64,000 nucleotides of DNA, from the NCBI RefSeq assembly GCF_031181385.1, contig NZ_JAPSKV010000003.1, positions 248,001-312,000 on the forward strand, read 5' to 3'. A program made the translations under genes and the position numbers. How positions within the stretch are numbered: the first letter of the stretch is position 1; each line of letters starts with the position of its first letter. This stretch comes from Fredinandcohnia onubensis (GTDB taxonomy: Bacteria; Bacillota; Bacilli; Bacillales; Bacillaceae_L). The notes under the pieces are model-generated. The model saw nothing but the letters and a program-made list of their open reading frames with translations, was not told the origin of the DNA and searched no databases. Below are positions 1-64,000 of the stretch, one piece after another.

Positions 1-1
1 A

Positions 2-238
2 ACGGTTGTTCGTTTGGCCGAAGAGGTAGGTCTTGATGGGGCGCAAGTACGCAAAGTCATGGGAAGTAAAGAACATACTGATCAGGTGACGAATGATATC
101 TCTGAGGCGCGTTCGGTTGGTGTACAAGGTGTTCCTTTCTTTGTAATTGATAACAAGTATGCTGTTTCTGGTGCTCAACCAGTTGAGGTGTTTAATCAAG
201 TTCTGGATAAGGTATGGGAAGAAGAACATTCAAAATAA
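2..238 (+). CDS. DsbA-family (FrnE-like) oxidoreductase, C-terminal part
   Basis: The reading frame is open from the window edge, so only about the last 78 residues are present and the start lies outside. The visible part has the GVQGVPFFVID segment, which carries the cis-proline loop of thioredoxin-fold DsbA proteins, followed by a short helix and an acidic tail. FrnE-type members of this family act in the cytoplasm on thiols and disulfides; the CxxC active site would lie upstream and cannot be checked. It is followed by a strong terminator and is not in an operon with recA. Confidence 0.75.
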   Translation, partial: TVVRLAEEVGLDGAQVRKVMGSKEHTDQVTNDISEARSVGVQGVPFFVIDNKYAVSGAQPVEVFNQVLDKVWEEEHSK

Positions 239-267
239 ATAGAATGATTAAGTTGGAAAATATTTAT

Positions 268-306
268 AAAATGACGTAAGTGTGCATCGGCTTACGTCAT
301 TTTTTA
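268..306 (+). terminator. Rho-independent terminator after the DsbA-like gene
   Basis: A perfect 10-bp stem (ATGACGTAAG at 271-280 with CTTACGTCAT at 291-300) is followed by a run of T. Confidence 0.9.
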
Positions 307-427
307 TCATCGCTTTACTATTTTTGAAGAGCTGAAATTCAAATTTGGTGGTCTCTATCTCTTTGAAAATATTATTTTCGACTATCAAAAATTGGATTTA
401 TGGGAAAAAACTATTAATAAAAAAAAG

Positions 428-441
428 CGAATAAATGTTCG
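428..441. promoter_or_regulatory. LexA (SOS) box upstream of recA
   Basis: CGAATAAATGTTCG differs at one position from the Bacillus LexA consensus CGAACNNNNGTTYG. It lies just upstream of the recA -35 element, a position that fits LexA repression of recA. Confidence 0.85.
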
Positions 442-450
442 ACTTTTTGC

Positions 451-479
451 TTGGCAAATCGAACAAAACATTGTATAGT
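451..479 (+). promoter_or_regulatory. Sigma-A promoter of recA
   Basis: TTGGCA at 451-456 and TATAGT at 474-479 are separated by 17 bp, and transcription would start just before the recA ribosome site. Confidence 0.75.
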
Positions 480-512
480 AATAATAGTTTCACGAATAAA
501 GGAGGAAATATA

Positions 513-1553
513 GTGAGTGATCGTCAAGCGGCCTTAGAAATGGCATTGAAGCAGATAGAGAAACAGTTTGGTAAGGGCTCAATCATGAAGCTTGGAGAAC
601 AAACTGATCGTAGAATTTCCACTATATCAAGTGGTTCACTAGCAGTAGACGTAGCATTAGGTGTTGGAGGATATCCAAGAGGACGGATAATTGAAATATA
701 TGGACCAGAAAGCTCTGGTAAAACAACTGTAGCACTTCATGCGATTGCTGAAGTACAAAAAACTGGTGGACAAGCAGCGTTTATTGACGCGGAACATGCG
801 CTTGATCCAGCATATGCACAAAAATTAGGTGTAAACATTGATGAACTATTATTATCGCAGCCTGACACTGGTGAACAAGCATTAGAGATAGCTGAAGCAT
901 TAGTACGTAGTGGTGCAGTCGATATTTTAGTAGTTGACTCTGTTGCAGCACTTGTTCCAAAAGCAGAAATTGAAGGTGAAATGGGAGATTCCCATATGGG
1001 TCTACAAGCCCGCTTAATGTCACAAGCATTACGTAAGCTTTCAGGTGCAATTAATAAATCAAATACAATTGCAATTTTCATTAACCAGGTCCGTGAAAAA
1101 ATTGGGGTTATGTTCGGAAACCCAGAAACAACCCCAGGCGGACGTGCGCTTAAATTCTATTCTTCTGTAAGACTAGAAGTTCGTCGTGCGGAACAATTAA
1201 AACAAGGTAATGAACTTGTTGGTAATAGAACAAAAGTGAAGGTTGTTAAGAATAAAGTAGCACCACCATTTAAAACAGCTGAAGTAGACATTATGTACGG
1301 AGAAGGAATTTCAATTGAGGGCGAAATCATTGATATCGGTTCGGAACTTGATATCGTCCAAAAGAGTGGCTCTTGGTATTCTTATAATGAAGAAAGAGTT
1401 GGTCAGGGTCGCGAAAATGCAAAACAATTCTTAAAAGAAAACCCTGATGTTCGTAATGAAATCCTTCAGCAAATTAGAAATCATTATGGACTTGACGGTG
1501 TTAAAGTTGCACCAGCAGATGAGGAACAGGAAGAGTTTGATTTACAAGACTAA
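513..1553 (+). CDS. recA: Recombinase RecA
   Basis: RecA forms filaments on single-stranded DNA, catalyses strand exchange and triggers LexA self-cleavage. The 346-residue product has the Walker A segment GPESSGKTT, the core [20 protein letters not shown] loop region and an acidic C-terminal tail, all typical. I chose the GTG at 513 because AAAGGAGGA lies just upstream and the protein then begins [13 protein letters not shown] as in B. subtilis. An in-frame ATG at 435 falls inside the SOS box, upstream of the promoter, so it cannot be the start. The gene is monocistronic with its own SOS-controlled promoter. Confidence 0.98.
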
Positions 1554-1564
1554 TCATCAAAGTC

Positions 1565-1597
1565 GAGGCACAGCTAATGTGTCTCTTCTTTATTTTC
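1565..1597 (+). terminator. Probable terminator of recA
   Basis: GAGGCACA (1565-1572) pairs with TGTGTCTC (1578-1585) including one G-U pair, and a T-rich stretch follows. Confidence 0.6.
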
Positions 1598-1716
1598 CCC
1601 ATTAACTTACTTTTTTCAACACGATAGAAAAACCTCATTTCCTTCCAAAACCCTTTATAAACACATGATTAATCAATAAAATTTCCATTTTCATGTAATA
1701 CTATTTCTGACAGGCC

Positions 1717-1745
1717 TTGACAATAAAAATTCACAGATTTACAAT
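1717..1745 (+). promoter_or_regulatory. Sigma-A promoter of rny
   Basis: A consensus -35 TTGACA (1717-1722), 17-bp spacer and TACAAT (1740-1745) predict a start near 1751. This leaves a leader of about 210 nt before rny. Confidence 0.85.
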
Positions 1746-1749
1746 TAAA

Positions 1750-1945
1750 ATGTATATTTTACATTTTGTTAGAATTAAAACGTTAGAAGCAAAACTCGGT
1801 TTGAGCTTTTGCTATTCAGACCCGGAGTAGTCTGAGCTGCTTTCGGTCGTAACCTAAGAATCTGATTAGCTTAAAAAGCCTTTGTGCTGTATATTGTAAA
1901 ATATACATGCCGACATTTTGATCTAGCAAGAAAAAGTTTATAGCA
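1750..1945 (+). promoter_or_regulatory. Structured 5' leader of rny, class unknown
   Basis: This is the main content of the 408-bp gap between recA and rny. Three helices are visible: AGCAAAACTC/GAGCTTTTGCT with a bulged C around 1788-1812, TCAGAC/GTCTGA around 1816-1835, and a 14-bp long-range helix joining 1750-1763 to 1895-1908. The 3' strand of that helix can instead form a local hairpin with 1888-1894 (TGTATAT with ATATACA at 1901-1907). The two pairings exclude each other, as in a switch. I do not recognise an Rfam class. The region 1598-1716 holds only AT-rich sequence. Confidence 0.55.
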
Positions 1946-1961
1946 AGAGGAGGTGAAGAAG

Positions 1962-3524
1962 ATGGATCCCATTTCTATAATCATCTCCGCTTTGGTTGGC
2001 CTGATCGTCGGTGCGATTGTTGGCTTTTATGTTCGTAAGTCTATTGCCGAAACTAAAATTGCTGGTGCAAAAAGTGTTGCCGAACAAATTATTGAAGATG
2101 CGAATAGAGAAGCAGATTCATTAAAGAAGGAAGCACTGTTAGAGGCAAAGGATGAAATTCACAAACTTCGTACAGAGGCAGAAAAGGAAATCCGTGATCG
2201 AAGAAACGAACTACAAAAACAAGAAAATCGTTTATTGCAGAAAGAAGAGAACCTTGATCGTAAGGATGAAACATTAGATAAACGTGAATCCATGCTAGAA
2301 AAGAAAGAGGATTCTCTCGCTCAAAGACAACAGCATATTGAAGAGATGGAAAGCAAAGTGGAAGAGATGGTACACAAGCAACAAGCCGAACTTGAGCGGA
2401 TCTCTAGCTTAACACGTGAAGAAGCAAAGCAAATCATCCTTGAACGTATTGAAAACGAGCTTTCCCATGATATAGCTATGATGGTTAAAGAAGCAGAAAA
2501 TCGTGCAAAGGAAGAATCTGATAAGAAAGCAAAAGAAGTACTTTCTCTTGCAATTCAAAGATGTGCCGCTGATCATGTAGCAGAAACTACAGTGTCTGTA
2601 GTTAACTTGCCTAATGATGAGATGAAGGGACGTATTATTGGTAGAGAAGGACGAAATATCCGTACACTTGAAACATTAACGGGTATTGACCTTATCATCG
2701 ATGATACACCAGAGGCAGTTATTTTATCTGGCTTTGATCCAATTCGACGTGAAACAGCGAGAATCGCACTTGAAAAACTTGTGCAAGACGGACGTATTCA
2801 CCCTGCGCGTATTGAAGAAATGGTAGACAAATCAAGACGTGAGGTAGACGAATATATTCGTGAAGTGGGTGAACAAACAACCTTTGAGGTTGGTGTTCAT
2901 GGACTCCATCCGGATTTAATTAAGATTTTAGGTCGCTTGAAGTATCGTACAAGCTATGGCCAAAATGTCTTAAAACACTCAATGGAAGTATCGTTCTTAG
3001 CAGGCTTAATGGCTGCTGAGTTAGGTGAAGATGAAACATTGGCTCGACGTGCTGGACTACTACATGATATCGGTAAAGCGATTGACCATGAAGTGGAAGG
3101 TAGTCACGTTGAAATCGGTGTAGAACTCGCCACGAAATATAAAGAGCATCCAGTTGTAATTAATAGTATTGCTTCCCACCATGGTGATACAGAACCAACA
3201 TCAATTATAGCTGTATTGGTTGCAGCAGCAGATGCTTTATCTGCAGCAAGACCAGGTGCACGAAGTGAGACACTTGAAAACTATATCCGCCGTTTAGAAA
3301 AGCTTGAGGAAATTTCAGAGTCGTATGAAGGCGTTGAAAAATCCTTTGCAATTCAAGCAGGACGTGAAGTTAGAATTATCGTAAAACCTGATACAATCGA
3401 TGACTTAAATGCACATCGTTTAGCTCGTGATATCCGTAAACGAATTGAAGAAGAGTTGGATTATCCGGGTCATATCAAGGTTACTGTAATTCGTGAAACA
3501 AGAGCAGTTGAATACGCAAAATAA
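1962..3524 (+). CDS. rny: Ribonuclease Y
   Basis: RNase Y is the membrane-anchored endoribonuclease that starts mRNA decay in Bacillus. The 520-residue product has an N-terminal membrane segment (about 4-24), a long charged coiled coil (about 30-190), a KH domain with [10 protein letters not shown], and an HD domain with [10 protein letters not shown] near residues 368-369. The ATG at 1962 has AGAGGAGGTGA just upstream and gives exactly the B. subtilis length; a GTG at 1953 lies within that ribosome site. Transcription comes from its own promoter through a long structured leader. Its regulatory partner YmcA (RicA) is encoded 7 kb downstream. Confidence 0.98.
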
Positions 3525-3553
3525 AAGTGGTCGATTTTGACCACTTTTTTTTG
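3524..3553 (+). terminator. Terminator of rny
   Basis: AAAGTGGTC and GACCACTTT form a 9-bp stem followed by eight T. Confidence 0.9.
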
Positions 3554-3655
3554 TTTTACTTAACATGTCCTTGTTGAATTTTTTCATAAATATCGCCTGG
3601 GACGTTGAGATTTTTTTATTTTTGTGCTTCACTTTATAGTGAAAGGGGCTTTTAC

Positions 3656-4450
3656 ATGAAGATTTTATTTATTGGTGATGTCGTTGGCTCACCAGGAAGA
3701 GATATGATTCGCGAATATCTTCCGAAACTTAAGGCAAAATTCCATCCAGCACTAACGATTATTAATGGAGAAAATGCAGCGTCTGGTAGGGGAATAACGA
3801 AGAAAATATATAATCAATTTTTAGAGAATGGTGCTCAAGCCATTACGTTAGGGAATCATACATGGGATAACAAAGATATCTTTGAGTTTATTGATACAGC
3901 TAAAAACATGATACGACCTGCGAACTTCCCTGAAGGAACACCTGGACAGGGGATCATCTATAGCAAGGTCAATGGACAGGAAGTTGCGATTATTAATTTG
4001 CAAGGGCGCACATTTCTTCCTGCTATTGATGATCCATTTAAAAAGTGCGATGAGTTAATTGAGGAAGCACATAAGAGAACCTCCATTATTTTTGTAGACT
4101 TTCATGCGGAAGCGACAAGTGAAAAAATCGCTATGGGCTGGTATCTTGATGGGAGGGTAACAGCAGTTGTTGGCACGCACACACATGTTCAAACCGCTGA
4201 TAACCGTGTGTTGCCAAAAGGTACTGCGTTTATCACAGATGTTGGTATGACTGGCCCGTATGATGGAATACTAGGGATGGATAAAGAAGCGGTGATTCAT
4301 AAATTTAAGACAGCATTACCAGTTCGTTTTGAGGTCGTTGAAGGACGAACTCAATTAAACGGAGTACTTATTGATGTTGACCCTAAAAGTGGGTCTGCAA
4401 AGAGCATTCAACGAATTCTTATTAATGATGATCATCCATTTTTTGATTAA
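3656..4450 (+). CDS. ymdB: Metallophosphoesterase YmdB
   Basis: YmdB is a dinuclear-metal phosphodiesterase that hydrolyses 2',3'-cAMP in vitro and affects the motility/biofilm decision in B. subtilis. The product is 264 residues, the B. subtilis length. Metal-site residues are in place: D8 (FIGDVVG), E39-N40 (NGENAASG), N67-H68 (LGNHTWD), and later histidines in VDFHAEA and GTHTHVQT. The ATG at 3656 follows GAAAGGGG. It stands between the rny terminator and its own terminator, so it is probably transcribed alone. Confidence 0.95.
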   Translation: MKILFIGDVVGSPGRDMIREYLPKLKAKFHPALTIINGENAASGRGITKKIYNQFLENGAQAITLGNHTWDNKDIFEFIDTAKNMIRPANFPEGTPGQGIIYSKVNGQEVAIINLQGRTFLPAIDDPFKKCDELIEEAHKRTSIIFVDFHAEATSEKIAMGWYLDGRVTAVVGTHTHVQTADNRVLPKGTAFITDVGMTGPYDGILGMDKEAVIHKFKTALPVRFEVVEGRTQLNGVLIDVDPKSGSAKSIQRILINDDHPFFD

Positions 4451-4460
4451 TTATTTCTGA

Positions 4461-4492
4461 CCAAGGTATCACTGAGATATCTTGGTTTTTTC
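4461..4492 (+). terminator. Terminator of ymdB
   Basis: CCAAGGTATC pairs with GATATCTTGG (one G-U) and is followed by TTTTTT. Confidence 0.85.
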
Positions 4493-4538
4493 TTGATTTC
4501 ACCAAGTTTTTGAATTTTTAGAAAAATATTAGGAACAA

Positions 4539-4568
4539 GCAGGAATACTGGTAGTTTCTAGTGAATAT
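4539..4568 (+). promoter_or_regulatory. Sigma-H promoter of spoVS
   Basis: GCAGGAATA, 12 bp, then AGTGAATAT matches the sigma-H consensus RnAGGAwWW-N11/12-RnnGAATww. spoVS is known to be sigma-H dependent in B. subtilis, which supports the assignment. Confidence 0.75.
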
Positions 4569-4574
4569 AGTAGT

Positions 4575-4760
4575 TATGGGATCATTATTCGTTATTCAAT
4601 TCAGACTCGGGTAATCCCTGGTTGAATAAAGATAGCCTCTGGAAGGGTTTGCGATTAATTTAAAATCTAAGAGAATATGTAAAAACTAAATCGCAAATTT
4701 AGCGGTGGTGATTCATTTGTATGGTTCTACCTGTCACTCATGGAACATTGTAAAGAACAA
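4575..4760 (+). promoter_or_regulatory. Foldable 5' leader of spoVS
   Basis: The roughly 200-nt leader fills most of the 324-bp gap after ymdB. TTATTCAA (4592-4599) pairs with TTGAATAA (4622-4629), and TTTGCGATT (4648-4656) pairs perfectly with AATCGCAAA (4689-4697). No U-run follows either hairpin, so neither looks like a simple terminator. No known riboswitch class was recognised. Confidence 0.4.
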
Positions 4761-4774
4761 GGAGGAAAGTAGAA

Positions 4775-5035
4775 ATGGAAATATTAAAAGTTTCAGCAAA
4801 ATCTAATCCTAACTCTGTAGCAGGGGCACTTGCGGGTGTTTTACGTGAGAGAGGAGCTGCAGAAATCCAAGCGATTGGTGCTGGTGCATTGAATCAGGCA
4901 GTGAAAGCAGTAGCGATAGCTAGAGGATTTGTAGCACCGAGTGGAGTGGACCTAATTTGTATTCCGGCGTTTACTGATATTCTAATTGATGGTGAAGAAA
5001 GAACCGCTATAAAATTAATCGTTGAACCACGATAA
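4775..5035 (+). CDS. spoVS: Stage V sporulation protein S
   Basis: SpoVS is a small ALBA-fold protein needed for later stages of spore formation and highly conserved among spore formers. The 86-residue product begins MEILKVSAKSNPNSVAGALA and contains the typical IQAIGAGALNQAVKAVAIARG segment. AAGGAGGAAAG is placed well for the ATG at 4775. It lies after a sigma-H type promoter and a long leader and is followed by its own terminator. Confidence 0.97.
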   Translation: MEILKVSAKSNPNSVAGALAGVLRERGAAEIQAIGAGALNQAVKAVAIARGFVAPSGVDLICIPAFTDILIDGEERTAIKLIVEPR

Positions 5036-5079
5036 TACTATGTACTTTTATATAAAGTGGTTAAGTAGTGGATAAGTGG

Positions 5080-5112
5080 CCTGTTTGTCGAATGTGACAG
5101 ACAGGTATTTTT
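5080..5112 (+). terminator. Terminator of spoVS
   Basis: CCTGTTTGTC (5080-5089) pairs with GACAGACAGG (5096-5105), and TATTTTT follows. Confidence 0.8.
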
Positions 5113-5143
5113 GTGTAAAATAAAGGGAAAGGAGCTGATTTGT

Positions 5144-6067
5144 GTGAAAATATTCGATGCCCATTCTGATGTTTTATATAAAATGTGGATGGACCCTACT
5201 ATTGATTTTGCAAATTCACCAAAATTACATATTAACTATGATCGATTAAAAGCTTCTGGCAGCAAGGTGCAAAGTTTTGCGATCTATATCCCAGAAGAAG
5301 TAAAACCAGAAAGTCGATTTGAAGTGGCATTAGAGATGGTAGAAATTTTTAATAATAAAGTAGTTGCGCCTTCTCCGTTATTAAAGGTGGTAAGGACAAA
5401 AGAAGATATTTTAGCTTTAAAAGAGGATGAAATAGGTGCTTTTTTAACATTGGAAGGCTGCGATGCAATTGATCAAAGTATCGTAAAGTTACAAACATTA
5501 TTAAGGCTAGGAGTATCCTCTGTTGGATTAACATGGAATTATGCCAATTTTGTCGCAGATGGCGTAGGTGAACCACGTGGAGCGGGGTTATCAAGCTTTG
5601 GTATAGAGGTTGTAAAAGAACACAATAAGGCGTCGATATGGACAGATGTATCACATCTATCGATTAAAGGATTTTGGGATGTAATGGAAGTTGCAGATTA
5701 CCCGATTGCATCTCATTCAAATGCAATGGCAATTTGTAATCACCGTCGTAATTTACTGGATGAACAAATTCTAGCATTAATTAAAAAGAACGGTATGATT
5801 GGAATTACGTTTGTCCCCCAATTTTTAAGCAATCGAGATACAGCAACTATCGACGATGTAATCAAGCATCTTGATTATATTTGTTCATTAGGCGGAGAAA
5901 ATCATGTTGGATTTGGGTCTGATTTTGATGGAATAACAGAGACAACTATTGGACTTGAAAACTTTTCAGGGTATGAAGGACTTGTAAATAAATTACTTAA
6001 ATATTACTCTGAAATCCAAGTGAAAAAATTTTTGTATCAAAATTTTGTAGCGAATTTACCAGCATAA
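5144..6067 (+). CDS. Membrane dipeptidase (renal dipeptidase, M19 family)
   Basis: M19 enzymes are zinc dipeptidases that cleave short peptides, including those with a D-residue. The 307-residue product opens with the DAHSDVL metal motif (H7, D9), then has TLEGCDAI with the bridging glutamate, the histidine segment IASHSNA and the terminal GFGSDFDG motif. The GTG at 5144 has AAAGGAGCTG upstream and gives the usual family N-terminus. The same gene occupies this slot next to korAB in other Bacillus species, as far as I recall. Substrate is unknown. Confidence 0.9.
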   Translation: MKIFDAHSDVLYKMWMDPTIDFANSPKLHINYDRLKASGSKVQSFAIYIPEEVKPESRFEVALEMVEIFNNKVVAPSPLLKVVRTKEDILALKEDEIGAFLTLEGCDAIDQSIVKLQTLLRLGVSSVGLTWNYANFVADGVGEPRGAGLSSFGIEVVKEHNKASIWTDVSHLSIKGFWDVMEVADYPIASHSNAMAICNHRRNLLDEQILALIKKNGMIGITFVPQFLSNRDTATIDDVIKHLDYICSLGGENHVGFGSDFDGITETTIGLENFSGYEGLVNKLLKYYSEIQVKKFLYQNFVANLPA

Positions 6068-6391
6068 AATAATCATTTTATATCGGTTTAATATGAAATT
6101 GATTGAAAAATAAAAAAATATGCATTTTTCACCATAATTTACTTGCTAAGGGTTGCTTTTTTTCGTTGATAGGTCTAGAATTGAAAGCGTTTAGTACATA
6201 TCCAACAGTATAGATTTGGATAGCATTTTATACTTCTAAATTGGTATTTTTTTCCTAATTTGTCGTAAGAAATGATCCATTTTCATTCAATAGAATTTAC
6301 ATAATACATTCAATACAACTCAGTTGGAAGGTGCTATGCTTAATAATTAATAAAAATATTATATATAACGTATTCCAAAGGGGTGTAAGTC
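6068..6391. other. Gap before korA with a possible cre site
   Basis: No gene is visible in these 324 bp. TGAAAGCGTTTAGT at 6182-6195 matches the catabolite-responsive element TGWAANCGNTNWCA at 12 of 14 positions, failing at the last two. The remainder is AT-rich and no convincing promoter could be fixed. Confidence 0.3.
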
Positions 6392-8128
6392 ATGATCAAT
6401 CAACTTTCGTGGAAAGTTGGCGGACAACAAGGGGAAGGAATTGAGAGTACGGGGGAAATCTTTTCCATCGCTCTGAATCGTTTAGGTTACTATTTATACG
6501 GTTATCGCCACTTTTCATCACGTATTAAAGGTGGACATACAAATAACAAAATTCGTGTGAGTACAACTCAAGTTCGTGCAATATCTGATGATCTTGATAT
6601 TTTAGTAGCTTTTGACCAAGAAACTATTGATTTTAATTTTCATGAGTTACGCGATGGTGGGGTAGTATTGGCAGATGCTAAATTCGGCCCAACCATTCCT
6701 GAAAATACTAATGTTCATCTGTATTCTGTTCCTTTTACTGAAATTGCAACTGAACTTGGCACGTCTCTAATGAAAAATATGGTCGCAATTGGAGCTACTA
6801 GCTCATTATTAGATCTTGATTTAAATGTGTACCTAAATGTGGTAGATGAAATTTTTGGACGTAAGGGACAGCAAGTTGTTGAGAAGAACATGGAAGCAAT
6901 CAAAGCTGGTGCAGAATTCCTAAATGATCTACTTAGTGAAGATGTAATAATGAAATTAGAAAAAGCAGACGGCAAGCAACGTATGTTCATGATTGGAAAT
7001 GATGCTATCGCTTTGGGTGCTCTAGCGGGTGGAGCAAGATTTATGCCTGCATATCCAATTACACCAGCCTCTGAAATCATGGAATACTTAATTAGCAAGT
7101 TACCTGAGTTTGGTGGAACAGTTATCCAAACAGAAGATGAAATTGCTGCATGTACAATGGCGATTGGTTCTAACTACGCAGGTGTTCGTGCATTTACTGC
7201 TTCTGCTGGACCGGGATTATCGTTAATGATGGAATCAATCGGATTATCAGGTATCACTGAAACTCCGCTTGTTATTATTGATACACAACGTGGAGGTCCA
7301 AGTACAGGTCTTCCAACTAAGCAAGAGCAATCAGACTTAATGGCAATGATTTATGGCACACATGGTGAAATACCTAAGATTGTTATGGCTCCAAGTACTG
7401 TTCAGGAAGCATTTTATGACATTATTGAAGCATTTAACCTAGCAGAAGAATATCAGTGTCCGGTTATTTTCCTAACAGATTTACAGCTTTCATTAGGTAA
7501 GCAAACTGTTGAACCACTTGATTATTCAAAAATTGAAATCAGACGTGGTAATCTACTTCTTGATGACGAATTACCAGAATTAGAGAATAAAGAATACTTC
7601 AAACGCTATGAAGTTACCGAGAGTGGAATTTCACCACGTGTAGTACCTGGTGTAAAGAATGGAATCCACCATGTAACTGGTGTTGAACATAACGAACAAG
7701 GTAAGCCATCTGAGGCTGCAAGCAACCGTAAGGATCAAATGGAAAAACGACTTAAAAAGACTAAAAACATCCGTTTCAATACACCTGTTCATAAAAACGT
7801 TAAACATGAAGAGGCGGACCTTTTAGTTGTAGGTTTTAACTCAACTCGTGGTGCGATTGAAGAAGCAATGTCTCGTCTTGAAAATGATGGTATTAAAGTG
7901 AATCATGCTCAAGTTCGTTTAATCCATCCTTTCCCAACTGAAGAAATTTTACCGTTAATTCAATCAGCTAAGAAAGTATTAGTGGTTGAAAATAATGCTA
8001 CTGGTCAGCTCGCAAACATTATGAAGATGAATGTAGGACATGCAGACAAGATTACTAACTTCTTAAAGTATGACGGTAATCCATTCCTACCTCATGAAGT
8101 TCACACAAAATGTAAGGAGTTGTTCTAA
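6392..8128 (+). CDS. korA: 2-oxoacid:ferredoxin oxidoreductase, subunit alpha (gamma-alpha fusion)
   Basis: The enzyme decarboxylates 2-oxoglutarate or a related 2-oxoacid to the acyl-CoA and reduces ferredoxin. This 578-residue subunit fuses a gamma domain (about 1-185, with GGQQGEGIESTGEIF and the SSRIKGGHTN segment) to the alpha domain (about 195-578, with AYPITPASEIMEYL and TASAGPGLSLMMES). GGGGTGTAAG precedes the ATG at 6392. One base separates its stop from korB, so the two are translated from one mRNA. Substrate preference (2-oxoglutarate or pyruvate) cannot be set from sequence alone. Confidence 0.93.
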   Translation: MINQLSWKVGGQQGEGIESTGEIFSIALNRLGYYLYGYRHFSSRIKGGHTNNKIRVSTTQVRAISDDLDILVAFDQETIDFNFHELRDGGVVLADAKFGPTIPENTNVHLYSVPFTEIATELGTSLMKNMVAIGATSSLLDLDLNVYLNVVDEIFGRKGQQVVEKNMEAIKAGAEFLNDLLSEDVIMKLEKADGKQRMFMIGNDAIALGALAGGARFMPAYPITPASEIMEYLISKLPEFGGTVIQTEDEIAACTMAIGSNYAGVRAFTASAGPGLSLMMESIGLSGITETPLVIIDTQRGGPSTGLPTKQEQSDLMAMIYGTHGEIPKIVMAPSTVQEAFYDIIEAFNLAEEYQCPVIFLTDLQLSLGKQTVEPLDYSKIEIRRGNLLLDDELPELENKEYFKRYEVTESGISPRVVPGVKNGIHHVTGVEHNEQGKPSEAASNRKDQMEKRLKKTKNIRFNTPVHKNVKHEEADLLVVGFNSTRGAIEEAMSRLENDGIKVNHAQVRLIHPFPTEEILPLIQSAKKVLVVENNATGQLANIMKMNVGHADKITNFLKYDGNPFLPHEVHTKCKELF

Positions 8129-8129
8129 T

Positions 8130-8996
8130 ATGGCAACATTTAAAGACTTTCGGAATAATGTAAAACCTAACTGGTGTCCAGGTTGTGGAGACTTCTCCGT
8201 ACAAGCAGCGATTCAACGTGCTTCTGCAAATGTTGGACTTGAGCCTGAACAGCTAGCTGTGATTTCAGGTATAGGATGTTCTGGACGTATTTCTGGATAT
8301 ATCAATGCTTATGGATTACATGGGATTCATGGACGTTCTTTACCAATTGCTCAAGGCGTAAAAATGGCAAACCGTGATTTAACTGTTATAGCTTCTGGTG
8401 GTGACGGTGACGGATATGCAATTGGGATGAGCCATACAATCCATGCAATTCGTCGTAATATAGACATCACATACATTGTTATGGATAACCAAATCTATGG
8501 TTTAACAAAAGGTCAAACTTCTCCAAGAAGTGAAATGGGCTTTAAAACAAAGAGTACTCCAAAAGGCTCCATTGAGTCTGCACTTTCTGTCATGGAAATG
8601 GCATTAACAGCTGGTGCTACTTTTGTTGCACAAAGCTTCTCAACTGACCTTAAAGATTTAACAGCACTAATTGAGGCTGGAATCAGGCACAAAGGTTTTT
8701 CTTTAATCAATGTATTTAGCCCATGTGTAACTTATAATAAAGTCAATACATATGACTGGTTTAAAGAAAACTTAACAAAATTAGGCGATGTTGAGGGATA
8801 CGATCCTTCAGACCGATCAGTAGCTATGCAAACGTTGATGAAGCATAACAGTCTTGTTACGGGGCTCATCTATCAAAATACAGAAAAACCTTCCTATCAA
8901 GAACTTGTACACGGATATGGTGAAGCGCCGCTTGTACATGCAGACTTGAATTTAGATGAAGAAAAGTTTAATAAACTAGTTGCAGAATTTATGTAA
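8130..8996 (+). CDS. korB: 2-oxoacid:ferredoxin oxidoreductase, subunit beta
   Basis: This subunit binds thiamine diphosphate and completes the KorAB enzyme. The 288-residue product has NWCPGCGDFSV near the N-terminus, the GIGCSGR segment, and the diphosphate-binding stretch GGDGDGYAIG leading to MDNQIYGLTKGQTSP. The ATG at 8130 follows AAGGAG inside the end of korA; an upstream in-frame start would overlap korA by about 60 bp without a ribosome site. A strong terminator closes the operon. Confidence 0.95.
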   Translation: MATFKDFRNNVKPNWCPGCGDFSVQAAIQRASANVGLEPEQLAVISGIGCSGRISGYINAYGLHGIHGRSLPIAQGVKMANRDLTVIASGGDGDGYAIGMSHTIHAIRRNIDITYIVMDNQIYGLTKGQTSPRSEMGFKTKSTPKGSIESALSVMEMALTAGATFVAQSFSTDLKDLTALIEAGIRHKGFSLINVFSPCVTYNKVNTYDWFKENLTKLGDVEGYDPSDRSVAMQTLMKHNSLVTGLIYQNTEKPSYQELVHGYGEAPLVHADLNLDEEKFNKLVAEFM

Positions 8997-9004
8997 TATA
9001 AACC

Positions 9005-9043
9005 AAACCCTACTAAGAACGATTCTCTTAGTAGGGTTTTTAA
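9005..9043 (+). terminator. Terminator of korAB
   Basis: A 13-bp perfect stem (AAACCCTACTAAG with CTTAGTAGGGTTT) is followed by T residues. Confidence 0.92.
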
Positions 9044-9209
9044 TATAGTTTCAGTCAAAATCGGCCTTATGACTACACTAGTCTTTCATAATTCTTTATA
9101 TCTTTACTCGTTAATTGTTGAATGATAAAATAGGCATGTGTGTCTGTTAGTAGAATAAATTACTTAAAACTGCTAAAATTGTACATTTTTCTACATTTAT
9201 ACGGTTTTA

Positions 9210-9238
9210 TTGTATTAATACTTGTTAAACCTTATACT
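9210..9238 (+). promoter_or_regulatory. Sigma-A promoter of miaB
   Basis: TTGTAT (9210-9215), 17 bp and TATACT (9233-9238) lie about 60 bp before miaB. The rest of the 303-bp gap holds only the korAB terminator and AT-rich sequence. Confidence 0.65.
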
Positions 9239-9299
9239 AGTAAAATGGAATTTTATTTTTTTGAAAATGTAGTTTTTCGATAAAGAAAGGAGATACAAC

Positions 9300-10829
9300 A
9301 TGAACGAAAAACAACGTCTTGAAAGTACTCAAGTAAAACCTGCGGACAAAAAATCCGAAAAGGATTACAGCAAGTATTTTCAATCCGTTTACCAACCACC
9401 TTCACTAAAGGATGCGAAGAAGCGTGGTAAAGAACAAGTCAATTACTTAAAAGAGTTTTCGATTCCTGAAGATATGAAGAATGCAGGAAAAGGAAAACGC
9501 TTTTTAATCCGTACTTATGGTTGTCAAATGAATGAACATGATACGGAAATAATGGCTGGCATTTTTATGGAAATGGGTTATGAGCCTACTGAAAATACGA
9601 AGGATGCCGACATCATTTTACTAAATACATGTGCGATCCGTGAAAACGCTGAAAACAAAGTATTTGGTGAAATCGGTCATTTAAAACCTTTAAAACTTGA
9701 AAATCCTAATCTTTTAATTGGTGTTTGTGGATGTATGTCCCAAGAGGAATCAGTTGTGAATAAAATCCTCGAAAAACATCAATTCGTTGATATGATATTT
9801 GGTACCCATAATATTCATCGCCTTCCTTATATTGTTAAAGAAGCAATGTTCAGTAAAGAGATGGTTGTTGAGGTTTGGTCTAAGGAAGGGGACATCATTG
9901 AAAACCTTCCAAAAGTACGTAAAGGAAATATCAAGGGTTGGGTAAACATTATGTATGGATGTGACAAATTCTGTACGTACTGTATCGTTCCCTATACTCG
10001 TGGTAAGGAACGTAGCCGTCGCCCAGAAGATATCATTGAAGAAGTACGTCACCTAGCAAGACAAGGCTATCAAGAGATTACCTTACTTGGCCAAAACGTA
10101 AATGCGTATGGTAAAGATTTTGAAGATATTAAATATGGTTTAGGTGACTTAATGGACGAGTTGCGTAAGATTGATATCCCGCGTATTCGTTTCACAACAA
10201 GTCACCCACGTGATTTCGATGATCATTTAATTTCAGTGCTCGCTAAAGGTGGAAATCTTATGGAGCACATTCATCTTCCAGTACAATCTGGAAGCTCACA
10301 AGTATTAAAATTAATGTCACGTAAATACACAAGAGAAACATATTTAGAGCTAGTTCGCAAAATGAAAGAACAAATTCCGAATGCTTCATTTACAACCGAT
10401 ATTATTGTTGGTTTTCCAAATGAAACGGATGAACAATTCGAAGAAACACTTTCCTTATATAGAGAGGTAGAATTTGATTCAGCTTATACCTTCATCTATT
10501 CACCACGTGAAGGAACTCCAGCTGCCAAAATGGAAGATAATATTCCAATGGAAGTTAAAAAGGAAAGACTTCAACGTCTAAACGCACTTGTTAATGAGAT
10601 TTCTGCAAAGAAAAATCTTGCATACAAAGGTCAAACTGTAGAAGTTCTTGTAGAGGGTGAAAGCAAAAACAATCCAGAAGTACTTGCTGGATACACAAGT
10701 AAAAATAAATTGGTTAACTTCAAAGGTCCAAAGTCTGCAATTGGTAAGATTGTAAAAGTGAAAATTATTCAAGCGAAGACCTGGACACTAGATGGAGAAA
10801 TGATCGAAGAAGCGGTAGAGGTGAACTAA
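9300..10829 (+). CDS. miaB: tRNA methylthiotransferase MiaB
   Basis: MiaB is a radical-SAM enzyme that adds the 2-methylthio group to i6A37 in tRNA. The 509-residue product has the N-terminal cluster cysteines ([24 protein letters not shown]), the radical-SAM CxxxCxxC (C221, C225, C228 in [16 protein letters not shown]), and a C-terminal TRAM domain. Its length equals B. subtilis YmcB. AAGGAG lies before the ATG. It makes its substrate together with MiaA, encoded at 17.3 kb, and is followed by ymcA after one base. Confidence 0.97.
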
Positions 10830-10830
10830 A

Positions 10831-11262
10831 ATGGCACAATTCACAAAAGAACAAATCGTTGAACGCGCAACAGAACTAGCAAAAATGATTGCAGAAACAC
10901 AAGAAGTTGACTTTTTCAAGCGTGCAGAAGCACAAATAAACCAGAATAAAAAAGTTCAAGAAATTATTGAAACCATTAAAAGCTTACAAAAACAAGCTGT
11001 CAATTTTCAGCATTTTGGAAAGTCTGAAGCATTAAAGCAAGTTGAAGAAAAGATTGATAATCTTCAAGCAGAACTAGACAGCATTCCGGTTGTAGAAGAA
11101 TTTAAGAATTCACAGATTGAAGTGAATGATCTTTTACAGCTTGTGGCACATACCATTTCTAACAATGTAACAAATGAGATTATTACATCTACTGGTGGAG
11201 ATTTGTTAGCTGGAGAAACTGGTTCAAAAGTGAATAACAATAGCGGCTGTGGCTGCCACTAA
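10831..11262 (+). CDS. ymcA: RicA/YmcA, regulator of RNA processing and development
   Basis: YmcA (RicA) forms the Y-complex with RicF and RicT; the complex carries Fe-S clusters, steers RNase Y to certain polycistronic mRNAs and promotes Spo0A phosphorylation, competence and biofilm. The 143-residue product is mostly helical, with the ATEL..AETQEV.FF.RAEAQIN pattern of the family, and ends in GCGCH, giving two conserved cysteines (C140, C142) as cluster ligands. It is translationally coupled to miaB and closed by a strong terminator. Confidence 0.93.
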   Translation: MAQFTKEQIVERATELAKMIAETQEVDFFKRAEAQINQNKKVQEIIETIKSLQKQAVNFQHFGKSEALKQVEEKIDNLQAELDSIPVVEEFKNSQIEVNDLLQLVAHTISNNVTNEIITSTGGDLLAGETGSKVNNNSGCGCH

Positions 11263-11267
11263 ATAAT

Positions 11268-11304
11268 AAAGAGACAAAAGCGTTAAGCTTTTGTCTCTTT
11301 TTAT
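11268..11304 (+). terminator. Terminator of miaB-ymcA
   Basis: A 14-bp perfect stem (11268-11281 with 11287-11300) ends in a T run. Confidence 0.93.
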
Positions 11305-11362
11305 TTGTAGAGCATGTCTCTCTTCAGGTTTTATTTTTTGCTTGTACGGCTTTGAAAAAAAG

Positions 11363-11391
11363 GTACATAAATGGGCGAACCCGCATACAAT
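11363..11391 (+). promoter_or_regulatory. Possible sigma-E promoter of cotE (P1)
   Basis: CATACAAT at 11384-11391 is a close match to the sigma-E -10 element CATACANT; the -35 region near 11363-11371 is poor. cotE has a sigma-E promoter in B. subtilis. Confidence 0.4.
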
Positions 11392-11547
11392 GAACTATAC
11401 GGTAATCGTAAGGTGAAGTATAAAGAGAACGACAATGCATTTTTTTAGTACTTACTTTGATTTGTTTATTCAACTTTTTTCGGTGTACTCATAAGAAAAG
11501 CATCGAAGGACTTGCAAAAAGTTTTTAAAAAGAAATCAGTCTTTAGC

Positions 11548-11575
11548 ACACTAGTCAAATGTCCCGCATAGGATG
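11548..11575 (+). promoter_or_regulatory. Possible sigma-K promoter of cotE (P2)
   Basis: AC at 11548-11549, a 17-bp spacer and CATAGGATG at 11567-11575 resemble the sigma-K pattern AC-N16/17-CATANNNTA. It lies about 30 bp before the cotE start. The rest of the 345-bp gap holds the terminator and AT-rich sequence only. Confidence 0.35.
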
Positions 11576-11607
11576 AATTGAAGATTGATTGAGGAGGGTT
11601 TGTTCGA

Positions 11608-12150
11608 ATGTCTGAATACAGAGAGATTATCACTAAAGCTGTTGTAGGTAAAGGACGTAAATTTTCACAGTCTACTTATACCATTTCGCCACCTCACCAC
11701 CCATCAAGCATTTTGGGATGTTGGATCATTAACCACTGTTATGACGCTGAGAAGGAAGGTAACAAAGTAGTCGTGCATGGTAAATTTGATGTCAACGTGT
11801 GGTATTCTTATGGTAACAATACAAAAACTGAGGTTGTGACTGAAACACTTTCATACACAGACTACATCAAACTTAAGTATAGAGATGAGAACTTCTTAGG
11901 TGATGACTGTGACGTGATTGTTGATGTGTTACAACAGCCAAACTGCCTAGAGTGCACGATATCTCCAAACGGTAACAAAATTCTCGTTGAGGTTGAAAGA
12001 GAATTACTTGCAGAGATTATTGGAGAAACAAAGGTTTGCGTACATGTGAATCCAGATGGATGCTATCATGATGATAAGGATTGGGATGTAGACGACGAAG
12101 AATTCGAGGATTTAAATCCTGACTTCTTAGTTGGCGATTTAGAAGAATAA
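11608..12150 (+). CDS. cotE: Outer spore coat morphogenetic protein CotE
   Basis: CotE organises assembly of the outer spore coat on the forespore surface. The 180-residue product is recognised by its conserved N-terminus ([20 protein letters not shown]), the [14 protein letters not shown] segment, [16 protein letters not shown], and the acidic C-terminal tail that in B. subtilis makes contact with other coat proteins. GAGGAGGG precedes the ATG. It is expressed alone in the mother cell, consistent with the sigma-E and sigma-K like sites upstream. Confidence 0.97.
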
Positions 12151-12154
12151 TTGG

Positions 12155-12187
12155 AAACTAGGAGGCATGACTTCCTAGTTTTTTTTC
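12155..12187 (+). terminator. Terminator of cotE
   Basis: AAACTAGGA pairs with TCCTAGTTT, followed by eight T. Confidence 0.9.
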
Positions 12188-12251
12188 ATTTAATGGAAGA
12201 CAAGTCCTCCCCTTTCCTTTTTTAAGTTATGTTATAATATTGGAAGATAAA

Positions 12252-12436
12252 ACTTTACTGAGTCGGGCGGCCGACTAAGTAAAGTCAAAGCCTCCGGCGG
12301 ATGCCACGATTTTTCAAAGGAAATTTTTCGAGCAGTAAGTTCAAAGACTAAAAACGCCACTTCCTGTGGCAACGTCTTTATGACCCACTTCCTGCGGGCC
12401 TAAAAATCGGGCGCAAATACGCCGAGGCGCATTTGA
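12252..12436. repeat. Intergenic repeat-like element A, upstream of mutS
   Basis: The block is richer in GC than its surroundings. It opens with a hairpin (ACTTTACT/AGTAAAGT enclosing AGTCGG/CCGACT, 12252-12285), continues with CCTCCGGCGGATGCCACG, two tandem small hairpins sharing the loop TTCCT (GCCAC/GTGGC, then CCCAC.../GCGGG), and ends with GGGCGC plus an imperfect CAAATACGCC/GGCGCATTTG inverted repeat. It looks like a dispersed Bacillus intergenic repeat; only one copy is in the window. Confidence 0.5.
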
Positions 12437-12458
12437 TTGTTGTTGGGGGATTTTTAAT

Positions 12459-15056
12459 ATGGCAGAGTATACGCCGATGATAAAGCAATATTTAACGATT
12501 AAGGCAGATTATCAGGATGCCTTTTTATTTTTTAGACTAGGTGATTTTTACGAAATGTTTTTTGATGATGCCATTAATGCATCACAAATATTAGAAATAA
12601 CGTTAACGGCTAGAGATGGTGGTGTCGAAGAAAAAATCCCGATGTGCGGGGTTCCTTATCACTCAGCTGCAGGATATATTGAACAATTAGTGAATCAAGG
12701 ACATAAAGTTGCGATTTGTGAGCAAACAGAAGATCCAAAACAGGCAAAAGGTGTCGTAAAACGAGAAGTTATTCAGTTAATTACACCTGGAACTGTGATG
12801 GATGGTAAAAACCTACTAGATAAAGAAAATAATTTTCTAGCAACTGTTTCAAGCTTTTCAGACGATTCTTTCGGATTTGCATTAACTGACTTAACAACAG
12901 GTGAAAACAGGGTCTCATTATTGTCTACCCAGTTTGAAGAGGTAATCGGAGAAATTTATGCGAATGGTGTAAAAGAGGTTGTTGTTTCAACCGAGTTTGA
13001 CGATAAATATAAGAAAGCAATGATAGAACGGTGCCACGTAACGATTTCGTATGAAGATAATTGTACAGTTGCTGAACATTTACAACAGCTTACCGAGGGA
13101 CTTGAGGACGAGAAAATGATCCTTACCTTTGGAAGATTATTAAATTATTTAATAAAAACGCAAAAGCGCTCACTAGATCACCTTCAACAGGTACGTATTT
13201 TTTATACGAATCAATTCATGAAAATTGATCTATATTCAAAACGTAATCTTGAGCTTACTGAAACGATTCGTAATAAAGGGAAAAAGGGTTCATTACTTTG
13301 GCTTCTAGACCAAACCGTTACTGCAATGGGAGGGCGTCTGTTAAAACATTGGATCGACAGACCCTTATTAAATAAACATGAAATTGAAGCCCGGCTTAAC
13401 ATGGTTCAAACCTTTATTGATCACTATTTTGAAAGATTAGAATTAAGGGATCTATTGAAGGAAGTATATGACCTTGAACGACTGGCTGGTCGTGTAGCTT
13501 ACGGAAATGTAAATGCTAGAGACCTTTTACAACTGAAAAAGTCACTTGAGCAGGCTCCAGGAATTTATCAACTTATAACACAGTTGAAGCATCCATATGC
13601 AGACAATCTCAGTAAGCAAATGGACCTTTGTGAATCATTAACCGACCTTCTCAATCGTTCCATTAAGGAATCACCTCCGATGTCCATCAAAGAAGGAGAT
13701 ATTATTAAAGATGGCTACAATGCCACCCTTGACCAATATCGTGATGCAAGTCGTAATGGTAAAACATGGATTGCGTCGTTAGAAAAACAGGAACGAGAGA
13801 AAACGGGAATAAAGTCTTTAAAGATTGGATATAACCGTGTCTTTGGATATTATATCGAAGTGACAAAGTCCAATTTACAGTACTTGCCCGAAGGTCTGTA
13901 TGAAAGAAAACAAACTCTAACGAATGCGGAACGTTTTATCACCCCTGAGCTTAAAGAAAAAGAAACATTAATTCTTGAAGCAGAGGAAAAGATTGTCCAA
14001 TTAGAATATGATCTTTTTGTTGATATTCGCGAACAAGTGAAGAGCTATATCCCAAGACTTCAGGCTTTAGCAAAGGTTATTAGTGAGCTTGATGTGCTGC
14101 AATGCTTTGCAACGATTAGTGAAGAACGCCATTATTGTATGCCTCATTTTTCTGAGGACAAGCTCTATATTAAAGATGGCCGTCATCCGGTTGTTGAAAA
14201 AGTGATGCAGGCACAGGAATATGTTCCAAATGATTGTGTGATGGAGCAAGGACGGTCATTGCTTCTTATTACGGGACCAAATATGTCTGGTAAGAGTACC
14301 TATATGAGACAGATTGCACTTACCTCAATCTTGGCACAAATTGGTTGTTTTGTCCCAGCAAGTGAGGCTGTTTTACCGATATATGATCAAGTATTTACTC
14401 GTATCGGTGCCGCAGATGACTTAATCTCTGGACAAAGTACTTTTATGGTAGAAATGCTTGAAGCAAAAAATGCCATTGTCAACGCAACATCGAAAAGCTT
14501 ATTATTATTTGATGAAATTGGACGTGGGACATCTACTTATGACGGAATGGCTCTTGCACAAGCTATTATTGAATATATTCACCAAAATATCGGAGCACAC
14601 ACATTGTTCTCTACACATTATCATGAGCTAACTGATTTAGAAGCGGGGCTAGAAGATTTAGTAAATGTTCATGTAAGTGCGATAGAGGAAAATGATAATG
14701 TTGTCTTCCTCCATAAAATTAAAGAAGGCGCTGCAGATAAAAGCTATGGGATCCATGTAGCAAAACTTGCTGAGCTCCCTGAAAACTTAATTGAACGCGC
14801 AAAAGAAATATTAAATCATCTTGAACAAGGTGAAAAAGAAATAGCTGTAACAAAGGAAGAATCTATGGATCTTACGGATAATCTACAGCTTTCATTTTTT
14901 GGGGAAACAAAGTCGTCCTATCAAAAAGAAGAAAAGCATGTGTCTTCTAAGGAAAAGGATGTCTTGAAATCCATCAAAGATATGGATATTTTAGGACTAA
15001 CACCATTAGAGGCCATCAATAAGTTATACGAAATTCAGAAACAACTTAAAGGATAA
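12459..15056 (+). CDS. mutS: DNA mismatch repair protein MutS
   Basis: MutS recognises mismatches and recruits MutL. The 865-residue product has the mismatch-reading FYEMF motif near residue 29, the connector and lever domains, the Walker [10 protein letters not shown] from about residue 606, the [12 protein letters not shown] ATPase motif and the STHYHEL switch. QLSFF at about 810-814 matches the sliding-clamp binding motif known in B. subtilis MutS. The start follows a modest GGGGGA site. mutL lies downstream, separated by a repeat-like element. Confidence 0.98.
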
Positions 15057-15061
15057 AAATA

Positions 15062-15210
15062 AAGGTTCAAAAAATCAACGAATCAGAAGCAAGAAGGTCA
15101 AGGAACTCGCGACTCGAGGACCGGAGTGTATGCTTTTAATACATGAGGACCGGAGAGGCCGAGTGACGCAGAGATTCACAGCTTATCATTTGGTGATTTT
15201 TTGAACAACC
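15062..15210. repeat. Intergenic fold-back element B, between mutS and mutL
   Basis: The 175-bp mutS-mutL spacer is bounded by a perfect 13-bp inverted repeat (15065-15077 and 15194-15206, GTTCAAAAAATCA and its complement). Inside are two direct copies of GAGGACCGGAG (15116-15126 and 15145-15155) flanking a small TGTAT/ATACAT hairpin, and CTCG-rich segments that can pair with each other. The whole can fold into one long stem. The right arm runs into T residues, so it might also act as a weak terminator. Confidence 0.5.
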
Positions 15211-15232
15211 TTATAGAAAATGAGGTGAAGGC

Positions 15233-17128
15233 ATGGGGAAAATCGTTTTACTAGATGACCTTCTTTCAAATAAAATAGCAGCAGGGGAAGTAGTGGAAAG
15301 GCCTGCCTCAGTTGTGAAGGAATTAGTTGAGAATGCCATTGACGCAAACAGTACTGTTATCGAAATTGAAATAGAAGAAGCAGGCCTTTCCAAAATTCGA
15401 ATTATTGACAATGGTGACGGCATGGATAGTGAAGACTGTGTGAATGCCTTTCATCGTCATGCAACAAGTAAAATAAAGGACGAAAATGATTTATTTCGAA
15501 TTCGGACATTAGGGTTTAGAGGTGAGGCACTACCTAGTATTGCCTCTGTCTCTGAACTTGAGATGAAGACCAGTACAGGAGACAATTCAGGTACTCATAT
15601 CCTCATAAAAGGTGGTCAGTTTGTAGAGAAAAAGGCAACAAATAGTCGTAAAGGAACTGACATCACGGTCTCTAATCTCTTTTTTAATACACCAGCTCGC
15701 TTAAAATATTTAAAAACCGTTCATACAGAGCTTGGCAATATTACCGATGCTGTGAACCGGATTGCTCTTGCTCACCCGGAAGTTTCCTTTCGGTTATTGC
15801 ATAATGGAAAACGACTTTTATATACAAGTGGTAATGGAGATGTGAGACAAGTACTTGCTGCAATCTATGGTCCAGGAATTGCAAAGCAAACGGTGCCTAT
15901 TCATTTGCAATCATTAGACTTTAATGTAGAAGGCTTTATATCTATGCCTGAAGTTACAAGGGCATCGAGAAACTATATATCAACCATTATTAATGGTAGA
16001 TATATAAGAAATTATCCACTAGTAAAGGCTATTCAGCAAGGCTACCATACCCTGTTACCGATTGGAAGATTTCCAATTGTCTTGCTCGATATTAAGATGG
16101 ACCCATTGTTAGTTGATGTGAATGTCCATCCAGCAAAACTAGAGGTTAGAATTAGTAAAGAACAAGAACTTAATCAATTAATTGATCAAGGAATTAAGGA
16201 TGTTTTTAAACATAAACAACTAATTCCGGATGCTATAAATCCGAAGAAGAAGGAAGTTCAAAAATCGGAGCAGCAACAATTTGTATTTCAGCATTCGATA
16301 AAAACAGAACCACGAGAACAGCAACCATTTGTCCCTAAATTTGTTGAGACACTTCAACAGGATTCGAGGAAAGAAGAACCTAAAATCGAAACACCAACTC
16401 AGGTAATTCCATCTATTTATGAAGAAAAACCATACGATAGGGAAAAATTGGTAATTGAAGAAAGTGACTACACAACTACTGTTACCTTGGATGAGGATGA
16501 AGAGAAGGATTTCGAAAGTACTGAAATCAATGTAAACGAAGCTGAACGGGTACCAGTTATGTATCCAATCGGTCAAATGCATGGAACATATATTCTTGCT
16601 CAAAATGAGAATGGTTTATATATAATCGATCAGCATGCTGCTCAGGAGCGAATTAAATATGAATATTTCAAAGAACGGGTCGGAGAAAATTTTTCTGATC
16701 TTCAGGAGCTTCTTCTTCCGATTACATTGGAATATTCAACTGACGAATGTATCAACATAAATGCGCATCAGCAAGATTTAGAACAGGTTGGAATCTTCCT
16801 AGAACCATTCGGCCATAACAGTTACATTGTCCGCTCACACCCACAATGGTTTCCAAAAGGTGATGAAAAGGAAGTCATTGAGGAAATTATCGAACAAGTG
16901 CTTAATGATAAGAAGATAGATATTAAAAAACTGAGAGAAGCAGCAGCGATTATGATGAGCTGTAAAGCTTCTATAAAAGCGAACCATCATTTACGCAACG
17001 ATGAAATATTTGCATTACTTGAAACGCTCCGTAAAACAAGTGATCCGTTTACATGCCCGCACGGTCGACCAATCATCATACACCATTCGACCTATGAAAT
17101 GGAAAAAATGTTCAAACGAGTCATGTAA
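15233..17128 (+). CDS. mutL: DNA mismatch repair protein MutL
   Basis: MutL is a GHKL ATPase that in Gram-positives also nicks the strand to be repaired. The 631-residue product has the N-terminal ATPase motifs ([26 protein letters not shown]), a variable linker at about 340-440, and a C-terminal domain with [12 protein letters not shown], the metal-binding endonuclease motif, plus [10 protein letters not shown] and CPHGRP. GAGGTGAA precedes the ATG at 15233. A weak hairpin (17146-17180) follows the gene. Confidence 0.97.
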
Positions 17129-17145
17129 ATATACCATATAAAATG

Positions 17146-17180
17146 GCGGAAAACTCGCTAAATAGTCGAGTTTTCGCTTT
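17146..17180 (+). terminator. Possible terminator of mutL
   Basis: GCGGAAAACTCG and CGAGTTTTCGC form a stem with one bulged G; only three T follow. Confidence 0.5.
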
Positions 17181-17322
17181 ATAAGACAAAAGTAGTAGGA
17201 AACTATTGAAAAGGTTAAAGAAAATTGTTATTTTCTAAGTCAATTTGGTTATAATAATTTAGTATTCGTCTTATTATCTATGTTACGATAATAGTATGAA
17301 TTGAGGTAAAGGTAGTGATTGA

Positions 17323-18270
17323 TTGGGAGAATTGAAAAAAGAAAAGCTTGTCGTTCTAATTGGTCCAACCGCCGTTGGAAAAACGAAACTAAGTATAGAG
17401 CTTGCTAAAAAGCTTAATGCCGAAATTATAAGTGGAGATTCCATGCAAATTTATAAAGGGATGGATATCGGTACTGCCAAAATCACAAGAGATGAAATGG
17501 AAGGGATACCACACCATCTCATCGATATTAAGGAGCCATATGAGAGTTTTTCGGTAGCGGAGTTTCAAGAGGTTGTAAGAAAGTTAATAACGGAAGTACA
17601 TAATCGTGGTAAATTACCGATGATTGTTGGGGGTACAGGGCTTTATATACAATCTGTCTTATATGATTATCAATTTACAGATGATGCCTCAAATCCCGAG
17701 TATCGGAATATACTCCAACAAAAAGTTGCTGAAAGGGGAGTTGAACCTCTTTATCAGGAACTAAAAGAGATAGACCCGGACAGCGCAGAGCGAATACACC
17801 CTAACAATGTAAGAAGAGTCATTCGAGCCCTAGAGATTTATAAAACAACCGGGAAAATAATGACCGAATATTTGGAGGGGCAAAAGCATGAACTTATCTA
17901 TGATGTTTCCTTAATTGGATTAACAATGGAACGAGAGAAATTGTATGATCGTATTAACCATAGAGTTGACTTGATGATAGAGTCGGGACTGCTTGAAGAG
18001 GTTTCATCTTTCCATTCGCAAGGTTTACGAGATTGCCAATCCATCCAAGCAATTGGATATAAAGAACTTTATAGTTATTTAGATGGGTCATCATCCCTAG
18101 AAGAAGCAATCCAACAACTAAAACAAAATACTCGCAGATATGCAAAGCGACAATTAACATGGTTTCGAAATAAAATGGATGTAAAATGGTTTGATATGTC
18201 AGCAAATAATGAGTTTGAAGAAAAATTTAATGAAATTTATAAATATATAGCAGGAAAGCTAGGAATTTAA
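17323..18270 (+). CDS. miaA: tRNA dimethylallyltransferase MiaA
   Basis: MiaA transfers the isopentenyl group to A37 of tRNAs reading UNN codons, producing the substrate of MiaB. The 315-residue product has the P-loop LIGPTAVGKTKLS, GDSMQIYKGMDIGTAKI, VGGTGLYIQSVLYDY and the C-terminal RRYAKRQLTWFRNK signature. The TTG at 17323 is preferred because AAGGTAG sits eight bases before it and the length then matches B. subtilis (314). hfq follows after 95 bp. Confidence 0.95.
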   Translation: MGELKKEKLVVLIGPTAVGKTKLSIELAKKLNAEIISGDSMQIYKGMDIGTAKITRDEMEGIPHHLIDIKEPYESFSVAEFQEVVRKLITEVHNRGKLPMIVGGTGLYIQSVLYDYQFTDDASNPEYRNILQQKVAERGVEPLYQELKEIDPDSAERIHPNNVRRVIRALEIYKTTGKIMTEYLEGQKHELIYDVSLIGLTMEREKLYDRINHRVDLMIESGLLEEVSSFHSQGLRDCQSIQAIGYKELYSYLDGSSSLEEAIQQLKQNTRRYAKRQLTWFRNKMDVKWFDMSANNEFEEKFNEIYKYIAGKLGI

Positions 18271-18299
18271 GAGAATAGATAATAATAAGATGTATTCGA

Positions 18300-18344
18300 T
18301 TGTCCAAAAATTGGGCAATGACAGTTTCGGCACTTTGCGCCGAA
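18300..18344 (+). promoter_or_regulatory. Two tandem hairpins in front of hfq
   Basis: TTGTCCA/TGGGCAA (18300-18318, one G-U pair) and TTCGGC/GCCGAA (18326-18344) lie directly before the hfq ribosome site GAGGAGG at 18352-18358. Neither has a U run, so a role in translation or RNA stability is more likely than termination. Confidence 0.4.
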
Positions 18345-18365
18345 GATTCTAGAGGAGGACATTTC

Positions 18366-18590
18366 ATGAAACAAGCAATCAATATCCAAGACCAAATTTT
18401 AAACACACTACGTAAGGATGGGACATTTGTAACTGTATTCTTATTAAATGGATACCAATTACGAGGATTAGTGAAAGGCTTTGATAACTTTACAGTTCTA
18501 TTAGAAACTGAAGGAAAGCAGCAGCTTATTTATAAGCACGCAATCTCTACTTTCGCTCCACAAAAAAACATTAAACTTGAGCTTGAATAA
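18366..18590 (+). CDS. hfq: RNA-binding protein Hfq
   Basis: Hfq is a hexameric Sm-like RNA chaperone; its role in Bacillus is milder than in enterobacteria. The 74-residue product has the Sm1 segment [20 protein letters not shown] and the Sm2 motif YKHAIST, and lacks the long C-terminal tail, as usual for Firmicutes. The ATG at 18366 follows GAGGAGG. It probably shares a transcript with miaA, the arrangement seen in most bacteria. Confidence 0.97.
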
Positions 18591-18593
18591 TTC

Positions 18594-18634
18594 CGAAAAA
18601 ACAACCTTACTTTTACAAGTAAGGTTGTTTTTTT
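18594..18634 (+). terminator. Terminator of miaA-hfq
   Basis: AACAACCTTACTT and AAGTAAGGTTGTT form a stem followed by seven T. Confidence 0.92.
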
Positions 18635-18802
18635 CATCTTGTCTAATTTTTCTTCAAGATTTGTAAATTGGCTCATATACTTATAGTGTTATGGAATATT
18701 TTCCGGGAAAGCGCAATCTTTGACAAAAAGCAAGAGTTTTTTGTAATAAAAGTGAGAAAATTGTAGAAATAAAGAGGGAAAAGGAAAAGTCTTGCGATTT
18801 AA

Positions 18803-18985
18803 GTCCAGTTCCAGCGCCTAGCCCCTCGAGGTCATAAGCCACTTTAGAATTGAAGGCAAAGAGCGCCTTCTATTCTAAAACGTCTTATGCTTGTCGGACT
18901 TGCACATGATGTGCTGACATCGATGTTCGCCACAGGACGTGGCGGTAGTTAGTCGATGTTCCGATATTATAGGCGCTTGCACTTT
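18803..18985. repeat. Intergenic repeat-like element C, upstream of spoVK
   Basis: The ends are an inverted pair, AGCGCCTA (18813-18820) and TAGGCGCT (18970-18977). Inside are TTAGAATTGAAGGC paired with GCCTTC-T-ATTCTAA, ATAAGCC/CTTATGC, and GCCAC-AGGAC-GTGGC. The CCAGCGCCTAGCCCCTCGAG start and GCGCTTGCAC end resemble intergenic repeats I remember from several Bacillus and Geobacillus genomes. It occupies most of the 469-bp gap after hfq; no gene is visible there. Confidence 0.6.
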
Positions 18986-19059
18986 TGTTTTTTCCTTGGG
19001 CTTTTGTCACGAAATTAACCCAACAACGTATAATGTACTGAAATGAGAGGTGAGAGCTC

Positions 19060-20007
19060 TTGGACCAACAACCAATTACAATGAAGAACAATGGACAAAT
19101 AAATGTCGTTTTAAATGGAGAGAAAAAGAAATTAAAAGTTTTACACTCGACATCTAAAGAAGCCATTTCAACGAAAATCCAAACAAAACATACAGCTCTA
19201 AAAGAAATAGAGGAAGAAATGAGCGCTCTTGTAGGTATGGATGAAATGAAGAAAATGGTAAAGGAAATCTATGCTTGGATTTATATTAATAAAAAAAGAG
19301 AAGAACAGGGTTTAAAGGTAGGAAAACAAGCATTACACATGATGTTTAAAGGGAATCCTGGAACAGGTAAGACGACTGTTGCTCGATTATTAGGGAAATT
19401 ATTTCTGCAAATGAACCTCCTATCAAAAGGGCATCTCATTGAAGCAGAAAGAGCCGATCTGGTCGGGGAATATATTGGTCATACCGCACAAAAGACAAGA
19501 GATTTAATTAAAAAGGCTATTGGTGGCATTTTATTCATTGATGAGGCGTATTCCCTAGCTAGAGGTGGAGAAAAGGACTTTGGAAAAGAAGCTATTGATA
19601 CATTGGTAAAACATATGGAAGATAAGCAGCACGAATTTGTTTTAATTTTAGCGGGATACTCAAAAGAAATGGACCATTTCTTATCTTTAAATCCAGGATT
19701 ATACTCTCGTTTTCCACTAGTTATTGATTTTCCAGATTATACTGTTGAACAATTAATGGAAATTTCAGCAAAAATGATGGTGGAACGTGAATATATATTC
19801 AGTCCAGAGGCAGAAAGAAAATTACGAGAGCATTTACTCGCTGTTAAAATGGATTCTTACCCCGGAAAATTTAGTAATGGGCGTTATGTTCGGAATATCA
19901 TTGAAAAATCAATTCGAAGTCAAGCAATGAGATTATTAATCGACGATTCGTATAGTAAACAGGACCTTCAGACAATTAGAACACAGGATTTGATTTTCAA
20001 AGAATAA
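19060..20007 (+). CDS. spoVK: Stage V sporulation protein K (AAA+ ATPase)
   Basis: SpoVK is a CbbX-type AAA+ protein required for spore maturation. The 315-residue product has a basic N-terminal region of about 60 residues and one AAA+ domain with Walker A GNPGTGKTT, Walker B ILFIDEAYSLA and the sensor region LILAGYSKEM, NPGLYSRFP. The start is the TTG at 19060 after GAGAGGTGAGAG; no ATG fits better. It is followed by its own terminator. Expression should be mother-cell specific, but no clear sigma-E or sigma-K site was fixed. Confidence 0.93.
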   Translation: MDQQPITMKNNGQINVVLNGEKKKLKVLHSTSKEAISTKIQTKHTALKEIEEEMSALVGMDEMKKMVKEIYAWIYINKKREEQGLKVGKQALHMMFKGNPGTGKTTVARLLGKLFLQMNLLSKGHLIEAERADLVGEYIGHTAQKTRDLIKKAIGGILFIDEAYSLARGGEKDFGKEAIDTLVKHMEDKQHEFVLILAGYSKEMDHFLSLNPGLYSRFPLVIDFPDYTVEQLMEISAKMMVEREYIFSPEAERKLREHLLAVKMDSYPGKFSNGRYVRNIIEKSIRSQAMRLLIDDSYSKQDLQTIRTQDLIFKE

Positions 20008-20012
20008 ACGTG

Positions 20013-20038
20013 CCGCCTATTACTAGGCGGTTTATTTT
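20013..20038 (+). terminator. Terminator of spoVK
   Basis: CCGCCTA-TTAC-TAGGCGG followed by TTTATTTT. Confidence 0.85.
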
Positions 20039-20116
20039 ACTTCTAATTGGTATAGTTTCAATAAATTTGATATGATAACGTAAGAAAATCACCTTCCATG
20101 AAAGTAGGTAAATTGA

Positions 20117-21382
20117 TTGGTAAACGAACAAAAGAAAGATATGGAAAAAGCGATACTCGTAGGCTGCCACATTCAAAATGAAGACGAAAGTCGGTTTGAA
20201 TATTCGCTCGAAGAATTGCAATCATTAACTAAAACTGCCAAGGGCCAAGTTGTGATGACTGTTACGCAAAAGCGTGCAAAAGTCCATCCAGCTACATACA
20301 TTGGAAAAGGAAAAGTGGAAGAGTTAGTGCATCTTGAAGAAGAACTAGAACCTGATGTGATCATTTTTAATGATGAGTTATCCCCAAGCCAGGTAAGGAA
20401 TCTATCTTCTAGTCTACATGCCAGAGTTATTGATCGAACCCAGCTGATTCTGGACATCTTTGCTTCAAGAGCAAATTCAAAAGAAGGAAAATTACAGGTA
20501 GAGTTAGCCCAGCTCCAGTATCTATTACCCCGATTAACGGGTAAGGGGATTGAATTATCAAGACTCGGTGGTGGAATTGGGACGAGAGGTCCAGGGGAAA
20601 CAAAACTTGAGACCGATAGAAGACATATTCATAAGCGAATTGATGATATCAAAAATCAATTATCAGTTATTGTACAGCACAGGGAGCGCTATCGCGAACG
20701 AAGAAAGAAAAATAATACATATCAAATCGCATTGGTAGGTTATACGAATGCGGGGAAATCGACATTATTTAATAGACTAACTGAGGCAGATTCATTTGAA
20801 GAAAATTTGTTGTTTGCGACACTTGACCCAATGACTCGTAAAATGATTCTTCCTTGTGGATTAACTACACTATTAACGGATACAGTAGGATTTATTCAAG
20901 ATTTGCCTACTTCGCTAATAGCTGCGTTTCGCTCTACCTTAGAAGAGGTAAAAGAAGCGGATTTAATTGTTCATGTGGTTGATTCTTCAAATCCTGATTA
21001 TTTTAATCATGAAAAAACGGTCATAAAGCTTTTAGATGAACTAGGCGTTGAATTAATTCCGATTCTGACTATATATAATAAAAAAGATAAAATTCACCCT
21101 GATTTTGTTCCTTCGTCAACATCTAACTACATTTTAGTCAGTGCATTTGATGAAAATGATTTAGTGGTGATTAAAACAAGGGTAGAGGATTCGATGATCG
21201 AGGAGATGAAAGAATACAAGGTTTCGTTACCTAGCTCGGAAGGTAGACTATTAGCACATTTAAAACAAGAAACGATTTTGAAAGAACTCCGTTACAATGA
21301 AGAAGCGGAAAAATACGATTGCACAGGTTTTATTTTTCCTAGTCACTCATTGAATGTTCAACTAGACGATTTTCATTCATAA
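20117..21382 (+). CDS. hflX: GTPase HflX (YnbA)
   Basis: HflX binds the 50S subunit and splits stalled or hibernating ribosomes. The 421-residue product has the N-terminal HflX domain ([38 protein letters not shown]) and a GTPase domain with G1 [10 protein letters not shown]3 [10 protein letters not shown] and G4 NKKD. The TTG at 20117 has AGTAGGTAA upstream; the in-frame ATG at 20141 is an alternative start with a weaker site. ynbB follows after 13 bp, so the two are probably co-transcribed. Confidence 0.93.
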
Positions 21383-21395
21383 AGGGGAAAACATC

Positions 21396-22676
21396 ATGTT
21401 TACAGAATTAGATTATGGTCAACTAATTTCGAAATTAGTTGAAGAAACCGAAAAACAAATTAATAAGGTACATACGAAGATTGATAAGAATATCGATTAT
21501 AATCAATTTCGAGTATTAAAAAGCTTTCAAGATAATCGAGTAAGTGATTCTCATTTCATTCCCTCAACGGGTTATGGCTATGATGATATTGGACGAGATA
21601 CATTGGAAGCGGTGTACGCCCATATTTTTGGGGGTGAAGCCGCTCTTGTACGTCCACAAATCATTTCAGGGACGCATGCTATTTCAATTGCGTTGTTTGG
21701 AGTGTTACGACCGAATGATGAGTTGCTTTATATTACAGGAAATCCATATGATACATTAGAAGAGATTGTAGGCATTAGAGGTACTGGAAATGGGTCCTTA
21801 AAGGAGTTTCATATTGGCTATAATAAAGTCGATCTAACACCTGAAGGAAGACCTGATTTTGAAGCAATTAAAAATGCCATTCATGAAAATACAAAAATGA
21901 TTGGAATTCAGCGTTCAAAAGGATATGCAACTAGACCTTCCTTCACGATTGCAGAAATAAAAGATATGGTCCGGTTTGTCAAGGAAATTAAGTCTGATGT
22001 TGTTGTTTTTGTTGATAATTGCTATGGTGAATTCGTTGAATTACAAGAGCCATGTCATGTTGGAGCTGATTTAATTGCCGGCTCGCTAATTAAAAACCCA
22101 GGAGGCGGGCTTGCAAAAACGGGCGGATATTTAGTTGGAAAAAAAGAACTTGTTGAAGCTTGCTCATATCGAATGACGTCGCCTGGCATTGGAGCAGAGG
22201 CAGGGGCATCTCTTTATTCGCTACAGGAAATGTATCAGGGATTATTCCTTGCACCTCATATTGTTGGACAAGCATTAAAAGGAGCCGTTTTTACAGCTGC
22301 GATATTAGAAAAAATCGGTTTAAAAACAGAGCCAAGCTGGGATTGTGAAAGGACAGATTTAATTCAATCTGTTCAATTTGATAACAAAGACATGATGGTT
22401 GCCTTCTGTCAAGCAATCCAATATGCATCGCCAATAAACTCACATGTAACGCCATATCCTAGTTATATGCCAGGGTATGAGGATGATGTGATCATGGCAG
22501 CAGGAACGTTTATTCAAGGTGCAAGCATTGAATTAACAGCGGATGGTCCAACACGTCCTCCATACGTTGCATATGTGCAAGGTGGACTTACCTATTCTCA
22601 TGTGAAAATTGCCATTTGCCTTGCGCTTAACCAATTACTTACTAAACAACTAATTTCAATAAAAACTGAGGATTAA
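21396..22676 (+). CDS. ynbB: PLP-dependent enzyme YnbB (methionine gamma-lyase / aluminium-resistance family)
   Basis: The protein belongs to the fold-type I PLP family annotated as aluminium resistance or methionine gamma-lyase-like; its true substrate is not established. The 426-residue product has the conserved GYGYDDIGRDTLE segment, VRPQIISGTHAI, VDNCYGEF and the PLP-lysine region GSLIKNPGGGLAKTGGY. AAAGGGG precedes the ATG. It lies between hflX and glnR exactly as in B. subtilis. Confidence 0.92.
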   Translation: MFTELDYGQLISKLVEETEKQINKVHTKIDKNIDYNQFRVLKSFQDNRVSDSHFIPSTGYGYDDIGRDTLEAVYAHIFGGEAALVRPQIISGTHAISIALFGVLRPNDELLYITGNPYDTLEEIVGIRGTGNGSLKEFHIGYNKVDLTPEGRPDFEAIKNAIHENTKMIGIQRSKGYATRPSFTIAEIKDMVRFVKEIKSDVVVFVDNCYGEFVELQEPCHVGADLIAGSLIKNPGGGLAKTGGYLVGKKELVEACSYRMTSPGIGAEAGASLYSLQEMYQGLFLAPHIVGQALKGAVFTAAILEKIGLKTEPSWDCERTDLIQSVQFDNKDMMVAFCQAIQYASPINSHVTPYPSYMPGYEDDVIMAAGTFIQGASIELTADGPTRPPYVAYVQGGLTYSHVKIAICLALNQLLTKQLISIKTED

Positions 22677-22690
22677 TCTCCTCTTTTTTA
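22668..22690 (+). terminator. Short terminator after ynbB
   Basis: GAGGA pairs with TCCTC and six T follow; the stem is only five base pairs. Confidence 0.5.
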
Positions 22691-22704
22691 TTTATATATT
22701 TTCA

Positions 22705-22721
22705 TGTTATGTTTTCTAACA
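22705..22721. promoter_or_regulatory. GlnR/TnrA operator 1 of glnRA
   Basis: TGTTA-N7-TAACA is a perfect match to the GlnR/TnrA site TGTNAN7TNACA and lies just upstream of the -35 element. Confidence 0.9.
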
Positions 22722-22726
22722 TGGAG

Positions 22727-22755
22727 TTGACAGATAATCTAACATCATATAATAT
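22727..22755 (+). promoter_or_regulatory. Sigma-A promoter of glnRA with operator 2
   Basis: TTGACA (22727-22732), 17 bp and TAATAT (22750-22755). A second GlnR-like site, TGACA-N7-TAACA at 22728-22744, with one mismatch, overlaps the -35 and spacer. The pair reproduces the two-operator arrangement known for B. subtilis glnRA. Confidence 0.85.
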
Positions 22756-22787
22756 TAACTTATTCATTGCGAAAAGGAGGATCCCAT

Positions 22788-23189
22788 ATGAGTGACGAAA
22801 TTCGACGTTCCATGCCACTCTTTCCGATTGGAATTGTCATGCAATTAACTGAATTATCTGCAAGACAAATTCGCTATTATGAGGAAAATGGTTTGATTTC
22901 TCCAGCAAGAACTGAAACAAATCGAAGACTATATTCATTTAATGACGTTGATCGATTACTTGAAATAAAGAGCTTGATCGAACAAAAAGTCAATTTGGCA
23001 GGAATTAAACAAATATTTGCAGTCCGAAATTCCGGGCAAGTTACGGAAGAAAAACCTGTTGAGCCTGTGAAGCAGGAAATATCTAATTCTGAGCTGAGAA
23101 AACTTTTAAGGAATGAATTGTTACAAGCTGGAAGATTTAAAAAGCAATCAGGTCCGCATCATAATGATATGTCGAGATTTTTTCATTAA
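22788..23189 (+). CDS. glnR: Glutamine-responsive repressor GlnR
   Basis: GlnR is a MerR-family repressor that shuts off glnRA and other nitrogen genes when glutamine is plentiful, aided by feedback-inhibited glutamine synthetase. The 133-residue product has the N-terminal MerR helix-turn-helix ([20 protein letters not shown]) and the C-terminal region that ends DMSRFFH, which in B. subtilis is the autoinhibitory and GlnA-sensing tail. The ATG at 22788 follows AAGGAGGA. It represses its own operon through the two upstream operators. Confidence 0.97.
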
Positions 23190-23242
23190 TAGCATATAGA
23201 TTACAAAACTATACTTACAACTAGGTTTGGGGAGGAAACACA

Positions 23243-24577
23243 ATGTCCAAATATACGAAAGATGATATTTTTCGTTTAGCAAATGAAGAGAATGTAAAAT
23301 TTATTCGTTTACAGTTTACAGATATTCTCGGAACAATCAAAAACGTTGAAATTCCTGTAAGTCAATTAGAAAAAGCATTGAGCAATAAAATGATGTTTGA
23401 TGGCTCTTCAATTGAAGGCTTTGTTCGTATCGAAGAATCAGATATGTACCTATTTCCTGATTTAAATACATGGGTAGTTTTCCCGTGGACTGCTGAAAAG
23501 GGGAAGGTTGCTCGTTTAATTTGTGATATTCATAATGCGGATGGTACTCCATTTGAAGGGGACCCTCGTAACAATTTAAAGAGAGTCTTAAAAGAAATGG
23601 AAGAACTAGGATTTACGGATTTCAATCTTGGCCCTGAACCAGAATTTTTCTTATTTAAGTTAAATGAAAAAGGTGAACCAACACTTGAACTTAATGATAA
23701 TGGTGGTTACTTTGACTTAGCTCCAACAGACCTTGGTGAAAACTGCCGCCGTGATATTGTGTTAGAGCTTGAGGAAATGGGATTTGAAATTGAAGCTTCT
23801 CACCATGAAGTTGCACCTGGACAACACGAAATTGATTTTAAATACGAAGATGCTTTAACAGCATGTGATGAAATTCAGACCTTTAAGCTTGTTGTAAAAA
23901 CAATAGCTCGTAAACACGGTTTACATGCAACCTTTATGCCAAAACCATTATTTGGAGTAGCGGGTTCAGGAATGCACTGTAATCTATCATTATTCAAAGG
24001 TGGGGAAAATGCATTCTTTGATCCAAATGCGGACCTACAATTAAGTGATAATGCAAGACATTTCATCGCGGGTATTTTAAAGCATGCTCCTAATTTTACA
24101 GCTGTTACGAATCCAACTGTAAACTCATATAAGCGATTAGTACCTGGTTATGAAGCACCTTGTTATGTAGCTTGGTCTGCTCAAAATAGAAGTCCACTTG
24201 TTCGTATCCCGGCTTCACGTGGTTTAAGCACACGTGTTGAGGTGCGTTCAGTTGACCCAGCAGCAAACCCTTATATGGCAATGGCTGTATTATTAGCTGC
24301 AGGATTAGATGGAATCAAGAACAAGTTGACACCACCAGCACCTGTTGACAGAAATATCTATGTAATGAATAAAGAAGAGCGTAATGAAGCCGGCATTGTG
24401 GATTTACCACCAACTTTATCTCTTGCATTAGATATGCTAAAGCAGGATGAAGTGCTAATCAAAGCATTAGGCGGACATCTGTTCGAACACTTCATTGAAG
24501 CAAAAGAGATTGAATGGGACATGTTCCGTACCCAGGTTCATCCATGGGAGAGAGAGCAGTATATGACAATGTATTAA
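23243..24577 (+). CDS. glnA: Glutamine synthetase, type I-alpha
   Basis: The enzyme makes glutamine from glutamate, ammonia and ATP and acts as a nitrogen sensor through contacts with GlnR and TnrA. The 444-residue length is that of the GSI-alpha group of Bacillus. Visible motifs are [48 protein letters not shown] and [10 protein letters not shown]62, the residue tied to feedback inhibition in B. subtilis, is present. It is the second gene of the glnRA operon, with GGGGAGGAAA before the ATG. Confidence 0.98.
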
Positions 24578-24583
24578 TAAATG

Positions 24584-24617
24584 AACCCTTAACACATTCT
24601 TGTGTTAAGGGTTTTTT
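24584..24617 (+). terminator. Terminator of glnRA
   Basis: AACCCTTAACACA and TGTGTTAAGGGTT form a perfect 13-bp stem followed by six T. Confidence 0.93.
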
Positions 24618-24623
24618 GCTAAT

Positions 24624-24660
24624 AAAAAGGGAACATTTCATTTAGAAATGTTCCCTTTTT
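24624..24660 (-). terminator. Terminator of lexA
   Basis: A 15-bp stem (AAAAGGGAACATTTC and its complement) lies immediately after the lexA stop on the minus strand and has T runs on both sides, so it can stop transcription in both directions. Confidence 0.88.
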
Positions 24661-24663
24661 AAA

Positions 24664-25290
24664 TTAATGAATTGTACGGTAAACGCCGATGACTTTTCCT
24701 AGTATGGCTACGTTTTTCAGGATGATTGGTTCGAGCATTGAGTTTTCCGGTTGCAAGCGGATATGGTCTTTTTCTTTAAAGAAACGTTTTACAGTCGCCT
24801 CATCTTCCTCAGTCATAGCTACAACAATATCCCCATTGTTCGCTGAATGCTGTTGTCTGACAATCACATAGTCTCCGTCAAGGATTCCCGCTTCAATCAT
24901 ACTATCACCCATAATCTCAAGCATAAAGATTTGATCATCATGGGCTGCAAAACGATCAGGTAATGGGAAGTACTCTTCAATATTTTCCACAGCTGTAATT
25001 GGTTGGCCTGCAGTAACCTTACCAATGACCGGAACATTCACAACGTTTGCAGTTGGAATTGTTTCATTTTCATCAACCTGTAAAATCTCAATGGCACGAG
25101 GTTTCGTAGGGTCTCTTCGAATCAACCCTTTGCTTTCAAGTCGTGACAAATGTCCGTGCACTGTTGAACTTGATGCTAAACCAACAGCCTCACCTATTTC
25201 TCTTACGGAAGGTGGGTAGCCCTTTTCTTTAACTTCTTGTTTTATGTAATTCAATATATCCTGCTGTCTTTTAGAAAGCTTCGTTGTCAT
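24664..25290 (-). CDS. lexA: SOS repressor LexA
   Basis: LexA represses DNA-damage genes and cleaves itself when RecA filaments form. The 208-residue product has an N-terminal winged helix ([20 protein letters not shown]), the cleavage site A94-G95 in VTAGQP, and the S24-type dyad S130 (MGDSMIEAG) and K168 (ATVKRFF). AAGGGGATGAG precedes the ATG. It is divergent from the SOS peptide gene at 25528 and shares its operator region. Confidence 0.97.
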
Positions 25291-25404
25291 CTTCGCTCAT
25301 CCCCTTGCATTTATATTTTATATGTATCTAAATCTTCTTTTCATAATCTCTCTCTCGGTTCAGGTGACCAAGTAATTTCGACAAATACCGAATTTCTTAA
25401 GTTG

Positions 25405-25433
25405 AGTATAGCATGTTTTACTAGATTATACAA
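25405..25433 (-). promoter_or_regulatory. Sigma-A promoter of lexA
   Basis: Read on the minus strand, TTGTAT (25433-25428), 17 bp and TATACT (25410-25405). The LexA box at 25431-25444 overlaps its -35 element, allowing autorepression. Confidence 0.7.
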
Positions 25434-25444
25434 ACATAAGTTCG
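25431..25444. promoter_or_regulatory. LexA box 1 in the lexA/SOS-peptide divergent region
   Basis: CAAACATAAGTTCG has one mismatch to CGAACNNNNGTTYG. Confidence 0.75.
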
Positions 25445-25452
25445 AATTTTTG

Positions 25453-25482
25453 TTGACACAAAACAAATGTTCGGTTTATAAT
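25453..25482 (+). promoter_or_regulatory. Sigma-A promoter of the SOS peptide, with internal LexA box 2
   Basis: TTGACA (25453-25458), an 18-bp spacer and TATAAT (25477-25482). The spacer holds AAAACAAATGTTCG (25460-25473), a LexA-like box with two mismatches in the left arm. A third, weaker box, CGAACAAACATTCT, lies downstream at 25497-25510. Promoter quality is near consensus, so induction should be strong once LexA is removed. Confidence 0.8.
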
Positions 25483-25527
25483 AAAAACATAAAATACGAA
25501 CAAACATTCTGTAGGAGTGAAATAAAG

Positions 25528-25614
25528 ATGTTAAAGAAATTTCAAGGCGGATTTATCTATTATGTACTATTTGTTTTATTAAGTATGGGAATGGTTATTA
25601 TTAGTGCAAGCTAA
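25528..25614 (+). CDS. SOS-controlled 28-residue membrane peptide at the yneA position
   Basis: A strong ribosome site (GTAGGAG) and ATG open a 28-codon frame encoding a basic MLKK start, a short linker and one hydrophobic segment (about residues 9-27), then stop. The position is that of yneA, the SOS division inhibitor of B. subtilis, which is about 105 residues with one membrane segment and a LysM domain. No LysM sequence is found in any frame before ynzC, and the resolvase-like yneB is also missing. The peptide could be a remnant or a reduced functional inhibitor. Orientation is predicted N-in, C-out. Confidence 0.6.
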   Translation: MLKKFQGGFIYYVLFVLLSMGMVIISAS

Positions 25615-25699
25615 ATACGTAATGTGGATGACTTGTAAATTATCTTTTCATCTAGTACTATGAACTATATTTAGAAAAGAATAAACAAGGAGTAAAATT

Positions 25700-25930
25700 A
25701 TGCTTGCAAAAGATAAAATTGATCGAATCAATGCTCTTGCAAAAAAAGCGAAGACAGTTGGTCTTACGGATAATGAAAAAGAAGAACAACAAGAGCTTAG
25801 ACAAGAGTATTTACGTGTTTTTAGAAGTTCAATGACTAATACATTACATTCTGTAAAAGTCGTTGACCCTGAGGGTAATGATGTAACCCCAGAAAAACTG
25901 AAAGAAAGTAAACGGAAAAGATTACATTAA
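25700..25930 (+). CDS. ynzC: YnzC, DUF896 protein
   Basis: YnzC is a small two-helix protein of the DUF896 family with no established biochemical role; in B. subtilis it belongs to the LexA-controlled yneA-yneB-ynzC operon. The 76-residue product (LAKDKIDRINALAKKAK, then EEQQELRQEYLRVFR and a basic tail) matches that family in length and pattern. It lies 85 bp after the SOS peptide with no terminator between, so it should be SOS-induced too. Confidence 0.93.
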   Translation: MLAKDKIDRINALAKKAKTVGLTDNEKEEQQELRQEYLRVFRSSMTNTLHSVKVVDPEGNDVTPEKLKESKRKRLH

Positions 25931-25934
25931 TAAA

Positions 25935-25968
25935 GAATACATAGATTTCTATGTATTCTTTTTTTTTG
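25935..25968 (+). terminator. Terminator of the SOS peptide-ynzC operon
   Basis: GAATACATAGA and TCTATGTATTC form a stem followed by nine T. Confidence 0.9.
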
Positions 25969-26042
25969 TGCATACTATCAATGAAAGAACTGCTTTGTTT
26001 TATGTTAGTTCATAAGAAACTATTGAAAGGATGTTTACTTTT

Positions 26043-28046
26043 ATGACACACTCACTAACTGATTTGTCGATAGCGTCAATTCGAACACTTTCTATTGATG
26101 CAGTTGAAAAAGCAAATTCAGGACACCCAGGTATGCCAATGGGAGCCGCACCCATGACATATGCTCTTTGGACTCGACATATGAAACATAACCCGAAGAA
26201 TCCAAATTGGTTCAATCGTGACCGATTTGTTCTATCTGCGGGTCATGGCTCTGCATTATTGTATAGTATGTTGCACCTATCAGGCTATGACTTAACGATT
26301 GATGATTTAAAACAATTTCGCCAATGGGGCAGTAAAACCCCAGGACATCCTGAGTATGGCCATACAGCTGGTGTCGATGCAACAACTGGCCCGCTCGGTC
26401 AAGGTATTGCAATGGCAGTTGGAATGGCAATGGCAGAACGTCATTTAGCAGGTGTCTATAATAAAGACTCATTTGAAATTGTTAACCATTATACATACGC
26501 GATTTGTGGAGATGGTGACCTGATGGAAGGTGTATCAGGTGAAGCTTCATCATTAGCAGGACATTTAAAATTGGGTCGTCTAATTGTTTTGTATGATTCC
26601 AATGATATTTCACTTGATGGTGATCTTAATCAAGCTTTCTCAGAATCAATCGAACAAAGATATAAGGCCTATGGCTGGCAATATGTACGTGTTGAGGATG
26701 GAAATGATGTAGAAGCGATTGATAAAGCAATTGAAGAGGCTAAAGGTGATTTATCACGTCCAGCTCTCATTGAGGTTCGAACAACAATTGGTTATGGCTC
26801 TCCAAATCGAGCTGGAAAGTCAAAGGCACATGGTGAACCATTGGGAGCCGATGAATTAAAATTAACGAAGGAAGCGTATAACTGGACGTTTGAAAATGAT
26901 TTTCACGTTCCAGGTGAGGTATATACTCATTTTGAGGAAACAGTGAAAAGAACTGGAGAACAAAGCGAACAAGAATGGAACCAAATGTTCAGCCGTTATA
27001 AGGAGAATAACCCAGAACTCGGAAAGCAGTTAGAAATGGCAATAGAGGGTACACTTCCTGATGGTTGGGAGAAGACGCTGCCAGTTTATGAGGTAGGCAA
27101 GAAGCTTGCAACTAGGGCATCTTCTGGTGAAGCATTAAATGCTATTGCAAAGAGTGTGCCTCAATTCTTTGGAGGGTCGGCGGATTTAGCGGGATCAAAT
27201 AAAACAATGATTAACGGTGCTGCTGACTTTATGCCTAAGGATTACAGTGGTCGGAATATATGGTTTGGAGTACGTGAGTTTGCAATGGGAGCTGCATTAA
27301 ATGGGATGGCTCTTCATGGCGGTGTTAAGGTATATGGGGGAACATTCTTTGTATTCTCCGATTACTTAAGACCAGCGATTCGATTAGCTGCTTTAATGAA
27401 AGTTCCTGTAACTTATGTTTTCACACACGATAGTATCGCGGTTGGAGAAGATGGACCAACACATGAGCCTGTTGAACAATTGCCAGCATTACGTGCAATG
27501 CCAAATTTATCTGTCATTCGACCAGCGGATGGAAATGAAACGGCAGCTGCATGGAGAACGGCTATTGAATCGAAAGAAATTCCTACAGCTCTCATTTTAA
27601 CGAGACAAAACCTACCAACATTAGAAGGAACAGCCGAGAAAGCTTATGAAGGTGTTCAGAAAGGTGCTTATGTGATATCACCTGCAAAATCTGGACAGCC
27701 AGCGGCTCTTCTATTAGCAACAGGATCTGAGGTTAGTCTAGCAGTTGAGGCACAAAAACAACTCGCAAGTGAAAATATTGAGGTGTCAGTTGTAAGTATG
27801 CCTTCCTGGGATCGCTTCGAGGCCCAGTCAAAAGAATATAAAGAGTCCGTTATTCCTACAAATGTGAAAAAACGTTTAGCGATTGAAATGGCAACACCAC
27901 TTGGTTGGGAAAGGTATACTGGTGATGAGGGAGATATTCTTGGTATCCATGAATTTGGTGCTTCGGCCCCCGGTGAAATCGTACTGAAGGAATATGGCTT
28001 CTCAGTAGAAAATGTAGTAAACCGTGTTAAACAATTACTTCAATAG
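26043..28046 (+). CDS. tkt: Transketolase
   Basis: Transketolase moves two-carbon units between sugar phosphates in the pentose phosphate pathway, using thiamine diphosphate. The 667-residue product has [24 protein letters not shown], the TPP motif [12 protein letters not shown], and the pyrimidine-domain segments [13 protein letters not shown] and [14 protein letters not shown]. The ATG at 26043 gives exactly the B. subtilis length; the upstream in-frame ATG at 26031 overlaps the ribosome site GAAAGGA. It stands alone between two hairpins. Confidence 0.97.
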
Positions 28047-28050
28047 CAAA

Positions 28051-28080
28051 GAAAAGGGGGCGATTCGGGCCCCTTTTCTA
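28051..28080 (+). terminator. Probable terminator of tkt
   Basis: GAAAAGGGG pairs with CCCCTTTTC; the U content lies inside the 3' arm and little T follows. Confidence 0.6.
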
Positions 28081-28093
28081 CATAAACAAAAGT

Positions 28094-28100
28094 TTCGACA
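28094..28100. promoter_or_regulatory. Spo0A box upstream of sirA
   Basis: TTCGACA is the exact reverse complement of the 0A box TGTCGAA. A -10-like TATACT follows at 28154-28159 without a good -35, a usual picture for Spo0A-activated promoters, and sirA is under Spo0A control in B. subtilis. Confidence 0.5.
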
Positions 28101-28191
28101 AAACTAGACGATTCTTACTCCAACGTCAGACAAAAAACACAGACTCTTTCGAATATACTATTCTTAACAGATAGTATTAGGAGGAAAGAGT

Positions 28192-28632
28192 ATGAGAGAA
28201 TACCACATTTATTTAATAGAAGAAGAATTTGCAACTCATTACTTTGGACGGGAATCACTAATCTATCATTTATTTTTAGAGCACAACCAATCTAAACATG
28301 AACGGAAAGAAATACTCAATAAGCAAATTGATTTTATTACAAGGGCGATTCCATCATTACGTATCCACCAAAAAATTGAAGGAAGCCTAGCTCATTATTC
28401 CTATTATAGACGTCAAAGTCATATGCACACTCTCGAATGGAATGAATTTAATAGCTTTGCAAAACTAACGATACATAATGATTACATTCATTTAGAGTCT
28501 ACAGGCAGCTTTGAAGCTGAGACGGCATTTTTTGAAATCCTTCGTAAATATGATCGTTGTTTCCTAGCAATGGATTTTAAAGCAAACAAATATGGGTGGT
28601 TAAACCCGATTAAAGAAAGAAAGTTTGTATAA
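28192..28632 (+). CDS. sirA: Sporulation inhibitor of replication SirA
   Basis: SirA binds domain I of DnaA and blocks new rounds of replication as cells enter sporulation. The 146-residue product keeps the hallmark segments EEFATHYFGRESL near the N-terminus and FFEILRKYDRCFLAMDF...GWLNPIKERKFV at the C-terminus. GGAGGAAAG precedes the ATG. An upstream 0A box fits its known activation by Spo0A. Confidence 0.92.
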   Translation: MREYHIYLIEEEFATHYFGRESLIYHLFLEHNQSKHERKEILNKQIDFITRAIPSLRIHQKIEGSLAHYSYYRRQSHMHTLEWNEFNSFAKLTIHNDYIHLESTGSFEAETAFFEILRKYDRCFLAMDFKANKYGWLNPIKERKFV

Positions 28633-28719
28633 AAGCTAGGAAAACATAAAACAAATATTGTATAATAGCTAATGGTTTAGTACACTGTAATGAGACAACA
28701 TGAAGGAGGAAGTTTTTTT

Positions 28720-28944
28720 ATGCAAATGTGGTTAGCTATCTTACTAATCGTGGTAGCTTTACTTGGTGGCGTTGCATTAGGATTTTTTATTGCACGTAAA
28801 TACATGATGGATTACTTGAAGAAAAATCCACCAATCAATGAGCAAATGCTAAAAGTAATGATGATGCAAATGGGTCAAAAGCCTTCACAAAAGAAAATCA
28901 ATCAAATGCTAAAAGCAATGAACGGTCAAATGGACAAGCAATAA
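28720..28944 (+). CDS. yneF: YneF family membrane protein (UPF0154)
   Basis: YneF is a small, highly conserved single-span membrane protein of unknown function. The 74-residue product has an N-terminal hydrophobic helix (about 2-24) followed by the invariant-looking [18 protein letters not shown] and [16 protein letters not shown] stretches. I chose the ATG at 28720 because AAGGAGGAAG lies before it; upstream in-frame codons have no ribosome site. Confidence 0.93.
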
Positions 28945-28975
28945 TACTTGGACAAGTATGCAACCAACTACCATA

Positions 28976-29023
28976 AAAAGCCATTTTTCTAGTGAGAATT
29001 TCACTGGAAAAGTGGCTTTTTTG
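28976..29023 (+). terminator. Terminator between yneF and the VOC gene
   Basis: A long interrupted stem (AAAAGCCA...TAGTGA with TCACT...AGTGGCTTTT) ends in six T and can serve both convergent genes. Confidence 0.8.
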
Positions 29024-29032
29024 TATTCATTC

Positions 29033-29422
29033 TTATAATTCCATTTGATCTACATTGAGCTCAATTAAATTTCCATCAGGGTCTGCACAAAAGATTTGCG
29101 CAAAACCACTGACACTATCCGGTTTTTCTAGGACGGTCACATTATTTATTGATAGCCAATTTAATGTGTCATAGTAGTTTTCAACTCTCAGTGCAAAATG
29201 TCCTTCACGACTACTTATACTTTTATCCTTCCGAATTGTTTGAGATTCCGGTAGGTTAATTAAATGTAACTGCTGGTTTCCAATCGCATACCAGGCGCCA
29301 GGGAAATCAAAATTAGGCCGTTCAATCTCGTTCAAACATAGAATATTGCTGTAAAAATCCTTTGCCTTTTCAAGATTCGTTACCGTCAAACTCACATGAT
29401 GAAGTTCCTTGTATTTAATCAT
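29033..29422 (-). CDS. VOC (glyoxalase/bleomycin-resistance) family protein
   Basis: The 129-residue product is a two-module VOC fold with likely metal ligands in LHHVSLTV, EGHFALRV and the C-terminal DPDGNLIELN. This family includes glyoxalases, dioxygenases and antibiotic-binding proteins, and nothing here fixes which. GAGGTGAA precedes the ATG. It is transcribed alone, opposite to its neighbours, and has no counterpart at this place in B. subtilis. Confidence 0.85.
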   Translation of the reverse strand: MIKYKELHHVSLTVTNLEKAKDFYSNILCLNEIERPNFDFPGAWYAIGNQQLHLINLPESQTIRKDKSISSREGHFALRVENYYDTLNWLSINNVTVLEKPDSVSGFAQIFCADPDGNLIELNVDQMEL

Positions 29423-29586
29423 GAATATTCACCTCATTTATTCTCTAAACCCATTATAGTAAAACTTTTAAGTAAATAGAATATTTTACACTTATTTCTC
29501 ACCAAAAGCTTGGAAGCATCTTCCTAGAATTTTTAAAATTTGGTAAACTATTATGGCACTTATTTCGTCTTTCGGAGGACTATAGG

Positions 29587-31350
29587 ATGAAAATCTTTAA
29601 AGATTTAATGTGGTTTTTTAAACAAGAAAAAAAATCTTACATTACTGGTATTTTTTTATTAATGATTGTTGCTTTATTGGAATTAGTTCCACCAAAAGTA
29701 ATTGGTATGACGGTTGATTTTATTGCACAGGGCACACTGACCAAGGAAATCTTATTTAAGTGGTTAGCTATTTTGTTAGGAACTGCGTGTACCGTTTATA
29801 TCGTTCGATTCTTTTGGAGAATTATGATTTTTGGTTCGTCCGTCAAATTAGCAAGATTACTTAGGAACCGTTTGTATGAACATTTTACGAAGATGTCGCA
29901 AGGATTTTTCCAGAAAAGAAGAATTGGTGACTTGATGGCACATTCCACAAATGATTTGCAAGCGATTCAACAGACAGCGGGCTCAGGTGTCCTGACTTTA
30001 GTTGACTCACTTGCAACAGGTGGGTTTGTATTATTGACGATGGCTTTTACAATAAATTGGAAACTTACTTTGATTTGTCTCATTCCATTGCCGTTTATGG
30101 CTATTTCTACGAATTATTATGGAACTCTATTACATAGACGGTTTCATAAGGCGCAGGAAGCTTTTTCTAGCCTAAATGATAAGGTACAAGAAAGTGTTAG
30201 TGGAATAAAGGTTATTAAAACCTTTGGGCAGGAAGAAGAGGATACCAATGTCTTTCGTAAGCAGTCTGATGATGTTGTTCAAAAAAATCTTTCCGTAGCA
30301 AAGGTCGATGCCCTTTATGATCCAACAATTTCATTAATTGTAGGTATTTCTTTCTTTCTAGCACTTGTGTTTGGTTCCAGGTATGTACTATCTGGTGAGA
30401 TGACACTAGGAGAATTGGTCACTTTTACAACATATTTAGGTCTACTAATTTGGCCGCTACTTGCTTTCGGGTGGCTATTTAATATTGTTGAGCGTGGGAG
30501 AGCATCCTACGACCGGGTTTCAAAGCTCCTGGCTGAACCTATGGAAATAAAAGATTGTGAGAATGCGAGTGAGGCGACCCCGTCAGGTGATGTCGCATAT
30601 TCGATTACTAAATTTGCATATCCTGGAGAACAAAAACAGACTCTTAAAGAAATCTATTTTCACTTAAGACAAGGCCATACACTTGGTATTGTTGGAAAAA
30701 CGGGTGCAGGAAAAACGACATTGCTAAAACTATTAATTCGTGAAATAGAAGGCTATGAGGGTAAGATACTAATAGGTGATAAAGAGATTAAAGAGTACAC
30801 CCTAGACGCCTTACGAAAAGGTATCGGGTATGTTCCGCAGGATCATTTTCTTTTTTCGGCAACAGTAGCGGATAATATCGCGTTCGCAAAACCGGATGCA
30901 ACAATAAATGAAGTTTTCGAAGCAGCAAAGCTTGCAAATATCCATGATGATATATTGCAGTTCACTGACGGATATGAAACAGTTGTTGGGGAACGTGGGG
31001 TGTCTTTATCGGGAGGACAAAAGCAGCGTATTTCAATTGCTAGAGCTCTCTTAATGAACCCAGAAATATTAATTCTTGATGATTCATTATCTGCAGTTGA
31101 TGCTAAAACGGAAGAGGAAATTTTACGTGCTTTACAAGAAAATCGACAAGGAAAAACAACGATTATTACATCTCATCGTTTAAGTGCAATTCAGCACGCC
31201 AATCAGATTCTAGTCATAGAGGATGGCAGGAAAGCTCAACATGGTACGCATGAGGAGCTTATGGAGGATGATGGATGGTATCGTGATATGTATCATCGTC
31301 AGCAGCTTGAATCTCTTGCCCTGCATGGAGGTAGAATATGGACAAAATGA
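29587..31350 (+). CDS. Heterodimeric ABC exporter, first subunit (BmrC/YheI type)
   Basis: The 587-residue product joins six membrane segments (about 15-300) to one nucleotide-binding domain. Walker A is GKTGAGKTT, the signature is the consensus LSGGQKQRISIARAL, but Walker B reads ILILDDSLSAVD with aspartate in place of the catalytic glutamate. That substitution and the overall sequence match BmrC (YheI) of B. subtilis, half of a multidrug efflux heterodimer. The second subunit overlaps its end, so they are translationally coupled. Confidence 0.9.
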   Translation: MKIFKDLMWFFKQEKKSYITGIFLLMIVALLELVPPKVIGMTVDFIAQGTLTKEILFKWLAILLGTACTVYIVRFFWRIMIFGSSVKLARLLRNRLYEHFTKMSQGFFQKRRIGDLMAHSTNDLQAIQQTAGSGVLTLVDSLATGGFVLLTMAFTINWKLTLICLIPLPFMAISTNYYGTLLHRRFHKAQEAFSSLNDKVQESVSGIKVIKTFGQEEEDTNVFRKQSDDVVQKNLSVAKVDALYDPTISLIVGISFFLALVFGSRYVLSGEMTLGELVTFTTYLGLLIWPLLAFGWLFNIVERGRASYDRVSKLLAEPMEIKDCENASEATPSGDVAYSITKFAYPGEQKQTLKEIYFHLRQGHTLGIVGKTGAGKTTLLKLLIREIEGYEGKILIGDKEIKEYTLDALRKGIGYVPQDHFLFSATVADNIAFAKPDATINEVFEAAKLANIHDDILQFTDGYETVVGERGVSLSGGQKQRISIARALLMNPEILILDDSLSAVDAKTEEEILRALQENRQGKTTIITSHRLSAIQHANQILVIEDGRKAQHGTHEELMEDDGWYRDMYHRQQLESLALHGGRIWTK

Positions 31351-33122
31351 CGAAGAAAGACCAAAGGGCTGCATTAATAAGACTGCTCTCCTATACGAAA
31401 ACGCATACTCGAGAGTTTGTTTTTGCATTCTTATTGCTATTACTTGCAACGATTGCGGACATTGTTGGTCCGATATTAATAAAAATTTTCATAGATGATT
31501 ACTTAACACCACGACATTTACCTGTTCAACCACTAATCTATTTGGGGGCGATTTACCTTTCTATTCATTTTACAAAGGTAATCCTTCAATATTTTCAATT
31601 GGTAAAGTTTCAAGAAATCGCATTGAAAATTATTCGCGAAATGCGGATTGAGGTATTTTCAAAGGTCCACAGGCTTGGATTAAAGTATTTTGATAAAACA
31701 CCAGGTGGCAGTATTGTGTCTAGGGTTACGAATGATACGGAAGCAATCAAGGATATGTTTGTTGAGGTTGTTGCGACTTTTGTACAAAACGGTGTCTTTT
31801 TAATCGGAATTTTTATTGCGATGTTTTATCTTAATGTCCAACTTGCTCTATTTTGCTTACTATTAATTCCAATTCTGTTTGTTTTAATGCAAACGTATCG
31901 CAAATTCAGTTCTAAATATTACCACGATATGCGAGAACGGATTAGTCAGTTAAACGCAAAGCTTAATGAATCACTTCAAGGAATGGCCATTATTCAGGTG
32001 TTTCGACAAGAGAAAAGACTACGTCGTGAGTTCGCTGAAATCAATGATGCGCATTATCAAGCGGGAATTAAAAATATTAAGCTAGACGGATTGTTACTGA
32101 GACCCGCAGTTGATTTCATTTATATCGTGACAATTATTATGGTGCTTAGCTTTTTCGGTATTTCATCACTTGAGAGTCCGATAGAAATTGGTGTACTTTA
32201 TGCATTTGTAAATTATCTTGAACGGTTTTTTGAGCCTGTAAATAATATGATGATGCGTTTATCTCTGCTGCAGCAAGCAGTTGTTGCATCTGGAAGGGTA
32301 TTTGAACTCCTTGATCATGATGAGCTGGCTCCACAAAAAACAGGGACCGAGAATCCATCGGTTAAAAAAGGAGAAATTGAATTTAAAAATGTCAGCTTTT
32401 CTTATGATGGAAAACGAGATGTATTAAAAAATATCTCTTTTACAGCCAAACAAGGGGAAACAGTTGCTCTTGTTGGTCATACAGGTAGCGGGAAAAGTTC
32501 GATTATAAATTTATTAATGAGGTTTTATGATATTGAACGTGGGGATATTTTAATCGATGGACATTCTATTAGCTCGTATGACAATAATGAACTTCGTCAT
32601 AAAATGGGCTTAGTGCTTCAGGATCCATTTTTATTTGTTGGGACCATTAAAGACAATCTTCGTTTAAATAATCCAGATATCACAGATCACGACATTAAAG
32701 AAGCAGCTAAATTTGTTCAGGCAGATGGTTTTATTAAAAAACTAGAAGGTGGATATGATTTTCAGGTAGTGGAACGAGGGTCAACTTTCTCAAGTGGTCA
32801 AAGGCAGCTTCTCGCGTTTGCAAGGACCATTGTAACAAATCCAAAAATATTGGTATTGGATGAAGCGACAGCTAACATCGATACCGAAACTGAGGAAGAG
32901 ATTCAAAAGGCACTCGAAAAAATGAGGAGAGGAAGAACGACAATCGCAATCGCCCATCGATTGTCAACGATTCAAGACGCGGATTTAATTTTGGTATTAC
33001 ATCAAGGGGAAATTGTAGAAAGGGGAACACATAAAGAATTATTAGCCCAAAAGGGGTTATATTACAAAATGTATTTACTGCAGAATGGCAGTGTAGATCA
33101 TGTCGAAAATGCAGTTATGTAA
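31338..33122 (+). CDS. Heterodimeric ABC exporter, second subunit (BmrD/YheH type)
   Basis: The 594-residue product has six membrane segments and a nucleotide-binding domain with Walker A GHTGSGKSS, Walker B ILVLDEATANID with the catalytic glutamate, and a degenerate signature FSSGQRQLLAFARTI. Paired with subunit 1, this leaves one consensus and one degenerate ATP site. The ATG at 31338 follows GGAGG; an alternative ATG at 31347 forms an ATGA overlap with the upstream stop. Export substrate is unknown, drugs or lipids being usual for the family. Confidence 0.9.
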   Translation: MDKMTKKDQRAALIRLLSYTKTHTREFVFAFLLLLLATIADIVGPILIKIFIDDYLTPRHLPVQPLIYLGAIYLSIHFTKVILQYFQLVKFQEIALKIIREMRIEVFSKVHRLGLKYFDKTPGGSIVSRVTNDTEAIKDMFVEVVATFVQNGVFLIGIFIAMFYLNVQLALFCLLLIPILFVLMQTYRKFSSKYYHDMRERISQLNAKLNESLQGMAIIQVFRQEKRLRREFAEINDAHYQAGIKNIKLDGLLLRPAVDFIYIVTIIMVLSFFGISSLESPIEIGVLYAFVNYLERFFEPVNNMMMRLSLLQQAVVASGRVFELLDHDELAPQKTGTENPSVKKGEIEFKNVSFSYDGKRDVLKNISFTAKQGETVALVGHTGSGKSSIINLLMRFYDIERGDILIDGHSISSYDNNELRHKMGLVLQDPFLFVGTIKDNLRLNNPDITDHDIKEAAKFVQADGFIKKLEGGYDFQVVERGSTFSSGQRQLLAFARTIVTNPKILVLDEATANIDTETEEEIQKALEKMRRGRTTIAIAHRLSTIQDADLILVLHQGEIVERGTHKELLAQKGLYYKMYLLQNGSVDHVENAVM

Positions 33123-33153
33123 AAAGCCTTTCATTAATTTGAAAGGCTTTTTT
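33121..33153 (+). terminator. Terminator of the ABC operon, overlapping the end of ynzD
   Basis: AAAAAGCCTTTC and GAAAGGCTTTTTT form a 12-bp stem with T on both sides. The last codons of the convergent ynzD gene run through it. Confidence 0.92.
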
Positions 33154-33304
33154 CCGATCTTCCCGTATTATATTGATTTAATAGATTGTCTAAATCTTGA
33201 CTTACTTTAATGGTAGGTGTTGCTGTAAAACCGTGTTTCAAGACAATTTCAACCAGCTCAGTTCTTTTTTGTTCTATTTTAAGTAGAAGTTGTTCTTTAG
33301 ACAC
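33134..33304 (-). CDS. ynzD: Spo0E-like aspartyl-phosphate phosphatase YnzD
   Basis: The 56-residue product, starting at a GTG with GAGAGGG eight bases upstream, has the Spo0E family pattern: a helical IEQKRTELVEIVLKHGF, a turn, then VSQDLDNLLNQY with the catalytic SxxLD motif (S35 to D39). Such proteins dephosphorylate Spo0A~P and delay sporulation. B. subtilis YnzD has 57 residues and, as I recall, lies between yneF and ccdA as here. The gene is convergent with the ABC operon. Confidence 0.88.
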   Translation of the reverse strand: MSKEQLLLKIEQKRTELVEIVLKHGFTATPTIKVSQDLDNLLNQYNTGRSEKSLSN

Positions 33305-33514
33305 AGAAATAACCCTCTCATTTGTTATTAAGTTCCGTCATGGACGAGTTTTTTATAGTATAACATATAATGGTAAATCGATGGTAAATAACTTATTTGG
33401 AAATATATTCAACATAAGGATAGTGCTATGACACAAAACGTTCAAATTAATAATTATGATTACTGAGGTATTTTTGCTAGAATGATATTGATGAACGAAT
33501 TAGGAGTTGTTAAA

Positions 33515-34222
33515 ATGGCAGATGTTAATGCATTTCTTGCTTTTGGTGCAGGGTTTTTATCCTTTATTTCGCCTTGTTGTTTACCGCTATATCCAGCATT
33601 TTTATCTTATATAACGGGAGCATCAGTAAGTGAATTGAAATCAGACAATGCAATGTTGCAAAGACGGAGTATTTTACATACAATTTTCTTTTTAATTGGA
33701 TTCTCGATTATTTTCGTTATGCTCGGTTTCGGGACATCCTATGTAGGACAAATCTTCAGTGACTATAAGGACTTAATTCGTCAAATTGGTGCAATTCTCA
33801 TTATATTCTTTGGTCTTGTTGTGCTTGGGATCATCCGTCCTGGATTCTTAATGAAGGACCGCAAAATCGAATTTAAGAATCGACCTGCGGGTTATGTTGG
33901 ATCTATTTTTATCGGTATGGCATTTGCAGCAGGTTGGACACCATGCATGGGCCCTATTTTGATGTCCGTTATTGCACTTGCTGGTACAAATCCAGATTCT
34001 GCAATGTTGTATATGGTGTTGTACTCTTTAGGATTCTCTATTCCATTTCTTGTCCTTTCATTTTTCATCGGACGATTACAATGGATTCGCAAAAACAGCA
34101 TGAAAATTGTAAAAATCGGCGGATATGCAATGATTATTATGGGTGTTGTTCTTTATTTTGACTGGATGACAAAAATAATTGCATACGCAACTGCTATTTT
34201 TGGAGGATTTACTGGTTTTTAG
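33515..34222 (+). CDS. ccdA: Cytochrome c biogenesis protein CcdA
   Basis: CcdA is a membrane thiol-disulfide carrier that passes electrons outward for cytochrome c maturation and spore cortex synthesis. The 235-residue product equals B. subtilis CcdA in length, has six predicted membrane segments and the redox cysteines in [11 protein letters not shown] (about residue 21) and GWTPCMGPI. The ATG at 33515 has AGGAG eight bases before it; in-frame ATGs further upstream do not. yneI and ccdC follow. Confidence 0.95.
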
Positions 34223-34266
34223 TCGAAGTTAGCTACTTAAGAAGTAGTTTAAGGGGGACCAGAATA

Positions 34267-34625
34267 GTGGCTAGAATTCTAGTTGTTGATGATGCTAAAT
34301 TTATGAGACTTACTCTCACAGATATATTTGTTAAAGCTGGTCATGAGGTTGTTTCAGAGGCTGTAATGGTATTGAGGCGATTGAAAAATACAAAGAGACA
34401 AATCCAGACCTAGTTACAATGGATATCACGATGCCTGAAATGAATGGCATTGAGGCCGTCAAAATGATTAAGGGAATCGATTCAAAGGCACGTATTATTA
34501 TGTGTTCTGCCATGGGTCAGCAAAAAATGGTCGTTGATGCAATCTCAGCTGGAGCTAAAGATTATCTAGTAAAGCCTTTTGATGCTAGTCGGGTTGTAGA
34601 GGCGGTTAATAGAGTATTAAATTAG
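34267..34625 (+). pseudogene. yneI: CheY-like response regulator YneI, frameshifted
   Basis: The frame starting at GTG 34267 (after GGGGGACC) encodes a receiver-domain start, RILVVDDAKFMRLTLTDIF, up to SEA at 34362. The continuation NGIEAIEKYKETNPDLVTMDITMP...IIMCSAMGQQKMV...DYLVKPFD lies in another frame from 34365, with the two bases GT left between, so one base is missing. Corrected, the product would be about 119 residues with all receiver residues (DD, D in VTMDITMP, K in VKPFD). It lies between ccdA and ccdC as in B. subtilis. The shift is either recent decay or a sequencing error. Confidence 0.85.
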
Positions 34626-34629
34626 ATAT

Positions 34630-34666
34630 AAACCCATTTAAGATTAATCGTCTTAAGTGGGTTTCA
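34630..34666 (+). terminator. Terminator after ccdA-yneI
   Basis: AAACCCATTTAAGA and TCTTAAGTGGGTTT form a 14-bp stem with one G-U; few T follow. Confidence 0.7.
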
Positions 34667-34715
34667 TTTGCTAAAAGTGAAATTTCTAGACGATTCATAA
34701 AAAGGACTGATTTAT

Positions 34716-35171
34716 TTGGTTATTGCATCTTCTGTTGTTGCGATCATGATGGCGATTTTCGTAACCTTTCTAAGAGCAAAATCTGCCCAAAAACCCGCTT
34801 CAGTTAAAAAAATAATTTTACCTCCCGTTTTCATGAGCACAGGTGCACTCATGTTTGTCCATCCAATGTTTCGCGTGACACTAGTTGAGGTCCTAGAGGC
34901 CGTCGTGGTAGGGATGCTTTTTTCAATCCTTTTAATCAAAACTTCATCATTTGAAATTAGAGAAAATGATATATATATGAAACGTTCAAAGGCGTTTATT
35001 TATATTTTAGTAGGGTTATTGGTCATTCGGATTGTTTTAAAATCGGTATTAAGTACATCGATTGATTTCGGAGAATTGAGTGGAATGTTTTGGATTCTTG
35101 CTTTTGCCATGATTGTACCATGGCGAATTGCAATGTTTGTAAAATATAAAAAGCTTGCTTCATCCCTATAA
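34716..35171 (+). CDS. ccdC: CcdC family membrane protein (YneJ)
   Basis: CcdC sits beside CcdA in bacilli and is linked by position to cytochrome c biogenesis, though its role is not proven. The 151-residue product is very hydrophobic, with about four membrane segments and the family stretches LPPVFMSTGALMFVHP and FWILAFAMIVPWR. The TTG at 34716 follows AAAGGA by nine bases and no ATG fits. Confidence 0.88.
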   Translation: MVIASSVVAIMMAIFVTFLRAKSAQKPASVKKIILPPVFMSTGALMFVHPMFRVTLVEVLEAVVVGMLFSILLIKTSSFEIRENDIYMKRSKAFIYILVGLLVIRIVLKSVLSTSIDFGELSGMFWILAFAMIVPWRIAMFVKYKKLASSL

Positions 35172-35217
35172 ATATAGAAGAACCCTCGGTAGCAAATACC
35201 GAGGCTTCTTCTATATT
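35171..35217. terminator. Bidirectional terminator between ccdC and yneK
   Basis: A long stem (AATATAGAAGAA..CTCGGTA and its complement around a GCAAA loop) separates the two convergent genes. Confidence 0.85.
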
Positions 35218-35218
35218 A

Positions 35219-35653
35219 CTAAAATAATTCTTTATAAGGAGTGATGTCTATTTGTTTTTCTTCTAATGTCTTTAATAAGAATTTATGGTCCCGTTTCGGT
35301 GTGGCTATGATATAACCTCTAACCACCAAATCTTGTGAAATTTGTTTTGCTTGTTCTGTTAGAGCCAACTCACCAATTTTTCCAGCGATTTTTTGTCTAG
35401 CAACATCACGAAAAAGCTCTGGAACGGGTTTAACTAAATCCTCCAATAACGCCTTCTGTTCATTTGGCCACAAATGACGTGTTTCTTCTATGTAATAATC
35501 CTGCCAATCTAAATCAGACTTTCCATCCTCCTTTGGAAGCTTTTTCAAAAACTTACGGAACATAAAAAAGCCGCCAATTGCAAGAAGTGTAATGAAAAAG
35601 AATACCCAGATCAATATAAACCATAAAAACCAACCAGTTAACTCCCACTGCAT
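35219..35653 (-). CDS. yneK: YneK family membrane protein (DUF2621)
   Basis: The 144-residue product has one or two N-terminal membrane helices (about 6-32) and a soluble tail with WQDYYIEETRHLWP and VRGYIIATPKRDHKFL, typical of the Bacillus YneK family. Function is unknown. GAGGTGAA precedes the ATG. Position next to ccdC agrees with B. subtilis. Confidence 0.88.
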   Translation of the reverse strand: MQWELTGWFLWFILIWVFFFITLLAIGGFFMFRKFLKKLPKEDGKSDLDWQDYYIEETRHLWPNEQKALLEDLVKPVPELFRDVARQKIAGKIGELALTEQAKQISQDLVVRGYIIATPKRDHKFLLKTLEEKQIDITPYKELF

Positions 35654-35785
35654 GAATTGTTCACCTCAATGCTTCATTATACCTTAACTGACAAGTTTTT
35701 TAAAAGAAAGAAACATTCTTTTAAATGAAAAGTTCGAGTCGAATCAGACTTCATATTATTCTTTGTGTTTGGGAAATATATGGAT

Positions 35786-37045
35786 ATGAAAAAGATACTA
35801 TTTTTTACGTGTATGTTTTTATTTGCATTCGATTTTTATCAGGGGAGTGCCGAAGAATTAGTACGTGTTCGTCTTGAAAATTTTGTCGGGGATACGAAAG
35901 AAATTCAGATGCGCATCACTGGAGATTATTTTACTATAGACCCGACACTATCATTACAAGAAGGAGTGAACTACCGGTTATATGTCAAAAAAGGGAATCT
36001 GTATCTTAGAGGAGGAGAAGTCAATCAACAAGTAGACCCTAGCTTTTTATTAATTCCCCGAAACTATGATGGGAATCATCGTGTCTATATTGATGAACGA
36101 CCATATTTAGGTGCAATGGAGTTTCAAGTGGAAAATACTCATTATGTGCGTCCTGTTAATCAGCTCCCTTTGGAAGATTACTTAAAAGGGGTTGTCCCAC
36201 TCGAGGTGTTTTCCTCATGGAATATTGAAGCATTAAAGGCCCAAGCCTTAGCAGCAAGAACATATGCAGTTTCCCGTATGAAAGAAGACATGGATGATAC
36301 GACGTTCTATCAGGTATATGGGGGATATGCTTGGAATGTACGTACCACACAAGCTGTTGAAGCTACAAAGGGTCAAGTGATCACATATAAAAATAAATTA
36401 ATTGATGCTTTTTATTCAGCAAGCAATGGTGGGATGACCGAGAATAATAAAAATGTGTGGGGAGGGGAAAGTAGGTCATTCTATCCAATTAAAGAAGATC
36501 CATTCGATCCAGTCCACCCGTGGGAATTTACATTATTGAAAACCCAAATAAATCTAGAAGACATAGATTGGGATTCTATTGATGTATTTGACGGGCTCCA
36601 GGAAAAAGATAAAGAGATAGCAGCTGCCATGAAAAGATCAATAAATCGTCAAGGTTATCCAGGAGATATAGCCATCCTTTCGATCCCAAAATTTAAGGTG
36701 AATCCAAAGAAATATAACTCAAAACGTTCCATGACGGGTTCAATTGAAGTGGAATTTTTACAAAGATTAATTGATGGTACGATCCTTTTAGGAAATGTGA
36801 CCCTCCATGATGTGAATCTAAATCGAATACGACCGATGATTGGTGGTACGATTTTTAAGAGCTATTATATAGACTCTCTTGATTCAGATGATACGAAATA
36901 TGTGATGCGTGGCAGAGGATACGGGCATGGTGTAGGGATGAGTCAATGGGGAGCAAGTATAATGGGTGATAAAGGCAAAAATTATGATGAGATTATCCAA
37001 TTTTATTTTCCCGGAACGTCAATTAAGAATTATGAGCATAACTAA
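35786..37045 (+). CDS. SpoIID/LytB domain protein, secreted
   Basis: SpoIID-type proteins are lytic transglycosylases or amidase enhancers acting on peptidoglycan. The 419-residue product begins with a signal peptide (about 1-24), has a beta-rich N-terminal part, then the SpoIID core: LPLEDYLKGVVPLEV, IEALKAQALAARTYA, SNGGMTENN and the closing GRGYGHGVGMSQWGA. The ATG at 35786 places GGGAAA at a usable distance; in-frame starts at 35765 and 35780 would put extra residues before the signal. It is an insertion relative to B. subtilis here, and its actual target is unknown. Confidence 0.88.
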   Translation: MKKILFFTCMFLFAFDFYQGSAEELVRVRLENFVGDTKEIQMRITGDYFTIDPTLSLQEGVNYRLYVKKGNLYLRGGEVNQQVDPSFLLIPRNYDGNHRVYIDERPYLGAMEFQVENTHYVRPVNQLPLEDYLKGVVPLEVFSSWNIEALKAQALAARTYAVSRMKEDMDDTTFYQVYGGYAWNVRTTQAVEATKGQVITYKNKLIDAFYSASNGGMTENNKNVWGGESRSFYPIKEDPFDPVHPWEFTLLKTQINLEDIDWDSIDVFDGLQEKDKEIAAAMKRSINRQGYPGDIAILSIPKFKVNPKKYNSKRSMTGSIEVEFLQRLIDGTILLGNVTLHDVNLNRIRPMIGGTIFKSYYIDSLDSDDTKYVMRGRGYGHGVGMSQWGASIMGDKGKNYDEIIQFYFPGTSIKNYEHN

Positions 37046-37050
37046 AATAG

Positions 37051-37084
37051 AAAGGGTCCTGTAGCTTCACAGGACTTTTATTTT
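37051..37084. terminator. Bidirectional terminator
   Basis: GTCCTGT pairs with ACAGGAC between the convergent SpoIID-like gene and cotM; TTTTATTTTTATTTT follows. Confidence 0.75.
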
Positions 37085-37462
37085 TATTTTGCTCTTCTTT
37101 TTTTTCCGTTTTTCGTTCTTTTTGATATAGATTTCGAGTACTTCATTTCGAAATAGGGCTTCTATCTTCTTTTTTTCTAATTCGAAGGGAAGAGTCACAA
37201 CTCTTTCAGTTAATACTGTTTCATTTGGAGGTTTTTCGCAATCTGTTAATTTAATATAGAAAGCATCGTTCTGGACGTTTAACTGAATTTGATCGGGCTG
37301 ATAACCTGATAGTTCAGCCTCGATGATGTACTCATTTTGTGTTTCAAATAAATCAATTCGAAATTGATAATCATCTAATAAATATGGGTCTTCGAGAAAC
37401 TGTTTCATCCAGTTCTCCAAACCATTTAAGGAAAGGGGATTGGAATTATCAAAATTTTTCAT
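37067..37462 (-). CDS. cotM: Spore coat protein CotM (alpha-crystallin family)
   Basis: CotM is an outer-coat protein related to small heat-shock proteins. The 131-residue product has LENWMKQFLEDPYLL, then FRIDLFETQNEYIIEAEL, matching the Hsp20 core of B. subtilis CotM, and ends in a lysine-rich tail that is longer and more basic than usual. The position between yneK and sspP is that of cotM in B. subtilis. GGAGGTC precedes the ATG. A general Hsp20 role remains possible. Confidence 0.82.
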   Translation of the reverse strand: MKNFDNSNPLSLNGLENWMKQFLEDPYLLDDYQFRIDLFETQNEYIIEAELSGYQPDQIQLNVQNDAFYIKLTDCEKPPNETVLTERVVTLPFELEKKKIEALFRNEVLEIYIKKNEKRKKKKSKIKIKVL

Positions 37463-37612
37463 GTCTTGACCTCCATGGAATTCTATATTCAGGATATTCA
37501 GAAGTGTAGGTGTTCGTGATAGTGAAATAATAAAAATGGTACAATCTGTTTGTAAAGTAGGCGGAAATCATGTAAAAATAGACGTAAACGTGCTTTAGTG
37601 GAGGAATTGAGT

Positions 37613-39028
37613 ATGAAAAATTTGTTTCAACTGCTCCCTGCAATTCATGAGCTGCAAGCTTATCCAGACTTTGAAGAGTTTCAAAATAAATATGATGTGG
37701 ATAAGGAATATCTGACTAACATCTTGAGGGATGTCGTAAATAACGTTCGGAATGAAATCCTAAATGAGGATTGGAATGAAAAGGCTTCTTCAAAGGAAGA
37801 TATGGTTCGTTTTATATATCGAAAAAGCGAAGAGGAGCTAGAACACAGGTCGAAATACTACCTTACCAAAACAATCAATGCGACCGGGACGGTTTTACAT
37901 ACCAATTTAGGAAGGGCTCGACTTAGTGATGAAGCTATTCAGCATGTTGTAGAAATCGCGAAGAGCTATTCTAATTTAGAATATAACATGAAAGAGGGGA
38001 CTCGTGGCTCTCGACATTCGATTGTGGAGTCACTTCTGACGGAATTAACAGGTGCAGAGAGTGCGATGGTAGTAAACAATAATGCTGCAGCCGTTTTTTT
38101 AATATTACGGGCTTTAGCTGAGAATCAAGAAGTCATTGTTTCTCGGGGGCAATTAGTTGAGATTGGCGGTTCATTCCGGATATCAGCGATTATGGAGGAA
38201 AGCGGTGCAAAATTAGTTGAGGTGGGGACAACTAATAAAACACATCTTGAAGATTATGAGAATGCCATTACAGAAAGTACATCAATGGTACTTAAAGTAC
38301 ATACAAGTAATTTCAAAACAATTGGTTTTACAAAGACTGTTGGTATTTCAGAACTAGTCATATTAAAGGAGAAAAAAGAAAACCTTGTTATTTATGAAGA
38401 CCTAGGAAGTGGTGTTCTATATGATTTAAAAGGACACGGAATTGGGGATGAACCTGTTATAAAGGATGTTTTAGCACAAGGGGTTGACCTTGTATCCTTT
38501 AGTGGTGATAAGCTTCTTGGTGGACCACAGGCGGGTATTATTGCCGGGAAAAAAACATGGATAGACCAATTAAAGAAACATCAACTTGCTCGAGTGTTGC
38601 GAGTTGATAAATTGACATATGCAGCATTAGAAGCGACGTTATTTTCATATCTTAAAGGCAATTCCTCGACGATTCCTACAATTCGGGATATATTGGCTAC
38701 TGATGAAGAGATAAAAGAACGTTGTCAACAGTTTGTAGCTTGTTTAATCGAAAAAACGAATCATTATCAAATTGAACTAAGAAAAGATGGTTCGCCAATC
38801 GGGGGCGGAACAATGCCAGGAGTGGAAGTGCCAACCTTCGTGGTTTGTTTAAAACATCCTAAAAAAACAGCTGTTGAAATTGCAACATTGCTTCGTCAGC
38901 AATCACCACCAATTATTGTACGAATAAAAAATAACGAAATACTTATAGATTTTCGCACCATAGAACAAGATGAAATTGAAGGAATTGCAATAGCTTTTGC
39001 AAAAATTGATAAAAAGCCGCAGGATTAG
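37613..39028 (+). CDS. selA: L-seryl-tRNA(Sec) selenium transferase
   Basis: SelA is the PLP enzyme that turns seryl-tRNA(Sec) into selenocysteyl-tRNA(Sec). The 471-residue product is close to E. coli SelA (463) and has an N-terminal helical domain, then TINATGTVLHTNLGRA, EGTRGSRHSIVES, TGAESAMVVNNNAAAV, RGQLVEIGGSFR and the PLP-lysine motif SFSGDKLLGGPQAG (K300). GGAGGA precedes the ATG at 37613. It is transcribed alone; selB, selD and tRNA(Sec) are not in the window, and SelA is absent from B. subtilis. Confidence 0.93.
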   Translation: MKNLFQLLPAIHELQAYPDFEEFQNKYDVDKEYLTNILRDVVNNVRNEILNEDWNEKASSKEDMVRFIYRKSEEELEHRSKYYLTKTINATGTVLHTNLGRARLSDEAIQHVVEIAKSYSNLEYNMKEGTRGSRHSIVESLLTELTGAESAMVVNNNAAAVFLILRALAENQEVIVSRGQLVEIGGSFRISAIMEESGAKLVEVGTTNKTHLEDYENAITESTSMVLKVHTSNFKTIGFTKTVGISELVILKEKKENLVIYEDLGSGVLYDLKGHGIGDEPVIKDVLAQGVDLVSFSGDKLLGGPQAGIIAGKKTWIDQLKKHQLARVLRVDKLTYAALEATLFSYLKGNSSTIPTIRDILATDEEIKERCQQFVACLIEKTNHYQIELRKDGSPIGGGTMPGVEVPTFVVCLKHPKKTAVEIATLLRQQSPPIIVRIKNNEILIDFRTIEQDEIEGIAIAFAKIDKKPQD

Positions 39029-39040
39029 CGGCTTTTTATT
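39011..39040 (+). terminator. Terminator of selA, overlapping its stop codon
   Basis: AAAAAGCCGC and GCGGCTTTTT form a 10-bp stem that contains the last selA codons. Confidence 0.88.
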
Positions 39041-39052
39041 ATCCATGATTGA

Positions 39053-39196
39053 TTACATATCATGTCCTTGGTTATTTTTTTGTCTAGTGTGATTGCGGTT
39101 TTTTACTTTTTTTGAACCACTTAATGGTTGTGGTTGGCTTCCTGTACTTTGGCCGCCATTTGCTCTAATATCCTTAAATGTATTCTTTTCGCCCAT
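39053..39196 (-). CDS. sspP: Small acid-soluble spore protein P (CotL)
   Basis: The 47-residue product starts [15 protein letters not shown] and ends [24 protein letters not shown], nearly identical at the C-terminus to B. subtilis SspP. It is a minor spore protein made in the forespore. A GGGGGGA site precedes the ATG. In B. subtilis it is co-transcribed with sspO; here a plus-strand gene lies between them. Confidence 0.92.
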
Positions 39197-39325
39197 GTTT
39201 AATCCCCCCTTTATATGTATTAGGATAATGTTTTTCCACTTTTTTATGCGACCTAAGTTCTGAATGATTTTCTGGAAAAAAGGTAAGCTATAATTGCACG
39301 ATTACCTTAAGGGAGTTGAATAAAT

Positions 39326-39580
39326 ATGCCGTATCATAAGGATAAACAGCAAGCTTTTCAAGCAGCACAACAAGGAACAGAGGAAGCGAAAGATGTATAT
39401 GCAAATATCGTAAGCAATGATCCTGACTATGGTGCTCATTTAAAGCGATTGAAAAATGAAGTGAATGAAGCCTATCAACAAATTGAAAATGCATTAGAAG
39501 TGGCATCAGAGCATCAGAAAGCCCAACTTGAACAGTTTCAATCGGATTTACAGTCCATCATGAATGAAGTTAATGAATAA
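39326..39580 (+). CDS. Small conserved helical protein, unknown function
   Basis: The 84-residue product is hydrophilic and almost wholly helical (HKDKQQAFQAAQQGTEEAKD, then NEVNEAYQQIENALEV), with heptad-like spacing that suggests a short coiled coil. No cysteine, signal or membrane segment is present. AAGGGAG precedes the ATG. It is inserted in opposite orientation between sspP and sspO, and its setting among spore genes hints at, but does not prove, a sporulation role. I do not recognise the family with certainty. Confidence 0.8.
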   Translation: MPYHKDKQQAFQAAQQGTEEAKDVYANIVSNDPDYGAHLKRLKNEVNEAYQQIENALEVASEHQKAQLEQFQSDLQSIMNEVNE

Positions 39581-39582
39581 AA

Positions 39583-39606
39583 TAAGCCCGCGTGAAGCGG
39601 GCTCGC
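39583..39606. terminator. Hairpin between the 84-residue gene and sspO
   Basis: AGCCCGC pairs with GCGGGCT. The T-rich side faces the minus strand, so it best serves sspO. Confidence 0.7.
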
Positions 39607-39618
39607 CAAAATATATGA

Positions 39619-39768
39619 TTATTGATTTTTCTTTCGCTTCTTATTATTTTGTCGTTGTTCTGCCGTTAATGGCTCATTAGAAAATTCCTCATTATACCCC
39701 GCACCTATACCTTGGGCACTTGCGTCATTCATACCTGGTCGAACATGATTCGCTTTACGCTTCGACAT
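39619..39768 (-). CDS. sspO: Small acid-soluble spore protein O (CotK)
   Basis: The 49-residue product reads [19 protein letters not shown], then [16 protein letters not shown], closely matching B. subtilis SspO. It is a minor forespore protein. GGAGGTGAAAAG precedes the ATG. It diverges from citB, as in B. subtilis. Confidence 0.93.
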
Positions 39769-39824
39769 TCTTTTCACCTCCGACCTTATTTTATTCTTTT
39801 TTCACTAAATTATCCTACAAGTCG

Positions 39825-39863
39825 ATAAGAAAAACTTATAGAGCATTATAACAATCTTGTTAT
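39825..39863. promoter_or_regulatory. Two CcpC-type operators of citB
   Basis: ATAA-GAAAAAC-TTAT at 39825-39839 is an exact ATAA-N7-TTAT CcpC dyad. A second perfect inverted repeat, ATAACAA-TC-TTGTTAT, lies at 39848-39863 and overlaps the probable -35 (TTGTTA 39857-39862); a -10 TATATT follows at 39881-39886. CcpC represses citB in B. subtilis when citrate is low. Confidence 0.65.
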
Positions 39864-39987
39864 TTACTTATGTATATAGTTATATTAATATATGTATGCA
39901 GGGAAATTAAATGGGAGAGTTTATAATCTCTTGAATTTCGACAATCATTTAAAATTGCGTTATTATTTATACGAAGGGGGCATACAT

Positions 39988-42696
39988 ATGGCAAAGCATG
40001 ATGTATTTAATGCACGTTCTTCTTTTGAAGCAAACGGCAAAAAGTATAACTATTATAGCTTACAAGCACTAGAAGATGCGAAAATTGGTAACGTTTCAAA
40101 ATTGCCGTATTCCATTAAGGTTCTTTTAGAATCCGTATTACGTCAAGTTGATGGAAGAGTAATTACAAAAGAGCATGTTGAAAACTTAGCAAAATGGGGA
40201 ACTGATGAGTTACAAGAGGTTGATGTTCCATTTAAGCCTTCTCGTGTAATTCTTCAAGATTTTACTGGAGTACCAGCTGTAGTTGATTTAGCTTCACTTC
40301 GTAAAGCAATGGCTGACATGGGTGGAGACCCACAAAAAATCAACCCGGAAATTCCAGTTGATCTCGTTATTGACCACTCTGTACAAGTTGATAAAGCGGG
40401 TACACTTGATTCATTAAAGTTCAATATGGATCTAGAGTTTGAACGTAATGCAGAGCGTTATAAATTCTTAAGCTGGGCTCAAAAATCATTCGATAACTAC
40501 CGTGCTGTACCACCAGCAACTGGTATCGTTCACCAAGTTAACCTTGAATATTTAGCAAATGTTGTTCACGCTGTTGAAGGTGAAAACGGTGAATTCGAAA
40601 CATTCCCTGATACACTTGTTGGTACTGACTCTCATACTACAATGATTAACGGTATCGGTGTACTTGGATGGGGTGTTGGAGGAATTGAAGCAGAAGCAGG
40701 AATGCTTGGTCAACCTTCATATTTCCCAGTACCAGAAGTTATCGGTGTGAAATTAGTAGGTACATTACCAAACGGTACAACAGCTACTGACTTAGCGCTT
40801 AAAGTAACTCAAGTATTACGTCAAAAGGGCGTAGTAGGTAAATTTGTTGAATTCTTCGGTCCTGGAGTTTCTCAACTTCCACTTGCAGACCGTGCAACGA
40901 TTTCTAACATGGCTCCAGAATACGGTGCTACATGTGGATTCTTCCCAGTAGATGACGAAGCTTTAGAATACCTACGTCTAACTGGCCGTGACGAAGAGCA
41001 AGTTAAAGTTGTAGAAGAATACAGTAAAGCTAACGGCTTATTCTATACAGCAGATGCTGAAGATCCAACTTTCACAGATGTTGTTGAAATTAATCTTTCT
41101 GAAATTGAAGCGAATCTTTCTGGTCCAAAGCGTCCACAAGATTTAATTCCACTTTCAAAAATGAAAGAAGCTTACCAAACAGCATTAACAGCAACGGGTA
41201 ACCAAGGATACGGTTTAACACCTGAAGAAATCAATAAGGAAATTACCGTAAAATTCAACGATGGCGAAGAAGTACAAATGAAGACTGGTGACATTGCAAT
41301 CGCTGCAATCACAAGTTGTACAAATACTTCAAACCCATACGTAATGTTAGGTGCTGGTCTTGTTGCGAAGAAAGCAGTTGAAAAAGGCCTAGAAGTACCT
41401 AAATATGTAAAGACATCTTTAGCACCTGGTTCTAAAGTTGTTACTGGCTATTTAGAAGATTCAGGATTACTTTCATACCTCGAAAAGCTTGGGTTTAGCA
41501 CTGTTGGATATGGCTGTACTACATGTATTGGTAACTCAGGTCCATTAGCTCCTGAAATTGAAAAAGCAGTAGCCGAAAATGACTTAGTAATCACATCTGT
41601 TCTTTCTGGTAACCGTAACTTTGAAGGACGTATCCATCCACTAGTAAAAGGTAACTACCTTGCATCACCACCACTTGTAGTGGCATATGCACTAGCTGGA
41701 ACTGTTGATATCGATCTTGAAAAAGAACCAATCGGTAAAGACAAAGACGGTAACGATGTATTCTTTAATGACATCTGGCCTACTGCGGAAGAAGTTAAGG
41801 CAGAAGTTAAAAAGACTGTTACTCCTGAGCTATTCAGAAAAGAATATGAGCGTGTATTTGATGATAATGAGCGTTGGAATGCAATTGAAAGTACTGACGA
41901 AGCACTTTATGTGTGGGATGAAGATTCAACATACATTCAAAACCCACCATTCTTCGAAGGTTTATCTAAAGAACCTGGTGAAGTTAAACCATTAAGTGGA
42001 TTACGTGTAGTTGGTAAATTCGGTGATTCCGTAACAACTGACCACATTTCACCAGCAGGTTCAATTGGTAAAGATACACCAGCAGGTAAATACCTACAAG
42101 AAAAAGGTGTTACACCTCGTGACTTTAACTCTTATGGATCACGTCGTGGTAACGACCGTGTTATGACAAGAGGAACTTTCGCGAATATCCGTATTCGTAA
42201 CCAAATCGCTCCTGGTACAGAAGGTGGATGGACTACTCACTGGCCAACAGGCGAAGTTATGTCTATCTATGATGCATGTATGAAATACAAGGAAGATGGT
42301 ACTGGCTTAGTTGTTATCGCTGGTAACGACTATGGAATGGGATCTTCTCGTGACTGGGCTGCGAAAGGTACTAACCTTCTTGGCATTAAGACAGTTATTG
42401 CTGAAAGCTTCGAACGTATTCATCGCAGTAACCTTGTATTAATGGGTGTACTACCACTACAATTCAAACAAGGTGAGAATGCTGAAACTCTTGGCTTAAC
42501 TGGAAAAGAAACAATCGAAGTTCAAATTGATGAAAATGTAAGACCACGTGACTATGTAAAAGTAACAGCTACAGACGAAGAAGGAAACAAGAAAGAATTT
42601 GAAGTACTTGTTCGTTTCGATAGTGAAGTTGAAATTGATTACTACCGTCACGGTGGCATCCTTCAAATGGTACTTCGTGAAAAAATGAAGGGTTAA
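39988..42696 (+). CDS. citB: Aconitate hydratase
   Basis: Aconitase converts citrate to isocitrate in the TCA cycle and, when it loses its Fe-S cluster, can bind RNA. The 902-residue product has the cluster cysteines in SCTNTSNP and [12 protein letters not shown], and the swivel-domain motif [24 protein letters not shown] lies before the ATG at 39988; upstream in-frame ATGs lie within the operator region. Codon choice is strongly biased, as for a highly expressed gene. Confidence 0.98.
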
Positions 42697-42711
42697 TAAC
42701 CTCTTCTATCT

Positions 42712-42748
42712 AAGGCAGTTTTGTGGATTTCACAAAACTGTCTTTTAA
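42712..42748 (+). terminator. Terminator of citB
   Basis: AAGGCAGTTTTGTG pairs with CACAAAACTGTCTT, then T. Confidence 0.9.
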
Positions 42749-42831
42749 TATTGTCATTTTACTTGATTAAATTGTTATAATGATAATAGGGAAAACCTTT
42801 GATATTGCTTATTTTTTTACGGAGGATTCAA

Positions 42832-43356
42832 ATGGTTAAAAAAATTATTATTCCACTTATTCTTATTGGCCTTATAGGATATGCTGTTTTTGATTTTCTA
42901 GAAGATAAAAAAAGAGGGGTAACCGGTATTGAAATTGGCAATATGGCCCCAGATTTTGAACTTCAACTATTAAATGATGAAACTGAAACAATTCGTTTAT
43001 CGGATTTAAAGGGCAAGAAAGTTGTTGTAAACTTTTGGGCATCATGGTGTAAACCATGTCGTGAGGAAATGCCTGAGATTCAAGAGTTTTATGAAACGAA
43101 AAGTGATGACATTGAAGTGCTTGCAATCAACATGACAGCTTCTGAAGTAAAGGCAGAAAACGCACATGAATTTGTTGAAGGAAAAGGTTATACATTTCCA
43201 CTCTTAGTTGATCCAAAAAATCAAGCAAGTAGTGATTATAAGGTATTAGGATTACCTGAAACTTTTTTCATTAACTCCGATGGAACGATTAATGATTTCA
43301 TTAAAGGACAGATGGACCTAGAAATGTTGGAAGCTAAAGTAGAAAAATTAAAGTGA
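42832..43356 (+). CDS. yneN: Membrane-anchored thiol-disulfide oxidoreductase YneN (TlpA/ResA type)
   Basis: The 174-residue product has an N-terminal membrane anchor (about 4-22) and an extracytoplasmic thioredoxin domain with the WASWCKPCREEMP active site and the LPETFFI cis-proline loop. Such proteins reduce cytochrome c apoproteins or other exported thiol proteins, and electrons could come from CcdA encoded at 33.5 kb. The ATG at 42832 follows GGAGG. Specific targets of YneN are unknown. Confidence 0.92.
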   Translation: MVKKIIIPLILIGLIGYAVFDFLEDKKRGVTGIEIGNMAPDFELQLLNDETETIRLSDLKGKKVVVNFWASWCKPCREEMPEIQEFYETKSDDIEVLAINMTASEVKAENAHEFVEGKGYTFPLLVDPKNQASSDYKVLGLPETFFINSDGTINDFIKGQMDLEMLEAKVEKLK

Positions 43357-43361
43357 AAATG

Positions 43362-43392
43362 AGAACCAACTCGATTTGGTTCTTTTTTTTTA
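43362..43392 (+). terminator. Terminator of yneN
   Basis: AGAACCAA pairs with TTGGTTCT, followed by nine T. Confidence 0.9.
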
Positions 43393-43514
43393 TGTCTATT
43401 TTAGTAAAAATGCACTTTTTTAATTTTTAAATAAATTTTCGAAAATTTGTAATAATTTAATCGTTTTTTGGAGATTATTACTATTACAATAGTAGATAGA
43501 GGAAGGTGAGAATA

Positions 43515-43646
43515 TTGAGAAAAGTAAGAAAGGTTTCATTTGCAGATTTGGTTAATGAAAACAAACAGCAATTATTAAAAGACCAAGAAGCAATGGAGCG
43601 CATTGAGGCGAGACTTGAGCAAAAAAGATTAGAAAAAGCTGAGTAA
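43515..43646 (+). CDS. FbpB family small basic protein
   Basis: The 43-residue product, MRKVRKVSFADLVNENKQQLL followed by MERIEARLEQKRLEKAE, matches the FbpB family, named for a Fur-regulated B. subtilis protein thought to help an sRNA repress iron-rich enzymes such as aconitase. The TTG at 43515 follows GGAAGGTGAG. No clear Fur box was found upstream, so iron control is unproven. Its closeness to citB, a target of that system in B. subtilis, is noteworthy but may be chance. Confidence 0.75.
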   Translation: MRKVRKVSFADLVNENKQQLLKDQEAMERIEARLEQKRLEKAE

Positions 43647-43746
43647 ATTTCCCATCAAATCTTTTATTTGGATAGAGTATCCCCTCTTCTTTTTACATGA
43701 GAAAGCCCTTTCCGGGTGATAATGTAAAGGAGGAGGGGTAAATTAA

Positions 43747-43884
43747 ATGCCGAAAAATTATCATAACCAATTTAAAAATAACCAAACTGGTACACAACCA
43801 CGTGGATTTGGTGGAAATAAAGGGAAAAAAATGCAAGATAAATCTGGGCAGCATGCTCAAGTTATGCAAACTAAAGGTGAATAA
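43747..43884 (+). CDS. sspN: Small acid-soluble spore protein N
   Basis: The 45-residue product ends NKGKKMQDKSGQHAQVMQTKGE, the diagnostic C-terminus of SspN. AAAGGAGGAGGGG precedes the ATG. sspN and tlp form one operon in B. subtilis; here a terminator lies between them, though readthrough is possible. Confidence 0.92.
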   Translation: MPKNYHNQFKNNQTGTQPRGFGGNKGKKMQDKSGQHAQVMQTKGE

Positions 43885-43910
43885 TGCTACCATCAGCACA
43901 CACACGAGGT

Positions 43911-43948
43911 AAAAGGACGTTTTCAAAAACGTCCTTTTATTTTTTTTC
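43911..43948 (+). terminator. Terminator of sspN
   Basis: AAAAGGACGTTT pairs with AAACGTCCTTTT and a T run follows. Confidence 0.92.
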
Positions 43949-43984
43949 CAGAAATAAAATGATCATAACTGAAGCAAAATAGAG

Positions 43985-44001
43985 ATGTATTACTAATACA
44001 T
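43985..44001. promoter_or_regulatory. 17-bp palindrome in front of the tlp ribosome site
   Basis: ATGTATTA-C-TAATACAT is a perfect 8-bp inverted repeat directly before AGGAGGAAT. It could be an operator or a small mRNA hairpin. Confidence 0.4.
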
Positions 44002-44014
44002 AGGAGGAATAAAT

Positions 44015-44248
44015 ATGACGCACAACAAAGCTAAACCAGATGATCGAAGTGATAATGTAGAAAGACTACAAGACATGGTCCAAAACACGATTGAGAATAT
44101 CGAGGAGTCACATGATGCAATGCAATTCTCAAATGAAGAAGAGCGCCAGAGAATCCAGGCAAAGAATGAACGCCGTGAAGAATCAATAGCTGCAATGCGC
44201 GAAGAAATAAAGGACGAAGCTGCCGCTCGCGAAAATGGTTATAAGTAA
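44015..44248 (+). CDS. tlp: Small acid-soluble thioredoxin-like spore protein Tlp
   Basis: The 77-residue product begins KPDDRSDNVERLQDMVQNTIENI and ends EAAARENGYK, as in B. subtilis Tlp, a forespore protein that helps outgrowth. The thioredoxin-like name is historical and no CxxC is present. TAGGAGGAAT precedes the ATG. Confidence 0.95.
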   Translation: MTHNKAKPDDRSDNVERLQDMVQNTIENIEESHDAMQFSNEEERQRIQAKNERREESIAAMREEIKDEAAARENGYK

Positions 44249-44254
44249 AACTTG

Positions 44255-44288
44255 TAGAGTATGCCTTATATGGCATACTCTATTTTTG
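44255..44288 (+). terminator. Terminator of tlp
   Basis: TAGAGTATGCC pairs with GGCATACTCTA and T follows. Confidence 0.9.
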
Positions 44289-44376
44289 TATCGAGTGAAA
44301 TCATTTTTAGGGCTTTTCCAACTTATGTTACTATATATGTAAAGCGTCTTTAGAACACAATAGGGAGAGGTTAGAA

Positions 44377-44802
44377 TTGCTCATTTCAAAAAAAGAAGTC
44401 GAAGTACGTTATGCAGAAACAGACCAAATGGGTGTTGTTTATCATGCCAATTATTTAGTTTGGATGGAACTTGGTAGAACCCAGTTAATTAAGGATTTAG
44501 GTTTTAGCTATGCAGCAATGGAGAGCGATGGCATTATTTCTCCTGTGATTGATCTACAGGTTTCCTACAAAAAACCATTACGATATGGTGAAACAGCTTT
44601 AGTGAAGACGTGGATTGAGCATTATGACGGTCTAAGAGTCATATACGGCTATGAAATTGTACGCCCAGATGAAGAAGTTTCCGTAAATGCGACATCTTCA
44701 CATGTTTGTGTGAAAAAAGATTCATTTCGTCCAATTTCGATTAGAAAACATTACCCAGAATGGCATAAGGCATATGAAGATGCAAAAAAGAAAGTTGAAT
44801 AG
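44377..44802 (+). CDS. yneP: Acyl-CoA thioesterase YneP (YbgC/4HBT family)
   Basis: The 141-residue product is a single hot-dog domain with the 4HBT/YbgC motif VRYAETDQMGVVYHANYLVWMELGR, whose aspartate (in AETDQMG) is the usual catalytic residue. These enzymes hydrolyse acyl-CoA or acyl-ACP; the chain preferred here is unknown. The TTG at 44377 follows GGGAGAGG and no ATG fits. Order with tlp matches B. subtilis. Confidence 0.9.
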   Translation: MLISKKEVEVRYAETDQMGVVYHANYLVWMELGRTQLIKDLGFSYAAMESDGIISPVIDLQVSYKKPLRYGETALVKTWIEHYDGLRVIYGYEIVRPDEEVSVNATSSHVCVKKDSFRPISIRKHYPEWHKAYEDAKKKVE

Positions 44803-44836
44803 AAAAAACAAGGCATTTGAGTGCCTTGTTTTTTTA
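44803..44836. terminator. Bidirectional terminator between yneP and the CapA-like gene
   Basis: AAAAAACAAGGCA pairs with TGCCTTGTTTTTT, T runs on both sides. Confidence 0.92.
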
Positions 44837-44837
44837 G

Positions 44838-46025
44838 TTACTGTTCTTGGTTAAGCCATTGATTCATATGGTGGGTCATTTCATCGTATTTACTTGAAGC
44901 ATTACTTAATCCGACGGTGCCAGCATTTTCCAGAGGTACAACCTTAAAGTTTTTGTTATGACTGTTTGATACAAATGTTGGTGTAAATTTTGGGTTTTGA
45001 ATACGAATGATGGATACATCTTTTGATTTTACTTCTTTTATAATTTCAACTTTTAAAACCCCACCTATATCCTTATAATCCCACATCTGTCCAGATAAGA
45101 AATTACCTAATGAGTATATAACGAATGTTTGATTTCCATCCTTACCCGTTAACCAATCCATCGGCTGTAAGACGTGAGGATGGTGACCAATAATGAGGTC
45201 AACACCTTCATCTGCAAGTTGTTGTGCTAATTGTTTTTGATGGTCATTAGGAAGTAATTGATACTCATTTCCCCAATGCATACTTACTGATACGACATCA
45301 GCAATCTCTTTTGCTGCTTTAATATCTTTTTTTATGAGGTTCATGTCAATTAAGTTAACAAGGTGATCTTTTCCCTTAGGGACAGGTATGCCATTTGTCC
45401 CATAAGTGTAGGAAAGAAATGCAATGTTAATTCCATTTTGATTTAATACCCTAATTCTACTTTTATCTTCAGGACTCTGGTACCCTCCTGTATATTCCAT
45501 TCCGATTTTGTTTAAGTAATTTGTAGCACTAATAATCGCCTTTTCACCGCGGTCTAGGGTATGGTTATTCGCAATAGAAACAATGTCTACACCAGCATCC
45601 TTAAATGCATCAGCAACCTCATAGGGACTGTTAAAACTCGGATAAGTAGATAATCCAATTTCTGTTCCACCAACAATTGTTTCTTGATTGGCAATCGTGA
45701 TGTCTGCGTTTTCAAGTAAGTCCTTCACATTTGCAATCATTGGCTTAAAATCATACCCATTGTCAGTTTTTGCATCATTAAATACGGTAGAATGAATTAA
45801 AATATCTCCGATAGCCGCTAGTGTCATTGATGTTGTAAACGGTTTGAAATTTTGCTCAGTCTTTTTGAATTCATGATTATGAGCAATGTAGGCCTCTGTT
45901 TTTGTATTTGCTTTCACATTATTTAGAGAGAAATAAATGCCCAATGGGATAAGTAATAGAATCATTGTACTAATGAGATATTTTGTACTAAATAATGCCC
46001 TTTTTTTCCTTCTGCTTCGTCTCAT
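44838..46025 (-). CDS. CapA family protein (poly-gamma-glutamate synthesis type)
   Basis: The 395-residue product has a basic N-terminus (RRSRRKKR), a membrane anchor (about 13-33) and an extracytoplasmic CapA-type metallophosphatase-like domain with AIGDILIHSTVF, ANQETIVGGTE, ANNHTLDRGEKA and HWGNEYQLLP...GHHPHVLQP. CapA helps polyglutamate synthesis or attachment in the pgs/cap system, but no capBC genes are nearby, so it may act elsewhere. GGTGAGGAG precedes the ATG. It takes the place of yneQ and yneR of B. subtilis. Confidence 0.88.
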   Translation of the reverse strand: MRRSRRKKRALFSTKYLISTMILLLIPLGIYFSLNNVKANTKTEAYIAHNHEFKKTEQNFKPFTTSMTLAAIGDILIHSTVFNDAKTDNGYDFKPMIANVKDLLENADITIANQETIVGGTEIGLSTYPSFNSPYEVADAFKDAGVDIVSIANNHTLDRGEKAIISATNYLNKIGMEYTGGYQSPEDKSRIRVLNQNGINIAFLSYTYGTNGIPVPKGKDHLVNLIDMNLIKKDIKAAKEIADVVSVSMHWGNEYQLLPNDHQKQLAQQLADEGVDLIIGHHPHVLQPMDWLTGKDGNQTFVIYSLGNFLSGQMWDYKDIGGVLKVEIIKEVKSKDVSIIRIQNPKFTPTFVSNSHNKNFKVVPLENAGTVGLSNASSKYDEMTHHMNQWLNQEQ

Positions 46026-46112
46026 ATTACATTGCTCCTCACCAGAGTATGATAATTCTACTATAATACAAAACTATGAAAAAATGATAGAAATTTATCG
46101 AATATTGTCAAT

Positions 46113-47688
46113 GGTTTGAAGGTTATTTCATCTTTCGAAATGCTTTGATAAGGATGGTGATGAAAATACACAGTTATATGCCATTCAGCCGCAAGGTGGG
46201 GAATTAAAGCCTATACGAATTCAGGAAGGAAACCGACATATGATTGCACTGCTTTCCAAGGATGGGAAGAAATTATTCTATACATCAACCGAAGGATAAT
46301 GCAATGTGTTTGAATTCATATTGCTATAACCTAGAAACGGAAGAAGAGTTAGTTATCAACAAAGGAAAAGATGTAGCGACCTACTTGTTAGCGATTAGCC
46401 CAGATGAAAGTAGTCAAATATATTTAAAGCATTTTGCCAATACATATTCCTTAGCTTTTTTACATAAAGATGGCAACGAAGTACGCTTAACACCAGAGAC
46501 AGAGCAACAGCACACCGTATCTGATGTTCTATTCACATCAGATAGTACGATTTACCTAGTAACGGATTATGATGATGATTTTTCATATCTTGCTAAATAT
46601 GATGTGACAACTAACACATTTTCTAAAGTTATTCCATTTGAAAAGGAAGAAATGAAATCAATTAAATATAACAAACAATCTCAAATAATCCACATTGTGA
46701 GTCAAAAAGGTGTTGAGGATTTTCTCTATGGATATCATATTGAAACAGGAGAAGTAGAAAAGTATGATACGCCTTCATCCGTAATTGAAAGACTAATTGT
46801 ATCAGAAAATGACAACCTATATGTCCTTGTGCGTTCTGCTACTGACCCGTTTAACATCTATAAAAGAACTGCCACTGAAAATGTGTGGGAAGCCATTACC
46901 AACTATTGAGTTCCTGGTGTAAAAGAAGAAGAACTTGTTCAGCATGATGTAATCACATATCCTTCTTTTGATGGCTTAGAGATAGAGGCGTTATTCTTTA
47001 AGGCAAATGAGGAGGACATGTCATTTTATAGCCTCATGGAGGACCACAGGCTGCGGAACGAAAGTCATTTAGGGCAATGTTTCAATTTCTAGTGAATCGG
47101 GGTTATATTATTTTTGCGCCGAACTTCCGTGGTTCAACTGGATACGGCTTAGAATTTGCGAAAATGGTAGAGGGTGACTGGGGACATGGTTCTCGTCTAG
47201 ATAATATTGAGGGACTTGAATGGTTAATTACGAACGGATACCAGACCGTGAAAAAATTCTTCTGTTAGGTGGCAGTTATGGTGGATATATGGCACTCTTG
47301 CTTCATGGTAAACACCCAGAATACTTTAAAGCTGTCATCGACATTTTTGGACCAAGTGATTTATTCTCGTTTATTAATTCGGTTCCAGAGCATTGGAAGC
47401 CTGTTATGAACCAATGGGTTGGAGATCCGGTGAAAGATCGTGAGAAGTTAATCGAGTTTTCACCAATTACCCACTTAGAAGGCAGGTAAAACAGATGTTA
47501 GTTATCCAAGGGGCCAACGAACCACGTGTTGTAAAAGCGGAATCTGATAAAATCGTACAGGCATTGCAAGATAAAGGTAGGAAAGTTGAATATTTGGTTC
47601 TTGAAGACGAAGGCATGGATTCTCGAAAAAAGAAAATGAAATCAAAGTAAATCGAAAAATACTAGAGTTTTTTGATCGATTTATTTAA
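46113..47688 (+). pseudogene. S9 family peptidase (acylaminoacyl-peptidase type), decayed
   Basis: Successive frames encode an S9 peptidase: part of the beta-propeller (FDKDGDENTQLYAIQPQGGE), then LETEEELVINKGKDVATYLL up to a TGA at 46907-46909, continuing in frame as VPGVKEEELVQHDV, then PHGGPQAAERKSFRAMFQF, NFRGSTGYG, and after another shift LLGGSYGGYMALL with the catalytic serine. The histidine segment (EGHGFSKKEN) is broken near 47617. At least five one-base shifts and one internal stop are present (near 46290, 47030, 47250, 47485 and 47617). The 5' end is missing. No function is expected. Confidence 0.88.
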
Positions 47689-47725
47689 AAAAGAAAGACG
47701 TGTGACTTTCGAAATGTCACACGTC
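47683..47725 (-). terminator. Terminator of plsY
   Basis: GACGTGTGAC and GTCACACGTC form a 10-bp stem; on the minus strand CTTTCTTTTTT follows. Confidence 0.85.
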
Positions 47726-47755
47726 AAATTTCCTTTTTATGGACATAAACTCGGT

Positions 47756-48367
47756 TTATAGCCATTTAATCTTTGGTTCTGTTTTATTCTTAATTCGAGC
47801 GATGTTTGCTCGGTGCCGATAGAACACGAAAACGGCAAGTAATGAGACAACAATGATTAGCGGGTAATCAGTTTTAATAAAAATACTATAAACAATACTG
47901 AAAGACACGCAATAAATGGAAACTAGCATAGAAGATAGTGAAACCATTTTCGTCAATTTCAAGAAAATAAAAAAGCATAGTAAAGTTGTAATAAAAAGGA
48001 TTGGGTTATAACCCAACAGTACCCCGCCAGAGGTTGCGACTGCTTTTCCACCTTTAAAACCTGCAAAAATTGGGTACATATGACCTACAACAGCCACCAT
48101 TCCAACTAATAGTGGAAAATAATCTGGAAATGATCCATTCAATAATAGAGTGGGAAGTAGAGTTGCTAATGTCCCTTTTAAAATGTCTGCACTAGTAACG
48201 ATTAAGCCTGCTTTTTTTCCAAGTGTCCGAAACGTATTTGTCCCACCTAAATTTCCGCTACCATGCTCCCGAATGTCTATACCATAGCCAATCTTCCCAA
48301 CGATTAATCCAGAAGGAATCGAACCAAGAAGATAAGCAAGGAGTATAATAATAATATTTAGTACCAT
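47756..48367 (-). CDS. plsY: Glycerol-3-phosphate acyltransferase PlsY
   Basis: PlsY transfers an acyl group from acyl-phosphate to glycerol-3-phosphate, the first membrane step of phospholipid synthesis. The 203-residue product has about five membrane segments and the conserved loops [26 protein letters not shown] and [15 protein letters not shown]. The ATG at 48367 follows AAAGGAG; an upstream in-frame ATG would add 16 residues and has no better site. It corresponds to B. subtilis YneS. Confidence 0.95.
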
Positions 48368-48647
48368 ACTCTTAACTCCTTTAATAAAATAATAAAGATA
48401 ATTGCTTCTTGACACATTGTATCATTCTTTCTCGATAATACCATGCTTGTACAAGTATTCTCATTATACAAGATATTTTTACTTACAATGATTTTTTCTT
48501 TTAATTTCGACAAAAAATACTGAAAAACGATGAAGAAATATTTAAATACGTTGAATATCAAAATAAATGCAGGAATATCTATGCTTGGGACCGAAATACT
48601 ATGAGAGAAATTATCTGTTAGAATATATAAAGGGAGGACCCAATAAA

Positions 48648-49061
48648 ATGTCATTGGAAATTCCGACTCGTGCTGAACTCGGTAACATTTTAAAGAAAAG
48701 TAAACGGATTGCTGTTGTTGGTTTATCTGATAATCCTGAAAGAACTTCCAATATGGTAAGTAAGGCTATGCAGGATGCTGGGTATGAAATCATACCTGTA
48801 AATCCAACTATTGACGAAGCATTAGGTGTAAAAGCCGTTAAATCAATAAAAGATATCGAAGGACATATTGATATTGTTAATGTTTTTCGAAGATCGGAAT
48901 ATTTAATGGATGTTGCGAAAGAATTTGATGATATTGACGCGGATGTGTTTTGGTCGCAGCTTGGATGTGTTAGTGAAGAAGCATACAACTATTTGAAGGA
49001 ACGTGGGATTACTGTTGTAATGGATCGTTGTATAAAGGTTGAACATGCTTTGACAAAATAA
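48648..49061 (+). CDS. yneT: CoA-binding protein YneT
   Basis: The 137-residue product is a Rossmann-fold CoA-binding domain (RIAVVGLSDNPERTSNMV, GYEIIPVNPTIDEALG, VDIVNVFRRSE-like segment, VVMDRCIKVEH at the end). Members bind CoA or nucleotides, and cellular function is unknown. The ATG at 48648 follows GGGAGGA. It is divergent from plsY and followed by a terminator before parE. Confidence 0.93.
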   Translation: MSLEIPTRAELGNILKKSKRIAVVGLSDNPERTSNMVSKAMQDAGYEIIPVNPTIDEALGVKAVKSIKDIEGHIDIVNVFRRSEYLMDVAKEFDDIDADVFWSQLGCVSEEAYNYLKERGITVVMDRCIKVEHALTK

Positions 49062-49074
49062 CAAACCATGAGAT

Positions 49075-49104
49075 AAAATCCTTGTTCTTATACAAGGATT
49101 TTCT
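49075..49104 (+). terminator. Terminator of yneT
   Basis: AAAATCCTTGT pairs with ACAAGGATTTT. Confidence 0.85.
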
Positions 49105-49253
49105 CCTTTTCGTGAGAAACGGTTTGCGAAATTTCGATAAAGATATAAAATAAAAGGTGAGGCATTAAAAAACAAAACATTTGTTCTGTTAAGTAAGAAA
49201 TAACTAAATTAGTGATACTACTTATATAGAGAGAGGCTATTTATTAGCTATGT

Positions 49254-49280
49254 ACTTGGGTTAAAAGCCCAAGTGTTTTG
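49254..49280 (+). promoter_or_regulatory. Hairpin in the parE leader
   Basis: ACTTGGG-TTAAAAG-CCCAAGT followed by GTTTTG lies about 10 bp before the parE ribosome site. It may be a weak attenuator or a stability element. Confidence 0.35.
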
Positions 49281-49301
49281 TATATGAAAGGGGTATGTTT
49301 T

Positions 49302-51266
49302 TTGGCTAAGCAACAATTTGACTACAATGATGATGCAATACAGGTACTAGAAGGCCTTGAAGCCGTTAGAAAGAGACCTGGTATGTATATTGGAAGCACT
49401 GATAGTAAAGGACTTCACCACCTTGTTTATGAAATTGTAGACAACTCGGTCGACGAAGCCCTATCAGGTTATGGAAATCACATCATTGTTAGAATCCATA
49501 AAGACAATAGTTTAAGTGTCCAGGATAAAGGACGTGGAATGCCAACTGGCATGCATAAAATGGGGAAACCAACACCTGAGGTTATTTTTACCGTGCTACA
49601 TGCAGGTGGTAAATTTGGACAAGGTGGGTATAAAGCAAGTGGAGGTCTCCATGGGGTTGGAGCATCAGTTGTTAATGCATTGTCTGAATGGCTTACAGTC
49701 ACGATTAAGCGTAATGGATTTGTATATGAACAGCGCTTTGAAAATGGTGGCAAACCTGCTACCACTCTTGAGAATATCGGAAAAACAAATCAAACGGGTA
49801 CCACGATCCATTTTAAGCCGGACCCTACGATTTTTAGTACGACTACATTTAATTTTGAAACATTGAGTGAGCGCTTAAGAGAATCCGCCTTTTTATTAAA
49901 AGGGCTAAAGATTGAGATCTTTGATGACCGAAATGATTTCCATGAGGTTTATCATTATGAAAATGGTATTGAAGCGTTCGTAGAATACTTGAATGAGGAA
50001 AAGGATGTACTACATCCTGTCGTTTCTTTTGAAGGGGTTCAGAACCGAATTGAGGTAGATTTTGCCTTTCAATTTAATGATGGGTATTCAGAGAATATCT
50101 TATCCTTTGTAAATAACGTAAGAACAAAGGATGGAGGTACACATGAAGTTGGATCAAAAACAGCCTTGACTCGTGCTTTTAATGAATATGCTCGGAAAAC
50201 AGGCCAATTAAAAGAAAAAGATAAAAATCTTGATGGTTCTGATATTCGCGAGGGGTTAACGGCTATTGTATCCGTTCGTATTCCTGAAGAATTATTGCAA
50301 TTTGAGGGACAAACAAAAGGCAAGCTTGGAACTAGTGAAGCACGCTCAGCTGTCGATTCAGTTGTTTCTGAAAACCTCGCTTATTTTCTAGAGGAAAATC
50401 CAGATGTAAGTACCCTTCTTGTTAAAAAATCGGTAAAAGCTGCTCAAGCAAGAGAGGCAGCAAGAAAAGCAAGAGAAGAAGCAAGAAGCGGAAAGAAACG
50501 AAAGAAATCCGAAGCATTATTAAGTGGTAAACTTACTCCTGCCCAGTCTAAAAATCCAGATAAAAATGAACTTTATCTTGTTGAAGGGGATTCTGCTGGA
50601 GGGTCTGCCAAACAAGGACGCGATCGTCGTTTCCAAGCAGTTCTTCCGTTAAGAGGTAAAGTTATTAATACAGAAAAAGCAAAGCTTGCCGATATCTTTA
50701 AAAATGAAGAGATTAATACAATCATTCATACAATTGGCGGTGGCGTTGGAGCAGATTTTACTATTGCTGATATCAATTATGATAAGATTGTTATCATGAC
50801 TGACGCAGATACCGACGGTGCACATATACAAGTATTGCTTTTAACCTTCTTTTATCGATATATGAAGCCATTAATTGAAGCGGGCAAGGTATATATTGCG
50901 TTGCCACCGCTTTATAAGGTAAGTAAAGGAACAGGTAAGAAAGAAGTCATTGAGTATGCATGGAATGATAATGAATTAAAGGATGCTATCGCTAAAGTCG
51001 GAAAAGGGTATATGATTCAACGCTATAAAGGTTTAGGAGAAATGAATGCCGACCAGCTTTGGGATACAACAATGAACCCTGAAACGAGAACGCTAATTCG
51101 AGTCCGTATCGATGACGTAGCAAGGGCTGAACGAAGAGTAACAACACTAATGGGCGATAAGGTTGAACCGCGCCGTAAGTGGATTGAATCAAATGTTGCC
51201 TTTGGTCTTGAAGATGATTCGAATATTTTGGACAATGAAAATTTATCGGTCGTAGAAGGGGAGTAA
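49302..51266 (+). CDS. parE: DNA topoisomerase IV subunit B
   Basis: ParE is the ATPase subunit of topoisomerase IV, which unlinks daughter chromosomes. The 654-residue product has the GHKL ATPase motifs (EIVDNSVDEAL, GRGMPTGMH, GGLHGVGASVVNALS), the Toprim motif VEGDSAGGSAKQGRDR and DADTDGAHI. The TTG at 49302 has AAAGGGG eight bases upstream and yields AKQQFDYNDDAIQVLEG as in B. subtilis (655 residues). parC follows after six bases. Confidence 0.97.
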   Translation: MAKQQFDYNDDAIQVLEGLEAVRKRPGMYIGSTDSKGLHHLVYEIVDNSVDEALSGYGNHIIVRIHKDNSLSVQDKGRGMPTGMHKMGKPTPEVIFTVLHAGGKFGQGGYKASGGLHGVGASVVNALSEWLTVTIKRNGFVYEQRFENGGKPATTLENIGKTNQTGTTIHFKPDPTIFSTTTFNFETLSERLRESAFLLKGLKIEIFDDRNDFHEVYHYENGIEAFVEYLNEEKDVLHPVVSFEGVQNRIEVDFAFQFNDGYSENILSFVNNVRTKDGGTHEVGSKTALTRAFNEYARKTGQLKEKDKNLDGSDIREGLTAIVSVRIPEELLQFEGQTKGKLGTSEARSAVDSVVSENLAYFLEENPDVSTLLVKKSVKAAQAREAARKAREEARSGKKRKKSEALLSGKLTPAQSKNPDKNELYLVEGDSAGGSAKQGRDRRFQAVLPLRGKVINTEKAKLADIFKNEEINTIIHTIGGGVGADFTIADINYDKIVIMTDADTDGAHIQVLLLTFFYRYMKPLIEAGKVYIALPPLYKVSKGTGKKEVIEYAWNDNELKDAIAKVGKGYMIQRYKGLGEMNADQLWDTTMNPETRTLIRVRIDDVARAERRVTTLMGDKVEPRRKWIESNVAFGLEDDSNILDNENLSVVEGE

Positions 51267-51272
51267 CAATAA

Positions 51273-53717
51273 ATGGTACAAACAGAACAATACCGTGATC
51301 TGCCTCTAGAGGAGGTAATTGGAGATCGCTTCGGTAGATATAGTAAATATATTATTCAAGATCGTGCTTTACCAGATGCAAGGGATGGTCTTAAACCCGT
51401 TCAAAGACGAATTCTTTATGCCATGCATGTTGAAGGTAATACAGCTGAAAAAGGTTTTCGTAAATCGGCTAAAACCGTTGGTAATGTAATTGGTAACTAC
51501 CATCCTCACGGTGACACATCTGTATATGATGCGATGGTTCGTCTAAGTCAGGATTGGAAGGTTCGGAATGTCCTGGTGGAAATGCACGGAAATAATGGTA
51601 GTAATGATGGTGATCCACCAGCAGCCATGCGTTATACGGAAGCGCGTCTTTCAAGTCTTGCTTCCGAGCTGTTACGTGATATTGAAAAAAACACTGTTGA
51701 ATTCATTCCGAACTTTGATGATACAAGTAAAGAACCCGTTGTATTACCAGCGATGTTCCCAAACTTACTTGTAAATGGTTCTACCGGGATTTCAGCAGGT
51801 TATGCTACAGATATTCCGCCTCATCATCTAGGAGAAGTCATAGATGGTGTCATCAAGCGTATAGACAATCCAAACTCAACTGTTGATGAACTCATGGAAG
51901 TGATTAAGGGGCCAGATTTCCCAACAGGTGGTATTATTCAAGGGATTGAAGGGATAAAGAAAGCCTATGAAACGGGAAAAGGTAAAATCATTGTCCGTGG
52001 AAAAGTAGAGATTGAGGATCTTCGCGGTGGAAAACAACAAATCGTTGTCACTGAAATACCATATGAAGTGAATAAAGCAAATATGGTTAAAAAAATTGAC
52101 GAGATTCGATTAGACCGCAAAGTAGAAGGCATAAATGAGGTCCGTGATGAAACTGACCGAACAGGTTTAAGAATCGTAATTGAACTAAAAAAAGACGCAG
52201 ACGCACAGGGAGTGCTAAACTTCCTCTATAAAAATACTGATCTTCAAATAACCTATAACTTTAACATGGTAGCTATTATGGACAGAAGACCAGTATTGAT
52301 GAGTCTGCCGAAAATATTGGATGCGTACATTGCCCACCAAAAAGAGGTTATTACCAATCGTTCTCACTATGAACTAGAAAAAGCACGTGAACGTCAGCAT
52401 GTTGTTGAAGGTCTTATTAAGGCGTTATCAATCTTAGATGAGGTTATTGCGACTATTCGTGCTTCAAAGGATAAAAAGGACGCGAAAAATAATTTAATCG
52501 ATAAATTCGGATTTACAGAGCCGCAGTCTGAAGCAATCGTTTCCTTGCAATTATATCGCTTAACAAACACTGATATCACAGCACTTCAACAAGAATATGA
52601 TGAGTTAAATAAAAAGATAAGTGAATTAGTTGAAATTCTACAAAATGAACGCAAACTTTTTCAGGTCATAAAAAATGACCTGAAGCGTGTGAAAAAAACC
52701 TATGCAGATAATCGTCGTTCAAAAATAGAAGACGAGATTGAAGAAATAAAGATTAATCTTGAGGTTTTAATCCCATCTGAGGATGTAATTGTAACTGTCA
52801 CCCAGGACGGCTATGTTAAACGGACAAGCCCTCGATCATATGCTGCATCAAACGGCCAAGATTTTGGCATGAAGGATACAGATCGACTGTTACACAAATT
52901 TGAAATCAATACAACCGATACATTATTGCTCTTTACAAACAAAGGGAATTACTTATATATCCCAGTTCACGAATTACCTGATATAAGGTGGAAAGACCTA
53001 GGACAACACGTTGCTAATATCATAAGTATTGAACGTGACGAATTCATTATAGAGGCATTACCTGTTACGAATTTCGAGTTGCCAGAATATCTACTCTTTA
53101 TCACCAAAAACGGTATGGTGAAAAAGTCAGAGTTAACTATGTATAAAGCACAACGTTATTCAAAACCACTCGTTGCAATTAATCTGAAAAATGATGATGA
53201 AGTTGTATCTGTTCATATCACAAACGGCAATATGGATGTCTTCTTAGTTACGCATCTAGGGTATGGACTCTGGTTTGGAGAAGAAGAAGTCAACGTTGTT
53301 GGTGCAAGAGCAGCAGGCGTTAAAGGTATCAATCTTAAGGATGGCGATTATGTTGTTGCCGGTTCAGCTGTACCACCATCGACACCAGCTGAGCTAAGTA
53401 TTGTTACACAACGTGGAGCAGTTAAGAAGATGAAAATCACAGAATTCGAAAAAGCAACAAGAGCAAAACGTGGATTAGTTATGCTTCGTGAGTTGAAAAA
53501 TCATCCACATCGTGTTGCAGGCGCACATTTTGTTACGAATGTAGATGAACTTTTCCTAAAAACACAAAATGGAAAAATCGAATCAATTGAAACCAAATCC
53601 TTACGTCCAAATGATCGTTATAGCAACGGATCATTCGTAGTTGATACGGATGAAGCGGGAGAAGTAATTGATACATGGATTGTCACAAGTGAGGAAAATT
53701 CTGACGAAATAAAATAA
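51273..53717 (+). CDS. parC: DNA topoisomerase IV subunit A
   Basis: ParC is the DNA-breaking subunit of topoisomerase IV. The 814-residue product has the winged-helix core with the catalytic tyrosine Y121 ([11 protein letters not shown]), the tower and coiled-coil region, and a C-terminal beta-pinwheel for DNA wrapping. The quinolone region reads [13 protein letters not shown], with T82 and D86 at the places of S80 and E84 of Staphylococcus aureus GrlA. It is translated with parE and followed by a terminator. Confidence 0.97.
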
Positions 53718-53723
53718 TGATCG

Positions 53724-53756
53724 AAAAGCAGCTACTTTAGGGTAGCTGTTTTTGAT
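53724..53756 (+). terminator. Terminator of parEC
   Basis: CAGCTAC pairs with GTAGCTG, followed by T. Confidence 0.8.
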
Positions 53757-53873
53757 TATGAAATAATATTGTTAACTAGAAGTATCTATTTTGAAAAATA
53801 TTTATATTTTAAATATCACTGCTTTACTGTACAATAATTTTATAAGGATTAGAGAGTAGGTAATTTTGCGAAA

Positions 53874-54929
53874 ATGGTAAAAAAATATATTAATAAAAGA
53901 AACATTCTCCTTCTCATAGTAGCAATTGTTTTATTGTATTTATTACCAATGTCAATTTCATTGATTTTGGCCTTTCTAACTGCTCTGTTATTAGAGCCAT
54001 TAGTAAATTTATTAATCACAAAATATCGATTTAAACGGATATATTCGGTTACAGTAACGTTTGTTATTTTTATGGTGTTCGTTTTATTTTTGGGATACTT
54101 ATTAGTCAATGTCATCATTAATCAAATGATTACAGTCGTAAAAAATATCCCGTTTTATGTTTCAAGTATTGATACAGACCAAATTATTGCAACCTTTGAG
54201 AAGTTTGAAACTTATTTTGAAGATTTACCTAAGGAAGTCTTGGATTCTATTATGAATACCCTGTATTCCTTCCAGGATTTATTAATCGTTGCAGCAAGGA
54301 ATTTAACAGAGGGGACGTTTAGTTTCGTTTCAAGTCTTCCTCAGCTATTATTAGAGCTAATTGTTTATTTAGTGGCAGCTTTTCTTTTCATGAATGATCT
54401 CCCTGGAATTAAAAACAGGCTTAAAGATATGTTGCAAGAAAGCTCTATTGAAAAAATGAAGATTGTAATAACCCAATTGAAAAAGATATTTGTCGGCTTT
54501 TTAAAGGCTCAGATAGTTCTTAGTGGAGTAACTTTTGTTGTTACATATATTGGGCTTTGGATCTTAGATGTTAAGTATCTTCTAATTGTATCCTTGCTCA
54601 TTGTACTGGTCGATTTACTACCGATATTAGGTACAGGATCGTTTATCGTTCCATGGGCCATTTTCGTATTAATTAACGGAAATACGAAACTTGGAATAGG
54701 TTTATTTATTCTTTTTGTACTCATAACCGTGATTCGAAAAATTATTGAGCCGAAGGTTTATTCGCAAAGTTTCGGTATCAGTGCTTTAGCAGCACTCATT
54801 AGTATGTACCTAGGATTTAAAATAATCGGGATTGTTGGATTACTACTCGGTCCACTTTTAGTGATTCTTTATGATTCTTTAACAAAAGCTGGTGTCATTA
54901 ATCTAAACTTTAAATCAGATAAACTATAA
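53874..54929 (+). CDS. ytvI: Sporulation integral membrane protein YtvI (AI-2E transporter family)
   Basis: The 351-residue product has about seven to eight membrane segments arranged as in the AI-2E/YtvI family, with a long soluble loop at about 90-160 and the typical VDLLPILGTGSFIVPWA and GLLLGPLLVILYDSL stretches. YtvI members are linked to sporulation, transport role unproven. AGAGAGTAGG precedes the ATG. It is transcribed alone between two terminators. Confidence 0.82.
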   Translation: MVKKYINKRNILLLIVAIVLLYLLPMSISLILAFLTALLLEPLVNLLITKYRFKRIYSVTVTFVIFMVFVLFLGYLLVNVIINQMITVVKNIPFYVSSIDTDQIIATFEKFETYFEDLPKEVLDSIMNTLYSFQDLLIVAARNLTEGTFSFVSSLPQLLLELIVYLVAAFLFMNDLPGIKNRLKDMLQESSIEKMKIVITQLKKIFVGFLKAQIVLSGVTFVVTYIGLWILDVKYLLIVSLLIVLVDLLPILGTGSFIVPWAIFVLINGNTKLGIGLFILFVLITVIRKIIEPKVYSQSFGISALAALISMYLGFKIIGIVGLLLGPLLVILYDSLTKAGVINLNFKSDKL

Positions 54930-54963
54930 GAAAAAAGCTACCCATGCAGGTAGCTTTTTTCTT
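54928..54963. terminator. Bidirectional terminator between ytvI and alaX
   Basis: AAGAAAAAAGCTACC pairs with GGTAGCTTTTTTCTT. Confidence 0.93.
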
Positions 54964-56143
54964 ATAAAGAATCTTTTATTTTTGCTTCTAAAAAGTGTTT
55001 AAATGCCTCCATATCTTCTAATTTATCGAATGCAGCTTGTGCGGTTGTGTTATTGCCGCCACCTTTGCCATTATAGTTTTTAAGCTCTTGTTTAAATAAA
55101 TTTCCACACTCAATGGGTAGTATTCCATTATGGGAGATAAGTAGTTTATTTTCTAGTGTAGATGTAAAAATAACACATTGATTGGACGCCTCATTAATTT
55201 GTTTTGCAATTCCTTGAAGTTCTTTTAAAGCTTTTTCATCGAATGATTGGCTAATGATTGAATCATTATGAGATTGAATAAGTTCTTGAGCTAGGTACTG
55301 ATTAAGTTTCCCTTTTAACTCCTCGATTTCTCTCTGAAATTGTTTGTTATCGGTTTCTATTTTAGTAATTTTTTCGATTAGCCCTTCACGATTCGTGCTA
55401 TGTTTGTTTGCTAAGGTTGTCAAAACACTATGTGTTGCTTGATAATCCTCTAAAGCGCGGCCACCGAAAATAAAGTATACACGTGTATTTCCTTTGCTTT
55501 TTTCCGTTTTTAAAAGCTTCATAAGTCCTAACTCGCCAGTTCTTGACACATGTGTGCCTGCGCATGCAGATGTATCAATACCATCAATTTCAACAATGCG
55601 CATTTCATCTCCTTCAACGTCAGGTGTTTTTCGAAGAGGAAGGGTACTCGCTTGTTCTTTAGAAACAAAATATGTTTTAATTTCACGGTTTTCATAGATA
55701 AATTTATTAACCTGATTTTCAATATGTAGGAGCTGATCAGCATTAAATTCAGGAATACTTAAATCAATTGAAACGGTGTCTTTCCCTAAATGGAAGCTTG
55801 ATGTGTGTGCATCATATTCCTCAATACAAATGGCTGATAACAAATGCTGACCCGTATGCTGTTGCATATGGTCATATCGCAGTTTCCAGTCAATTTGACA
55901 TTCTACAGTCGGGTTTTCCGGGGGATGGGGGAGTTTATGGTACACCTCTCCGGCTTCTGAATAAACATCTAAAACTTGAATATGGTCAATTTGTCCAGTA
56001 TCAGATGGTTGGCCACCACCTTCAGGGTAAAATGCGGTGTCCTCAAGGGTTACAAGACAATAATTATCTTTTTTTATAATATTTGTTACAGTGGTTGTCC
56101 ACTTTGTTAAATAGGGATTTTCATAATATAACTTTTTTGTCAT
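54962..56143 (-). CDS. alaX: Alanyl-tRNA editing protein AlaX-L
   Basis: AlaX proteins remove serine or glycine from mischarged tRNA(Ala) in trans. The 393-residue product has an N-terminal beta domain (EDTAFYPEGGGQPSDTG), the zinc site HMQQHTGQHLLSA with the later CAGTHV, and a C-terminal coiled coil plus DHHA1 domain ending KGGGNNTTAQAAF. This three-part build marks the long AlaX-L form. AAAGGA lies before the ATG. It is monocistronic on the minus strand. Confidence 0.93.
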   Translation of the reverse strand: MTKKLYYENPYLTKWTTTVTNIIKKDNYCLVTLEDTAFYPEGGGQPSDTGQIDHIQVLDVYSEAGEVYHKLPHPPENPTVECQIDWKLRYDHMQQHTGQHLLSAICIEEYDAHTSSFHLGKDTVSIDLSIPEFNADQLLHIENQVNKFIYENREIKTYFVSKEQASTLPLRKTPDVEGDEMRIVEIDGIDTSACAGTHVSRTGELGLMKLLKTEKSKGNTRVYFIFGGRALEDYQATHSVLTTLANKHSTNREGLIEKITKIETDNKQFQREIEELKGKLNQYLAQELIQSHNDSIISQSFDEKALKELQGIAKQINEASNQCVIFTSTLENKLLISHNGILPIECGNLFKQELKNYNGKGGGNNTTAQAAFDKLEDMEAFKHFLEAKIKDSL

Positions 56144-56279
56144 CTAAGTCTCGATCCTTTCAATACCAGATAATTTAAACATACAAGAAAAGAAATAAAG
56201 ATTCAATGATTAAAGCTGTTAGTTGTTATAAATAAGAGGGAGGAAGAGCAATTTAATGATAAGAAAGGTGGAACAAAGA

Positions 56280-56537
56280 ATGGATGAGAATAAGTTGATT
56301 ATGGGAGAAATTGAAGAAGAAGCATTTGTGTTAACGCAATTCAAGCAAATGACTACCCAATCTGTAATAAGCAAGGAGAGGATAGGAGCGATTTGTGATT
56401 ACTTATCAAGAGAAGTAGATAGTGGAGAACAGGAGCATTATATTACGTTAAATGATCAGATGCCAATTAGGCTTAATCAAGCTGAGATGAAGGAGTTATT
56501 AGATGAATTTATAGACATTCGTCGGAAGTTAAATTAA
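56280..56537 (+). CDS. Hypothetical protein, 85 residues
   Basis: The product is acidic, helical and has no membrane segment, signal or cysteine pair (MDENKLIMGEIEEEAFVLTQ at the start; AEMKELLDEFIDIRRKL at the end). The ATG at 56280 follows AAAGGTGG by eight bases and is preferred over an in-frame ATG at 56256. I do not recognise the family. It is convergent with the ribbon-helix-helix candidate downstream and begins the accessory end of the window. Confidence 0.6.
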   Translation: MDENKLIMGEIEEEAFVLTQFKQMTTQSVISKERIGAICDYLSREVDSGEQEHYITLNDQMPIRLNQAEMKELLDEFIDIRRKLN

Positions 56538-56631
56538 AAGATGGGAAGATTAGGTTAGAAGAAAAGTTAAGAGTTTAACATAATAATATTATGTAAACTG
56601 AAATCTAAAGAAATACGAGGGAGGGCTGGAA

Positions 56632-56976
56632 TTAATCATTGTGATATTTTTTAATGATAAATTCCATTCCGATTTCAATTAATGTGTTTGCATGTGTATG
56701 AAGTCTACGTGCACGATCTTTTAGTAGTTCATATTGTGTATTACTAAAAGTTGTGCCCATTTTAATGCGATCAATAGGCCTAACTTGGGCTTTAAATTCT
56801 TTAGGTTTTTTGTATGTATCTAATACATAATCAATTCCTTCAGTTAGTAATTGATTAAACGGAACTTGTTCATGGTTTGCAATTCCTTTAATTTGTTCAA
56901 GTAAATGACGGCTAACCGTAGTATTCTTGGTCACACGATCGGCATTATGTTGTCTAATTTTACTTTCGTAAGGCAT
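56632..56976 (-). CDS. Tandem ribbon-helix-helix-like protein
   Basis: The 114-residue product seems to hold two copies of one small fold: TTVSRHLLEQIKGIANHEQ followed by LLTEGIDYVLDTYKK (about 19-57), and TTFSNTQYELLKDRARRLH followed by LIEIGMEFIIKKY (about 74-111). Each is a strand, helix, turn, helix as in Arc/MetJ-like DNA-binding proteins. CAGGAGCTGAT precedes the ATG. A palindrome lies just upstream and could be its operator. Function is unknown and the fold is inferred from pattern only. Confidence 0.55.
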   Translation of the reverse strand: MPYESKIRQHNADRVTKNTTVSRHLLEQIKGIANHEQVPFNQLLTEGIDYVLDTYKKPKEFKAQVRPIDRIKMGTTFSNTQYELLKDRARRLHTHANTLIEIGMEFIIKKYHND

Positions 56977-57004
56977 TTATAGATCAGCTCCTGAATGATT
57001 TATG

Positions 57005-57022
57005 TATGTAGTTACATATGTA
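57005..57022. promoter_or_regulatory. Palindromes upstream of the ribbon-helix-helix-like gene
   Basis: TATGTA-GT-TACATA (57005-57018) overlaps TACATATGTA (57013-57022). Their place about 30 bp before the start codon suggests an autoregulatory operator. The remainder of the 350-bp gap (56977-57326) holds AT-rich sequence, a possible gene remnant on the minus strand and the tannase terminator. Confidence 0.4.
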
Positions 57023-57178
57023 AGTTAATAAAGAACGCAAATCAATTAAATTCGTTATAACATGATTATACCATAGATTTGCTGTTAAATTTACGGTTTT
57101 ATCTAAGTTCCTAGAATAGATATTATGTCTACTAGATGAAAACTTTGCTATGACAATATAATATCATAACTGATGTAC

Positions 57179-57279
57179 CTATCCCCTCTCAAGGACCTTA
57201 TTGAGCTTCTTTTTTAAGTTAAGCGATTTAGATATCTCAGTTCCAAGTTTAAGCAATTGCTGCATATGCTGGACGTACA
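57179..57279 (-). pseudogene. Possible GAF-domain remnant
   Basis: From an ATG at 57279 the minus strand encodes about 33 residues, HMQQLLKLGTEISKSLNLKK then KLNKVLERG, which resemble the first helix of GAF-domain sensors or regulators, and then stops. No further GAF sequence follows. It could equally be chance coding. Confidence 0.25.
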
Positions 57280-57282
57280 TAA

Positions 57283-57316
57283 GAAAACCCGCGGCAATAT
57301 GATAGCCACGGGTTTT
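57283..57316 (-). terminator. Terminator of the amidase-tannase unit
   Basis: AAAACCCG and CGGGTTTT (with inner GGC/GCC and one mismatch) form a stem just after the tannase stop on the minus strand. Confidence 0.75.
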
Positions 57317-57326
57317 CGCTAGTATT

Positions 57327-59504
57327 CTATGGTTTTTCGCAACTAAAGTTAGAGGCAGAATTGATATCACCACTACCCTTATACTCCGGAAAAGCAGGAT
57401 ACTGACACACCGGTCTGGTACGTCCGAAGGTGTTAGGATTTTGATCCGTTCCTGTAAGAGTACCCGGATCCTTGTCTTTCGTGACCCAAGTGTCTAGCGC
57501 TTTTACGAGATCTACCTTTACCATGAAGTTTCCTCGCCCGTGTGAGAATCCAGGAACCAAGTAAAACTTCATGAAGTCATCTAAATGGTTTTGGCCGAAT
57601 CTCTCAACAAGTTGGTTATAGTAGTCAATCGAGCCATACGGTGTTACCATTTCGTCTTCCGTGCCGTGGAGTAAAATTAATTTGCCACCATTCTTTTGGA
57701 ATTTAGAAATATCGGTGTTCGTTGCATCCAAAAGTTCGGAAGCTTTCAGTATTTCATCAACGTATTCATTAGGGTTAAAGTTCATAGAGTTTAAGTCAGG
57801 GTCACGTGTAATCTTGTAACGAATCACATTATCTGCATAAGTCCCCATGAGCGCATCTTTATCATCGGCGGGCGGAACTGACGGGATAGCTCTTGTTCCG
57901 AACTGCACGGCAATGTCTGCACCTTGTAGCTGTGAATAACCTGGCATCGTTTTAAAGCTGTTTGCGAGCGGAAAGTTAAAATGCATCGGTGCATTAAATG
58001 ACTTCACAACCTCGATTTCCTCATCGGAAAGGCAAGTGCTACCTAGGTCAGAACCGTCCGGACAACGTAATTTACTCAAAATCTCCGTTTCTTTTTCCTG
58101 CTTGGAACACTCAGAAATGTTACTGATAACACCATCTTCAGCTCCGTCGAGCGCATCACAAGCATTCATAACAGTTTTGTTAATCAGCTTGTTCTCATCC
58201 TGATCAATCCAATTCTCTCCATTGTTTGCGTACAAAGCCTGAGCATTCCGGTTATCCGTTATGGCTTTAGGAATCCAGTTCAATACAGGATAAACGGCAA
58301 TGACACCGTCATAGTCTTCTGGGAAGCGTTGGACGATAATTAAGGCTTCTCGTCCTCCCTCAGATCCACCAGTAAAATACACCTGTTCAGGTGTGCTATT
58401 GTATCGCTTATTTATCAGGTGTATCGCTGCATCTTTCGTTTTCTTAAGCTGGTCGGAAGCGAAATTTTTGAGCGATTCGTCGTTCATGCCAAAGCTGGCA
58501 TCCCACATTCCTGAGGAATGGCCCGAGTCACTTCCGAACGTCACGTAACCTTGCCCTAGAGGAGTCGGTGGTTCATTCTTTTGAGTTTCCGTAGCGTTCC
58601 AGCTAGTTGAAGCGAATGAAGCATTCAGTTCATTGAGATCATCAACTGACATACTTCCTTCACTGTTGTTGAGCCCGTTTTGCAGCCATCCATTAAATCC
58701 GCCGCCACCGAAATGAACAACTTTCTGATTCCAATCCGTCGGCAAATTCACTTGGAAGTTAATATCCGGTGCGGAATCGTCTACAGGATGAATAGCTCCT
58801 AGCACTTTACAGAATTCTCCGTTACGATTGGTCAAATCTCCTTCAAGTACAAGATTTGCTGATTTCACGGTTGCGCCTGTCGTAGGTAGTTTACTATAAT
58901 TGGAAGGCAATGTTAGACTAGCGAGCTTAGAGCATGCATCCCAAGCTAATGAGAATTCATACAAACGCTCTACCATCTCAGTTGCCTCTTTAAGTGTAAT
59001 CGGAGCAAGTGGTTTTATTTTTCCGTTTTTATCTTCTTTAAGAACCCCCACAGTATGGAGATTACTGACGGCTAAATCAGCCCACTCAGCCAATTGAGCT
59101 TTATCTTTAAACTCCACTGCGTTTGGTTTTATCTCTTCAAACCCAGTTACTGCCGCATTAACAGCACGATAAAACATGTCTGCCACTTCTTGTTTAGATG
59201 CAGCCGAGTTAGGTGAAAAACGATTATTTTCTACTCCGCTAATAAAGCCAGCAGCATAGGCCTTTATAATATTAGGGTCTTTCGTGTCCCTAAAAGGATT
59301 TTCACCGATGGCTAAAGTTTTGCCGCTGATTCTTTCGTAAAGCTGAACTGCGGTTTGAGCTGCTTCCCCTCTCGTAATCACTTTGTTGCTTGGGGCTGAT
59401 CCCTTGTTACTCCCGCTTGAAGCAAAAGAGATTCCGGTATAAGCGAAGCTTGATAAGATAAGCGTCATTGCAAGTACTATCATTGATAGTTTACTTTTTA
59501 GCAT
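57327..59504 (-). CDS. Secreted tannase/feruloyl-esterase family protein with N-terminal SLH region
   Basis: The family hydrolyses ester bonds of tannins, feruloylated sugars or related aromatic esters. The 725-residue product has a signal peptide (about 1-29), an S-layer-homology region of two to three repeats (about 40-185; FRDTKDPNIIKAYAAGFISG, FKDKAQLAEWADLAVSNL), and the tannase domain (about 190-725) with serine S381 in TGGSEGGRE, D617 in HGTEDEMV, H655 in GFSHGRG, and a calcium-loop-like DALDGAEDGVI. The SLH region suggests cell-wall attachment. GGAGGAGA precedes the ATG. An amidase gene lies 58 bp upstream, probably in the same transcript. Confidence 0.88.
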   Translation of the reverse strand: MLKSKLSMIVLAMTLILSSFAYTGISFASSGSNKGSAPSNKVITRGEAAQTAVQLYERISGKTLAIGENPFRDTKDPNIIKAYAAGFISGVENNRFSPNSAASKQEVADMFYRAVNAAVTGFEEIKPNAVEFKDKAQLAEWADLAVSNLHTVGVLKEDKNGKIKPLAPITLKEATEMVERLYEFSLAWDACSKLASLTLPSNYSKLPTTGATVKSANLVLEGDLTNRNGEFCKVLGAIHPVDDSAPDINFQVNLPTDWNQKVVHFGGGGFNGWLQNGLNNSEGSMSVDDLNELNASFASTSWNATETQKNEPPTPLGQGYVTFGSDSGHSSGMWDASFGMNDESLKNFASDQLKKTKDAAIHLINKRYNSTPEQVYFTGGSEGGREALIIVQRFPEDYDGVIAVYPVLNWIPKAITDNRNAQALYANNGENWIDQDENKLINKTVMNACDALDGAEDGVISNISECSKQEKETEILSKLRCPDGSDLGSTCLSDEEIEVVKSFNAPMHFNFPLANSFKTMPGYSQLQGADIAVQFGTRAIPSVPPADDKDALMGTYADNVIRYKITRDPDLNSMNFNPNEYVDEILKASELLDATNTDISKFQKNGGKLILLHGTEDEMVTPYGSIDYYNQLVERFGQNHLDDFMKFYLVPGFSHGRGNFMVKVDLVKALDTWVTKDKDPGTLTGTDQNPNTFGRTRPVCQYPAFPEYKGSGDINSASNFSCEKP

Positions 59505-59562
59505 TCAATCTCCTCCATAAAAGTATCTTTTGTTTCTACTAAAGAAGTAGTTTTATAACAAA

Positions 59563-61032
59563 CTATCTTGGGTCAATAGGTGTTTCAATTTGTGCTCGTG
59601 CTTCAATTACTTCAGCGGCATCAAATAATGTATCTTCTCGGAAACGTCTTCCTAAGAGTTGAACGCCTACTGGTAGACCATCGGCAACAGAAGTTGGAAC
59701 AGAAATTGCCGGGAATCCGAGCACTGGAATGGCCATCATGGACCATTGTGCATCCATAACACGCCTCATGCTTTCTACACTTTTGATATCCTCATCTTGT
59801 TCAAATGCCTGTTCAGCGGAGACCGGCATGAGCAATAGAGGATATTTTTGTAAAAATTCCTGTAGCTGAACAATTAGCGTTCCACGACGTGCGTAGCCCT
59901 TAATATAATCAGAAAGTCCAGGGTTTTCTCCCCACCACTCTTTTGCATTTGCGAAATAATTAAAAGCAGCCTTTTTCATTCCTTCGTCCCCATACTTGTC
60001 TACTAGTGATATATTTGTTCTGAAATCCTCCAACACTAATAAATACCATAGTCTGTAAGCTTCAGCGAATAGAGGAAGATTGACTTCTTCAACTAAATAT
60101 CCAGCTTCCGTCAACTGCTCAGCTGCCTTATTCAAAGCCTGATTAACGGCTGAAGATGGTGTAGCAACGCCGACATCACGTAAAAGCCCAACACGAATTG
60201 GTCTTTGAAGAGGCTCACCAAGTAAAGGCACTGAAGCATGAAGTGGATCACGCGGATCAAATTCACTCATGCTTTGTAGGGCTAGACGTAGATCGGCAAC
60301 GTTTCGTGCAAGCGGCCCATCTGTTGCCATTAATTGGGTAGATAGTGCTTGATCGCCATTTGGAGGACCAGCCCAACCAGGTATTCTTCCCATTGTTGGC
60401 CGTATTCCTGTGATTCCACAGGCATAGGCTGGATGACGAACCGAACCACCAATATCATTACCATGTCCGATTGGCATCATCCCGGATGATACAGCTGAAG
60501 CTGCTCCTCCACTTGATCCTCCAGGTGTGCGATTTTTATCCCAAGGATTGAGGGTTCTTCCGTGCAAATCATTATTTGTAAACCAGCGGAAACTAAAGGC
60601 TGGCGTATTACTGCGGCCTACAATCACAGCTCCTGCCTTCCGTAGATTTGCCACTGGTGGACTATCTTTTTCTGCAAGATTATCTTTAAAAGCCACAACA
60701 CCATCTGTTGTTACATGCCCAGCTTGGTCAACATTTACTTTTGTAGAAACAGGCACACCATGTAGAGGACCAAGTAGCTCTCCTTTTTTCACAGCAAGAT
60801 CTGCCTGATCAGCTGCGGCAAGTGCCTCTTCTGCATGTACTTCAACGAGGGCATTAAGCACTGGATTTACTTCCTCAATTCTGTCCAAGCAGCTCACAAC
60901 AGCCTCACGAGAAGAAATCATTCTTGTTCGAATTCCATGAGCCAAATCCGTTGCAGACCAACGCCATAATTCACCTTTGCCTCTATTATGTAATACCTGA
61001 GATGCACGAGTTTGTATTGATGATTGTTCCAT
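59563..61032 (-). CDS. Amidase signature family protein
   Basis: The 489-residue product has the Ser-cisSer-Lys triad of this family: K98 (VSTKVNVDQAG), the cis-serine in GGSSGGAASAVSSG (about 173-174) and the nucleophile S197 (GNDIGGSVRHPA). No signal peptide is seen, so it is likely cytoplasmic. Such amidases act on varied carboxamides and the sequence does not fix which. It is not GatA, as gatC and gatB are absent and the C-terminus differs. It precedes the SLH tannase by 58 bp on the same strand. Confidence 0.88.
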   Translation of the reverse strand: MEQSSIQTRASQVLHNRGKGELWRWSATDLAHGIRTRMISSREAVVSCLDRIEEVNPVLNALVEVHAEEALAAADQADLAVKKGELLGPLHGVPVSTKVNVDQAGHVTTDGVVAFKDNLAEKDSPPVANLRKAGAVIVGRSNTPAFSFRWFTNNDLHGRTLNPWDKNRTPGGSSGGAASAVSSGMMPIGHGNDIGGSVRHPAYACGITGIRPTMGRIPGWAGPPNGDQALSTQLMATDGPLARNVADLRLALQSMSEFDPRDPLHASVPLLGEPLQRPIRVGLLRDVGVATPSSAVNQALNKAAEQLTEAGYLVEEVNLPLFAEAYRLWYLLVLEDFRTNISLVDKYGDEGMKKAAFNYFANAKEWWGENPGLSDYIKGYARRGTLIVQLQEFLQKYPLLLMPVSAEQAFEQDEDIKSVESMRRVMDAQWSMMAIPVLGFPAISVPTSVADGLPVGVQLLGRRFREDTLFDAAEVIEARAQIETPIDPR

Positions 61033-61390
61033 ACAATATCGCCCCTATCCAACAATTTTAAATATTTAAAAAATTCATTATAAACTTTCATTAGCTTTAT
61101 GTTATAAGCCTAGTCCCCATAATGAAAACGTAAGGGGACTAGGTAATATGTGCTTATTGTAGATCATCTCGAAGATAGATTTATATTGACTGTTGCGAAT
61201 GTACAGGTCTAGAGATTAATACGCTCAAAAGACGTATGCTCTAAATGCAGAATTCGAATACTGAGAAATACAGCTAGTTATAGGTACCACGAGTCAATTA
61301 CTAGGTCCATGAAACAAAATTTTTCAGGCAGTGACTGTGTGCCTTTTCACTCCCCCAGTAACTAGTCTTTACACGGGTTTTAGAGCCAGG
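61033..61390. other. Gap between the amidase and the second tannase
   Basis: No gene is visible. CCTAGTCCCC (61109-61118) pairs with GGGGACTAGG (61134-61143), a 10-bp stem without a T run. AGGCA/TGCCT near 61328-61348 is a weak terminator candidate. No clear promoter for the amidase was fixed. Confidence 0.4.
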
Positions 61391-63286
61391 CTATTTAATC
61401 TGCATGATCAAGGAATCTGCAAGTTCTCTTAAGGTGTTATAGGCGTAATCGGTAATCTTCCCATTCTTTTTGTGATTGTCAAGCAACTTAATGAATTTTT
61501 GCGTGTGCCTAACAATTTGATCCACATTTTCTTCTTCTTGTGATTCTAGTTTGACCAAGGTGTCCAAATGAGCTTGTAAAGAACGGGCTATCCCATGGTT
61601 GGAGAATTCACCATCCACTTCGAACTTCTCAATAAGTTTTTGTATATCAGATGCACTGATGTCTTTATCTTCATCTGAATCTACGCATGTAAAGCTGGCC
61701 GCAGTATTGACATCCCCACTCCCGTTATACTGTGGATAAGTTGGATATTCACATAATGGACGAGTACGACCATAAGTTGCAGAATTTTGATCCGCTGTCA
61801 CCAAGTTGCTCGGTCTTTCTCCATCGATGACCCATTTATCCAGTACTGTCAAAAGATCAGAATTCATTACGAAGGAACCACCTCCATGTGCGTACCCAGG
61901 AACCATATAGAACCTCATAAACTGGTCAAGAGTATCTTGACCGAACTCATTAACGAGATTGTTGTAATAATTAATGGTTCCTTGTGGAGCAACCAATTCA
62001 TCTGAAGTACCATGTACCAAAATCAATTTACCTCCGCTGTCTTTAAATTCGGAGATATCAGGGTTGGTTGCATCTAACAATTGAGAAGCTTTGTGAATGT
62101 CTTCCTTATACTCATTTGGATCAAACTTTTGGGTATCCAAGTTAGGATCCTGCATAATCATATATCGAATAACGCGATCAGCATAAATTCCCATATAGCC
62201 GTCTCCATTTTCCAGAGGAGTATCCGGTATTGGCTTTGAACCAAATAGTTTTCCTAAATCGGTTCCTTGCAGCTGCCAATATCCTGGCATCGAAGAAAAG
62301 CCGTTAGCCAGCGGGAAGTCGAAATCCATTGAGCTATTGAATAGTTTTACAACCTCAATTTGTTTCTCCGAAAGGTCGAGTGTGTTCAGGATCTCATTCG
62401 TTTTTCCAGTACATTCCGATACATTGCTAATTACCCCATCTTCTACGCCATCCAAGGAATCACATATATTAAGAACTGTTTTATTTATTAAATCGTTATC
62501 AGCAGGACTAATCCACGCTTCTCCGTCATTTTTATACAGCGCTTGAGCATCTCGATTATCTTTAATCGCCTTCGGTATCCAATTTAAAACGGGATATAAA
62601 GAGATAACTCCATCGTATTCATGCGGAAAACGCTGAGTGATAATTAAGCCTTCACGTCCGCCTTCAGAACCACCAGCAAAGTACACTTGTTCCGGTACAT
62701 CATTATAATATGTCTTGACGAGAGCGAGGGCCGTATCCTTCGTCTTCTTAAGCTGATCAGCTGCAAAGTTGTTTAAAGCCTCGTCATTCACTGCCCAAGT
62801 GGCATCCCAATTTTTTGGTCCGGAATGACCTGAATCACTGCCAAAGGTGACATACCCTTGGGCTAGGGGAGTATTTTTAGGCTGTTTATTACCCGCTACA
62901 ATGTTTCCTAGTCCTGAAATTACGTTTCCATTAAATCCGCCGCCACCCATTTGAACAAACTTCTTGTTCCAGTTAGTTGGCAGATTGATTTGAAAGTTAA
63001 TATCTGGTGCCGTTGGATCGACTGGGTGGATTGCTCCCAAAACCTGACAATATTCCGCATCTTTAATGGCCAAGTCTTCGACTATTTCCAAGGATGCTGA
63101 TGTAATTGTAGCACCTGATGTTGGTAGGCCTATAACATCTGCCGGGATTACCATCCCAACCAGATTCGAGCAGGAATTTCCTGTTAAATCGGACGTTTGA
63201 ACCTGGGGTGTCTCTGCAAAGACTTGCCCAATAAAAAGTGAACTCATAAGCAAAAAAGTAAATAAGTAGACTAAAGGTTTTTTCAG
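61391..63286 (-). CDS. Secreted tannase/feruloyl-esterase family protein with C-terminal FIMAH domain
   Basis: The product, about 631 residues from a likely CTG start at 63286, has a signal peptide (KKPLVYLFTFLLMSS...QVFA), the tannase domain with AGGSEGGRE, HGTSDELV and GYAHGGGSF as catalytic serine, aspartate and histidine motifs, and the loop DSLDGVEDGVI. The last 80 residues (LIEKFEVDGEFSNHGIARSL, then VRHTQKFIKLLDNHKKNGKI) form a FIMAH domain, a module that follows many secreted Bacillus enzymes. GGGAGGTAATCATA precedes CTG AAA AAA; the nearest ordinary start (TTG, 63253) would cut the signal peptide. It is a paralogue of the SLH tannase. Confidence 0.85.
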   Translation of the reverse strand: MKKPLVYLFTFLLMSSLFIGQVFAETPQVQTSDLTGNSCSNLVGMVIPADVIGLPTSGATITSASLEIVEDLAIKDAEYCQVLGAIHPVDPTAPDINFQINLPTNWNKKFVQMGGGGFNGNVISGLGNIVAGNKQPKNTPLAQGYVTFGSDSGHSGPKNWDATWAVNDEALNNFAADQLKKTKDTALALVKTYYNDVPEQVYFAGGSEGGREGLIITQRFPHEYDGVISLYPVLNWIPKAIKDNRDAQALYKNDGEAWISPADNDLINKTVLNICDSLDGVEDGVISNVSECTGKTNEILNTLDLSEKQIEVVKLFNSSMDFDFPLANGFSSMPGYWQLQGTDLGKLFGSKPIPDTPLENGDGYMGIYADRVIRYMIMQDPNLDTQKFDPNEYKEDIHKASQLLDATNPDISEFKDSGGKLILVHGTSDELVAPQGTINYYNNLVNEFGQDTLDQFMRFYMVPGYAHGGGSFVMNSDLLTVLDKWVIDGERPSNLVTADQNSATYGRTRPLCEYPTYPQYNGSGDVNTAASFTCVDSDEDKDISASDIQKLIEKFEVDGEFSNHGIARSLQAHLDTLVKLESQEEENVDQIVRHTQKFIKLLDNHKKNGKITDYAYNTLRELADSLIMQIK

Positions 63287-63410
63287 TATGATTACCTCCC
63301 AACATAAATTTAAAACGCATTTTCCCTTTAATTGAATAAAAAATTTTTTTGTGAATTACGTTAAAATATAAATACCAGCCCCCCTATCTATTAAACATAC
63401 ATTAGCATGT

Positions 63411-63449
63411 AGTACTCCCCTCAAGAATGTGATTTGAGAAGGGAGTACT
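63411..63449. other. Hairpin between tannase 2 and the amidohydrolase
   Basis: AGTACTCCC and GGGAGTACT form a 9-bp stem with an inner CTCAA/TTGAG. No T run follows on the minus strand, so its role as a terminator for the amidohydrolase gene is uncertain. Confidence 0.45.
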
Positions 63450-63481
63450 AACACTAATAGATTTATAGAATATGAGCTACT

Positions 63482-64000
63482 TTAATATTGAAATGCAGGA
63501 TTCGTATACACGATTTCTCCATTGAAAATCGTCATTAATGTCTTAGTTTCTTCAATTTCTTCAGCTGGAATTTCAAAAAGGTTGTTTTCAAGAATCACTA
63601 AATCGGCATTTTTACCTACTTCAATCGAACCGGTTTCATCTTCTGAGAAAATTAAATTTGCCCCACTTAGGGTGTGACTAATTAACATCTTGTCTAAAGC
63701 ATCATCATAAGTAGGTGAAAGATTCTTAACGCCTAGTTCAACTCTTGTTAGTGGCCAGTAATCTCTTACAGGATAATCACTAGAAGAAGTGATAACAGGG
63801 TTTCCTACGTCAAAGAACACCTTTGGAACTGGGTGTCCATCTGGAATAACTCCTAGCTCTTTAAATCTTTCAGCAACTTGTTGTGAATCACTTTGTACGT
63901 GAGTAATGGCATGGCGTGTGTCCACTTTATGATTTTGATTACGAGCATACTCATATGCGTCTAGCATTAAGTTATACTGTTCATCCGTTCCGCTTAGGTG
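63482..64000 (-). CDS. Amidohydrolase (YtcJ-like), C-terminal part
   Basis: The frame is open to the window edge, so only the last 172 or so residues are present. The visible part has the SSSDYPV segment, where YtcJ-like enzymes carry the metal-binding aspartate, TLSGANLIFSEDETGSIEVGKNADLVIL, and the usual closing beta strands. The metal-ligand histidines HxH would lie outside. It probably hydrolyses an amide or related bond; the substrate is unknown. It shares orientation with the tannase-amidase block. Confidence 0.85.
   Translation of the reverse strand, partial: HLSGTDEQYNLMLDAYEYARNQNHKVDTRHAITHVQSDSQQVAERFKELGVIPDGHPVPKVFFDVGNPVITSSSDYPVRDYWPLTRVELGVKNLSPTYDDALDKMLISHTLSGANLIFSEDETGSIEVGKNADLVILENNLFEIPAEEIEETKTLMTIFNGEIVYTNPAFQY

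Follow-up and report, generated by a model that had tools for sequence, protein, structure and literature searches.

What takes the place of the SOS division inhibitor YneA beside lexA in Fredinandcohnia, where no LysM-bearing frame is left? The window analysed here is a stretch of 64,000 nucleotides from F. onubensis. On its plus strand, a frame of 28 codons (25528..25614, including the stop) encodes the peptide MLKKFQGGFIYYVLFVLLSMGMVIISAS, which we call mini-YneA. Its neighbours are lexA, which is divergently transcribed (24664..25290, minus strand; 208 aa; NCBIfam TIGR00498 lexA, 272 bits), and downstream ynzC (25700..25930, plus strand; 76 aa), which scores 94 bits with the NCBIfam DUF896 model and does not reach its curated cut-off of 112. 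This is the location of a YneA-type gene, with yneB itself missing. A ribosome-binding site, AGGAG (25513..25517, plus strand), can be read ending 10 bases before the ATG; in some relatives it is AGGGG, GGGAG or TGGAGG. Only 85 bases separate the mini-yneA stop codon from ynzC, leaving no room for a LysM, whose Pfam model has 43 positions. Judged by eye, the peptide has one membrane helix, a build like that of SidA (about 29 residues, one helix, LexA-type boxes). When searched against NCBIfam, PDB and Pfam, it gave no match except for that of one member to a RepA1 leader model (E 0.1). Recoding or readthrough into a downstream LysM was considered and rejected: there is too little room, and the stop codon varies (TAA in eight genomes, TAG in one).

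The first-pass annotation of this DNA, made from the sequence alone, had suggested comparing the lexA-ynzC interval across relatives, and this comparison bears out that the frame is a gene. Mini-YneA is found in all nine genomes of the source genus at E 2e-7 or better, at the same place and with a fixed stop position; the best match in the other eight genomes of the family has an E value of 0.76. The synonymous rate exceeds the non-synonymous rate, with a mean pN of 0.076 and pS of 0.480 over the nine genomes (ratio 0.159, compared to 0.142 for ynzC). The coding frame has 160 pairwise residue differences; the two alternative forward frames have 280 and 340, and 1000 column shuffles average 303, every one of them lying above 160. 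Variable columns fall at codon positions 1, 2 and 3 in 10, 6 and 17 of 28 cases, respectively, and 17 of 28 positions are invariant among the eight distinct peptides. Alignment of the interval leaves the coding part free of gapped columns; before ynzC 42 of 123 columns have gaps, as do 73 of the 93 columns of the lexA leader, partly because that leader is short in G007. By these measures, mini-yneA is a real gene, and purifying selection acts on it much as on ynzC. The window's frame is also open 5' of the ATG, an accident of that genome: open-frame lengths across the genus vary (28, 40, 40, 40, 52, 69, 87, 119 and 144), and in G011 the frame is open only at the peptide itself. An alternative ATG two codons earlier is possible in two genomes of the genus.

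The promoter, TTGACA-18-TATAAT (25453..25482, plus strand), matches the sigma-A consensus at 12 of 12 positions. It is common to the nine genomes (TTGACA, a spacer of 17-18 bases, TATAAT), G008 having TATGAT and 17 bases; although just one of the six -35 columns is invariant in the alignment, this is because the G008 alignment is shifted, and the hexamers themselves are kept in all nine. Three LexA-like boxes, given without strand, were scored against CGAACNNNNGTTCG, which we take to be the LexA box consensus. Box 1, CAAACATAAGTTCG (25431..25444), has one mismatch and is invariant across the genus; box 2 (25460..25473) lies within the promoter spacer, has two mismatches and is present in every genome, with 10 of 14 columns invariant; box 3 (25497..25510), just 3' of the likely transcription start, also has two mismatches and is invariant. 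All three are thus kept in nine of nine genomes. LexA-like sites of such quality number 13 over the window against 14.6 expected by chance, and promoter-like sites in 25290-26050 number four against a shuffle mean of 4.0; what counts is therefore how good, how clustered and how conserved these particular sites are. Three boxes in 80 bases were found in none of 300 Markov-resampled 64-kb windows (largest cluster two), and none of 3000 local resamplings (410 bases) attained three sites. A LexA regulon did not emerge by pattern, as sites with at most one mismatch are no commoner in the genome than in the control (30 versus 97). The 28-codon frame, near-consensus promoter and three boxes of the earlier description therefore stand, and mini-yneA is of SOS type as judged by its operators, the LexA-type boxes at its promoter.

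The same annotation had the peptide replacing YneA; it proves instead to be homologous to YneA's own membrane helix. At the same place, sister genera encode a YneA of 107-111 residues from the likely ATG, whose helix reads, for example, MKLSIEGLTYYILFFVLLIGLTLALS in G016 and MKERKISGIYYVLFTFLLIAMSFAIS in G001. A single hhalign comparison of the genus profile with eight sister YneAs gave a probability of 93.5 and an E value of 2.2e-7, placing residues 2-26 on YneA residues 1-25. The helix of the G009 peptide (its residues 6-28) was also compared pairwise with the N-terminal 40 residues of ten full YneAs, with 2000 shuffles each. The score was attained by 0 to 4 shuffles for seven sister genomes (G001-G004 and G014-G016) and by 8 for L057, from another family; the similarity was not above shuffles for G013 of the same family (1097 of 2000) or for L045 (G046), outside the family (815 of 2000). 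The YYxLF pattern of the sister YneAs is kept. The sister YneAs were missed by open searches with the peptide (E up to 1) or the genus profile (E up to 0.1), so the homology rests on the comparison at the syntenic place. In a hand alignment via the YneAs of B. mojavensis (L094) and G016, the critical B. subtilis residues K5, E6, F10, V11 and F14 correspond to Q6, variable position 7, Y11, Y12 and F15, so that the aromatic face survives and the charged pair does not. Helix distances are 0.21-0.32 for mini-YneA at LexA+YnzC distances of 0.135-0.156 (G007 versus the eight others) and 0.185-0.52 for full YneA in the sister genera at distances of 0.09-0.11, an indication that the mini-YneA helix is evolving no faster than theirs. 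At the level of sequence, then, mini-YneA is YneA cut to its membrane segment and no unrelated replacement.

With the YneA of B. subtilis and relatives (NF010723), mini-YneA shares the position beside lexA, the LexA-type operators and, with sister genera, an N-terminal membrane helix of similar sequence; it differs in its length and in having no linker, LysM or C-terminal tail, and yneB is also missing. Having neither an extracellular LysM nor a score at the NF010723 cut-off, it is not a YneA as that family is defined, though by the comparisons above it is a helix-only descendant of one. The NF010723 model exceeds its cut-off in none of the nine genus genomes and in all eight sister-genus genomes; the frames that it does match in the genus at E 1e-9 have 313-449 residues. 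A full-length yneA elsewhere in the genome, which the first-pass annotation advised seeking, was not found over the family cut-off in this genome or the genus. Candidates in the source genome were discarded: 43 LysM matches led only to larger LysM proteins, and of 35 NF010723 matches at E 1e-3, the best has 40.9 bits (cut-off 60) and the smallest open frame is 176 aa. The reported loss of LysM and yneB likewise held, as a whole-genome YneB search at E 1e-20 detected none in any of the nine genomes. At that threshold YneB is also not found in three of the four genomes of sister genus g2 (G001, G003 and G004), which have lost yneB and kept a full yneA, a possible intermediate toward the source-genus state. 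That yneB loss preceded the reduction of yneA is a guess.

How widespread is this reduction, and how old? Intervals upstream of lexA were classified with YneA and YneB models built from those same intervals, 11 loci having been dropped beforehand (ten repeats of places already in the set, plus L062, which has nearly the same interval as L055). In the resulting set of 148, which is biased toward close relatives and retains near-repeats (L083 and L193 share the same YneA), 118 intervals have yneA and yneB, 14 yneA only, seven yneB only and nine neither. YneA is thus read in 132; the nine with neither gene are those of the source genus, and the other seven without YneA keep yneB. Among these intervals, the helix-only state is read in the source genus only. 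A peptide-profile search at E 0.1 matched 85 of 396 genomes of the order, eight of them from the source genus; the other matches are weak (the best, at 4.5e-4, has an internal stop), and the sole one inspected, G343, chosen for its nearness to lexA, proved to be the tkt region and not the yneA place. In the LexA + YnzC tree, the genus forms one clade (split support of 80, tree as built), with G007 branching first. The G007 LexA is 86% identical to that of the window and no closer to it than those of G015 and G016. Since G007, at the base of the clade, also has mini-YneA, the reduction is ancestral to the genus: in the common ancestor, yneA would have lost its linker, LysM and C-terminal tail, and yneB would have disappeared as well, with the membrane helix and the LexA-controlled promoter both retained. 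YneA itself is already known, and the helix-only form is a new variant; a literature search, largely outside subscription papers, returned no title or abstract that deals with a Bacillaceae YneA lacking LysM.

What such a peptide might do is suggested by three known inhibitors. The helix of B. subtilis YneA is reported to be necessary and sufficient for midcell localisation and to bind FtsW via TM7, the LysM being required to stop septal wall synthesis; the helix without LysM is reported not to block division or colony growth (PMC13396833). Because that helix is inert alone, a natural helix-only version is a puzzle: it is either self-sufficient, as SidA is, or a docking element only. SidA of Caulobacter crescentus is described as an SOS-induced inner-membrane protein that acts on FtsW and for which 29 residues suffice (PMC4211646). 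Its inhibition has been demonstrated experimentally, it belongs to a different phylum, and FtsW is only the presumed target of mini-YneA. Of the likeness to SidA that the first-pass annotation drew, size and build stand and nothing beyond these; low-confidence AlphaFold 3 models are reported to place SidA and YneA on different sides of FtsW TM7 (PMC13396833). SosA of Staphylococcus aureus resembles mini-YneA in lying beside lexA, being SOS-induced and having a single helix and no LysM, but it is reported to have 77 residues and an essential extracellular part, and its authors describe no clear homology to other Gram-positive inhibitors (PMC6851548). With 25 of its 28 residues aligned to the N-terminal helix of YneA, mini-YneA lacks an outer C-terminal segment of the SosA type.

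We lean toward mini-YneA being a mild FtsW-directed SOS brake, a reading that we favour over the others and consider slightly better than even. Upon DNA damage, LexA would be cleaved and mini-YneA made, probably together with ynzC. The basic start (MLKK) would hold the N-terminus on the cytoplasmic side, and the helix, aromatic in its FIYYVLF stretch, would insert and dock on the septal synthase FtsW, as the B. subtilis helix does on TM7. Docked mini-YneA would temporarily lower septal wall synthesis, acting as a milder brake than full YneA. The sequence itself shows the gene, its operators, the selection on it and its descent from YneA; we infer damage induction, membrane orientation, the FtsW target and inhibition of division. 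FtsW-type proteins fall into two groups, of which we take the longer, lower-scoring one to be FtsW and the other SpoVE; on that assignment, FtsW is read in eight of nine genus genomes and one sister, and a proline in the presumed TM7 is kept in all nine (G012 and most sisters have only one FtsW-type match at the threshold used). Against a brake stand the equivalent B. subtilis helix, which did not stop division without LysM (PMC13396833), and SosA, in which the residues just outside the membrane are reported as essential for inhibition (PMC6851548); mini-YneA stops at the membrane surface or close to it. The earlier term 'reduced division inhibitor' is apt as to origin, by descent from YneA, and tentative as to inhibition. 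More tentatively, and in our view somewhat more apt to fail than to hold, mini-YneA may be a self-sufficient 28-residue FtsW inhibitor that arose by domain loss from a full inhibitor, convergent with Caulobacter SidA, changes in the helix having made LysM unnecessary. FtsW may be the common target of YneA, SosA and SidA, and in B. subtilis the isolated YneA helix is inert. A genus-wide natural helix-only YneA offers a ready-made comparison for finding the residues that make an inhibitor of a docking helix, or a use for docking alone. It also allows a direct test, in a well-studied lineage, of how small an SOS division brake can be.

Docking without braking ranks next and is distinctly less probable. 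Mini-YneA would occupy FtsW TM7 and inhibit nothing alone, perhaps positioning another wall-binding protein that has assumed the part of LysM, or tuning the synthase in some other way. The behaviour of the equivalent B. subtilis construct (PMC13396833) is what this predicts, and the 43 LysM matches point to many other LysM proteins in the genome. By eye, however, none of the 30 LexA-like sites with at most one mismatch lies within 5 kb of a LysM gene, which is a weak test as the sites are fewer than in the control.

It is unlikely that the old helix has taken up a new job, such as another divisome or membrane target, a protease like YlbL or CtpA, or a general role as an SOS membrane peptide. 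In B. subtilis, YlbL and CtpA are reported to remove YneA and to interact with the full-length protein (PMC6051672), and proteases of both families persist in all 17 family genomes though the part of YneA that CtpA digests is gone. CtpA-type proteases are, however, widespread (8 of 14 control genomes) and have other roles, and the helix retains the YYxLF pattern. Under the favoured reading of mini-YneA as a brake, the loss of the CtpA-digested part means that its shut-off must differ from that of YneA, or rest on repression and YlbL.

Between mini-yneA and ynzC the scan showed no terminator; a terminator-like hairpin follows ynzC (25932..25961, plus strand). In B. pumilus, a yneA-yneB-ynzC operon is reported to be peroxide-induced, yneA approximately 44-fold (PMC3896406). 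A promoter-like element, TTGTAA-17-TACTAT (25633..25661, plus strand; 8 of 12 matches, below the scan threshold), precedes ynzC and suggests that this gene has its own promoter too. In the source genus CTTGTA is followed after approximately 17 bases by TAGTA, and looser forms are seen in several relatives; a strict pattern for the element occurs in 18 of 144 intervals, eight of them in the source genus. The position directly upstream of ynzC, with no terminator between, would suit a role in controlling ynzC, as a leader frame or cis element that yields no working peptide, but this is very improbable given constraint at the amino-acid level, resemblance to YneA and no Rfam match in 24500-26100. 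A decaying, functionless remnant, to which the truncation itself might point, is the least probable of all, given the low pN/pS (0.16 over nine genomes), the lack of any frameshift or indel and the three operators in every genome.

Several other loci in the interval set depart from the usual arrangement. L123 (Alkalihalophilus marmarensis), of the yneB-only class, has a frame of 97-99 residues at the yneA place, approximately 140 bases upstream of lexA and followed by yneB; it contains a hydrophobic stretch without LysM or any Pfam domain and may be a separate case of a YneA that lost its LysM. L066, L068, L101, L171, L178 and L194 lack yneA, and yneB comes immediately after the lexA promoter region; these lineages may have lost their SOS division inhibitor or encode it elsewhere. 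L094 (Bacillus mojavensis RO-H-1) has, 154 bases upstream of lexA, a yneA frame of 77 codons and a yneB frame of 167, both shorter than those of relatives, which probably reflects a sequencing error or a recent truncation. Finally, the window contains sirA (28192-28632; Pfam SirA, 172.8 bits), a sporulation inhibitor of replication, 3' of tkt; in B. subtilis, sirA presumably lies in the same block after tkt.
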